This document shows positions 1-35,940 of a stretch of DNA of 35,940 nucleotides, piece after piece; position 1 is the first letter of the stretch; each line of letters starts with the position of its first letter. A program made the position numbers and the translations under genes. The notes under the pieces were generated by a model. It was not told the DNA's origin, did no database searches, and saw only the letters and a list, made by a program, of their open reading frames with translations. Source of the DNA: a virus; IMG/VR virus record IMGVR_UViG_3300038353_000001, positions 1 through 35,940 of that record; one strand, given 5' to 3'.

Positions 1-136
1 ATCAAATAATCGTTTAGCTGCTATTACATTAACAATAGGGTCATATAATTCATCTGTCGATTCTATTCCAAATAATTTCAATCTTTCTTCTAAAAATGCA
101 TCAATCATATTTAGTTGGAAAAGACCTATGGAAAAT
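1..136. repeat. Contig terminal redundancy, left copy (circular assembly)
   Basis: Bases 11-136 are identical to 35815-35940. Bases 1-10 align with 35805-35814 with four mismatches. The reading frame of the internal virion protein gene runs through the overlap, so the ends join into a circle of about 35,804 bp. The perfect 126-bp overlap inside a coding sequence is an assembly redundancy, not a biological terminal repeat. Confidence 0.9.
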
Positions 137-2019
137 TCATTTTTCTTTTCTGGGTCTAAACCAGACTTTACAGTATCAATCATAGGATCACCTGCTGATT
201 CTGCCATAGCTACAGCAGCCATAATTTTTGCTTGTTCTGGCGTAAATCCTACAGCTAATAACATTTCATTTATTTTAGGTTGTGATATTTTTTTAGTTTT
301 GTCTACTCCTTTTAAAATTTCATCTAGTTTCTCTGTTTGATCTAGTTTGCGTTCTCTTGCTTCATCTTCTGGAGTAGAAGGTGTAAATGCACCAGCTTCA
401 ACATCACCTTGAATATCACTTAAATCATCTTCTTTCTTTTCTTCTTTACCTGATTCAATAGTTACACCTGTTAATTTTCTTGCTTGTTCAATATATTTAC
501 TCTTAACTTCTTCTATTTTGTTAATAATATCTAAAGTTGTTGCATTACGACCTTCTTCACTTAAACGATATTGATAAAGTTCTAATTTTGCTTTGTTATA
601 GAAATCGGTAACATTACGAGAACCGTTGTCATTTAACTGTCCTGTATTAGAAATAATAAATTCACTACCGCTAAATTCACCTTTAAGTTGACCTAATAGT
701 TCTGTAAGACCTTTATTAATTTCTGTATAATCACCCCTTTCTACGGATTCAGCAGTATCTAATAACTGAGTTAACCTGTTTCTGTTTTGTACAGTTTTTG
801 GTGTTGATGGATCTTGATACCATTGCAAAGCTGCTAAACTAGCATCTTTCGCAGATTCATACTTACCAGCAATCATATTTGTTTCAAGTTGTGCAGACCT
901 TTCTAAGGTTGTGCCATCTAAAGCAACACCAGCAATAGATATTTTATTTGCATCTAACGGATATTTTTTCATTAAATTACTTAAAATTCTAGCGTTACCA
1001 GTACCTGCAAACCTTTTTAATTCTTGTATAGTTTCTTCTCTTTGTTTTCTTTTTTGTTCTACATCTTTTCTTTTTTCATATTCATAAATGTAGTTGTTAA
1101 TTGATTTTTTTAAAGTATTTACTTTGTTTTGATAATCAGGATGTGCAGTAAGATTTAATTTACCATCAACACCGTAAGGAAACTGCAAGGCAATATCTAA
1201 AATATCTTCCGCACCTTCAATATCACCATTACCAGAAAGACCAACTGCTTCTGCCTGGTCAATAAGAATATTTACAATAGTTTTATTAAGATCACTTCTG
1301 TCCTTTGTAACAAGACCTAAGTTATTCATGCTTTCTTCAAAATTAGAAATTAATTGTAAATCTGTTTCATCATCACTAACAATCAAACCCTTAACTAAGG
1401 GAACAGCTAAATTTTTAAGTTTCTCTAAATTATATTCTTGATGTTGTTTTATATGACTAGAAGTAACAGTAGCTGTAGCATCAGCCAATTTTGGTAAAAA
1501 ATATTTATTTACATAAGTAGGGTTTATATCATTCAACTGGTCAACAACTTTTGATCTTTCTCCTGATAACCATGTTTGAAACTGTTCAGAGTTAAGAGAA
1601 TATGTATTAAGAGATTTACCATCTATCTGCGTTGTTGCATAACTATTGGATAAGGTGCTTGCTAAATTATTACCTAAAATTTCTGCTTTAGTCTTTTGAT
1701 AAGCACGATCAGCAAAGATACTTCCACCTATAAGTTGTCGTGCAGCATCTTCTCCATCAGTTTTGTTTACACCCTTACTAATATCTTTAAAATTACTAGC
1801 AGCATCTTCTATTGCTTGTTCTGTACCTTCTGCTTCTTCTTTTTCAATTTCTTTTTTTATTCTTGAACCAATAAAAGTTTGTATAGCGGGGTTTATTGAT
1901 TGCAATGCTTCTGCTAATTCTTCCAAATCTGTTTTAGGTTGAACACTTGGAGGTGCTACAAAAGTATCTACAGGTCTTGCAGAAGATTGAAATGCTGTAC
2001 TTTGAAAACTAGATGTCAT
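1..2019 (-). CDS. gp15-like internal virion protein with C-terminal lytic transglycosylase domain (5' part)
   Basis: This frame is open from ATG at 2019 to the left edge (673 codons). It finishes at 35739-35741 across the circular junction, giving a 694-residue protein. By position, after a gp14-like gene and before a gp16-like gene, it matches the T7 gp15 internal core protein (747 residues), which is ejected into the host with the DNA. The central part is long, charged and mostly helical. Near residue 600 it reads VAMAESAGDP, then SIGLFQLN, and across the junction GFGAWSAYNN. These are the catalytic-Glu and GLFQ signatures of SLT-type lytic transglycosylases, with the probable catalytic Glu near residue 607. 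In T7 this activity sits at the N-terminus of gp16. The start overlaps the upstream gene's stop (TAATG). Confidence 0.85.
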   Translation of the reverse strand, partial: MTSSFQSTAFQSSARPVDTFVAPPSVQPKTDLEELAEALQSINPAIQTFIGSRIKKEIEKEEAEGTEQAIEDAASNFKDISKGVNKTDGEDAARQLIGGSIFADRAYQKTKAEILGNNLASTLSNSYATTQIDGKSLNTYSLNSEQFQTWLSGERSKVVDQLNDINPTYVNKYFLPKLADATATVTSSHIKQHQEYNLEKLKNLAVPLVKGLIVSDDETDLQLISNFEESMNNLGLVTKDRSDLNKTIVNILIDQAEAVGLSGNGDIEGAEDILDIALQFPYGVDGKLNLTAHPDYQNKVNTLKKSINNYIYEYEKRKDVEQKRKQREETIQELKRFAGTGNARILSNLMKKYPLDANKISIAGVALDGTTLERSAQLETNMIAGKYESAKDASLAALQWYQDPSTPKTVQNRNRLTQLLDTAESVERGDYTEINKGLTELLGQLKGEFSGSEFIISNTGQLNDNGSRNVTDFYNKAKLELYQYRLSEEGRNATTLDIINKIEEVKSKYIEQARKLTGVTIESGKEEKKEDDLSDIQGDVEAGAFTPSTPEDEARERKLDQTEKLDEILKGVDKTKKISQPKINEMLLAVGFTPEQAKIMAAVAMAESAGDPMIDTVKSGLDPEKKNEFSIGLFQLNMIDAFLEERLKLFGIESTDELYDPIVNVIAAKRLFD

Positions 2020-2588
2020 TAGGCTGTTGTAAGTTGTGTGTAAGAAGATAAACCTTGGGCTGCTGTATTAAGAATTATTGAACCTAATGATGGAATTTGA
2101 TTGTATGCTTGATTTATATTACTTTGCAGTTGATTGCGTCTATTATCTCTTTGAGCAATAAGACCTTCAACATTTCTTGTATATTGTCTAGAAGCTGATT
2201 CTAATGATTGATTTATAGATTCTCTTGCATTAGCAGCTTGTCGTTCTGCATCTGCAAGTAATAAATTTACTGTAAGACCTGCTTGTTCACTAGCTCTAAT
2301 AGCTCCTCTTGCCTGTAATGCTTGTATTGTTTTAGCTAATTTTTCCTGTGCTGATGATGCTCTTGTTTCTTTTAGCTGATCTGATATTGCTTCTTGTTGA
2401 GCAGTGAAAGCCTGTTCTGCTGATCTATTTGCTATTAAAGATGATTGATATGTTTGTTGAGCAGCAGCTTGTGCAGCAGATCTTTGTGCAAGACCACTAA
2501 CTAAGTTAAGACCTAAAGATGCAGCAAACAACCCTGATGTTGCACCTGTACCTAATGCTCCTATAGCTGGAAATGCTGCAAAACACAT
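2019..2588 (-). CDS. gp14-like internal virion protein
   Basis: The 189-residue protein starts MCFAAFPAIG, followed by an Ala/Gly-rich hydrophobic stretch (residues about 5-40) and then a long Gln/Ala-rich helical region likely to form a coiled coil. T7 gp14 (about 196 residues) starts MCW with the same layout and forms the outer-membrane part of the ejection channel. Its place between a gp13-like and a gp15-like gene agrees. The gene starts directly after the previous stop codon, with a GAGG ribosome site inside the end of the upstream gene. Assignment rests on order, size and N-terminus. Confidence 0.75.
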   Translation of the reverse strand: MCFAAFPAIGALGTGATSGLFAASLGLNLVSGLAQRSAAQAAAQQTYQSSLIANRSAEQAFTAQQEAISDQLKETRASSAQEKLAKTIQALQARGAIRASEQAGLTVNLLLADAERQAANARESINQSLESASRQYTRNVEGLIAQRDNRRNQLQSNINQAYNQIPSLGSIILNTAAQGLSSYTQLTTA

Positions 2589-3041
2589 CTATGCTATCCT
2601 CAGAAATTCGTAGAATGGTTTACCCTGCATACCATAATGTTCGTGATATTGGATAAAAGTAAACCCAAGAGACTTTAACCATTTAATAGCAGAATCATTC
2701 TCTGCATATACAAAATTATATAAGACTTTGTATTTTTTCAATAGGCTTTCAACCCATTTACGACCTTTTCTTATTAGTTGTATTCTATATTTTTTATTTT
2801 CAAATAACTTATCAGTAGCAACCATCCATATAACACCACCAGGAACTACCCCACATAGTCCTATGGGGTGATCATAATCATCAGCTATTGCCATATTTAT
2901 ATTGCTGCATATATAAGATAATTGCAGTGCTTGTTTTGGTTCTTGTCCTGTTTGATACAAAGCTTCTATTTTATCAATTTCTCTCATGTTTGCTGCAACA
3001 TATTTTAAATCTGTAAATGTAGCTTTTCTTAAATGACCCAT
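2589..3041 (-). CDS. gp13-like protein with GNAT acetyltransferase fold
   Basis: The protein has 150 residues. Near the C-terminus it reads YNFVYAENDSAIKWLKSLGF, the last beta-alpha unit typical of GNAT acetyltransferases. T7 gp13 has a similar arrangement (a WNYVW segment followed by IRFLKTIGA) and the same place before gp14. In T7, gp13 is needed for correct incorporation of internal virion proteins, and no acetyl acceptor is known to me. A strong AGGAGGG ribosome site lies 5-6 bases before the ATG. The gene overlaps the end of the tail tube B gene by one base. Whether it binds acetyl-CoA cannot be judged here. Confidence 0.7.
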   Translation of the reverse strand: MGHLRKATFTDLKYVAANMREIDKIEALYQTGQEPKQALQLSYICSNINMAIADDYDHPIGLCGVVPGGVIWMVATDKLFENKKYRIQLIRKGRKWVESLLKKYKVLYNFVYAENDSAIKWLKSLGFTFIQYHEHYGMQGKPFYEFLRIA

Positions 3042-5488
3042 TACACCCTCCTACTCCTCATATGAAACATAGCTTCGTATTCAGCACTAGATAATTGAGT
3101 AGGCAAGAACGTGTCATTTTTTACATCTATATCTACTCTATCTGCTCTAGACATTATTGGCACTCTAAATGTACCTGTCTCTAGATTAATCTGACCAATA
3201 GCAGCAGAAGAAGATCCCAAGAAACGACCAGTAAATTTATGAGTTGATGTATCTCTATTCTCAGGAGTGACCTCTACTCTAAAAAATCCTGTATCTTCAA
3301 ACTTAATATAGAAATGATGCAGTTGTAAGCGACCACTGATCATCTCACCTGCGTTAGCACCTTCAGTAAGTCTCTGTTGACTGAACCTATAGTGCATAAG
3401 GTATGGCTCACCAATAATGACCTTACTATTTCTAAAATCACCATTAGCTGTGATTGTTGATGTAGATCCGTTTGTTGTATTTGTAGTTTGTACAACCTGA
3501 CCAGGTTTCAATGTTTTTGTATTACCTTGAGTATCAACAAAGGTGCTTGTTTCCCCATTAGCTAAGTAACGACCAACAACAGACATACTGGCATTTAATC
3601 TGTAAGGCAAAGTAAATGTAGTTACATCAGTGCCAGAGTTATAAGAAATAGAAACACCAGTAGTTGCTTCAGTTACCTTATGGTCTAGATGAAACTCAAA
3701 CTCTGAATTAGGTTCTCTGAACTCTGCTTCAAATGGTATCTTTTCTAAAGTTGTACCATTAGCTTCTTCTACTACCATAAACAAATCAGTACCAACAAAA
3801 TCTATATTTTTTATTGACTTGGCAGAATTAAAAGTAAAAGTAGACCAACTATTTAATACCTTTTTAAAACCATCACCATATAACCATCTATTTATATATA
3901 ACTTATTTGGATTATCAGTACCTAATAAAACTAAAACATCTTCATTAGTAGATACAGCTAATTTAAAAATATTACTTGGTATCAGTCTTGGCACATGAAC
4001 AGTAATATTGCTTGCATCTTTAATGGCTATGTTTTCCTGTGTTATATATTCTCTTACACCTGCAAAAGATCCTTTCTTTGTTAGATAGTAGATAGAAGAA
4101 CCAGAACCTACAGGTTGTGCCTGGTCACTGGATTCAAATTCAGTTGCAACAACTACGTTAGCTGTTTTTGGTGTCAAAGCATCAGATGATGATGTCAATA
4201 CAAACTGTGTTTGATCAGAGAACAAAACTAACTGTTCTCCCATAGTTACTGCGTGTTTAAGAATAGCAACCTTAGTATGAGAAGCACCTACATCAATAGG
4301 ATCTGAATCTATAACAGATAAAACTGTTTCTGGAAAAAAGTTAAAAAACTCTGAAACCCTTGTCAACACTACGTTATCATCAGTCAAAAAACCTAATCTG
4401 TTTCTAAAGAAAAAGACGTTGTTGATTTTGCCATCTATAAAAGATGGGTTAGGTGCTGAATCCAAATCACCAACAGTTCTTTCTCCCCATTTAGGTAATG
4501 TATATGTCGTACCAGATATTGTATATGTATCTCCGTCTACTCTTGCAAATCTAAAATTACCATCAGCCTGACGTATAAGAACGTGTGGCATAGTGTCATA
4601 ATTAAATTTAAAAGGAATACCTGCTTCTACTGATTCTTCCCATTGCCCTTCTTCAAAAGCTCCACCATTATTGGTTACAAACTTGACGTAATAATTATCA
4701 AAATTAGTTGATTCATCTCCCTTAATTTCAACAACATAACCATTAGGTGAAACAGTTGGTAGGTCAGTAAACCTTTGTACCGAATCTTTAACTACCGTTA
4801 GCTGTGTATTACCTTGAGTATCATTACCATCAATAGAAAAATTACTGCCATCATTCTTTTTTATATGTATTACAGGACCATTTCTTGCAATAGTGAAACC
4901 TGTAAGACCAGAATTTAAACCAGCTTGAAGATCACTAGCTACCTGTGTGGTACTAAGTGTAGAGTCAGAAGTAGTGTCATCAGTAACAGTCACACCATCT
5001 ACAGTGACTGAATATGTTGTTTTATCTGAAACTGCATTTATAAAGACTACAGCCTGTGTGATGTTACCTGGACTAAGAGATGAGTCCATTGCTGTTGTAA
5101 TACTTGTATTAACTACAAAAGTAAAATCAGCAATAGTTACAGTCTTGATTACACTTCTAGGGTCAGATGTGTTTAGGTAACTTGTACCATCAGGTTTATT
5201 TACAGTTAGTTCTGTTCCATCCAATTCATATACTTTGACATTGCCATTACTAAATATTGCTACATATCTTTCATTTATATCTCTGTTGATAGTTTGTATA
5301 TGAACATTTCCTACTGTAGAAGAGCTTAGAGTTGTAACAAACTGTGTGCCAGACCTCTTTACAAGACCTCTTACAGGACTGCTGTTAGCATTGTCCTGTA
5401 TATCGGCATGGTCAGGTTGTTTTGTTGAATCAGCAGCTTGTGAGATTCCTCTTAGCAATGTAGGAATTGCTCTTGATACTACTGCCAT
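3041..5488 (-). CDS. Tail tubular protein B (T7 gp12-like nozzle protein)
   Basis: The 815-residue protein is close in length to T7 gp12 (794). The N-terminus MAVVSRAIPTLLRGISQAAD followed by a region containing LVKRSGTQF is characteristic of phage tail nozzle proteins, and the rest is rich in beta strands with Thr/Ser/Asn. It would form the lower part of the short tail through which DNA passes. It follows tail tube A with a two-base gap. No Shine-Dalgarno sequence is obvious, so it may be translated by coupling to the preceding gene. Confidence 0.88.
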   Translation of the reverse strand: MAVVSRAIPTLLRGISQAADSTKQPDHADIQDNANSSPVRGLVKRSGTQFVTTLSSSTVGNVHIQTINRDINERYVAIFSNGNVKVYELDGTELTVNKPDGTSYLNTSDPRSVIKTVTIADFTFVVNTSITTAMDSSLSPGNITQAVVFINAVSDKTTYSVTVDGVTVTDDTTSDSTLSTTQVASDLQAGLNSGLTGFTIARNGPVIHIKKNDGSNFSIDGNDTQGNTQLTVVKDSVQRFTDLPTVSPNGYVVEIKGDESTNFDNYYVKFVTNNGGAFEEGQWEESVEAGIPFKFNYDTMPHVLIRQADGNFRFARVDGDTYTISGTTYTLPKWGERTVGDLDSAPNPSFIDGKINNVFFFRNRLGFLTDDNVVLTRVSEFFNFFPETVLSVIDSDPIDVGASHTKVAILKHAVTMGEQLVLFSDQTQFVLTSSSDALTPKTANVVVATEFESSDQAQPVGSGSSIYYLTKKGSFAGVREYITQENIAIKDASNITVHVPRLIPSNIFKLAVSTNEDVLVLLGTDNPNKLYINRWLYGDGFKKVLNSWSTFTFNSAKSIKNIDFVGTDLFMVVEEANGTTLEKIPFEAEFREPNSEFEFHLDHKVTEATTGVSISYNSGTDVTTFTLPYRLNASMSVVGRYLANGETSTFVDTQGNTKTLKPGQVVQTTNTTNGSTSTITANGDFRNSKVIIGEPYLMHYRFSQQRLTEGANAGEMISGRLQLHHFYIKFEDTGFFRVEVTPENRDTSTHKFTGRFLGSSSAAIGQINLETGTFRVPIMSRADRVDIDVKNDTFLPTQLSSAEYEAMFHMRSRRV

Positions 5489-5490
5489 AG

Positions 5491-6099
5491 CTATCTAATT
5501 AATGCGTTTGCTGGTGAATAAGTATCGAAGACACTTGTAAGACTTGGATCTCCTCTTAAAAGATTGTGATCTCCATTAGCTAGATCTGTTTCCATTAATA
5601 TAGCTCTTGCTCTTACTTCGTCTTGTTGTGTATATGTTCTCAATCCATCATCACTGACTAATCTGTCTACAAAGATACGAGCAGCTTTGATTGTAATATA
5701 CCTTCTTGCAGGTTCTGGTATTTCATCAAAAGTTCTGAAATAGACAACAGTACAAATGAGATCTTCATCAAACTCATATTTATTATTTAACCTGTCATAT
5801 AGTTTCAAACCACGCTGTATTGCATCAATCGTAGTGTGATGATGAGTATTAGGATCAATTCTTAAAACATCAGTTGAAAGTGATACCTGATTAGATCCAT
5901 CTCTTGTAAGAGTAACATCTATTTCAGTATTAAAAGACCAACCTTCTGATTGAACTTCTTTATTTACTTCCGTAAGAGTTGATTGTGCTAGACGAGCATC
6001 AACAGGAAGTGTACCTGCAAGACTGTTAATAGGAGCTTCTCCTATTGCAGCCAACATAATGTTGATACTTTCTAGTTCAGTGGTTGCAGCTACAGTCAT
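5491..6099 (-). CDS. Tail tubular protein A (T7 gp11-like adaptor)
   Basis: The protein has 202 residues (T7 gp11: 196). The opening ELESINIMLAAIGEAPINSL and the later VQSEGWSFNTE are hallmarks of the T7-family gatekeeper/adaptor that joins portal to tail nozzle. It lies just after the major capsid gene and its terminator, as in T7. The start at 6099 is the first ATG before the conserved segment. A pyrimidine-rich tract and no clear Shine-Dalgarno site precede it. Confidence 0.9.
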   Translation of the reverse strand: MTVAATTELESINIMLAAIGEAPINSLAGTLPVDARLAQSTLTEVNKEVQSEGWSFNTEIDVTLTRDGSNQVSLSTDVLRIDPNTHHHTTIDAIQRGLKLYDRLNNKYEFDEDLICTVVYFRTFDEIPEPARRYITIKAARIFVDRLVSDDGLRTYTQQDEVRARAILMETDLANGDHNLLRGDPSLTSVFDTYSPANALIR

Positions 6100-6186
6100 G
6101 GTTTTTTACTTTTTTATTTTAAGTGACTCTCTGCCACCCATTTTCTTTTTCTTCTTTTTTTTCTTTGTTGAATGATACATGGTTGT

Positions 6187-6217
6187 AAAAAAAGGGTATC
6201 TAATAATAAGATACCCT
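6187..6217 (-). terminator. Intrinsic terminator after the capsid gene
   Basis: A perfect 9-bp stem, AGGGTATCT with AGATACCCT and a 7-base loop, is followed on the minus strand by seven T. It begins 12 bases after the capsid stop codon. This corresponds in position to T7 Tphi, which follows gene 10 and reduces transcription of the tail genes. Confidence 0.85.
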
Positions 6218-6228
6218 AAAAATAGAAA

Positions 6229-7215
6229 TTAAGAAGCAGATAGCTTAATAGTAGCTGCACATTCTGGTCTTAGGATTCCATGACCAAGAGCATACTTAGC
6301 AACCATTAATGTACCTTGATACATAATTCCGTAGTCAGAACCAGAGATCTCAGTTGTCATGTCCATAAGTTTTACTGTACCAACAGCAGATTTATGGAAG
6401 ACAAGACCAATAGTTTTACTATCGTCACCTGAGTAGGTGTTGTTAGCTCCACTTGGGTTTGATGATACGTTTGACTGAGGTACGTTGTTACTCATCATCA
6501 CTGGAATACCAGCAATCTGTTGTATACGACCTGATGCAAATGAACCATTTCCACCTGGGTTGAAGTCAACATCTACAGTTCTTGTAGCTGATTCAGCTAA
6601 CTTGTAGTACTCAGCAGGTGGTAGTACACAGAAACGATCTGTTGGAGGGATGTCTCTTTCATCAAATGCCTGTGCGATGTCATAGATAGCTGCTGCTAAC
6701 TCATCACCAGTTACATCAGATGAGGATGTATTACCATTAGCAAGAGTAGAAACTAATCCACCATTGCCACCTGTAAGAGTTGTTGAAGCTCTTGAAGCAT
6801 TAGCAATTACCTTCGCTACGTTTTGATCGTATGTTTTTGCGAGAGCCTTTCCTAATTCATCAGCGTAAGTTGCCCTTACGTCATAATGATTCATCAATTC
6901 ATCCAGGTTCGAGACGAAAGCTTGTGATATTAAAAGATCATCAATAGAAATAATCTTTTCATTTGCCAAGATCTGGTTTGCACCCACTAATGGGTTTCCT
7001 GGTGTGTGATATGCAGCAGTTGCAGCACCTGTAACAGGGAACTGTGCTGATTTACCAGAAGTAATAGTACGAACTGAATGAAGCTGCTCGTTGAAGATGT
7101 TGTTTCTAGCAAAGGCTGTTAAAACCTCACCAGAGAACACTTTCAGAAACAGAGCTTCAAAGTCTGTTCCACTATTGTTTACCAGACCAAGGCGAGATAC
7201 TGTGGCGTTAGCCAT
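6229..7215 (-). CDS. Major capsid protein (T7 gp10-like)
   Basis: The 328-residue protein compares with T7 gp10A (345). Segments such as LFLKVFSGEVLTAF, SGKSAQFPVTG, IDDLLISQAFV and the C-terminal LMVAKYALGHGILRPE belong to the HK97-fold capsid protein of T7-like phages. It assembles the icosahedral head. It has the best ribosome site in the window (AAAGGAG seven bases before ATG) and a structured leader, with a terminator just downstream. All are expected for the most highly expressed gene. No frameshifted longer form is evident. Confidence 0.95.
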   Translation of the reverse strand: MANATVSRLGLVNNSGTDFEALFLKVFSGEVLTAFARNNIFNEQLHSVRTITSGKSAQFPVTGAATAAYHTPGNPLVGANQILANEKIISIDDLLISQAFVSNLDELMNHYDVRATYADELGKALAKTYDQNVAKVIANASRASTTLTGGNGGLVSTLANGNTSSSDVTGDELAAAIYDIAQAFDERDIPPTDRFCVLPPAEYYKLAESATRTVDVDFNPGGNGSFASGRIQQIAGIPVMMSNNVPQSNVSSNPSGANNTYSGDDSKTIGLVFHKSAVGTVKLMDMTTEISGSDYGIMYQGTLMVAKYALGHGILRPECAATIKLSAS

Positions 7216-7278
7216 AATAAAACTCCTTTGGATTGATTAATAATTTGAGAAACTAACTTCACTACTGTCTGTTCTCTC

Positions 7279-7305
7279 AAGTGTTATCTGACGCATCAGG
7301 CACTT
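7279..7305 (-). promoter_or_regulatory. Structured leader of the capsid gene
   Basis: The 119-base gap upstream of the capsid gene contains AAGTG...CACTT enclosing CTGA-TGCG-TCAG, a compound hairpin. A second pair, TTGAGA and TCTCAA, lies nearer the start codon. Such structures in T7 relatives are RNase processing sites or mRNA-stabilising elements. A phage promoter may also be here, but I cannot define its consensus. Confidence 0.4.
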
Positions 7306-7334
7306 TTGATATTTAGATTTTCGTTTTGTTGAGT

Positions 7335-7598
7335 TTATACTGATCCGCAATTCCACTTGCGTAGTGCAAGAGCTTTGCGTGTTAACTTACCATCTTTCTT
7401 TAACGGTCCTTTTACCTTCGACATTCTTGCACAAAAAGATTTTCTTCTTGCTTTTTGTCTAGGAGAAAGACCTGTCTTTTTAGTAACAGGAGCTTGCAAG
7501 TTTCCACCTGTTGCTCGGTTGTATTTTCTACGGCCAGAAGCAGTAAGACCCCCAGTGGGATCTTTATCCTTCTTGGTAAAAGATACATCCTTCGACAT
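7335..7598 (-). CDS. Small basic cyanophage protein of unknown function
   Basis: The 87-residue protein is very rich in Lys and Arg, with conserved-looking segments DPTGGLTASGRRKYN and SPRQKARRKSFCARM and a C-terminal ALALRKWNC. I recall nearly identical small proteins in marine phages carrying a domain-of-unknown-function label (I believe DUF6321), but this was not checked. It is the last of five tiny genes between scaffold and capsid. The charge suggests nucleic-acid binding or a packaged head protein; no role is established. No good Shine-Dalgarno site is seen. Confidence 0.75.
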   Translation of the reverse strand: MSKDVSFTKKDKDPTGGLTASGRRKYNRATGGNLQAPVTKKTGLSPRQKARRKSFCARMSKVKGPLKKDGKLTRKALALRKWNCGSV

Positions 7599-7635
7599 AA
7601 AGGAAAGATAAGCAGTTAATTAAAATATAACACTC

Positions 7636-7890
7636 TTATGCAAGTCTTAACTTTTTTCTGTTTTTATTTCTTCTGTGTTGATAACTAATTTTTTTTGGAC
7701 CTGTTTTTTCTCTTTTAAATCTAGCCTTTTCTTTACTACTCATTTCACTGGTAGTCTTTGGTGTTTTACTACTAATTCTTTTTGATGGTCTGCAAGCAGG
7801 GTAGCCACGTTGATCACCCTTCTGTCTTCCACAGGGTTTACCTGTTTTAACATCTACCCACTTTTCTTTGAACCATCTTGTAAGACTCAT
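7636..7890 (-). CDS. Small basic cyanophage protein of unknown function
   Basis: The 84-residue protein contains KWVDVKTGKPCGRQKGD and RGYPACRPSKR, with a strongly basic C-terminal half (KFSR-type repeats ending RNKNRKKLRLA). The Cys-containing core resembles a family I recall from marine phage genomes. Its start overlaps the previous stop by four bases (ATGA), showing operon-coupled translation. The two Cys could take part in metal binding or a disulfide, but two alone make no recognisable motif. Function unknown. Confidence 0.75.
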   Translation of the reverse strand: MSLTRWFKEKWVDVKTGKPCGRQKGDQRGYPACRPSKRISSKTPKTTSEMSSKEKARFKREKTGPKKISYQHRRNKNRKKLRLA

Positions 7891-8039
7891 TTGCCTACTT
7901 CTTTTTGTGCAGCAGTATGTGCAGCTTTAAATGATTTACCTTCACGCATAAGCTTCTTCATAAGGTTCATGTGTTTAGGTGTGTGATGAACTGAATGTGC
8001 CTTCAGCTTTTTCATCTGGCTAAGATTAAGCTTTGCCAT
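7887..8039 (-). CDS. 50-residue basic protein
   Basis: This short open frame encodes MAKLNLSQMKKLKAHSVHHT and ends with VGK. It is rich in Lys, His and Met, with no membrane segment. It overlaps the start of the next gene by four bases and the end of the previous one by 14 bases, which argues that it is translated in the same polycistronic message. Function unknown. Confidence 0.6.
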   Translation of the reverse strand: MAKLNLSQMKKLKAHSVHHTPKHMNLMKKLMREGKSFKAAHTAAQKEVGK

Positions 8040-8148
8040 TTTTCTTTTTCTTTTTAGATTTACGAAGAATCATAAGATCTTCTCTTGTGATTTTATCTCT
8101 AGGTTCTGCAACCCTAGCGATCTTCATCTGTTTTTTAGAATAAGGCAT
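8026..8148 (-). CDS. 40-residue basic protein
   Basis: The frame begins MPYSKKQMKIARVAEPRDKI and finishes in a run of five Lys followed by NGKA. Such a short frame needs caution. Its tight fit between two other small frames (two bases after one stop, overlapping the next start) and a composition matching its neighbours support it. Function unknown. Confidence 0.5.
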   Translation of the reverse strand: MPYSKKQMKIARVAEPRDKITREDLMILRKSKKKKKNGKA

Positions 8149-8150
8149 GA

Positions 8151-8297
8151 TTAAGTTTTACGATAACCTCCACCACGTTTCTTATAGGTTCTAACCAACC
8201 AGGCATTAGCATAAGCAGAAGGATATACTCTAAACTTCTTCTTTGCTTCTGCCTTAACCCTTGAATACAATTCTGGGTTGGTTGGTTTATTAGCCAT
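8151..8297 (-). CDS. 48-residue basic cyanophage protein
   Basis: It encodes MANKPTNPELYSRVKAEAKK, then VYPSAYANAWLVRTYKKRGG, and ends YRKT. I recall this pattern as a small conserved marine-phage family (I believe DUF5872); the label is from memory. It begins two bases after the scaffold stop codon. The conserved aromatic and basic residues suggest a folded protein. Its role is unknown, though its place beside scaffold and capsid suggests head assembly or packaging with the DNA. Confidence 0.7.
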   Translation of the reverse strand: MANKPTNPELYSRVKAEAKKKFRVYPSAYANAWLVRTYKKRGGGYRKT

Positions 8298-8299
8298 AA

Positions 8300-9109
8300 T
8301 TAACGACCAGTGTTAAATACATCACTATTACCTAAACGTCTTTGAACATCTTCGGTGTATGTGACATCTTTACCATAGCGTGGATCTGACATAGCGGTAA
8401 CTACCTCTGCTGTAGATCTAAATGGTGTAGGTCCACTTTGAGAAGCACGACCTGTTACTAAGTTTGGTTCAACACCCATAGCATTGTTGTATTGAGAATA
8501 AAGACCTTGTACTGCAAACTTAATTGCAGTTGCATTTCCTGTTTCTGTTAAAGAATTAAATTCATTAACTTCATTGGCAGGGAGGTTATCAACAGCCCAT
8601 GCCACCATCTTACTGTAATTATCGTCACCACCAACAGAATCTTTTATACCCTGTATCTGAGCAGAAGCAATATCTTCTCCTGTTACACCACCATTTCTTA
8701 ATCCATCAAGATAGGTGTCGATAACTTGTTTAGAGAAACCTGCTTCTCCTAGCTTTGTATAATCATCATCATTGATCTCACCTGTCTCTGCAAACCTGTT
8801 AGAGATTTCCTGTGGATCAATACCAACTTCTTCTAATACAGAAGCAAGTCCATCGCCATAATATTCTTCAGCATCAAAGTCAGATTCTGTTGTTTCAGTT
8901 TCTTCCTGTTCTGAAGTTTCAGCCTGATCTTCTTCTGTAGCTGCACCTAGCTTACCTTCAAGTTCTTTGTAACTAGCAGCTAGATCTTCTACTGATTTAA
9001 ACTTTCCTAAGATAAGACCGTTCTCATCAGTTTCATTTTTTGCAAGAGTTTCTAAGTCTTGACGAGACATAGGGGGTGTCTCGGTAACATTTACCTGGGA
9101 TGAAGTCAT
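8300..9109 (-). CDS. Capsid assembly scaffolding protein (T7 gp9-like)
   Basis: The 269-residue protein (T7 gp9: 307) is strongly acidic in its first half, including a Glu/Thr-rich stretch around residues 55-75, and has a helical C-terminal half. Gene order portal-scaffold-capsid is that of T7. Scaffolding proteins guide capsid assembly and then leave the shell; they are poorly conserved, so order and acidity carry the call. The C-terminal RYGKDVTYTEDVQRRLGNSD may be the capsid-binding end. A 50-residue gene lies just upstream. Confidence 0.85.
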   Translation of the reverse strand: MTSSQVNVTETPPMSRQDLETLAKNETDENGLILGKFKSVEDLAASYKELEGKLGAATEEDQAETSEQEETETTESDFDAEEYYGDGLASVLEEVGIDPQEISNRFAETGEINDDDYTKLGEAGFSKQVIDTYLDGLRNGGVTGEDIASAQIQGIKDSVGGDDNYSKMVAWAVDNLPANEVNEFNSLTETGNATAIKFAVQGLYSQYNNAMGVEPNLVTGRASQSGPTPFRSTAEVVTAMSDPRYGKDVTYTEDVQRRLGNSDVFNTGR

Positions 9110-9118
9110 AATATTTTG

Positions 9119-9271
9119 TTAACTATAAGTAAGTGTACGCCCATTTTTAGTTTCGACCACTTTTGGTTCATTTGGTTTTGGTTCATCATTCACGCCAAGT
9201 TTGCTTACTACTGCTTTTGCAGGTACAAACTTACCGTTTTCATCCCTTTTTCTAGGTTTCTTGGTTGGCAT
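9119..9271 (-). CDS. 50-residue basic protein between portal and scaffold
   Basis: The frame MPTKKPRKRDENGKFVPAKA ends with NGRTLTYS. It starts inside the last 20 bases of the portal gene and stops nine bases before the scaffold ATG, filling the gap exactly. The N-terminus is basic, then Pro/Glu/Lys-rich and probably disordered. The position corresponds roughly to small T7 genes near portal. Function unknown. Confidence 0.6.
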   Translation of the reverse strand: MPTKKPRKRDENGKFVPAKAVVSKLGVNDEPKPNEPKVVETKNGRTLTYS

Positions 9272-10835
9272 CAGATTCCTCCGTTAGTTGTTGTGCATTT
9301 GCATTTTTTTGTGGATCAAGCAATGGTGATCCGAGAGCAGCAGGTCCGAGATGTTGGATAAGCTGCTGCTGTTGCATCGCTTCCATCTCTGCCTGTATCT
9401 CTTCTTGTGTCTTTACTAGGTTAGCAGTATCTATGCCAATTGAATTTGCTAGACGTTTTATGGCTTCATCTACATTCATGTACTGTCTCATAATATCTGG
9501 GCCTAAAGCTTGTGAAACCGTTCCAATAAATTCAACAAGCTTATTACGATCATTACCACGACCAAGCCCTTGAACACCTGTCACGATCTTGGGTTTGACT
9601 ATTCTATCTGGTAGTTTTGGAGCTTTACCAGAACGTACAAGCATATGCATCCTACGTTTCAAATATGGCAGTTGAAACTCCTGTGTAAGTATGGAGTAGA
9701 TACCACCAAGACTGTTCTCTAATTCATTAGCCATCATGGTAACTTCTGCTGCTGTCACTCTCTCTGCATCTCTCTGTACAGACCTTGCCATAAGGAAAGC
9801 ATATTCAAGTCTTGATTCAATACGTTGTATTGCAGAGAAAGATACATTGAAGTCTGCTCCCTTACCAACCTGCATGACAGAAATATCTGCTGCACTGCCC
9901 TCTCGTATTGCACCGTTGGGAGCTTTAGCTAGTGTTGCTGCTCTGGTTACACCATTAGGATTTACAAGGAATATAGTCTTAGCTGATGCTGCTGCACCTT
10001 CTATGATTGCTTGCATCAAAGCTTCTAAACTAATTAAGTCTCCTCTATATTCTTCTACATAACCCCTTCCATAATCTTCTCCATCAATTCTTACAAATCT
10101 CAAAGTAATCCAAGGTGATACTTCTACTTTTGACCTGCCATCAGTGCCTGGTATCTTTTCTCCCTTACATTCTTGATACCACATAAAGTCATCATTTACT
10201 CTTCTGACATATGTATAAATATCAAGGTCACTATCCATTGTCTTTTCATCATAGTTTTCTTTCTTCTTGATCTGTTCTAAAAACTCTGGTGACAGTGCAT
10301 TAGGGTTGACTGATTCCTGTGTAATAATTTCTAATATATTGCCTACTGCATCTCTTTTACATACAAACTTTGATAGTGGATATACTTTGAGTCCATCATC
10401 TGTGAGATAGAGAAGAACATTTCCTCCAACGATCAGATGCTTCAGTGCTTCAAACATAGCAACTCTGTCGTTAGAGATCTCTATCTCATTCATCAAAGCT
10501 GTTTCTATTGTTCGTAATCCTTTATCTATCTCTGTTTCTAAACCTTCCTGTCCTTGTTTCAGCAGTTCAAGACTATCAATACTAAGTTTGAAAAAAGCAG
10601 TTGATGGTGGTAGTAAAGCAAATAAAAGTTTAGATGCAAGACTGTTCACACCTCTAGCACCTACAGCTTGAAAAGGTGTTTTGATCTTTGCTCTTGTACC
10701 TGTTGTACTTTCTGGTATGAGACTAGGTATTGTAAGTTTAGAAGATTCTTTTGCTTCTCTATCAAAGGTAGATCTTGCACTTTGTAGTTGTGCATATCTA
10801 CCACCTGCTGTTTGTCCTTGTGTTGAGTATTCCAT
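9252..10835 (-). CDS. Portal protein (T7 gp8-like head-tail connector)
   Basis: The 527-residue protein nearly matches T7 gp8 (536). Typical segments include GARGVNSLASKLLFALLPP near residue 60, FVRIDGEDYGRGYVEEYRGD in the middle, and RVTAAEVTMMANELENSLGG, a well-known connector signature. The C-terminus is Gln/Ala-rich. Twelve copies would form the ring through which DNA is packaged and to which the tail binds. It starts one base after the stop of the upstream small gene. Confidence 0.93.
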   Translation of the reverse strand: MEYSTQGQTAGGRYAQLQSARSTFDREAKESSKLTIPSLIPESTTGTRAKIKTPFQAVGARGVNSLASKLLFALLPPSTAFFKLSIDSLELLKQGQEGLETEIDKGLRTIETALMNEIEISNDRVAMFEALKHLIVGGNVLLYLTDDGLKVYPLSKFVCKRDAVGNILEIITQESVNPNALSPEFLEQIKKKENYDEKTMDSDLDIYTYVRRVNDDFMWYQECKGEKIPGTDGRSKVEVSPWITLRFVRIDGEDYGRGYVEEYRGDLISLEALMQAIIEGAAASAKTIFLVNPNGVTRAATLAKAPNGAIREGSAADISVMQVGKGADFNVSFSAIQRIESRLEYAFLMARSVQRDAERVTAAEVTMMANELENSLGGIYSILTQEFQLPYLKRRMHMLVRSGKAPKLPDRIVKPKIVTGVQGLGRGNDRNKLVEFIGTVSQALGPDIMRQYMNVDEAIKRLANSIGIDTANLVKTQEEIQAEMEAMQQQQLIQHLGPAALGSPLLDPQKNANAQQLTEESDANQET

Positions 10836-11156
10836 TTATTTTTTAGACCTTCTAGCTTTAGCAGCCTTTTGAGCTTTTGTTGGGCCAAGTTTTCCTCTAA
10901 GCCTAGCACTGCGTTTATTTCTTTCTACAGCACTTAGACCACCACTTCTTTTTGTTACACCTGCAATGTTAAGAGAGTCACCAGGATTACTCATACCTTC
11001 TTTCGCCATCCTTTTGATCTTTAGTTCTTCTGTTACTTTTGCTGTATCAACAGGATTATCAACACCAGTTTGCATACCAGTTACAACAGGTGGAGAATCA
11101 TCAAAAGTAGTTTTTGGTGGTGTTGCTGCTCTTGCACCTCCTCCGAAAAAACACAT
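10836..11156 (-). CDS. Small MCF-start protein, gp6.7/gp7.3-like position
   Basis: The 106-residue protein starts MCFFGGGARAATPPKTTF and ends in a basic tail (RLRGKLGPTKAQKAAKARRS). It lies immediately before the portal gene, where T7 has gp6.7 and gp7.3. These are small proteins ejected from the virion; T7 gp6.7 begins MCFS and also has a basic Ser/Gly-rich end. Low complexity means homology cannot be proven by eye. It shares its first three residues with two other genes here (11419 and 2588). Confidence 0.65.
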   Translation of the reverse strand: MCFFGGGARAATPPKTTFDDSPPVVTGMQTGVDNPVDTAKVTEELKIKRMAKEGMSNPGDSLNIAGVTKRSGGLSAVERNKRSARLRGKLGPTKAQKAAKARRSKK

Positions 11157-11158
11157 AT

Positions 11159-11419
11159 TTAATACCTCAAGTCAGATGTGCTTTGATTAGGATTCAAAGG
11201 TATTCTCAACATAGCTGTACCAAGTCTTCTTGCTCGTGTCTGCCTTTGCCCTGTTCTTTTTCTACCACCTGTAGTTGTAGTTTGTTGACCTGTAACACTT
11301 GAAGGTGCAGGTCTAGTTCTATTATCACCGACTACAACTCTCTGTGCAGTCTTCTCAGGCTTTGGCGGTGTTGGTCTAGGTTCTGGTAAAGGTGGTGGGG
11401 ATGGTCTTCCAAAGCACAT
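11159..11419 (-). CDS. Small Pro-rich MCF-start protein, gp6.7-like
   Basis: The 86-residue protein opens MCFGRPSPPPLPEPRPTPPK, continues with a Thr/Arg-rich basic middle (GGRKRTGQRQTRARRLGTA), and ends LRIPLNPNQSTSDLRY. It is probably unfolded in solution. Position and the MCF opening resemble T7 gp6.7, a head-tail-junction protein ejected with the genome. It starts two bases after the previous stop. It also has the small MCF-plus-low-complexity layout of its downstream neighbour, perhaps from an old duplication. Confidence 0.65.
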   Translation of the reverse strand: MCFGRPSPPPLPEPRPTPPKPEKTAQRVVVGDNRTRPAPSSVTGQQTTTTGGRKRTGQRQTRARRLGTAMLRIPLNPNQSTSDLRY

Positions 11420-11421
11420 GG

Positions 11422-11625
11422 CTAATTCTCCAAGACTGATTCAGTGAGCATGGTGTCTTTTTGTCTTGCCTGTTGTTCAATTAAATAATCAACAACAAAC
11501 CTTTGCCCTGCTCTATACCATACCTCTCTATCAGATAAAGACAAATCAGGATGACGATTAGGAAAGATTTGATCTAAGGCAAAAATCAATTCATCTGTAA
11601 TTATTGGTAATTTTTCAGATGGCAT
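11422..11625 (-). CDS. Conserved small phage protein
   Basis: The 67-residue protein contains ITDELIFALDQIFPNRHPDL and SDREVWYRAGQRFVVDYLIE. The second segment resembles one I recall from small proteins upstream of the portal in marine T7-like phages. It is helical, soluble and without catalytic motifs. It is the first gene of the structural block after a 70-base gap following the exonuclease. Function unknown. Confidence 0.7.
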   Translation of the reverse strand: MPSEKLPIITDELIFALDQIFPNRHPDLSLSDREVWYRAGQRFVVDYLIEQQARQKDTMLTESVLEN

Positions 11626-11695
11626 GATTAATAAGATTTATATTTAGTATATGTTAATTTAAGAAATAAAGTATAGAAGGTTTATATTTATCTTT

Positions 11696-12427
11696 TTATG
11701 GAGTCCAGAGAGATACTTCTCCTGTATCAAAATCAAAGTCTCCATCTCTTAGTATTCTTGCAAGCTGTGCATTAAGAACAGCATCAGCAAAATTATATTT
11801 CTTTTTTTCATAAGCTTCTACTACTTTCTCCCACATTTGTTCAAGTGTTTTGGCTTCACCTAATATTTTTTCTGCTGTTACTGGTCCTACCTTATCAATA
11901 CCAAAGTAATTATCAGTGCTGTCTCCTGTAAGAGCCTGTATCATCCAATGTCTATCAGCTTTACGTTTAGTTATAAGCTCCATGTCATCACCTGCAAGAA
12001 GAGTACAAGGCACAGATCTCATGTCTTTATCTATTGATACAACAATGGGATCTGGATATTTTTTGCTAGTGGCAAGTATGCCAAGAACATCATCACCTTC
12101 TAAGCCAGAATAGCTTTCTGATGTATATCTTTCTTTCACTTGTTCTATTGTTTCTCTATATCGACATGGCTTTCTTTTTTCTTTTCTGTTGGCTTTGTAT
12201 TCTGGGTAGATTGTATGTCTGAAGGTAGGATATTCTGTGAAACACATTACAACATCTTTATCGCCTTCAGCTATAGCTTGGTATCGTTCAACCCTTGTAT
12301 CAATAATTTCGTGTACCTCTTGTGCATCAAACTTAAAACTCCATAAATCTCTCATCCATTCATATTCTCTTTCAGCGTTACAACATGATGTGTAAACAAG
12401 CCAATCAGCGTCAATAAGTAAAGTCAT
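11696..12427 (-). CDS. 5'-3' exonuclease / flap endonuclease (T7 gp6-like)
   Basis: The 243-residue protein has the 5'-nuclease arrangement: IDADWLVY at the N-terminus, YKANRK in the helical arch, the acidic motif LEGDDVLGILAT, SIDKDMRSVP, and TGDSTDNYFGIDKVGPVTAE, which combines the last metal-binding Asp residues with the helix-hairpin-helix DNA-binding region. In T7, gp6 removes RNA primers, degrades host DNA and acts in recombination. It shares one base with the end of the primase-helicase gene. In T7 the DNA polymerase gene lies between these two genes; here there is no room for it. Confidence 0.92.
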   Translation of the reverse strand: MTLLIDADWLVYTSCCNAEREYEWMRDLWSFKFDAQEVHEIIDTRVERYQAIAEGDKDVVMCFTEYPTFRHTIYPEYKANRKEKRKPCRYRETIEQVKERYTSESYSGLEGDDVLGILATSKKYPDPIVVSIDKDMRSVPCTLLAGDDMELITKRKADRHWMIQALTGDSTDNYFGIDKVGPVTAEKILGEAKTLEQMWEKVVEAYEKKKYNFADAVLNAQLARILRDGDFDFDTGEVSLWTP

Positions 12428-14031
12428 TAGTTTTCGAAATAAGTTTCCATTGGTACTACAAGTCTTCCTGTCTTCTCGTCATACAATAATTTATCTACTG
12501 GTCCTGTCATTCCTGTGTGTCTATTTTTCAATACTCTTAACTGTAGTTCTGCTCTTTCAGCTACATCTCCCTGTTGGTTTCTTTCACAGGCCACTACCAA
12601 GTCACTTAGTTGGGCTATTGAATGGCTCGACCTCAGATGATTCAGAGAAACCTTGTTACCCTCCTCATGTCCTTTACCTTCTGGTCTACGCAAGTGAGAG
12701 ACAATAATCAAACCTATACCAGTAGATTCAACTACCTGTCTAAGCTTTGTACAGACCACATCCAAAGCTCTTCTCTCATCTAAATCGCTGATACCAGAAA
12801 CAACTATTGTTAAATGATCCAAGATAACAACATCTACACCTTCTGCTGTTGCAAGATACTGTATCTGTTCAACTAGTCTATCAGGATCAATAGACCCAAA
12901 GTGATCATATAAAAATAGTTTTCCTGTGCCAAACAGTCTGTCAAACGATTGTTTTAGCCCTTCTGTTTCTTCTACATTATCCTCAAGATGCAGGGGTTTA
13001 TTCATCTCTACACCGAGTATCCCCTGCATTGTTCTTTGTACCGATTCTTCTAGAGCTATATAACCTACCGTCAGACTATTCTTCATAAAGTGATGTGCAA
13101 GTTCACGACATATAGTTGACTTACCTGTACCACTACCTGCTGCAATACAAAGCATCTGCTGTTTACGAAACCCTTTGCAGAACTTATCAAGCTCTGGAAA
13201 AGGAAAAGAACAGATACTGTTGCTGCCTTTCTTTGTTAGTTCTGTCCAGAGGTTAGATGCGTTAAGGATTCCATCTGGTCTAACAGGTGTTGCTTTCCAT
13301 AGCAGATCTCTAAGTTCTTCCCCTTCACCTGCGATGAGCATTTCATTAGCGTCTTTTCTAGGTAATCTACATATTGCTGCCTTACCAGGAGGTAAGATTT
13401 TAATTGCTTTTTCGGCAGCAACCATGCCAGGCTCGTCACTGTCAAAACAAATTACTATCCGTACAAATTGAGATAACCATTTTAGATTTGCAGCTATATA
13501 TTTATTAGCTGACTGTGAACCCGAAGGCAAACTTACTACAGGGTACTTGTTATTTTGTGCTTGTGAGACTGACATACAATCAATCTCTCCTTCTGTAATA
13601 GTGACAAACATATTACCTGTATTAACTTGTCTCCATAATCTCTGACCCCATAGCTGTAGATCACCAACATCACCAAGCCAGATAAATTTTTTGTTCTGAA
13701 ATCTTATATGCTGTGCAACCTGTCTACCTAATTTGTCTTCATAGGTAGCAACTTGTACTGGCTGACCATTATGTTCAGATGTTCCGTAGTTAAAAAGTTC
13801 ACAAGTTTCTTTTGTGATCGCACGTTTTGGTAATGCTTTTGGCGTAACAAATTTAAGTAATGGTTTCTTCACTGGTTTTACAAAAGATTTTCTGGGTTTA
13901 TTTTTCTCTGGTTGCTGCGTGTAGCCACAACCAAAACAGTAACCATGTCCATCGTCATAGATGGCTAGGTTATCTTTGCTGCCACACTCAGGGCAGGGTT
14001 CTTTTCTGACGTACTTACTTTTGGTTTCCAT
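12427..14031 (-). CDS. Bifunctional DNA primase-helicase (T7 gp4-like)
   Basis: From the chosen ATG the protein has 534 residues (T7 gp4A: 566). Domains in order: a Cys4 zinc finger (CPECG near 13-17, CFGCG near 32-36), a TOPRIM primase with TEGEID and ICFDSDEPG, then a RecA-like hexameric helicase with Walker A GSGTGKST (Lys near residue 304), VVILDHLTIV and IIVSHLRRP. It unwinds duplex DNA and lays RNA primers. Upstream ATGs at 14055 and 14094 extend the frame into the endonuclease gene. Family N-termini begin just before the zinc finger, and an AGAAG site precedes 14031. Confidence 0.93.
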   Translation of the reverse strand: METKSKYVRKEPCPECGSKDNLAIYDDGHGYCFGCGYTQQPEKNKPRKSFVKPVKKPLLKFVTPKALPKRAITKETCELFNYGTSEHNGQPVQVATYEDKLGRQVAQHIRFQNKKFIWLGDVGDLQLWGQRLWRQVNTGNMFVTITEGEIDCMSVSQAQNNKYPVVSLPSGSQSANKYIAANLKWLSQFVRIVICFDSDEPGMVAAEKAIKILPPGKAAICRLPRKDANEMLIAGEGEELRDLLWKATPVRPDGILNASNLWTELTKKGSNSICSFPFPELDKFCKGFRKQQMLCIAAGSGTGKSTICRELAHHFMKNSLTVGYIALEESVQRTMQGILGVEMNKPLHLEDNVEETEGLKQSFDRLFGTGKLFLYDHFGSIDPDRLVEQIQYLATAEGVDVVILDHLTIVVSGISDLDERRALDVVCTKLRQVVESTGIGLIIVSHLRRPEGKGHEEGNKVSLNHLRSSHSIAQLSDLVVACERNQQGDVAERAELQLRVLKNRHTGMTGPVDKLLYDEKTGRLVVPMETYFEN

Positions 14032-14455
14032 ACCATTCTTCTGGGATAGAGCCATGACTCCAGAGAAACCCATGCTTGGTAGCCCAAGCACCATAGGTTA
14101 AACTTCTTTTGCCACGACTCAATTTTGCTTTGCTGTTTTGAAAACAGAACCTGATTTCTAATGTGGGATTTTGCGTCTTGATAGCAAGATGTTTTCTGCG
14201 GTCTTCCTTTGAGAAGAAGCCCTTAGTTTCAATACAGATGCCGTTGTCAAGGATGAAATCAGGCTTATAAATGCAACTGATTTGGTAGCTAACATCAAGT
14301 GTTTCATAGGTAAAATGAACTTTATTTGCTTGTAATGTAGCTGCTATTGCAGCTTCAAACTTACTTTTAAAATTCGTCTGCTCCGACTGTCTCAAACCCT
14401 GCTGTTGCTTTCGGTTTTTCTTCTTCGATGGTTGCTTCTTCTGTTTCAAAGCCAT
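14015..14455 (-). CDS. Endonuclease I, Holliday-junction resolvase (T7 gp3-like)
   Basis: The catalytic signature of T7 endonuclease I is complete. A Glu lies in KSKFEAAIAATL, an Asp in YKPDFIL, and Glu and Lys in IETKGFF. Their spacings of 32, 10 and 2 residues compare with 35, 10 and 2 in T7. Later segments (RKHLAIKTQNP, LEIRFCF, SYGAW-like TYGAWATKHGF) also match. The enzyme resolves branched DNA and breaks down host DNA. ATGs at 14485 and 14455 both place the N-terminus inside the SSB gene, and a TTG further in is also possible, so the start is uncertain. The N-terminal extension is very Lys/Gln-rich. Confidence 0.9.
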   Translation of the reverse strand: MALKQKKQPSKKKNRKQQQGLRQSEQTNFKSKFEAAIAATLQANKVHFTYETLDVSYQISCIYKPDFILDNGICIETKGFFSKEDRRKHLAIKTQNPTLEIRFCFQNSKAKLSRGKRSLTYGAWATKHGFLWSHGSIPEEWYGNQK

Positions 14456-14990
14456 AGCCTTGTGCGGTTTTGATGTATTCGACATGGTTGTGGATAATTA
14501 CTGCTTCTGGTTGGATCTTTATACCAACACCAAAAGCTGCTGTTTCCCATCCACTGCAACGCATATTTACCTGACCAGTTGTGCCAGGACCACACTTGTT
14601 AACTTTCTCCTTCTGCTCTTCTGTCATAGGAGAACCATCAGCATTAAATAATACAGGTGGTCTTTGCTTCCACTGTGTACCATCTGCTCTGATTCCACCT
14701 CCTTTCATCTTGGTTTTTACTTTGAAGTATGGCTTGCCATCAACTTCAGTAAACTCCCAAGGTAAAGAAGCAAGTTTAAATTTTTTATTTGGGTTAGCAG
14801 TTTTTAGTTGTGCCTTCCATCTTTCAAGTAAACCACTAAGTTGTTCTTCAACTTCTGTAGCATCATCAGGATGAATAAGACATTCGACCTGCCAAATACC
14901 TGACGCATCAAATTTAGTGTCGGGTTCTACCAGCCATGCAAATTGAAATAGGCATACTGGTGTTGTGATGTTTAAAACTTCTGGTTTCAT
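14367..14990 (-). CDS. Single-stranded DNA-binding protein (T7 gp2.5-like)
   Basis: The 207-residue protein (T7 gp2.5: 232) has an OB-fold-type beta-rich body and an acidic C-terminal tail ending ETVGADEF, with Phe last. T7 gp2.5 uses such an acidic tail with a terminal Phe to contact DNA polymerase and helicase. A mid-protein segment, KVKTKMKGGGIRADG, and RCSGWETAAFGVGI also fit the family. It is the first gene after the RNA polymerase, preceded by a 92-base gap. Its last 89 or more bases are shared with the endonuclease frame. With no phage polymerase present, its tail may contact a host enzyme (inference). Confidence 0.88.
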   Translation of the reverse strand: MKPEVLNITTPVCLFQFAWLVEPDTKFDASGIWQVECLIHPDDATEVEEQLSGLLERWKAQLKTANPNKKFKLASLPWEFTEVDGKPYFKVKTKMKGGGIRADGTQWKQRPPVLFNADGSPMTEEQKEKVNKCGPGTTGQVNMRCSGWETAAFGVGIKIQPEAVIIHNHVEYIKTAQGYGFETEEATIEEEKPKATAGFETVGADEF

Positions 14991-15021
14991 TTGGAAATTT
15001 CAGTTAGAATTTTCTTTTATT

Positions 15022-15040
15022 TGCATCCATGTTGGATGTA
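15022..15040. promoter_or_regulatory. Hairpin between RNA polymerase and SSB genes
   Basis: CATCCA-TGT-TGGATG is a perfect 6-bp inverted repeat in the 92-base gap between the polymerase stop and the SSB start. The gap is otherwise AT-rich and would be a natural place for the first phage promoter of the replication genes, but no consensus can be assigned. Confidence 0.3.
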
Positions 15041-15082
15041 TCACTGATGGTATCGCAGATAAATAACTTGTCACGTTTTTGT

Positions 15083-17482
15083 TTAACTAAACACATATGG
15101 TGCTAATAAAACTTCACATACATCAAAATCCCCTATGTCTGGTGGTATGGGTAGCTTGCTTGAATCTTCTAATTGGTTTACTGCTTGCTGATATAAATCA
15201 TCTAATAAATTTTTGCTATACATATCAACAAAACTTTCTTTTACATAGCCTATAAACTCTTCAATATGTGCAGCAGGTGATCCAAAACAATCGTGTATTG
15301 TACAGAATTGATTTAGACCACTAGCCTTACTTTTTGTCAATGCTAAATGTACATTAGCAGCATCTAAACTATGAACAAAGTTTGCAGCAAAACTCTGAGT
15401 AGATTTTCTTTTATCAACTTCCTTTGTATCAGTAAGAAGTGACAACTTTACAGTACTGGTATGCAGTTTCGTGCGTATTCTTTTCATATTAAAGTTGTAA
15501 TATTGCTGCTTAACATAAAAATTAGATGGTGTAATCCAAGATATATTTTTTTCTTCTTGACCAAAACATCTTGCAATATCTGATAAATACTGCATTACTG
15601 TCATACATTTAGGGCAAATATTATTTACGCTTTTCTCTATAATTTTTGCAAGATAATGATTATGTAAAAAGCAATCTTTATCCCAAGACAACTCCTCGTC
15701 ACTACCTACAAAGTAATCTCGAACAGCACTTGCAATACCAAAAGTTTTACCACTGTAGGGTATCATCATCACAGGTTTTTTTATCATCTTTCTTGTAATT
15801 AATTCGTGATGCCTATACCAATCTTCAGCAAGGCATTGTTCATAACTAAGATCACGAAGCTCTTTTATCACCTGATCTTTTACGTCTTCATACAAATCCT
15901 CTACCTGGTCATAGTTTTTTAGGTTTACTTTTGCTGCAAGATTATCATCAAGAGACATGGCTGCAAAATGTTGAAACCCATTGTTCGTACCATCAAGTAA
16001 TACAGGATGCTTGCTTACATAGCCATAACCCTGTTCCAATAGCTCGTTGAAGTCCAAACACCAAGCAAGAAACTGCCAAGGTTCTTCTGCTTTACTCCAT
16101 ATGCTGATAAAAGATTCTGGATTGCTTGCTATCTGTCTGGCTAAAGCTTCTCCTTCTGTCTTAGACCATTCAATACGTTCTTCATAACTGTATTTGCTCA
16201 TACCCCATGAATTAGCACCTGCTATCCCTAACCAATTCTTTGCCTTCTCATCTGTTATTGCTGCACCCTCTGCAAATCTATGTAAAGATCTTGCTAAATC
16301 ATTACCTTGTGGATTGAAAATACCTGATACATAATAGATTCTGCCTGTAAAATCTGCCTGTGTAACGTGCCAGAAAGGTTCTTCTGCAAACTTGGTAGCA
16401 GTATCAAGCAACATAATACATTGATACCTTTTCATCCGATCATGTGCATTTTGATCATGTCTTAATACTTCTTCTCTTCTCCACCAAGATCTTGAGTCTT
16501 CATTAGTATCAATATCATAAGGTTTTGGAGTTTGTGGCAGTGGTTCAGCATCTATTAGACAACCTACTTCTATACCTCTATCCCAACAGCTTTGAGCAAT
16601 ATCTAGAACAGTTGTATTTATCTCCCACTTTGTTTGTTGAAGACAATTCAGTGCTGTATAAAGTGCTGTTGGTTTTCTTTTTGTTACTTCTTCATGGTAA
16701 GTAAAGTCTTTTGATTTGATTGCCTTGATATGTTTTAGTCTTTTTGTATGAAAACCACCTTCTGTAGTACTAGTCCAATCAATCGGTTGCTCTACGCATG
16801 GTTCATACAATGGATAACAAGCTAGTCTATTTTTGCGTTGTCGTTTTATCCAATCCATAGTGCCTTGCGTAAATTCAACATATGTTTTTGTTTGTTTACC
16901 TGATCTGACAGTAGAAAGTTTTACCATCCCAACAGCACTAATCATTATATCTATAAGCTTCAAACCAACCTTTAGTTTGTCTTCCTTTGACCACGATTTA
17001 AAAACAAAACCTCTGTTTCTCATGTGACCCATCATCATATTGCGTCTATACCTTTGATGATTGGTATCTGATATATGCTGTTTTACATTTCTAAAATGTT
17101 TTTTATCTTGCTGTTCAAATAAAGTAAACCTCTGCTCATCTTCAAGCATATGCCCTACCTGTAGTGCTGCCTGTGTAGCTGTTTTCTTTTGGGAAGCACC
17201 ATCAATAACACCTTTGAAAGTAATAAAAGCAATAACATCTACATCTTTAAATTCATGTAGCTTAATTGCTGCTGTAGCTTTTACCCCTGGTGTACCCCTC
17301 CAAGCCCTATCAAGGAACTGTTGTATAGCTTCAACAAAAGGTAACAGACCAGCTTTAATCATGGTTCTTGCATAATCTGTTTCTGATTCTGTACCCTTTG
17401 ATAAGTTGTTGTTGATGTTGCGTTGCCGTCTGTCAAACCCACGACTCCACATCCGATCTTCTAAATCAGTTTGCTTTGTCAT
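15083..17482 (-). CDS. Single-subunit DNA-directed RNA polymerase (T7 gp1-like)
   Basis: The 799-residue protein is shorter than T7 RNAP (883). The palm motif HPVLLDGTNNGFQHFAAM contains the first catalytic Asp (near residue 497; T7 D537). KKPVMMIPYSGKTFGI corresponds to the fingers helix with the catalytic Lys. CTIHDCFG holds the His-Asp pair (near 730-731; T7 H811-D812). The C-terminus APYVFS parallels the T7 FAFA end. It transcribes the phage middle and late genes from phage promoters. It starts two bases after the preceding gene and closes the early block. Confidence 0.96.
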   Translation of the reverse strand: MTKQTDLEDRMWSRGFDRRQRNINNNLSKGTESETDYARTMIKAGLLPFVEAIQQFLDRAWRGTPGVKATAAIKLHEFKDVDVIAFITFKGVIDGASQKKTATQAALQVGHMLEDEQRFTLFEQQDKKHFRNVKQHISDTNHQRYRRNMMMGHMRNRGFVFKSWSKEDKLKVGLKLIDIMISAVGMVKLSTVRSGKQTKTYVEFTQGTMDWIKRQRKNRLACYPLYEPCVEQPIDWTSTTEGGFHTKRLKHIKAIKSKDFTYHEEVTKRKPTALYTALNCLQQTKWEINTTVLDIAQSCWDRGIEVGCLIDAEPLPQTPKPYDIDTNEDSRSWWRREEVLRHDQNAHDRMKRYQCIMLLDTATKFAEEPFWHVTQADFTGRIYYVSGIFNPQGNDLARSLHRFAEGAAITDEKAKNWLGIAGANSWGMSKYSYEERIEWSKTEGEALARQIASNPESFISIWSKAEEPWQFLAWCLDFNELLEQGYGYVSKHPVLLDGTNNGFQHFAAMSLDDNLAAKVNLKNYDQVEDLYEDVKDQVIKELRDLSYEQCLAEDWYRHHELITRKMIKKPVMMIPYSGKTFGIASAVRDYFVGSDEELSWDKDCFLHNHYLAKIIEKSVNNICPKCMTVMQYLSDIARCFGQEEKNISWITPSNFYVKQQYYNFNMKRIRTKLHTSTVKLSLLTDTKEVDKRKSTQSFAANFVHSLDAANVHLALTKSKASGLNQFCTIHDCFGSPAAHIEEFIGYVKESFVDMYSKNLLDDLYQQAVNQLEDSSKLPIPPDIGDFDVCEVLLAPYVFS

Positions 17483-17484
17483 TA

Positions 17485-17901
17485 TTAACCTAATTTTGCT
17501 TTTTTAATAGCTTCTTTACATTTTTCTGGGTCATATGAAATACCTCTACCAACTGTTCTTATCCAATGAATGCCTTCTTTTAATACACCATTTTTTCGAT
17601 ATTTAACAAGAGTACCTTCAGATTTATAGCCCATCATGTCAGCTGCGTGTAATTGTTGATAAAAACCTTTGCTTGCATAATATTTTCTTTTATAAGGGTC
17701 GAAAGGATCGCTTTCTGTTTTCTTTAATTTGTTTTTTTCATTTTCCATTGCTACAGCAATTTTGTCATGAAGTTTTAAAAGTTCTTTTATTAAAGGATTA
17801 TCGTCAAATTTACCTTTAGAACATTTATCAGTATTAGAAATTGATTGAAGTAATCCAATTTTAATGTGTCTCCACTCTCGCTCTGTTAAATCAATTTTCA
17901 T
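17485..17901 (-). CDS. Early protein with excisionase/MerR-like DNA-binding module
   Basis: In the 138-residue protein the N-terminal half is helical (ERE, KLHDKIAVAMENEKNKLKK) with no recognised fold. Residues about 75-138 read HAADMMGYKSEGTLVKYRKN, GVLKEGIHWI and YDPEKCKEAIKKAK. This is the winged-helix layout of excisionase or MerR-type DNA-binding domains. The same module closes the 306-residue protein at 18314-19234. It overlaps the upstream stop (ATGA) and lies directly before the RNA polymerase, so it is an early gene and perhaps a transcription or host-takeover factor. Confidence 0.7.
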   Translation of the reverse strand: MKIDLTEREWRHIKIGLLQSISNTDKCSKGKFDDNPLIKELLKLHDKIAVAMENEKNKLKKTESDPFDPYKRKYYASKGFYQQLHAADMMGYKSEGTLVKYRKNGVLKEGIHWIRTVGRGISYDPEKCKEAIKKAKLG

Positions 17902-18161
17902 TTAGACTCCTTTGTATTTGAATATTGAGAGATTAAAACCTGTAGGTCACTTAGTAATTCATCGCAGTGACCACGCATAATATCAAGAGATTCCTTACCT
18001 TCATCAATCAGCTTGGCAAGTTCTTCCAAACTGTACTCTCTTGTACTGAAGTTCTTACCACATTCCTTACAGGTTCTAGACCTCCAAAGATATGCAGCTT
18101 CCCTTTCTCTTGTATGTAAGACAATAGTATTGTTGCTGTTGCAGTTAGGACATTGAATCAT
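17898..18161 (-). CDS. Zinc-ribbon protein, NrdR-like N-terminus
   Basis: The 87-residue protein has CPNC at residues 4-7 and CKEC at 31-34, with basic WRSRTCKECGKNFSTREY between and after. This resembles the zinc-ribbon domain of the NrdR repressor (RRRRCPECGKRFTTYE), but the ATP-cone that NrdR needs is absent. The remainder is a single helical region. It probably binds nucleic acid, perhaps as an early regulator of host transcription. It overlaps both neighbours (17 bases upstream, 4 downstream). Confidence 0.7.
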   Translation of the reverse strand: MIQCPNCNSNNTIVLHTREREAAYLWRSRTCKECGKNFSTREYSLEELAKLIDEGKESLDIMRGHCDELLSDLQVLISQYSNTKESK

Positions 18162-18321
18162 TATTATCCTCTCTTGTCATGTGTAGGTATTTAGATTCAA
18201 GCTTTTCAATACAAAGATCCCAGGCATCCTGTTCACTTATGTCTAACTTCTTAGCAATAGACCCTGCAAGCTCCCTTAAATGAGTAGCTATTGCTGTAAG
18301 GTTGTATGGATAATCAGACAT
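18145..18321 (-). CDS. 58-residue early protein, unknown
   Basis: It begins MSDYPYNLTAIATHLRELAG with a purine-rich GAAGGGGGG ribosome site just upstream, and overlaps the end of the HTH gene by eight bases. A longer frame from 18387 would lie inside that gene, so the later ATG is preferred. It is helical and slightly acidic, with DISEQDAWDLCIEKLESKYL. No family is recognised. Confidence 0.65.
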   Translation of the reverse strand: MSDYPYNLTAIATHLRELAGSIAKKLDISEQDAWDLCIEKLESKYLHMTREDNNDSMS

Positions 18322-19234
18322 CTTCCCCCCTTCTTTTAGCCCATCTTTTTCTCTGTGCATCAGCAATTCTTTGATCGTAACCAGCATTTATAATTGCTTG
18401 TTTAGTTTTTTCTGGGTAATACATATACTGGTGAAAGTAGTGATCTCCTTTAATGTAGTGTGTACCTTTTTTTAAAACACCTTTTTTTCTAAAATTCATA
18501 AGAGTCATATTGCTCATGTTAATTATTTTTGCTGTTGTCAAACCATTGAACAAACCCTTTTGTGCATAATCTTCATTACTTTTTTCATTTAAATATTTAG
18601 AATAATCATTTGGAATATACTCAAAAGGTTTGACATAACCATAAAATTCTTTCATCACTTCATTATTACGTTTTGAATTATATGAAAGCTTGCCTTTCCA
18701 ATCACCAGACTGTAATTGAACAAGCAGTTTGTACCTCCTTTGTAAATTAGGATGAGTAAATTTATATGCACAACGATACTTTTCTGTTCGAAATGTTAAT
18801 CTGCATTGCAAATAACTCTCAAGTGCAATCTTTAAATATTTTATTTTAAGTTTTATCCACTTATCAATATCGGTTTGTTTCCAAAAATGTCTTTCTATTT
18901 TACTATTCACCTCAGTATTCATAATTCTAGTTGCTTTTGGTATCCAGTTCTTGCTAATCAAAATTCCTAAATATTCAAAAGGATAACCAGTAAGTTCTAC
19001 TATATCGTGAGCAGTATATTCATCTTCCTTACAATGTTCTTCGGGTTTAAAAACAAACTTTTCTGTGGTGTTTAACTGATTTTTAAGAACCAATCTAATC
19101 CATTCTCTTGAACATCCAAACTTATTAGCTATTGATTGCAATGTATGGCCTTCTTTTCTCATACTTAAAATAAGTTGATTTCTCTTTTCTTTCATTTCTT
19201 TAGGAAAAGGTGGTCTATACTTGTAGTTTTTCAT
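18314..19234 (-). CDS. Early protein with two helix-turn-helix modules
   Basis: The 306-residue basic protein has an N-terminal HTH (residues about 15-52: MRKEGHTLQSIANKFGCSRE, WIRLVLKN) of the resolvase/sigma-like type. A second region, EYTAHDIVELTGYPFEYLGI, is followed by the C-terminal module GLTTAKIINMSNMTLMNFRK, GVLKKGTHYI and YYPEKTKQAI. The latter closely matches the end of the 138-residue protein at 17485-17901. It has no catalytic motif. The layout suggests a DNA-binding regulator, but homing-endonuclease-associated modules look similar, so its function is open. Confidence 0.7.
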   Translation of the reverse strand: MKNYKYRPPFPKEMKEKRNQLILSMRKEGHTLQSIANKFGCSREWIRLVLKNQLNTTEKFVFKPEEHCKEDEYTAHDIVELTGYPFEYLGILISKNWIPKATRIMNTEVNSKIERHFWKQTDIDKWIKLKIKYLKIALESYLQCRLTFRTEKYRCAYKFTHPNLQRRYKLLVQLQSGDWKGKLSYNSKRNNEVMKEFYGYVKPFEYIPNDYSKYLNEKSNEDYAQKGLFNGLTTAKIINMSNMTLMNFRKKGVLKKGTHYIKGDHYFHQYMYYPEKTKQAIINAGYDQRIADAQRKRWAKRRGEDV

Positions 19235-19441
19235 CTATCTACCCCCCTGGAATTGGATAGACGCATTGCGTAAAGACTCCCAATACAATCCATTACCATC
19301 ATCATCAATCAAGATAATAGAATGTTTCTCAAGATCTACACACACATCTTTTATATATCTCCCCTCATCCTCATCGGATAAAAAGATACAAGCTCCCTTT
19401 AAAAATTCGCAAGGGATACTCTGATTTGTACAAAGTTTCAT
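19235..19441 (-). CDS. 68-residue early protein, unknown
   Basis: It encodes MKLCTNQSIPCEFLKGACIF and later VCVDLEKHSIILIDDDGNGL, suggesting a small beta-rich soluble protein with several Cys. It stops directly before the ATG of the HTH gene, after a 144-base AT-rich leader. No family is recognised. Confidence 0.65.
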   Translation of the reverse strand: MKLCTNQSIPCEFLKGACIFLSDEDEGRYIKDVCVDLEKHSIILIDDDGNGLYWESLRNASIQFQGGR

Positions 19442-19560
19442 AATAAAAAAACATCTGGGTTTAAGATTCGTAAAGAACCTGTTAAAAATTCATATTAAAA
19501 AAATTCTTAATAGGTTCATTTAAAAGTTCGCCAAGGATAATAAGACCAGGAATAATAAAA

Positions 19561-19596
19561 AATAAAAAGAAATTAAAGCCTAGAATTATCTAGGCT
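19561..19596 (-). terminator. Intrinsic terminator in the early region
   Basis: AGCCTAGA-ATTA-TCTAGGCT is a perfect 8-bp stem with a 4-base loop, followed on the minus strand by TTAATTTCTTTTT and more T-rich sequence. It includes the stop codon of the 50-residue gene. It would limit read-through of host-polymerase transcripts from the first early genes. The flank is also T-rich on the plus strand. Confidence 0.7.
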
Positions 19597-19738
19597 CTTT
19601 ATTCTCCTTAATATCTAGAGCTTTATAAGCTTCTAATAATTCCTTATTAGTTGCTTCCTGGGCGAACCATATTCGCTCTATTTCTGCACGTTTAGCGGCT
19701 TTTAATTGTGCTTCGTGGTTACTTTTGTTGTCAGTCAT
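19586..19738 (-). CDS. 50-residue early protein, unknown
   Basis: The frame MTDNKSNHEAQLKAAKRAEI continues with WFAQEATNKELLEAYKALDI and ends NKEPR. It is a highly charged, probably helical peptide. Its ATG overlaps the stop of the 52-residue gene (ATGA), and its stop lies in the terminator stem. Such packing is typical for phage early genes. Function unknown. Confidence 0.6.
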   Translation of the reverse strand: MTDNKSNHEAQLKAAKRAEIERIWFAQEATNKELLEAYKALDIKENKEPR

Positions 19739-19893
19739 TTGATTAATTCATAAGTCATGTGTGCTGACATCAAACCACTTGATGTATGAGAGACTCTATA
19801 ACCTAAGTTAATAAGTCTCATGTGTTCTCTATCTCCTTTCTCAATCCCCTTAATAGAGGATTGGTCATAAGTTCGATAAATGTATTTAGACAT
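19735..19893 (-). CDS. 52-residue early protein, unknown
   Basis: It encodes MSKYIYRTYDQSSIKGIEKG, then RLINLGYRVSHTSSGLMSAH and ends ELIK. It contains mixed aromatic and basic residues and looks like a small folded domain. It follows two intercistronic hairpins and overlaps the next gene by four bases. No family is recognised. Confidence 0.6.
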   Translation of the reverse strand: MSKYIYRTYDQSSIKGIEKGDREHMRLINLGYRVSHTSSGLMSAHMTYELIK

Positions 19894-19920
19894 AATTAAA
19901 ATTAATAACTGGGCTGTTAA

Positions 19921-19969
19921 GGTTCTTTATTAAGAGAACCCTTTAAAAGGCCCGTAGGCCCTTTAAGGG
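19921..19969 (-). promoter_or_regulatory. Tandem hairpins between early genes
   Basis: GGTTCT...AGAACC (19921-19940) abuts a larger hairpin, 19940-19969, in which CCCTTTAAAAGGCC pairs with GGCCCTTTAAGGG around a CGTA loop (12 of 13 positions paired). No long T-run follows, so an RNA processing site or a weak attenuator between the 157-residue gene and the small early genes is more likely than a strong terminator. Confidence 0.5.
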
Positions 19970-19974
19970 ATTGT

Positions 19975-20448
19975 CTAGGAACAATAATCAACTATCTTTG
20001 AAGCCATCATATAAATCTCTTCATACTGTCGCTTCATAATTACTCCATAAATACTCTCAGAATGGTTAACTTCATAAATAGAACTTATTTCAGAACTATT
20101 ATCGAAATAACCCCTGGAAACATCTTCACATAACCATTTAGCTAACCCATAGTTATAAACATTAACCAAAGAATCTGAAATAATGTCTATATGCTCATAG
20201 GCTTCATCTTCATTGTTAACGTCATAATTATTTAAAAGACTATTTAATAAAGAATGAATAATGTCATATCTCCAATCATTAGGAGATTCGTCATTATGTA
20301 GTAATTGAATAAATCTCTGGATCTCTTCTCTATTCTCTAGATCTTCTTTTAAACAATAGTAATAACCTAGACCAGGTTCTCTTTGTTTTTGCTCTAGTGA
20401 ATTATAAAGAGTCTCTAGATTCTCTTTAAAAGTTTTTGTTTTAATCAT
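19975..20448 (-). CDS. First early protein, acidic, unknown function
   Basis: The 157-residue protein has about 29 Asp/Glu against 14 Lys/Arg, so it is clearly acidic. Segments include EQKQREPGLGYYYCLKEDLE, NDWRYDIIHSLLNSLLNNYD and LAKWLCEDVSRGYFD. It is helical with no membrane segment. It is the first gene downstream of the predicted host-type promoters, the position where T7 encodes Ocr, an acidic DNA mimic that blocks restriction enzymes. That comparison is positional only; no sequence similarity is claimed. An anti-host role is an inference. Confidence 0.65.
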   Translation of the reverse strand: MIKTKTFKENLETLYNSLEQKQREPGLGYYYCLKEDLENREEIQRFIQLLHNDESPNDWRYDIIHSLLNSLLNNYDVNNEDEAYEHIDIISDSLVNVYNYGLAKWLCEDVSRGYFDNSSEISSIYEVNHSESIYGVIMKRQYEEIYMMASKIVDYCS

Positions 20449-20511
20449 TTTGATTAATAAGTTTCTGGGATTAGTACTATAAAAATAATTTCTAGTACTG
20501 ATTGCATTATT

Positions 20512-20539
20512 AATATAAGTTCGCTATCGATAAAATCAA
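20512..20539 (-). promoter_or_regulatory. Possible sigma70-type promoter for the first early gene
   Basis: On the minus strand, TTGATT is separated by 16 bases from TATATT. Transcription would begin near 20505, about 57 bases before the ATG at 20448. The match is moderate and the region is AT-rich, so chance similarity is possible. Confidence 0.4.
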
Positions 20540-20664
20540 AACATAAATATCTTAACACTTTGTAACAATAGACCCTATATATACCCCCCTATGGTCCATT
20601 TATTGGTTCAATACTGTCCAAAATACTATAAAATCTTTAAAAGACCAGGTATAGATTAACTTGC

Positions 20665-20687
20665 AGTGCTGTCTTTATGACAGTACT
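20665..20687. promoter_or_regulatory. Hairpin in the non-coding region
   Basis: AGTGCTGTC-TTTAT-GACAGTACT forms a 9-bp stem with one G-T pair. It has no T-run, so it may be an RNA processing site or a structure near the genome ends. Confidence 0.45.
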
Positions 20688-20805
20688 ACATATAAAAGAC
20701 TGTAGTTATAGCTTAAATATCTACAAAAAGTTATATATATGGGGTAAATCTTAGATTTGTATATATGCGTAAACCCTTCAAATTTTTGTGGTAAAAATCT
20801 TTTGT

Positions 20806-20849
20806 AAGACCCTATGTAGGTCCACCCAGAAGGAAACTACAAGGGTCTT
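20806..20849. promoter_or_regulatory. Large hairpin in the early leader
   Basis: AAGACCCT(A)TGTAG pairs with CTACA AGGGTCTT, giving 13 pairs with one bulged base and a 17-base loop. It lies about 30 bases downstream of the predicted start of the strong promoter at 20884-20912, so it would be at the 5' end of the early transcript, where it could protect or attenuate the RNA. Confidence 0.5.
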
Positions 20850-20883
20850 TTATAGGTCTAATGGGGAGAGAACCTATGGAATA

Positions 20884-20912
20884 ATTATAATGAAGATGCT
20901 GATGAAGGTCAA
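20884..20912 (-). promoter_or_regulatory. Near-consensus sigma70 promoter for early transcription
   Basis: On the minus strand, TTGACC, a 17-base spacer, then TATAAT: five of six matches at -35, all six at -10, and ideal spacing. Start of transcription would fall near 20876. It points into the early genes and would use the host RNA polymerase, like T7 promoters A1-A3. Confidence 0.75.
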
Positions 20913-21008
20913 ATCTATAGTCGATTTATAATGTAACTATGGTAAGTCTATGGTGGATTTTAACGACCCCCCCTATAGTCCCCCCCACAGTCTATCTACA
21001 AGTGGGCT

Positions 21009-22730
21009 TTAATAAGATTTACTTATAAAGCCATCGGTATTATCATTAGAATTACTTATTTGAGAAGGAGTCATACCCATAGCTGTTTGAGTAATAGAAT
21101 TATTCATAAGAGAACCCCAGTTATCAAGGTGTACTCTTAGTAATTCATCTTTACGAGATCTTATATTACGGTCTTCATCCTGGTTCATGTATTCAGTCCA
21201 GTAAGCTACAGCACCTGATAGAGCATCTAGTATATCATCGTGTACAAGAGAACCTCTATGTCTTGTTATACGAGACATCTGATAAAAAAGTTGAAGCTTT
21301 AGTTTTCTTTCTGGTGCTTCGTTGGGGTTAGATCTATAGTCTTTTTCTACAACCTTTCTATCAATAATTAGTCTATGAGAGTTCATTACAGGTTCTAAGG
21401 TATCGATTATGCGTAGTTCTTTGCTTTTAGTGTTTCTAACGTCTTTTACTTCGCAGGGATGGTAACGCATAAGGAAAGGTTTCATCAGTTCTGCAAACAT
21501 ACCACCACCCATGTTTGATTCTACAAGAATTGTATTTACGTTATTGGTCTTGGCTATCTTGGATAAGGTTGTTAATACTGCATCACTGTAACCACCGTTA
21601 AGACCCCCTGCATCAGGAACGTATAGATTTCCATTAAGCATCTTTACAACAGCGTAACCAGTGGCATCTCGGCCCTTTCCAGAAGGGTCTACAAACATAA
21701 CTGACCCTGTATATTCAATCCAATCACCAAATTGTTGTGCAGGGCGATAGAAATGATCACCATTAAACCCTACACAAGGTAATTCTTTGATTACATACTC
21801 TGGTGAAGAAGACCATATGACCTTTTCTGGTGCATGATCAGGATTTACTGAAGATATTATTAGGTCTGATAGCTTGAGAGGGTATCTATCCTGGTCTGAT
21901 AGGCTAGTGTCTAGCATAAATTGTAGAGAGAACCCAGAACGACCATAGGAGGCCTCTCGTTCCATCAGATCTATTGATGAGAACCTATCAGGGTCAACAG
22001 GTTCTTTAGGCTTTACAAGCTCTTGTACAAGCTTCTCAGTTAACTTAGGAGCTAATCTATCTCCATAGTTGTTTTTTATCTCTGGATAACGTGCAGTCCA
22101 GATGCGTGTGGTATATCCACGCTCTTCTAGTGTTAGATATAAAGATTGTTCTGTTTGTGGTGTACCAAGAAAGGTTATTTTACCGTTTGGTTTAAGAATG
22201 GCATCAAATTCTTTTACAGCTTCCGATAATTTATCTCTCATCGGTTGAGTAAAGCTGTTGTTTGGTACTTCCACATCATCAGCTATGACTTCATCTGCAC
22301 GACTACCTGCCATCTGTCCTAAAACACCTTGAGACTTTACTGAAGGTGCGTGGTCAGCGTGTGCAGGGCCAACATCAAAACTAATCTTTGAGTTTCTTTG
22401 AGAGTCATCTGGTCGTAATGGAGCAAGTACAGGCATCTCATTGATCAATCTCATAGTGAAAGTAGAAAAGTTATCTGCTCTATCCTTACTTGCAGATACA
22501 ACAAGGAACTTTAGTTGTGGATTCATCCGTAGTTTCCATACAACATAGGTAGATGTAATCCAACTCTTACCCACCCCTCTAAAGGCTTGTATAATCTTTC
22601 TACGAGGTCCGTATTGTAAATACTCAGCTATGTCTAATTGAACTGGTGTGGGGTCAGGAAGGTTAAGATGACGCCAGGTAATGATCAGGAAATATCTGAA
22701 GTCTTGTAGTTTCTCAGGAAGTGGCTGCAT
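21009..22730 (-). CDS. Terminase large subunit (T7 gp19-like)
   Basis: From ATG at 22730 the protein has 573 residues (T7 gp19: 586). The ATPase carries Walker A FRGVGKSW (Lys near residue 55), an adenine-motif region before it, and Walker B ADEVIADDVE near 145-155, followed by the coupling motif FLGTPQTEQS. The C-terminal nuclease shows MFVDPSGKGRDATGYAVV, VESNMGGG and HDDILDALSGA, with its metal-binding acidic residues. It drives DNA into the head and cuts the ends. A TTG at 22739 could add three residues. Either start lies within the end of the methylase-like gene. Confidence 0.95.
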   Translation of the reverse strand: MQPLPEKLQDFRYFLIITWRHLNLPDPTPVQLDIAEYLQYGPRRKIIQAFRGVGKSWITSTYVVWKLRMNPQLKFLVVSASKDRADNFSTFTMRLINEMPVLAPLRPDDSQRNSKISFDVGPAHADHAPSVKSQGVLGQMAGSRADEVIADDVEVPNNSFTQPMRDKLSEAVKEFDAILKPNGKITFLGTPQTEQSLYLTLEERGYTTRIWTARYPEIKNNYGDRLAPKLTEKLVQELVKPKEPVDPDRFSSIDLMEREASYGRSGFSLQFMLDTSLSDQDRYPLKLSDLIISSVNPDHAPEKVIWSSSPEYVIKELPCVGFNGDHFYRPAQQFGDWIEYTGSVMFVDPSGKGRDATGYAVVKMLNGNLYVPDAGGLNGGYSDAVLTTLSKIAKTNNVNTILVESNMGGGMFAELMKPFLMRYHPCEVKDVRNTKSKELRIIDTLEPVMNSHRLIIDRKVVEKDYRSNPNEAPERKLKLQLFYQMSRITRHRGSLVHDDILDALSGAVAYWTEYMNQDEDRNIRSRKDELLRVHLDNWGSLMNNSITQTAMGMTPSQISNSNDNTDGFISKSY

Positions 22731-23310
22731 ATTGTTCAAGAAAGCTGAGTTGAATAGGATAGTCTTCTGTCCATTGCTGGCTCATTGCCAGTGCTACTCC
22801 TTCATAGGTACGAGATCTGTTCTTCCACCTGTCAGGTCCTGGTGGCATCATATGCACTCTTGGTTCTCTACCCTCAACTATGTTTGTAGGTCTTAGTTTG
22901 GGTAAGTTCTTCAACCACAGGCAGGTTGCTTTTGTTTCTCCATGTCCAAACATCCAAGGTTGTATTGTCTGATCTGCTGGTCTTATAGCAGAACTTATGA
23001 TGCTGACAGGGTTTTCTATACACCATCTTTTAATTGGTGCGTTCATCAACAGCCTTACAAAATCAAGAGATTCTTTCTGTTCTTTCTGCTTTCTCCAAAA
23101 ATGCCTACTGCCTGATACTGCAAGGTGTTGGCAACTCGGATGGGCTACCATTAAATCAAATCCATCATAAAGAATATCTCTTACATCTCCTTCGTAGTGT
23201 GGTCCTTTTACTTCTGTAGGTAATAAATCACAGCTTAAAGCATCATGCCCCTGTGCTATAAACGCATCTCGCACTCTGCCAGAGTATTCACAGGCTACAA
23301 GAACTTTCAA
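22714..23310 (-). CDS. DNA cytosine methyltransferase-like protein
   Basis: The 198-residue protein must start at TTG (23310), because the conserved N-terminus KVLVACEYSGRVRDAFIAQG begins at once and the previous gene ends two bases upstream. This segment resembles the SAM-binding motif of C5 methylases. DLMVAHPSCQHLAVSG sits where motif IV (PCQ) is expected, and a later WCIENP segment recalls the ENV motif. RWKNRSRTYEGVALAMSQQW closes the conserved part. Members I recall are widespread in phages, annotated as methylases though short for a full C5 enzyme. It lies between the two terminase genes, suggesting a link with packaging or DNA protection. Confidence 0.75.
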   Translation of the reverse strand: MKVLVACEYSGRVRDAFIAQGHDALSCDLLPTEVKGPHYEGDVRDILYDGFDLMVAHPSCQHLAVSGSRHFWRKQKEQKESLDFVRLLMNAPIKRWCIENPVSIISSAIRPADQTIQPWMFGHGETKATCLWLKNLPKLRPTNIVEGREPRVHMMPPGPDRWKNRSRTYEGVALAMSQQWTEDYPIQLSFLEQYAATS

Positions 23311-23312
23311 GG

Positions 23313-23540
23313 TTATCTTTCTAGTGCAGGTATTACATCAAGGTCTGGAAGGCTTGACATCAGATCTTCTATAGGATTCTTTTCTGTTGGTATGCACTCT
23401 ATGCCATTATCTTTTAATAGTTGTCTAGCTACGTTAAGATCACCTGCCTTTGCTTCACCACTCTTCACCTTATCTAACAGGTTTTCTATAAGAACTGTAT
23501 GCAGATTTTGTAATAATTCTAATTTTTTGTCGTTACCCAT
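23313..23540 (-). CDS. Terminase small subunit (T7 gp18-like)
   Basis: The 75-residue protein (T7 gp18: 89) contains LDKVKSGEAKAGDLNVARQL followed by LKDNGIECIP, a helix-turn segment typical of small terminase subunits that recognise phage DNA. The C-terminus LMSSLPDLDVI is acidic. Placement upstream of the large subunit supports it. The two terminase genes are separated by the methylase-like gene. Confidence 0.8.
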   Translation of the reverse strand: MGNDKKLELLQNLHTVLIENLLDKVKSGEAKAGDLNVARQLLKDNGIECIPTEKNPIEDLMSSLPDLDVIPALER

Positions 23541-23552
23541 AATTAGAACATT

Positions 23553-23876
23553 TTAAGATACTATCCCTAGCATAGCTTTAATTTTAGTAAATATCGTAGT
23601 CTTCTTTACTTTCTTTTTGTTTTCTTTCAAATTATTTTTGTAATGATGAAGAGCCATTTCAGTTCTTAATAATTTAAGTTCTGTGTCAGTGATACGTTGC
23701 ATGGCTGCCATTATAAGATAATCTTGCATTCGGTTTTCTTTTACCAAAGCAAATGAATATGCTTTCATAATACTTTCTGGTAGTTGTTCCACTTCTCTAC
23801 ATTTCATTTCTATTTCTAGTTCAACTTCAAGAGGTGGTTCGCCTATAAGTATTTTAAAAAACTCTTGACTGTTCAT
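23553..23876 (-). CDS. Unknown 107-residue protein next to terminase genes
   Basis: The first 70 residues are acidic and helical (PPLEVELEIEMKCREVEQLP, AMQRITDTELKLLRTEM). The C-terminus is strongly basic (NLKENKKKVKKTTIF) and ends in a short hydrophobic segment, IKAMLGIVS. It has no recognised domain. The gap to the small terminase is 12 bases, and the preceding gene's stop is one base away. It may be part of the packaging operon, or a small lysis factor. Confidence 0.6.
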   Translation of the reverse strand: MNSQEFFKILIGEPPLEVELEIEMKCREVEQLPESIMKAYSFALVKENRMQDYLIMAAMQRITDTELKLLRTEMALHHYKNNLKENKKKVKKTTIFTKIKAMLGIVS

Positions 23877-23877
23877 G

Positions 23878-24042
23878 TCAGTTCATCTTGGGAAACAACT
23901 GTTGCTCCAACATATCAACGGCTCTGTCATCAAGAGTGTTTGAGGTCTGCTTACAGATTGCACGAAGAAGATCGACTACTAATCTCTTTACAGCAGTTGT
24001 GGTAAAGAACTTTAGTAGTATGGGTTTTAAGATTTTCAGCAT
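23878..24042 (-). CDS. 54-residue amphipathic protein, possible membrane-active factor
   Basis: From ATG at 24042 it reads MLKILKPILLKFFTTTAVKR, then VVDLLRAICKQT and LDDRAVDMLEQQLFPKMN. The N-terminus is hydrophobic with regularly placed Lys, like an amphipathic helix. The longer version from 24075 needs a TTG start. I recall similar short proteins upstream of terminase genes in marine podoviruses. A role in lysis, as for T7 gp17.5 holin nearby in T7, is possible but unproven. Confidence 0.6.
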   Translation of the reverse strand: MLKILKPILLKFFTTTAVKRLVVDLLRAICKQTSNTLDDRAVDMLEQQLFPKMN

Positions 24043-24098
24043 AATTAGTATTGTGTTACTTTCCAAACATACCAATATTTGCTAAATTTGCCATATGG

Positions 24099-24154
24099 CT
24101 GCCTAAATAAGCAGTGGTCAACAGCTTACTCCTCACACACTAGGCAGTTTTTTT
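24099..24154 (+). terminator. Terminator-like structured leader before the plus-strand operon
   Basis: CTGCCTA (24099-24105) pairs with TAGGCAG (24141-24147), and seven T follow. Inside, TAAGC (24108-24112) pairs with GCTTA (24124-24128). It ends three bases before the ATG of the first plus-strand gene. No plus-strand gene lies upstream for it to terminate, so it may be an attenuator in the operon's own leader or the 3' end of a small RNA. Confidence 0.5.
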
Positions 24155-24157
24155 AAT

Positions 24158-24397
24158 ATGGAAGATCAAGAACCAAGCAAAGTTGAAACCATTGTCAAAG
24201 TTTGTGTGCTTCTGTGGTCCGCAACGCTATTATCTCTTTCATATTACGAACCGCCATCTGGCAAAAAGATTGTAGATTTTGACCCGACATTTATTGCAAG
24301 TATTTTTTCAGCCAGTACTGCGTCACTAGGTTTTCAGATAAAGAAGAAAAAAGATACTATAGTAGATAATAAGAACTCTAAAGTAGGTATCAAATGA
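24158..24397 (+). CDS. Holin-like two-helix membrane protein
   Basis: The 79-residue protein has a probable membrane helix VCVLLWSATLLSLSY (about residues 14-28) and a second weaker one, FIASIFSASTASLGF (about 44-58). It ends in a charged tail, QIKKKKDTIVDNKNSK. Size, two helices and a positive C-terminus match class II holins, which open the inner membrane for lysis. It opens the plus-strand operon and overlaps the next gene by four bases (ATGA). No good Shine-Dalgarno sequence precedes it because a hairpin and T-run occupy that place. Confidence 0.65.
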   Translation: MEDQEPSKVETIVKVCVLLWSATLLSLSYYEPPSGKKIVDFDPTFIASIFSASTASLGFQIKKKKDTIVDNKNSKVGIK

Positions 24398-24909
24398 AAA
24401 AACTATTTGCTTTACTTTTATTTTTACCAACGGCTGCCTTTGCTGATATAAAACAGGAGTTTGTTACATCAGCACAAATTACAGTTGATATGCCCTATGT
24501 CGTAACAAATAAGGTAGGAACTACATATAGTCTTAGCGGAAATAATATTACACCATCTGTAACTATAGGAGATACTACAACATCAGGAAAAATTGGTGGG
24601 ATCAATGTTGGATCGTTAACTAATGGCGTTCCAGCGATGATACAAACAGACACCACAGTAACAAATGCAGGGTCAGCTTTTAGCAAAACAGAATCGGTAA
24701 TTATGGGTGACGCTACACCATCTACTGTCACCCCTTCCAGTGGTATAGCAGCATTGCCAGTATTAAGTGGACAGACTACTGTTGGATCAGGCGGTACTGC
24801 TGGATCGCTTGCATTAACTTCACTATCTAGCGGAGTTCATACTTGTACTGCTGGTGGATCGGGTACATCTTGCATAGGATCTACTAAAGTTACTATTACG
24901 ATTGACTAG
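24394..24909 (+). CDS. Secreted beta-rich protein, signal peptide
   Basis: The 171-residue protein starts MKKLFALLLFLPTAAFA, a textbook signal peptide with cleavage expected before DIKQEF. The mature part is rich in Thr, Ser, Gly and Val (SAQITVDMPYVVTNKVGTTY) and carries two Cys near the C-terminus (THTC-type HTCTAGGSGTSC). I recall similar secreted proteins in T4-like cyanophages. It would be exported to the periplasm, or be a virion or cell-surface protein. Translation is coupled to the holin-like gene. Confidence 0.7.
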   Translation: MKKLFALLLFLPTAAFADIKQEFVTSAQITVDMPYVVTNKVGTTYSLSGNNITPSVTIGDTTTSGKIGGINVGSLTNGVPAMIQTDTTVTNAGSAFSKTESVIMGDATPSTVTPSSGIAALPVLSGQTTVGSGGTAGSLALTSLSSGVHTCTAGGSGTSCIGSTKVTITID

Positions 24910-25339
24910 ACTTTACTGGTTAGTTTTACTATTATTACCTATAAGAACCCTTGCTGTGCCTGTCGTTCCACAATTTCGTTCGGGTACGAGCCAAACTTCA
25001 AGTACTTCTGAATCAGTAATAAATGAAACCATCACGAGCCATCAATACAGAACAGGATATTCCTATTCTGCATCAGGGCATAATATTGAAAGTTCCGATC
25101 TCAATGGATATATCAATCCTACAGCTACCACTCTTACAGAACAGACAGTTGGAGGGGTAAATTTTAGTTGGACTTCGCCAAACTTAGATGCTGTGCCAAG
25201 ATGGAAAATAACAAATGGTGGAGCAGCCTTTTCTCTTCAAGAAACTCTAATCACACCAGGATTAGACACAGTAACTACGATAACAAGAACAATAAACTCA
25301 AGCACCACAACAGAAACTACAACTACATTTGGTCAATAG
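24902..25339 (+). CDS. Secreted Ser/Thr-rich protein, TTG start
   Basis: A TTG at 24902, overlapping the end of the previous gene by eight bases, gives MTRLYWLVLLLLPIRTLA, a good signal peptide with cleavage before VPVVPQF. No suitable ATG exists. The mature part (about 127 residues) is beta-rich with NETITSHQYRTGYSYSASGH and ends in a Thr-rich tail, TTTETTTTFGQ. It resembles its neighbour in composition, suggesting a common origin. The final 139 bases are also open in the next gene's frame. Confidence 0.65.
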   Translation: MTRLYWLVLLLLPIRTLAVPVVPQFRSGTSQTSSTSESVINETITSHQYRTGYSYSASGHNIESSDLNGYINPTATTLTEQTVGGVNFSWTSPNLDAVPRWKITNGGAAFSLQETLITPGLDTVTTITRTINSSTTTETTTTFGQ

Positions 25340-25914
25340 TTTTATTACTTTGTCCTACAAAAGTTTTTGCTAATACTACAGTTGCAAGTCCTAGCTCTAA
25401 TGCTCAAGGTGTTGTAAATAATAATGCTACCATGATTACCCCTTCAGCAATGCCATCTTTTCGTATGAGTCAAGGTATAGTCTGTGCATCTCCTAGCCTA
25501 ACAATCACTCCTTATGTAACTGATGCTTGGTCATTTAACAGACCAATAGAGCAAGTCACTAGGCAGAATATATATGACGAAAATACTGGTGAGATAAAGT
25601 ATGTTCAAGAGACTCCTAGGTTTGAAAAAGATAATTACAATTTGAACTATGGTATCTCTGCTCAGATCAATATTCCACTAGGAAAATCACCAACACTTTG
25701 CCATGAAGCAACAATAGTAAATATCGAAGCTCAGAAGTTATTGATAAAGAAAACCAAAATGGAAATTAGCCTTTATCGTTTAGAGATGTGTGCAAAACAG
25801 GCAAAACTTGGAGTAACCTTTAAACCTAATACTCCCAGTGCTATTACTTGTGAAGATATTGTTGTTAATATCTCACCAAATCAAGTTATCCCACATACTC
25901 ACAAATTAAAGTAG
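25201..25914 (+). CDS. Third secreted protein of the operon, start uncertain
   Basis: From ATG 25201 the product has 237 residues, but its first 43 residues (MENNKWWSSLF... to RNYNY) overlap the previous gene and look like overprinted Asn-rich sequence. A signal peptide, IWSIVLLLCPTKVFA, follows directly, parallel to that of the neighbour, so the true start may be ATT at 25327. The mature protein includes SQGIVCASPSLTITPYVT, YGISAQINIPLGK and a C-terminus VNISPNQVIPHTHKLK with four Cys. I recall homologues in cyanomyoviruses ending in a similar PHTH motif. It is probably periplasmic or on the virion. Confidence 0.65.
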   Translation: MENNKWWSSLFSSRNSNHTRIRHSNYDNKNNKLKHHNRNYNYIWSIVLLLCPTKVFANTTVASPSSNAQGVVNNNATMITPSAMPSFRMSQGIVCASPSLTITPYVTDAWSFNRPIEQVTRQNIYDENTGEIKYVQETPRFEKDNYNLNYGISAQINIPLGKSPTLCHEATIVNIEAQKLLIKKTKMEISLYRLEMCAKQAKLGVTFKPNTPSAITCEDIVVNISPNQVIPHTHKLK

Positions 25915-25941
25915 ATAAGTCACGGGTATTACACTTATCTA
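25912..25941. terminator. Bidirectional terminator between convergent operons
   Basis: TAGATAAGT (25912-25920) pairs perfectly with ACTTATCTA (25933-25941) around a 12-base loop. The stem includes the stop codon of the plus-strand operon and lies eight bases from the end of the minus-strand gene at 25949. The AT-rich flanks fit a terminator working in both directions. Confidence 0.65.
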
Positions 25942-25948
25942 CGGATAA

Positions 25949-26584
25949 TTATTTTACATCTTTTTTCTTTTTTGTAAACTTATTTATGATCTGTTTTACT
26001 AATGGTTTTATAACATTAAGTAATAATGGAGTAGAGGCAGCGACAGTAGCAATAACAACTGTATTAACAACAGCACTAGCAGTTGGGATGTATTGATCGA
26101 TAAACGGAACGTCTTCATAGATAGCAATACATTCAATACCATCTTCTCCCCTCTTATAACCTTTTACTCTCTCTGTACGCAACTCTGATGTAAACTCACC
26201 GACCCTTCTGTCATTTTTACCAGGGCAATCAGGAATAACTATCTCTTCATCTTTTTTTTTTGGAATCGTAGCATCTGGTGTCTGTGCTTCTGGTAAGGGT
26301 GGGGTTTCATTATTAATAGGTGCTTCCTCTGTAATGACAAGATTCTCAGGTGTATAGTCAAGTGGTATAAAGCTAGGAAATGGAAAATCACAAGTTGTAA
26401 ACACTCCATTAGGATCTTCTAATAATAAATTACGATTACCAGTATTTTTTATATCTCGATGCTGATAAGTGCAACCAGGGACATCAATCTCAGGTGGCTT
26501 TGCTATCTGTAAATAATGGGGATTATAAGGCTCTGGTACGTTTGGAATATAAATATTTGGAATACTTATATCAGGTATTTCCAT
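25949..26584 (-). CDS. Pro-rich protein with C-terminal membrane helix, cyanophage family
   Basis: In the 211-residue protein the first 120 residues are rich in Pro, Ile and Glu (MEIPDISIPNIYIPNVPEPY). An acidic and basic linker follows, then IPTASAVVNTVVIATVAAST, a membrane segment near residues 168-192, and a Lys-rich tail, INKFTKKKKDVK. I recall this layout from cyanomyovirus proteins. A role in the virion or the host envelope is plausible. It ends facing the plus-strand operon and starts four bases after the preceding gene. Confidence 0.65.
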   Translation of the reverse strand: MEIPDISIPNIYIPNVPEPYNPHYLQIAKPPEIDVPGCTYQHRDIKNTGNRNLLLEDPNGVFTTCDFPFPSFIPLDYTPENLVITEEAPINNETPPLPEAQTPDATIPKKKDEEIVIPDCPGKNDRRVGEFTSELRTERVKGYKRGEDGIECIAIYEDVPFIDQYIPTASAVVNTVVIATVAASTPLLLNVIKPLVKQIINKFTKKKKDVK

Positions 26585-26588
26585 TTAT

Positions 26589-26807
26589 TCATTTTATTAT
26601 AGGCATTGATGGGCCTGTCATTTTAGGCAAACCATTATCTAATATTTTTGGCATCATGCCCTGTACATTACCAAGGATCTCATTCATAACTTGAGACTTG
26701 AAATTTTCAGATGTTACATATTTGTATCCTAGGTATGCTCCACCACTCATGGAAGCTACCATTACAAATGAAACTATGCTAAGAATATTAGCAATTTTTT
26801 GAAACAT
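26589..26807 (-). CDS. Small membrane protein, cyanophage family
   Basis: The 72-residue protein has an N-terminal membrane helix, IANILSIVSFVMVASMSGGA (residues about 5-27), then KYVTSENFKSQVMNEILGNV and a Met/Pro-rich end, LPKMTGPSMPIIK. I recall a conserved relative in T4-like cyanophages next to a Pro-rich partner, matching the neighbour here. Its ATG shares two bases with the ATG of the opposite-strand 43-residue gene (CATG). Confidence 0.65.
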   Translation of the reverse strand: MFQKIANILSIVSFVMVASMSGGAYLGYKYVTSENFKSQVMNEILGNVQGMMPKILDNGLPKMTGPSMPIIK

Positions 26808-26937
26808 GATTAAATTTGCAATTTTAAAAGCACTATCTTTTTCAAGTGTGCTTGTATTACTGCTTATTGTAGCCCTATCTCCTCTCTACGTCACTATGGG
26901 GTTAATGACAAGGCAGATGCAAGATAAGGTTAATTAA
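26806..26937 (+). CDS. 43-residue single-span membrane protein on the plus strand
   Basis: It encodes MIKFAILKALSFSSVLVLLL, then IVALSPLYVTMGLMTRQMQD and ends KVN. There is one hydrophobic helix (residues about 9-27) and a charged end. I recall nearly the same short peptide in cyanomyoviruses. It is divergent from the 72-residue membrane protein gene, with overlapping start codons, and no antisense gene explains this open frame. Confidence 0.55.
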   Translation: MIKFAILKALSFSSVLVLLLIVALSPLYVTMGLMTRQMQDKVN

Positions 26938-26964
26938 TCAGCATCAATCTTGTACTGTTTTCCT

Positions 26965-27123
26965 TTAAGTGGCATCTGACTCAGGGGTAGTTCTATCTTT
27001 AATGATAGCTGTTAATTCAGTAAACCTTGTTTGACATTGCTTGACAACTTCTTGTGCCTGGTTGTGTCTGTTAACAATATCTTGCAACTCTGCTTGCAGT
27101 TCTTCAAGAGTAGGTTTTGACAT
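26965..27123 (-). CDS. 52-residue coiled-coil protein
   Basis: The frame MSKPTLEELQAELQDIVNRH continues with NQAQEVVKQCQTRFTELTAI and ends ESDAT. The heptad-like spacing of Leu, Ile and Val suggests a coiled coil. It overlaps the stop of the 96-residue gene (TAATG), supporting coupled translation. It could be a small adaptor or assembly factor for the fibre proteins encoded upstream, but this is inference. Confidence 0.6.
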   Translation of the reverse strand: MSKPTLEELQAELQDIVNRHNQAQEVVKQCQTRFTELTAIIKDRTTPESDAT

Positions 27124-27413
27124 TAAGGTGTAGATGATTTATCTGCTATTAGTTTAGCTTTCCACGCAGCTTTGACATCAGTAGTCCATACCGCATTACA
27201 GATTGCAGAGACTTCTGTTGGTTCTCCTGATATGTCAGTATCAACTAGGTTGTCAGAACTATCTAACGTACCAGCATTTAGTACATATCTTTCAAAAGAC
27301 CTTGTAAGTTCAACACCATCTTTTTTGATGACAGTTGCTTTGCGGACTTGCACCGCTTTGTATGTTCCGACAACTTCTATCTTGTCGTATTCGATTGACT
27401 CTGTAAGTGCCAT
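27123..27413 (-). CDS. Conserved cyanophage protein downstream of tail fibres
   Basis: The 96-residue protein reads MALTESIEYDKIEVVGTYKA, VQVRKATVIKKDGVELTRSF, and has a C-terminal AICNAVWTTDVKAAWKAKL. I recall near-identical proteins following fibre genes in many marine cyanophages. It is soluble, with beta strands first and a helix last. Placement suggests a structural or fibre-assembly role. A GGAG site lies about ten bases before the ATG. Confidence 0.7.
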   Translation of the reverse strand: MALTESIEYDKIEVVGTYKAVQVRKATVIKKDGVELTRSFERYVLNAGTLDSSDNLVDTDISGEPTEVSAICNAVWTTDVKAAWKAKLIADKSSTP

Positions 27414-27442
27414 TAGGATTAATCTCCGATTAAAACAGGTTT

Positions 27443-27474
27443 AGGCTTAGTTTATAGACGTAGCTCGGTCTAAT
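27443..27474. repeat. 32-bp intergenic repeat, copy 1
   Basis: It starts AGGCTTAGTTTATAGACG and ends CGGTCTAAT. It is the same as 28698-28730 except for one missing T. It lies immediately after the stop of the 402-residue fibre gene. TAGAC and GTCTA inside can form a small hairpin. Confidence 0.9.
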
Positions 27475-28682
27475 TAAACAAAATATGAACCAGCAATGAT
27501 AAAACCTTGATTTAACATATGACTATGAAAATAAGAATTAGTTGGTTGATTACTGTCTCCAACTCCTATAAAATGAAAATATAAATAATTCGTAGAACCA
27601 TGAGCTAAAACTCCCATGTTTGTTAATCCACCGTTATTTGCACTTTGCGTATAATTAATTGATGCAGCACCACCGTAGTAATTATTTAAACCCTGAGTAT
27701 TACCACCAACAGTAAATGGCAAACCATATATGCGAAATTCAGTAGAATTATTTGCTGTATTAGTTATGGTTCCATATAGATACCAATGCACCACTCTTCC
27801 GACCTTAGTATAATATGCACCATTAGCGGTTATTGCACCTCCTGTTATAGTCGGAGTCCATGTACCCTCTTCATAGTCGTCAAGTGCGTTGGCTGCTGCG
27901 GTGTCACCATTGAATTTAATACCATTAGTATCTATTCGTGCATATTCCTCTGTATAACCAACAAACACATGAGGATATTTAGTACCAACTCCTGATTTGT
28001 AACAGTTGTATTCAAGTTTTCCAGCAGTTTTTACTCCAAGAAAGCCTGATACAGCATTAGCTGAAGTATCACTAATAACTAAGTCAGTATCACCACTATT
28101 TTGTACTCTAAAACGCCCAGTTACAGTAGAGCCATTAGATTCAGTCTCAAACTTTTTATTGCCTGCTTGGTACAATTCTACAGACCCATTAGAAATAACT
28201 CTTAAGCCAAAGTGTCCACCACCATTAGGATTTATACTACAAGTGCTGTCTGTATTAAGTATTAAATCTCCTGTGCCAGATTCATGTGCGAGGTAAGAAT
28301 TAGTTCCATCGTGATAAATAGCAAGATCTCCAGAATCACCAAATTTAAGTCGATTATTACCTGTACCAGAAGTATCAGCAATAAGTATATTGTTACCATT
28401 ACTTTGTAAGTCACCGCCTAGTTGTGGTGATGTGTCAGATACTAAGTCTGTATTTACTGTTTCAAACGTAGGGTCTGCTCCGTTGTTTGCTCGTAAAAAT
28501 TTACCATCATTACTTGATGTGCCATGTGGTAGTTTAGATAAAGCTACTGCCTGATCTGCTATAGCATTAGTGTCAACTGCGTTGTCTGCCAGTTCACTAG
28601 CTTCTATCTGGTTTGCAGGGATTTTTGTTTTTGTTATGGCATCATCTTTGACACCATCTGTTGATACTTTTGTTAATGCCAT
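27474..28682 (-). CDS. Second tail fibre-like protein
   Basis: The 402-residue protein starts MALTKVSTDGVKDDAITKTK, the usual opening of cyanophage fibre proteins. It then carries VNTDLVSDTSPQLGGDLQSN and RLKFGDSGDLAIYHDGTNSY, modules shared with the 1009-residue fibre. Near residue 270 it has ALDDYEEGTWTPTITGG, shared with the 146-residue protein, followed by a Tyr/Asn-rich receptor-type tip. It lacks the T7-type virion-binding N-terminus, so it may attach to the main fibre or be an alternative adhesin. Confidence 0.8.
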   Translation of the reverse strand: MALTKVSTDGVKDDAITKTKIPANQIEASELADNAVDTNAIADQAVALSKLPHGTSSNDGKFLRANNGADPTFETVNTDLVSDTSPQLGGDLQSNGNNILIADTSGTGNNRLKFGDSGDLAIYHDGTNSYLAHESGTGDLILNTDSTCSINPNGGGHFGLRVISNGSVELYQAGNKKFETESNGSTVTGRFRVQNSGDTDLVISDTSANAVSGFLGVKTAGKLEYNCYKSGVGTKYPHVFVGYTEEYARIDTNGIKFNGDTAAANALDDYEEGTWTPTITGGAITANGAYYTKVGRVVHWYLYGTITNTANNSTEFRIYGLPFTVGGNTQGLNNYYGGAASINYTQSANNGGLTNMGVLAHGSTNYLYFHFIGVGDSNQPTNSYFHSHMLNQGFIIAGSYFV

Positions 28683-28697
28683 AATAGTGTTTAGTAA

Positions 28698-28730
28698 AGG
28701 CTTAGTTTATAGACGTAGCTTCGGTCTAAT
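28698..28730. repeat. 33-bp intergenic repeat, copy 2
   Basis: This is the same sequence as 27443-27474 with one extra T. It begins after the ATG-proximal gap of the 402-residue gene and includes the stop codon of the 146-residue gene. Paired copies after two fibre-tip genes suggest duplication or a recombination point. Confidence 0.9.
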
Positions 28731-29166
28731 GAGAATAAAAATGACCACCACCAATAAAATATCTACTAGCTTGATTACTTCCATTACCTCCTTTAAAATC
28801 TGCACCATTAGATGAATAACAGTCAGCATGATTACCACTTACATAAATTGAAGGAGGGTCGCTGTCTGGTGAGGCACTTGCTATATTATGATAAGTTATA
28901 ATTCCATGACCTCTTAGATAATTAGAACTATTTTGACTAAATGGAAGGCTAACTCTTAGCCGACCTCCGTTTGTATCATTACTTCCACTCCCGAACTGTA
29001 TATAAAAATTAAATTCAACAAGAGTGCCAATTTTTCTATAGAATCCATTTTGAACTGAATAAGTAAGTCCAGAATCAAATCCATTTGTCATAGTAGGAGT
29101 GTAAGTACCTTCTTCATAATCATCTAGCTCATTAGCAGAATCAGTACCACCTAAAAATATAGACAT
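28726..29166 (-). CDS. Detached tail-fibre tip protein
   Basis: The 146-residue protein begins MSIFLGGTDSANELDDYEEG and then TYTPTMTNGFDSG, the same domain that forms the last third of the 402-residue fibre. It has no shaft of its own. The end is rich in Gly, Ser, Tyr and His (RYFIGGGHFYSH). A strong GGAGG ribosome site within the end of the 1009-residue gene and a TAATG overlap show that it is translated. It is probably a separate receptor-binding tip for the main fibre, or a fibre chaperone. Confidence 0.75.
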   Translation of the reverse strand: MSIFLGGTDSANELDDYEEGTYTPTMTNGFDSGLTYSVQNGFYRKIGTLVEFNFYIQFGSGSNDTNGGRLRVSLPFSQNSSNYLRGHGIITYHNIASASPDSDPPSIYVSGNHADCYSSNGADFKGGNGSNQASRYFIGGGHFYSH

Positions 29167-32100
29167 TAGTTTACCTCCGTTAAATTAAACTTGTATTTCT
29201 TGCCATTGCGTTTGTTAATCAAGAATAAATCCTCTGCTCCTTCTTGTATAGTATAACTTCCCCAAGTTCCGTCAACGTCATTAGATGAACCTTCGTTAGA
29301 TAAGTTAAGGTCATTGGTGTAGATGTTTCTCCAACGATAAGATGATGTACCTAAGTCGTAAGAGTTATTAGCACTTGGGTTAACAGTATTATAAAAAGTT
29401 GCTGATTTATCAGATGCAACTCTAAAAGAGTAAGAACCTGCTTGATTTAAAAAAGCAATAGAATTATCACTATAAGCATATACTGACCCTCTAGTAACTG
29501 CGTCACTTGTTTTAAAAATTAATTGACTTTGATTAGAGTCTCCATGAATAATACCGCCAGTTGTATGCGTTTCAATTTTTTTATTGTTGTTATGATATAG
29601 CTCTACTGCTCCGTCACCATGAGCTACTATTGAATTTTCATAACTGCCACTAGCATAATTAATTAAGCTAAATTTAGATGAAGTATGTGATGCTTGAAAT
29701 CCCCATAAATCAGCATTGTCATCACCTTCATCTGCATAAAGGAATACTTGACAAGTACCGCCTTCTGGTGCAAAAAATTGTGCGCCATGAGTAGATGTTT
29801 GAAAAGATTTATGATTATTGTGATATAGCTCTACGGCTCCACCATCAACTGATACTATATGATTATCAGCAGTTGAATGTGATCTTAAACGGTGAGTGTC
29901 ACTCATATAAATAAGCTCGCCTGTGCCGTTTTGCAGCTTACTATTTGTTCCGTCATGAAATATAGAAAGATCAGTACCAGCACCAAATTTCAAACGATCA
30001 TCAGAACTGCTAGCACTATCTCCAAACACAATATTTTTTGTATTAGTATCTAAGTCACCGCCTAGCTGTGGTGAGGTGTCATTTACCAGATCAGTATTTA
30101 CTGCTGCAAAACTTAAATTACCATTGGCATCTGTTTTTAAAAATGCACCATTAACAATAGCAGAAGGAAACGTAAGAGTATAGCTTTGCCCTGCACTATG
30201 CGGTGGAGATTTTAGTTTTATACCATGACTATTCTGACTACAGTTAAGTTGTAAATATCCATCAGAAGAACCATCACCTTTTACAATAACACCTGCGGTA
30301 GATGATGTAGATACAAGGCTCAGTTTGCTACCTGCAATATCAGCAGAGTTTGATATGTCTGCATTGACAATACTTCCATCAACGATCATTGCTGACGTTA
30401 CTGTGTTGTTGCTTGGTGTACCAATGTTTACAGTAGAACCAAGAACCACTGCAAAGTAATCTGACCCACTGGCAGGTGCAGCAGCTAACTTAACTGTGCT
30501 GCCTGATAAAGCAAAACCTTCCGAAGGTGTAGATGTACCAGCATTAGGTTTCTGTATAACACCATTAATACTTAAAATTATCTGCTGTGCATTGCTTGGT
30601 GCGTTTGTAATAGTAAAGTCCTGTACGCTTCCATTAAATGCAGGGCTAAGAGTAGATATAAAGAAGTTACCTACAGATTGTGCTTCTTCAAAAGCACCTG
30701 ATGTTGCGTTATATACTAATAACTTTTGAGTAGATGTGTTAAATATTAAATCACCTGCATCATTATCACTTGTAGGGTTTGTTGATACGACTCTATATCT
30801 ATTACCAAAATCATTTATATCTTCTGATAGCTGCAAAACATCTGTTTCTTTTGCTAATAACTTATGGTAGTTATATATCTGACTTGCACCTGTAGAACTA
30901 ACAAGCAAGCCTAATTCATTAGATAATGTCTTACTTCTTAGACTTGTAGGAAAGTTATTTATAGTTACGTTATCGCTTCCACTACCTACTGTCCTAGCGT
31001 TTGTTGCAACCCCAGAACTATTTATAACTAAGCCATCAGCATTACTGATACTAATAACAACACCTGACACTGGCTGTGTTGTAGGAAAACTATCTTCATC
31101 TGCTATAACTTCAAGTCCACCAACAGGTGCTATCTGGTTAGCAACAAAATCTACAACAGCACCAGAGGTAGGAAAGTGACTATCACTATTGGTAATAGTA
31201 GTCTGTTTAGACATTCCTGATACCTGGTTTAGATCAGCAGTAGAACCTGTAAAACCATCTAATTTATTTAGTTCACCTGTATTTGCTGTAACACCATCAA
31301 TAACTAATTTTTCTGCATCTGTAAGAGCATTTGTATTGCTGTTTGATTCGTATAAAGTCTTAATCTCACTAGCAGTTTGATCGGCTGTAGCACTAGCTTC
31401 AATAGCGTTAAGCTTGCTGTGGTCGGCATCTGTAAAGACGTTACTATCAGAAGCAGCTTCTACTGCTGCCCTTATCTCTGCATTGGTTTGATCTGCGGTA
31501 GCACCTGTCTCAATGCCATTTAGTTTTGTATGGTCTGCATCTGTAAATACATTTGAGTCTGTTGCTGACTCCACCAGCGTTCTTATCTCAGCAGCAGTTT
31601 GGTCAGCAGTTGCATTTGCTTCAATATTATTTAATTTAGTATGGTCAGCATCAGTAAACACGTTGCTATCACTAGCACTTTCAACAAGTGTTCTTATTTC
31701 TGCTGCTGTCTGGTCTGCTGTTGCAGAAGCTTCTATTGCATTTAACTTAGTATGATCTGCGTCAGTAAAGACATTACTATCACTTGCACTCTCTACTAAT
31801 GTTCTGATCTCTGCTGCTGTTTGATCTCCTGTTGCATTTTCTTCAATAGTTCCTAACTTATCAATAATCTCTTGTTGAGCAAATATAACCTGATCTGCGT
31901 TGGTATCTAAATCTGTCTCTGTAAGAACACTACCGTCTTGAAAATCTACTTTCTTTGCACTTATATCTGTATCTCTTTGAAACTTAATAGCAACACCGTT
32001 ACCAGGTTCATTACCACTGGTAAATGTAATCTGAGTTGCACTAGAAAATGTATAGTGAGTTGTTATGGTTTTTAGTACACCACCTACAGTTACATCTACT

Positions 32101-32195
32101 TCTGCTTCTGAAAGATAGGAAAAAGAAATACTAAACGGACCAGCAGTACCGTTGCCTGTGTGGTTTGTAAAAGATGCTGCGGTGTTAGTTGCCAT
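29166..32195 (-). CDS. Main tail fibre protein (T7 gp17-like N-terminus)
   Basis: The protein has 1009 residues. The first 110 residues (FSISFSYLSEAEVDVTVGGV, VDFQDGSVLTETDLDTNADQ) match the T7 fibre N-terminal domain that binds the tail. Residues 117-301 are five 37-residue repeats. Then come SKQTTITNSDSHFPTSGAVV and modules such as LVNDTSPQLGGDLDTNTKNI and SIFHDGTNSKLQNG. The end, WRNIYTNDLNLSNEG to GKKYKFNLTEVN, is a common cyanophage fibre terminus. It recognises the host cell. Confidence 0.92.
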   Translation of the reverse strand: MATNTAASFTNHTGNGTAGPFSISFSYLSEAEVDVTVGGVLKTITTHYTFSSATQITFTSGNEPGNGVAIKFQRDTDISAKKVDFQDGSVLTETDLDTNADQVIFAQQEIIDKLGTIEENATGDQTAAEIRTLVESASDSNVFTDADHTKLNAIEASATADQTAAEIRTLVESASDSNVFTDADHTKLNNIEANATADQTAAEIRTLVESATDSNVFTDADHTKLNGIETGATADQTNAEIRAAVEAASDSNVFTDADHSKLNAIEASATADQTASEIKTLYESNSNTNALTDAEKLVIDGVTANTGELNKLDGFTGSTADLNQVSGMSKQTTITNSDSHFPTSGAVVDFVANQIAPVGGLEVIADEDSFPTTQPVSGVVISISNADGLVINSSGVATNARTVGSGSDNVTINNFPTSLRSKTLSNELGLLVSSTGASQIYNYHKLLAKETDVLQLSEDINDFGNRYRVVSTNPTSDNDAGDLIFNTSTQKLLVYNATSGAFEEAQSVGNFFISTLSPAFNGSVQDFTITNAPSNAQQIILSINGVIQKPNAGTSTPSEGFALSGSTVKLAAAPASGSDYFAVVLGSTVNIGTPSNNTVTSAMIVDGSIVNADISNSADIAGSKLSLVSTSSTAGVIVKGDGSSDGYLQLNCSQNSHGIKLKSPPHSAGQSYTLTFPSAIVNGAFLKTDANGNLSFAAVNTDLVNDTSPQLGGDLDTNTKNIVFGDSASSSDDRLKFGAGTDLSIFHDGTNSKLQNGTGELIYMSDTHRLRSHSTADNHIVSVDGGAVELYHNNHKSFQTSTHGAQFFAPEGGTCQVFLYADEGDDNADLWGFQASHTSSKFSLINYASGSYENSIVAHGDGAVELYHNNNKKIETHTTGGIIHGDSNQSQLIFKTSDAVTRGSVYAYSDNSIAFLNQAGSYSFRVASDKSATFYNTVNPSANNSYDLGTSSYRWRNIYTNDLNLSNEGSSNDVDGTWGSYTIQEGAEDLFLINKRNGKKYKFNLTEVN
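31293..31847 (-). repeat. Five tandem 37-residue (111-bp) repeats in the main fibre
   Basis: Units cover residues 117-153, 154-190, 191-227, 228-264 and 265-301 of the fibre. The core is DQTAAEIRTLVES and SNVFTDADHTKLN. Units 1-3 are nearly identical in protein but differ at many third codon positions; units 4 and 5 diverge. The repeats would lengthen the fibre shaft. Confidence 0.85.
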
Positions 32196-32197
32196 GA

Positions 32198-35100
32198 TTA
32201 ATTAAGTTGGTTAAAACCTTCAAGGATGTCATTGTTGGCTTCTTGCCTTATAGCAGATTGCAACTGTTTATATTCTAGTTCACGTTCTGGATTTTTACTC
32301 AACCAAACTTTTTTACCAGCCCTTTTGTATTTATTTACAATATCTCTTAATATATCTTCTGCTAAATCCCTATTAGCTTCTTGTGCTTTAACTTCAATAT
32401 CCATATTATTCTGTTCTATTAATTCACCTCTTACACTTTTCATTAATGCTTGAAAATCTTTTTGTTGAATCCTGTTGTTCAAAGCTCTTACCATAGTTAT
32501 ACCATTAATTTTTACAAAAGCAGTTTCTTCAATCAAATCAAGATGTTCGTCATATGTTAGTTCTATCCCACTTCCTATAGCTTGACCACTAGGAAGTCTT
32601 CCAATATTTAACTCATCTGATGGCTGTGTAATTCTTGCACCAATATCATCAAGAGTTGTAAGAACATTGTTGTTGATGCTATCTGTTTCTTTTATAGGAT
32701 TAAGAATATTCATAGTGTCAGGACCAAAACCAACAGGATATTCAATAACAGAACCAGTTATAAAGTTTCTCATTGGTCTTAGACCGCCAGTATAACCAGG
32801 TATTGTTGCAGCTAATTCATTGTGAAATTTTCTAAGTACTACAAATCCATCATCACCTGCTCTTACTTTTTTATCTAAAATCCTTTGATCACCTGGTAAT
32901 TGACCATATGAAGTTGTAAGACCACTTCTTTTTACTGATCTTCCAAAGGAACTAAAAGGGTTAGTAGTTGCTGCTGCTCTTCTGGCAAGCCAACTTTCTA
33001 ATTTATAAGGCTTACCTAATAAATCAGCCAATTCAGTAATACCTTGTAGATAAGTTTTGTTTGTAATATTACGACCTAATGCAACAGAAGCAGCAACACC
33101 AAAATCATCACGGTCCTGTTTGCTAAGACTACCTGTAATAGCTGCTGCATCGGCAGCCATCATAAGAAAAGAAGACCAAGGATCTAATCTTTTAAAAGTT
33201 ACATATTTATATCTAGGCTTTCCATCTTTACCCATGCGTACATTGCCATTTTCATCTTTTAAAAGAAATCTAAAACTGTAAGGTTGCCAACCTGTAGCTC
33301 GTTTCTGATTAAGCATATTGAAATCAGAAGGACCACCACCTGTTATTGCCAACTCAGACATAGGATCATTAATTGAATAAGCTGTAAGACCTGCAATAGC
33401 CCAAATAGAACCACCAAGTATCATTTCACCTTTTGCTTTTGCTACTACAGATGGATCAGTGCTTTTTAACGCTTGTCTGTATTCTTGTAACAACATATTT
33501 ACACCAGGAGTTCTTCTTACCTGTGTTTTAAATATATTTATTGGTGTTCTTACAAATGGAAAAACTATTCGACCTGCTGGATGTCTTGCCACTCCTTGTA
33601 TTGCACCACCCAAACTACCTTCTGGTAAATCGGCAGTAAATGTAGTTTCAGCAGCATATTGCTGTGCTTTTTCGTATAGATCCAAAACAGACTTATCTTT
33701 AACATTTGCCATGCTGTTCTTATTAATAATTTCAATAGTGCCATCAAACTGTCTTTGTATATGATCTTGCAAATCAGCACCTTGCAAACCTTTTCTCATG
33801 CCATCTTCCCAAGCACTTGCTTTTACATAAGCTCTAAAATTTAACTGCTTAAAAAATTCATCTTCTGCAAGTAAAAAACGACTAGGCAAACGAATAATCG
33901 TACCAAAAGCATTAACTATATTTGCTAAATTACCATCACCTTCCATCCTTACTTGAAAGCGATCAGCATCTTGAATCATTGCACCAGGGTTAACAATATT
34001 ATCTTCAATCTGAAAAGATAGCTTTGCACCTTTTAAAGAATCAGTAATAGATGACATTAGATAATAAAGTTCCTTACCACCTCTGATAGCACCTGTCATA
34101 TCACCTTGAGCAAAAGAACCAAGTGTTTGTTCTAACGGTCTAGCTAAAGTATTTAAACCAGTAGAAAGAATGTTGACAGCGTGTGTTTCTGGTCCTGATA
34201 ATATTGAGTTTATAAATATTTCGTTTTGAACTTTTAGTCCTCTCATCAGTTTGCTTTCATTAGCCATTTTCTGCAAGGCTTGAGGATTACCTTGTGCAGC
34301 TTGTAGTTTTTTTGTAATTATTCTTAGTTTTTTCCAAGATGCCTTATCACCTTTTTCAGCAGCATCTAATATTTCTTGCATTGAAAATTCAGCTAATGGA
34401 TCTGTAGGTTCTTTAACTGTTCCTCTAATATCAGTAGCCTGATCTATTGCTTTTTCTGTTGGTGTTCGACCTGTTAAATCTTCTACAGAAGCAGCAACTT
34501 TGCCTACTCCACCACCTGCTCTGTTAGCAGCTAGTGTTTGTGCAGGTACTGTTTTGAGTGGTTTGTTAAGAGTAATAAGACCATCTAGTACTTTTGCTTC
34601 TCTAATAAATTGTTTTTTTAATTCTTCAGAAAATCCACTTTTGTTACCTGTGGCTAAAGTTTCATCAATAGTTTTTGCTAATGAAGCTAGGTTGATAGCA
34701 TTTTTATTCATCAACTGATTCATTGCAATCAATGTTGCAGGTAAGTCTTCTTCTCCCCCTCTGCCATATCTAGCATTAAATAATCTTGCAGATTCGATAA
34801 CTTCTGCTGGTAATAGATCATTTGCATTTTTGACCATATCAGCAAAAGTTCTTTTGTAAGGCCAAGCATTATTAGAGTCTAATTTTTTTAATTCATCTGC
34901 TCTTTTTAAAATTAGTTCTTGCACATCAGGATCACCACCGCCTGTAAATTTAGGATTAAATGTAGTTTCTACTTTGTCTCCTTCTTTTACAACTTTGTTA
35001 GGAAGATTAAGATCATCAATAATTTCATCACCAAGATTATCAACAACATTATCTGTCATTAATATTTCATCTCTTCTTGATAATCTGTTAATTACTCTTT

Positions 35101-35737
35101 CATATAACTCAGGTGTTTTTTTAATTGCTTTTACACCTAGACCTAAAGCAGTAAGAGCTTCACCTGCTAATAATCCACCAGTTGCTTGTCTAAAACGTGC
35201 TTCAGCTACACCTATTTCTTCTGCTGTTTTTGCTTTTAAAAGTTCACTTATTGGAGTTGCAAGTCTTGGGTGCTTGTCAATCATATTAAACAAGTTTTCT
35301 TCATAAGGGTCTTGCACAACAGCATCAGTAACAAAACCTGCAACAGCATTTCTAGCCCAAGCATTACCCATTCCTACTAGCTTTGTACCTTTCAATCCTT
35401 TACTAATAACACCAGCAGGTAGCAAGAACTGTGTTATAGCTTGTGGTACTGTATAAGCCCAATCTTCTTTATCACCTTTAATTTCAAGACCTAATGCTTG
35501 TAAATCTATAAGTTCATTATTATCGTATGGATTGCCAACAGCGTAATCATAAATATCATCTACAAATTCAACAGTTTCATTTACAGCTTTTAAAGGACCA
35601 GATAATGCACCTCTAATAACTTTAGAGCTAGTAGTTTGTTTTATTATTTCTTCATTTTTTTTAAGTTTTTCTCGAAACTTCTTACCAGCTTCTTGTCTGT
35701 TTTTACGAAAGCGAGCTATTGGATTTGAGTCTGTCAT
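32198..35737 (-). CDS. gp16-like internal virion / DNA ejection protein
   Basis: The protein has 1179 residues (T7 gp16: 1318), with long helical charged stretches. Segments include VIFPF-type RIVFPFVRTPINIFKTQVRR, LNTLARPLEQTLGSFAQGD and hydrophobic helices such as LGGSIWAIAGLTAYSIND. It lies between the gp15-like gene and the fibre, as in T7. It would form the trans-envelope channel for DNA entry. The T7 gp16 transglycosylase domain is missing at its N-terminus (NPIARFRKNRQEAG) and is found instead at the end of the gp15-like protein, one base upstream. Confidence 0.85.
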   Translation of the reverse strand: MTDSNPIARFRKNRQEAGKKFREKLKKNEEIIKQTTSSKVIRGALSGPLKAVNETVEFVDDIYDYAVGNPYDNNELIDLQALGLEIKGDKEDWAYTVPQAITQFLLPAGVISKGLKGTKLVGMGNAWARNAVAGFVTDAVVQDPYEENLFNMIDKHPRLATPISELLKAKTAEEIGVAEARFRQATGGLLAGEALTALGLGVKAIKKTPELYERVINRLSRRDEILMTDNVVDNLGDEIIDDLNLPNKVVKEGDKVETTFNPKFTGGGDPDVQELILKRADELKKLDSNNAWPYKRTFADMVKNANDLLPAEVIESARLFNARYGRGGEEDLPATLIAMNQLMNKNAINLASLAKTIDETLATGNKSGFSEELKKQFIREAKVLDGLITLNKPLKTVPAQTLAANRAGGGVGKVAASVEDLTGRTPTEKAIDQATDIRGTVKEPTDPLAEFSMQEILDAAEKGDKASWKKLRIITKKLQAAQGNPQALQKMANESKLMRGLKVQNEIFINSILSGPETHAVNILSTGLNTLARPLEQTLGSFAQGDMTGAIRGGKELYYLMSSITDSLKGAKLSFQIEDNIVNPGAMIQDADRFQVRMEGDGNLANIVNAFGTIIRLPSRFLLAEDEFFKQLNFRAYVKASAWEDGMRKGLQGADLQDHIQRQFDGTIEIINKNSMANVKDKSVLDLYEKAQQYAAETTFTADLPEGSLGGAIQGVARHPAGRIVFPFVRTPINIFKTQVRRTPGVNMLLQEYRQALKSTDPSVVAKAKGEMILGGSIWAIAGLTAYSINDPMSELAITGGGPSDFNMLNQKRATGWQPYSFRFLLKDENGNVRMGKDGKPRYKYVTFKRLDPWSSFLMMAADAAAITGSLSKQDRDDFGVAASVALGRNITNKTYLQGITELADLLGKPYKLESWLARRAAATTNPFSSFGRSVKRSGLTTSYGQLPGDQRILDKKVRAGDDGFVVLRKFHNELAATIPGYTGGLRPMRNFITGSVIEYPVGFGPDTMNILNPIKETDSINNNVLTTLDDIGARITQPSDELNIGRLPSGQAIGSGIELTYDEHLDLIEETAFVKINGITMVRALNNRIQQKDFQALMKSVRGELIEQNNMDIEVKAQEANRDLAEDILRDIVNKYKRAGKKVWLSKNPERELEYKQLQSAIRQEANNDILEGFNQLN

Positions 35738-35738
35738 G

Positions 35739-35940
35739 TTAATTTGTTAAAAACTTTTTATAGGAGTTATTGTTGTATGCACTCCAAGCACCAAACCCTT
35801 GCTGATCGTATAGACGTTTAGCTGCTATTACATTAACAATAGGGTCATATAATTCATCTGTCGATTCTATTCCAAATAATTTCAATCTTTCTTCTAAAAA
35901 TGCATCAATCATATTTAGTTGGAAAAGACCTATGGAAAAT
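35739..35940 (-). CDS. gp15-like protein with transglycosylase domain (3' end)
   Basis: The last 67 codons, including stop, of the gene that begins at 2019 are read across the circular junction. It finishes KRLYDQQGFGAWSAYNNNSY then KKFLTN, the typical end of an SLT-type transglycosylase domain, where the GAWSAY segment helps shape the peptidoglycan-binding groove. The stop TAA is one base from the ATG of the gp16-like gene. In the left copy the corresponding residues read KRLFD, a strain-level difference. Confidence 0.85.
   Translation of the reverse strand, partial: FSIGLFQLNMIDAFLEERLKLFGIESTDELYDPIVNVIAAKRLYDQQGFGAWSAYNNNSYKKFLTN
35805..35940. repeat. Contig terminal redundancy, right copy
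   Basis: It matches bases 1-136, perfectly over the last 126 bases, with four differences in the first ten. All four fall in three adjacent codons (Arg, Leu, Tyr/Phe). Two of these are silent and the third is conservative, as expected for two real variants in a mixed population. Confidence 0.9.

Follow-up and report, generated by a model that had tools for sequence, protein, structure and literature searches.

In phage T7, the holin gene 17.5 and the Rz/Rz1 genes are situated between the tail-fibre and terminase genes. Two-component spanins (Rz/Rz1; T7 18.5/18.7) consist of a coiled-coil i-spanin, which carries an N-terminal transmembrane (TM) segment and a periplasmic coiled coil, and of a lipoprotein, and a lipobox occurs, to our knowledge, in every known spanin system. 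Ninety-one phages, including most marine cyanophages, were classified as spanin-less; it was suggested that the hosts of spanin-less cyanophages might possess a fragile outer membrane, or that the part of the i-spanin could be taken by a protein of N-out/C-in topology with a TM segment at its C-terminus and that of the o-spanin by an outer membrane protein (OMP) (Kongari et al., 2018; PMC6139136). Known from the T4-like cyanophages, moreover, is a mobile cluster of hypothetical genes comprising T4-GCs 218, 219, 234, 235 and 237 and a ‘plasmid stability’ gene, which was described for all cyanophages of that study except S-PM2 (Sullivan et al., 2010; PMC3037559). As far as the accessible part of that report extends, it deals with T4-like phages only, gives no function and makes no mention of dual coding, of copies in T7-like phages or siphoviruses, or of lysis (Sullivan et al., 2010). 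No link of this gene set to T7-like or siphovirus cyanophages, to lysis or to dual coding was found in the open-access literature.

The sequence examined here, hereafter called the window, comprises the 35,940 bases of the IMG/VR virus record IMGVR_UViG_3300038353_000001. We infer that a gene block in it represents, in its podovirus version, a cell-envelope cassette conserved among cyanophages (p1 to p6, here accompanied by p0 and p7) with a late role in envelope disruption, i.e., lysis, and assign to this reading a probability of about 0.5. It builds on direct observations, namely the gene content, a layout conserved in cyanophages of the T7-like, T4-like and siphovirus groups, the overlap of p3 and p4 and the joint presence or absence of p1 and p4.

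The window encodes a T7-like RNA polymerase (RNAP), primase/helicase, connector, scaffold, capsid, tail tube, nozzle and terminase, with nearly all genes on the minus strand. No DNA polymerase A gene was present in 1–35940, despite genes for RNAP, primase/helicase, SSB, endonuclease I and exonuclease. With a T7-like RNAP, primase, capsid and tail genes and no DNA polymerase A, the phage resembles in gene content the MPP-C clade of cyanopodoviruses (PMC9860041). The record is circularly permuted compared to T7, and a DNA-methyltransferase-like gene (22714–23310, phrog_757) is located between the terminase subunits. None of the window ORFs scanned could be recognised as a holin, a spanin or a soluble endolysin, the sole lysis-type match being a virion SLT domain. 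An Rfam search yielded no match, sigma-70-like sites remained at chance level, and a Toxin-deaminase Pfam match of a 107-aa neighbour lay below the cut-off and was not used.

A preliminary description had reported, in a genome read almost wholly from the minus strand, four plus-strand genes at 24158–25914 coding for one membrane protein and three proteins with signal-peptide-like N-termini, all of which could be confirmed from the ORFs. The first, p1 (24158–24397, plus strand), encodes a two-pass membrane protein of 79 aa belonging to DUF6450 (PF20048; 64.7 bits at a Pfam cut-off of 25) and to phrog_21865/721/2714. A short N-in terminus, two likely TM segments and a K-rich C-terminal tail give it a layout resembling that of a class II holin; in a 19-residue hydropathy scan the first segment alone passed, and no holin family was matched in PHROGs or Pfam. 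Going by size and two TM segments only, p1 is a putative holin-like protein of the inner membrane. Its identity to the copy in siphovirus MED4-184 amounts to 98.7% on the amino acid and 85% on the nucleotide level, and therefore strong purifying selection on p1 can be assumed. A recent transfer of p1 from this siphovirus was ruled out, as the nucleotide identity is only 85% and the differences are nearly all synonymous; a leader hairpin upstream of p1 was likewise discarded as not significant (z −1.2). Divergent from p1 lies p0 (23878–24075, minus strand, 65 aa; phrog_2738/402), which adjoins the cassette in about two thirds of the podo/siphovirus-type loci and also in MED4-184 and P-SCSP1u.

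The three secreted proteins are p2 (24394–24909, plus strand, 171 aa; phrog_564, Syn9 gp167, T4-GC 237), which is beta- and Thr-rich and whose homologues are labelled ‘OMP1’ in some records, p3 (24902–25339, plus strand, 145 aa; DUF6322, PF19847, phrog_650, Syn9 gp166, T4-GC 236) and p4 (25168–25914, plus strand; phrog_1755/848, Syn9 gp165, T4-GC 235). Their hydrophobic N-termini with AxA-type sites, read directly from the sequence, are signal-like, with predicted cleavage in p2 between MKKLFALLLFLPTAAFA and D, in p3 between MTRLYWLVLLLLPIRTLA and V, and in p4 between a stretch ending in IWSIVLLLCPTKVFA and N. A lipobox is absent from all three, since the signal sequences end in AFA, TLA and VFA, followed by D, V and N, with no cysteine at +1. 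p2 is a weak paralogue of p3: phrog_564, the family of p2, is matched by p3 at E 0.2, and the p3 profile also matches the p2 gene in some genomes.

On the convergent side, a hairpin between p4 and p5 (25911–25942) overlaps the p4 stop codon and forms a perfect 10-bp stem (25911–25920/25933–25942) with a 12-nt loop. p5 (25949–26584, minus strand; phrog_570, Syn9 gp164, T4-GC 234) is a Pro-rich protein of 211 aa with 26 Pro and four Cys, a single C-terminal TM segment (171–189) and a K-rich tail, for which the positive-inside rule predicts an N-out/C-in topology. p6 (26589–26807, minus strand, 72 aa) has one N-terminal TM segment and matches phrog_568 with 59.4 bits. No function is known for the cassette families, phrog_568 carrying only the label ‘plasmid stability’, for which nothing examined gave support in p6. 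Back-to-back with the p6 start lies p7 (26806–26937, plus strand, 43 aa, single TM), which is kept in 93 loci of the podo-/siphovirus type, in each of them at the start of p6; in MED4-184 no gene is annotated at this position. Two structural claims of the preliminary description stood in part. Overlap coupling applies to p1/p2 (ATGA) and to p2/p3 (TTG start of p3, 8-nt overlap), but not to p3/p4, where a nearby start is lacking and the overlap spans about 170 (or 139) nt. The supposed bidirectional terminator is a real hairpin (fold z −4.0 on the plus and −4.7 on the minus strand), but has no strong T tract, and a strict scan detected no terminator.

The block is the same as the cluster of T4-like cyanophages introduced above, with p5 corresponding to T4-GC 234, p4 to 235, p3 to 236 and p2 to 237, with p2, p3 and p4 in the conserved order and convergent with p5 and p6, and with p6 (phrog_568) matching the associated ‘plasmid stability’ gene (Sullivan et al., 2010). 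From T4-like cyanophages it is thus already known, as hypothetical genes that form a cluster; in Syn9, gp161–gp167 represent p1, p6, p5b, p5, p4, p3 and p2 in that order. Translated searches of 50,697 phage records matched p4 in 399, p3 in 390, p5 in 256, p1 in 118 and p2 in 53, and by name these were exclusively cyanophages, Synechococcus or Prochlorococcus phages, or marine/uncultured viruses. Chance can be excluded, because the homologues of each product occur in cyanophage records numbering from dozens to hundreds. In 84,980 bacterial and archaeal genomes no cellular homologue was detected at the sensitivity used; eight contigs matched, which we take to be phage or phage contamination and which derive from two Prochlorococcus single-cell assemblies and six unrelated MAGs or isolates. 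The cassette copies in assemblies bearing the names Nonlabens, Formosa, Bacteroidetes, Lewinella, Euryarchaeota and Gammaproteobacteria are probably cyanophage contigs.

Four viral-contig scans yielded 316 loci, or 321 together with the window and annotated loci. In these 321, many of which are incomplete, p3 was present in 315, p5 in 305, p2 in 287, p6 in 267 and p1 in 205. Two layouts prevail: the podo/siphovirus type with p1, p2, p3 and p4 on the plus and p5 and p6 on the minus strand, and the T4-like type with p2, p3 and p4 on the plus and p5, (p5b), p6 and p1 on the minus strand. MED4-184, whose record annotates a tail tape measure, carries the cassette as well. The MED4-184-like subfamily of p4 was adjoined by a T7-like terminase in six loci and by MED4-184-type genes in 21; for the window-like subfamily the corresponding counts were two and 14. 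This mixture of cassette subfamilies over phage backgrounds fits exchange, with the restriction that MED4-184-type neighbours are no proof of a siphovirus. Of the cyanophages listed as spanin-less, 22 were tested; 16 carry p1, p3 and p4 and six carry none of them (S-PM2, Syn5, P60, P-SS2, S-CBS4, Pf-WMP4). Counted over these 22 and three further genomes, p1 and p4 were jointly present or absent in 25/25, although the genomes are related and do not represent 25 independent events. The cassette belongs to the regular equipment of most of the marine cyanophages tested and is not a recent arrival in the window phage.

T7-like cyanopodoviruses share it, too. P-SSP7, P-SCSP1u and P-SCSP2 possess p1, p3 and p4 together with a p5-like gene, placed as in the window between tail-fibre and terminase genes. 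In P-SSP7, genes 042–045 represent the p5-like gene, p1, p3 and p4, and its record assigns two TM segments to 043 and a possible signal peptide to 044; p4 overlaps p3 as in the window, whereas the cassette lies entirely on one strand, with no p2 or p6 found. As to orientation, p1, p3 and p4 run opposite to most genes in P-SCSP2 (31159–32244) and P-SCSP1u (33107–34192), as they do in the window, and are co-directional with the genome in P-SSP7. The statement of the preliminary description that T7-like phages normally encode no such proteins therefore fails for cyanopodoviruses, as these three genomes show. Its mention of homologues in T4-like cyanophages, minus-strand neighbours included, was borne out by homology searches and layout comparison. 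The module moving between unrelated cyanophage groups that it envisaged was upheld as a shared block with subfamilies not following the phage background, not as a newcomer in this phage.

The p3/p4 junction deserved closer attention. In the window no ATG, GTG or TTG occurs near the p3 stop from which p4 could start; the nearest candidates, TTG 25168 and the alternative ATG 25201, both lie inside p3. A dual-coding stretch (25168–25339, plus strand) thereby comprises the C-terminus of p3 and the N-terminus of p4 in the −1 frame, and a Shine-Dalgarno-like GGAGGGG (25151–25157, plus strand) is located 10 nt upstream of the internal start. The lead of p4 is basic and N/H/K/R-rich, a composition that results in part from the Thr-rich frame of p3, and is followed by a hydrophobic core and an AxA-type site near 25371; mature p4 has four conserved Cys and a C-terminal HxH. 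Start codons near the p3 stop were lacking in most of 315 loci and occurred at no conserved place, while the p4 frame was open far into p3, with the p4 start about 110–170 nt inside p3, in a second frame. For 79 representatives below 85% identity, the last 45 p3 codons were free of stops in the p4 frame in 78, compared to 7.2 expected under a synonymous recoding of p3 from its own codons; the +1 frame was open over the same codons in 1/79. The start itself is conserved within types, being an ATG at −166 in 138/151 T4-like loci, a TTG at −172 in 80/80 window-type loci and an ATG at −139 in 77/78 MED4-184-type loci, and a Shine-Dalgarno-like motif preceded the first internal start in 69/78 representatives (9.8 expected). 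Suppression of synonymous sites in the overlap was weak (p = 0.02, 0.47 and 0.02 in three groups), which implies that the p4 lead must stay open while its exact residues may vary. A frameshift from p3 into p4 was rejected, as no canonical in-frame X XXY YYZ heptamer occurs near the p3 stop at the two junctions inspected (window, S-CAM22), and it is unnecessary, since the conserved internal start with its Shine-Dalgarno motif explains the p4 frame; a non-AUG start at the p3 stop (ATT 25327 or ATA 25336) is superfluous for the same reason. A DUF4141 Pfam match of p4 fell below the cut-off and was left unused.

AlphaFold2 was run on alignments A1 (73) and A2 (58). The p4 model (pLDDT 66, pTM 0.33) displays a long beta hairpin of 21 + 22 residues followed by a 41-residue helix, the p3 model (pLDDT 81, pTM 0.45) beta strands of 23 and 24 residues. 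Structure prediction, which had been proposed as a check, thus delivered long beta hairpins in weak models and no confident fold match: among solved structures neither model had a significant match, and a sequence-profile search of the PDB found nothing. The insignificant matches comprised flagellar rings, phage tails and pores whose stems are long hairpins; they may merely reflect a common arrangement, and are a hint rather than evidence of a pore.

Among the roles named in the preliminary description, lysis, a function we infer, fits best. The cassette shares with two-component spanins and holin 17.5 the map position, two envelope-directed genes in overlapping frames (p3/p4), a small two-TM protein nearby and a Pro-rich envelope domain. 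It differs from spanins in that three secreted beta-rich proteins take the place of the coiled-coil i-spanin and the lipoprotein, and no sequence similarity to two-component spanins was found. With regard to i-spanin traits, p4 offers a hydrophobic N-terminus and a 41-aa helix, but also a cleavage-like AxA site, and p6 an N-terminal TM segment, but only 72 aa. Since a lipobox is lacking, the cassette is no member of the spanin family, and the best-supported view is that it works like a holin and spanins while standing outside that family. Acting late, at lysis, p1 would be the holin-like protein of the inner membrane, and p2 to p4 would be exported by Sec into the periplasm or the outer membrane; there p3 and p4, which have unusually long beta hairpins, may assemble; p5, with its Pro-rich domain predicted to be periplasmic, and p6 would be inner-membrane partners, and p1 to p6 would jointly breach or bridge the outer membrane in place of spanins. 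The specific version, in which a ring or pore of p2/p3/p4 is coupled to type I inner-membrane p5 and holin p1 for a spanin-independent disruption of the outer membrane, is offered tentatively and is rather doubtful. If true, it would explain the apparent lack of spanins in cyanophages, and in p3/p4 the cyanophage groups would have retained a dual-coding pair that is analogous but unrelated to Rz/Rz1. A concrete set of genes is thus proposed for the opening of the outer membrane of Prochlorococcus and Synechococcus, common to three tail types, present or absent as a unit and directed to the envelope.

Promoter motifs point the same way. The octamer NATAAATA, which we take to be the T4-type late promoter, was found upstream of p2 in 51/139 and upstream of p1 in 66/110 T4-like loci at a background of 1.9% per window, with 0–1 matches upstream of p5/p6, and the cassette looks late-expressed. 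Besides the missing lipobox and the poor p4 model, two observations speak against lysis: in T4-like phages the cassette genes are placed among replication genes, and the six cassette-free phages still lyse their hosts, the Syn5 and P60 regions containing other small TM proteins but no recognisable cassette.

The late-type octamers upstream of both half-operons in T4-like phages also speak against envelope modification or superinfection exclusion, since genes for exclusion are as a rule expressed early. In this reading the secreted proteins would coat or plug the outer membrane and block receptors or the entry of later phage DNA, and p1, p5 and p6 would act on the inner membrane. Secreted and small membrane proteins would suit such systems, cassette subfamilies appear to be exchanged between phage types, and the exclusion lipoprotein TraT is among the fold matches of p4, though only marginally (rank 37, E 0.97); p1, however, is conserved near-universally and does not diversify as an arms-race gene would, so that we consider this role unlikely. 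Somewhat less likely still is another periplasmic task, such as inhibition of host periplasmic proteases, envelope upkeep or nutrient capture, which agrees with products predicted to be Sec-secreted and matching no enzyme family in PHROGs or Pfam, but does not explain why in podoviruses the genes lie at a T7-lysis-like map position, or why they are obligately paired with a two-TM protein. That the proteins are virion-associated (forming an entry channel or decorating the tail or capsid) with incidental hydrophobic N-termini is improbable in spite of phage tail proteins among the weak long-hairpin, ring-forming fold matches and of tail fibres adjoining the cassette in the window, as three cleavable signal peptides would remove them from the cytoplasm, where tailed phages assemble, and as the p2–p4 homologues in the S-TIM5, S-SSM5 and S-SM2 records, judged by record labels only, are not labelled ‘virion structural’, a label that S-TIM5 applies to other nearby genes.

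The conserved overlap also explains why the signal peptide of p4 was missed by annotation. In P-SCSP2, p4 starts 56 nt inside p3 and has an ordinary signal peptide. In P-SSP7, the GenBank start of PSSP7_045 (38783) lies after the signal peptide and removes it; the open frame of p4 extends over 38627–39238, and its first start, GTG 38627 inside PSSP7_044, is the only ATG, GTG or TTG upstream of the signal peptide, by which the gene start in this reference genome is corrected.
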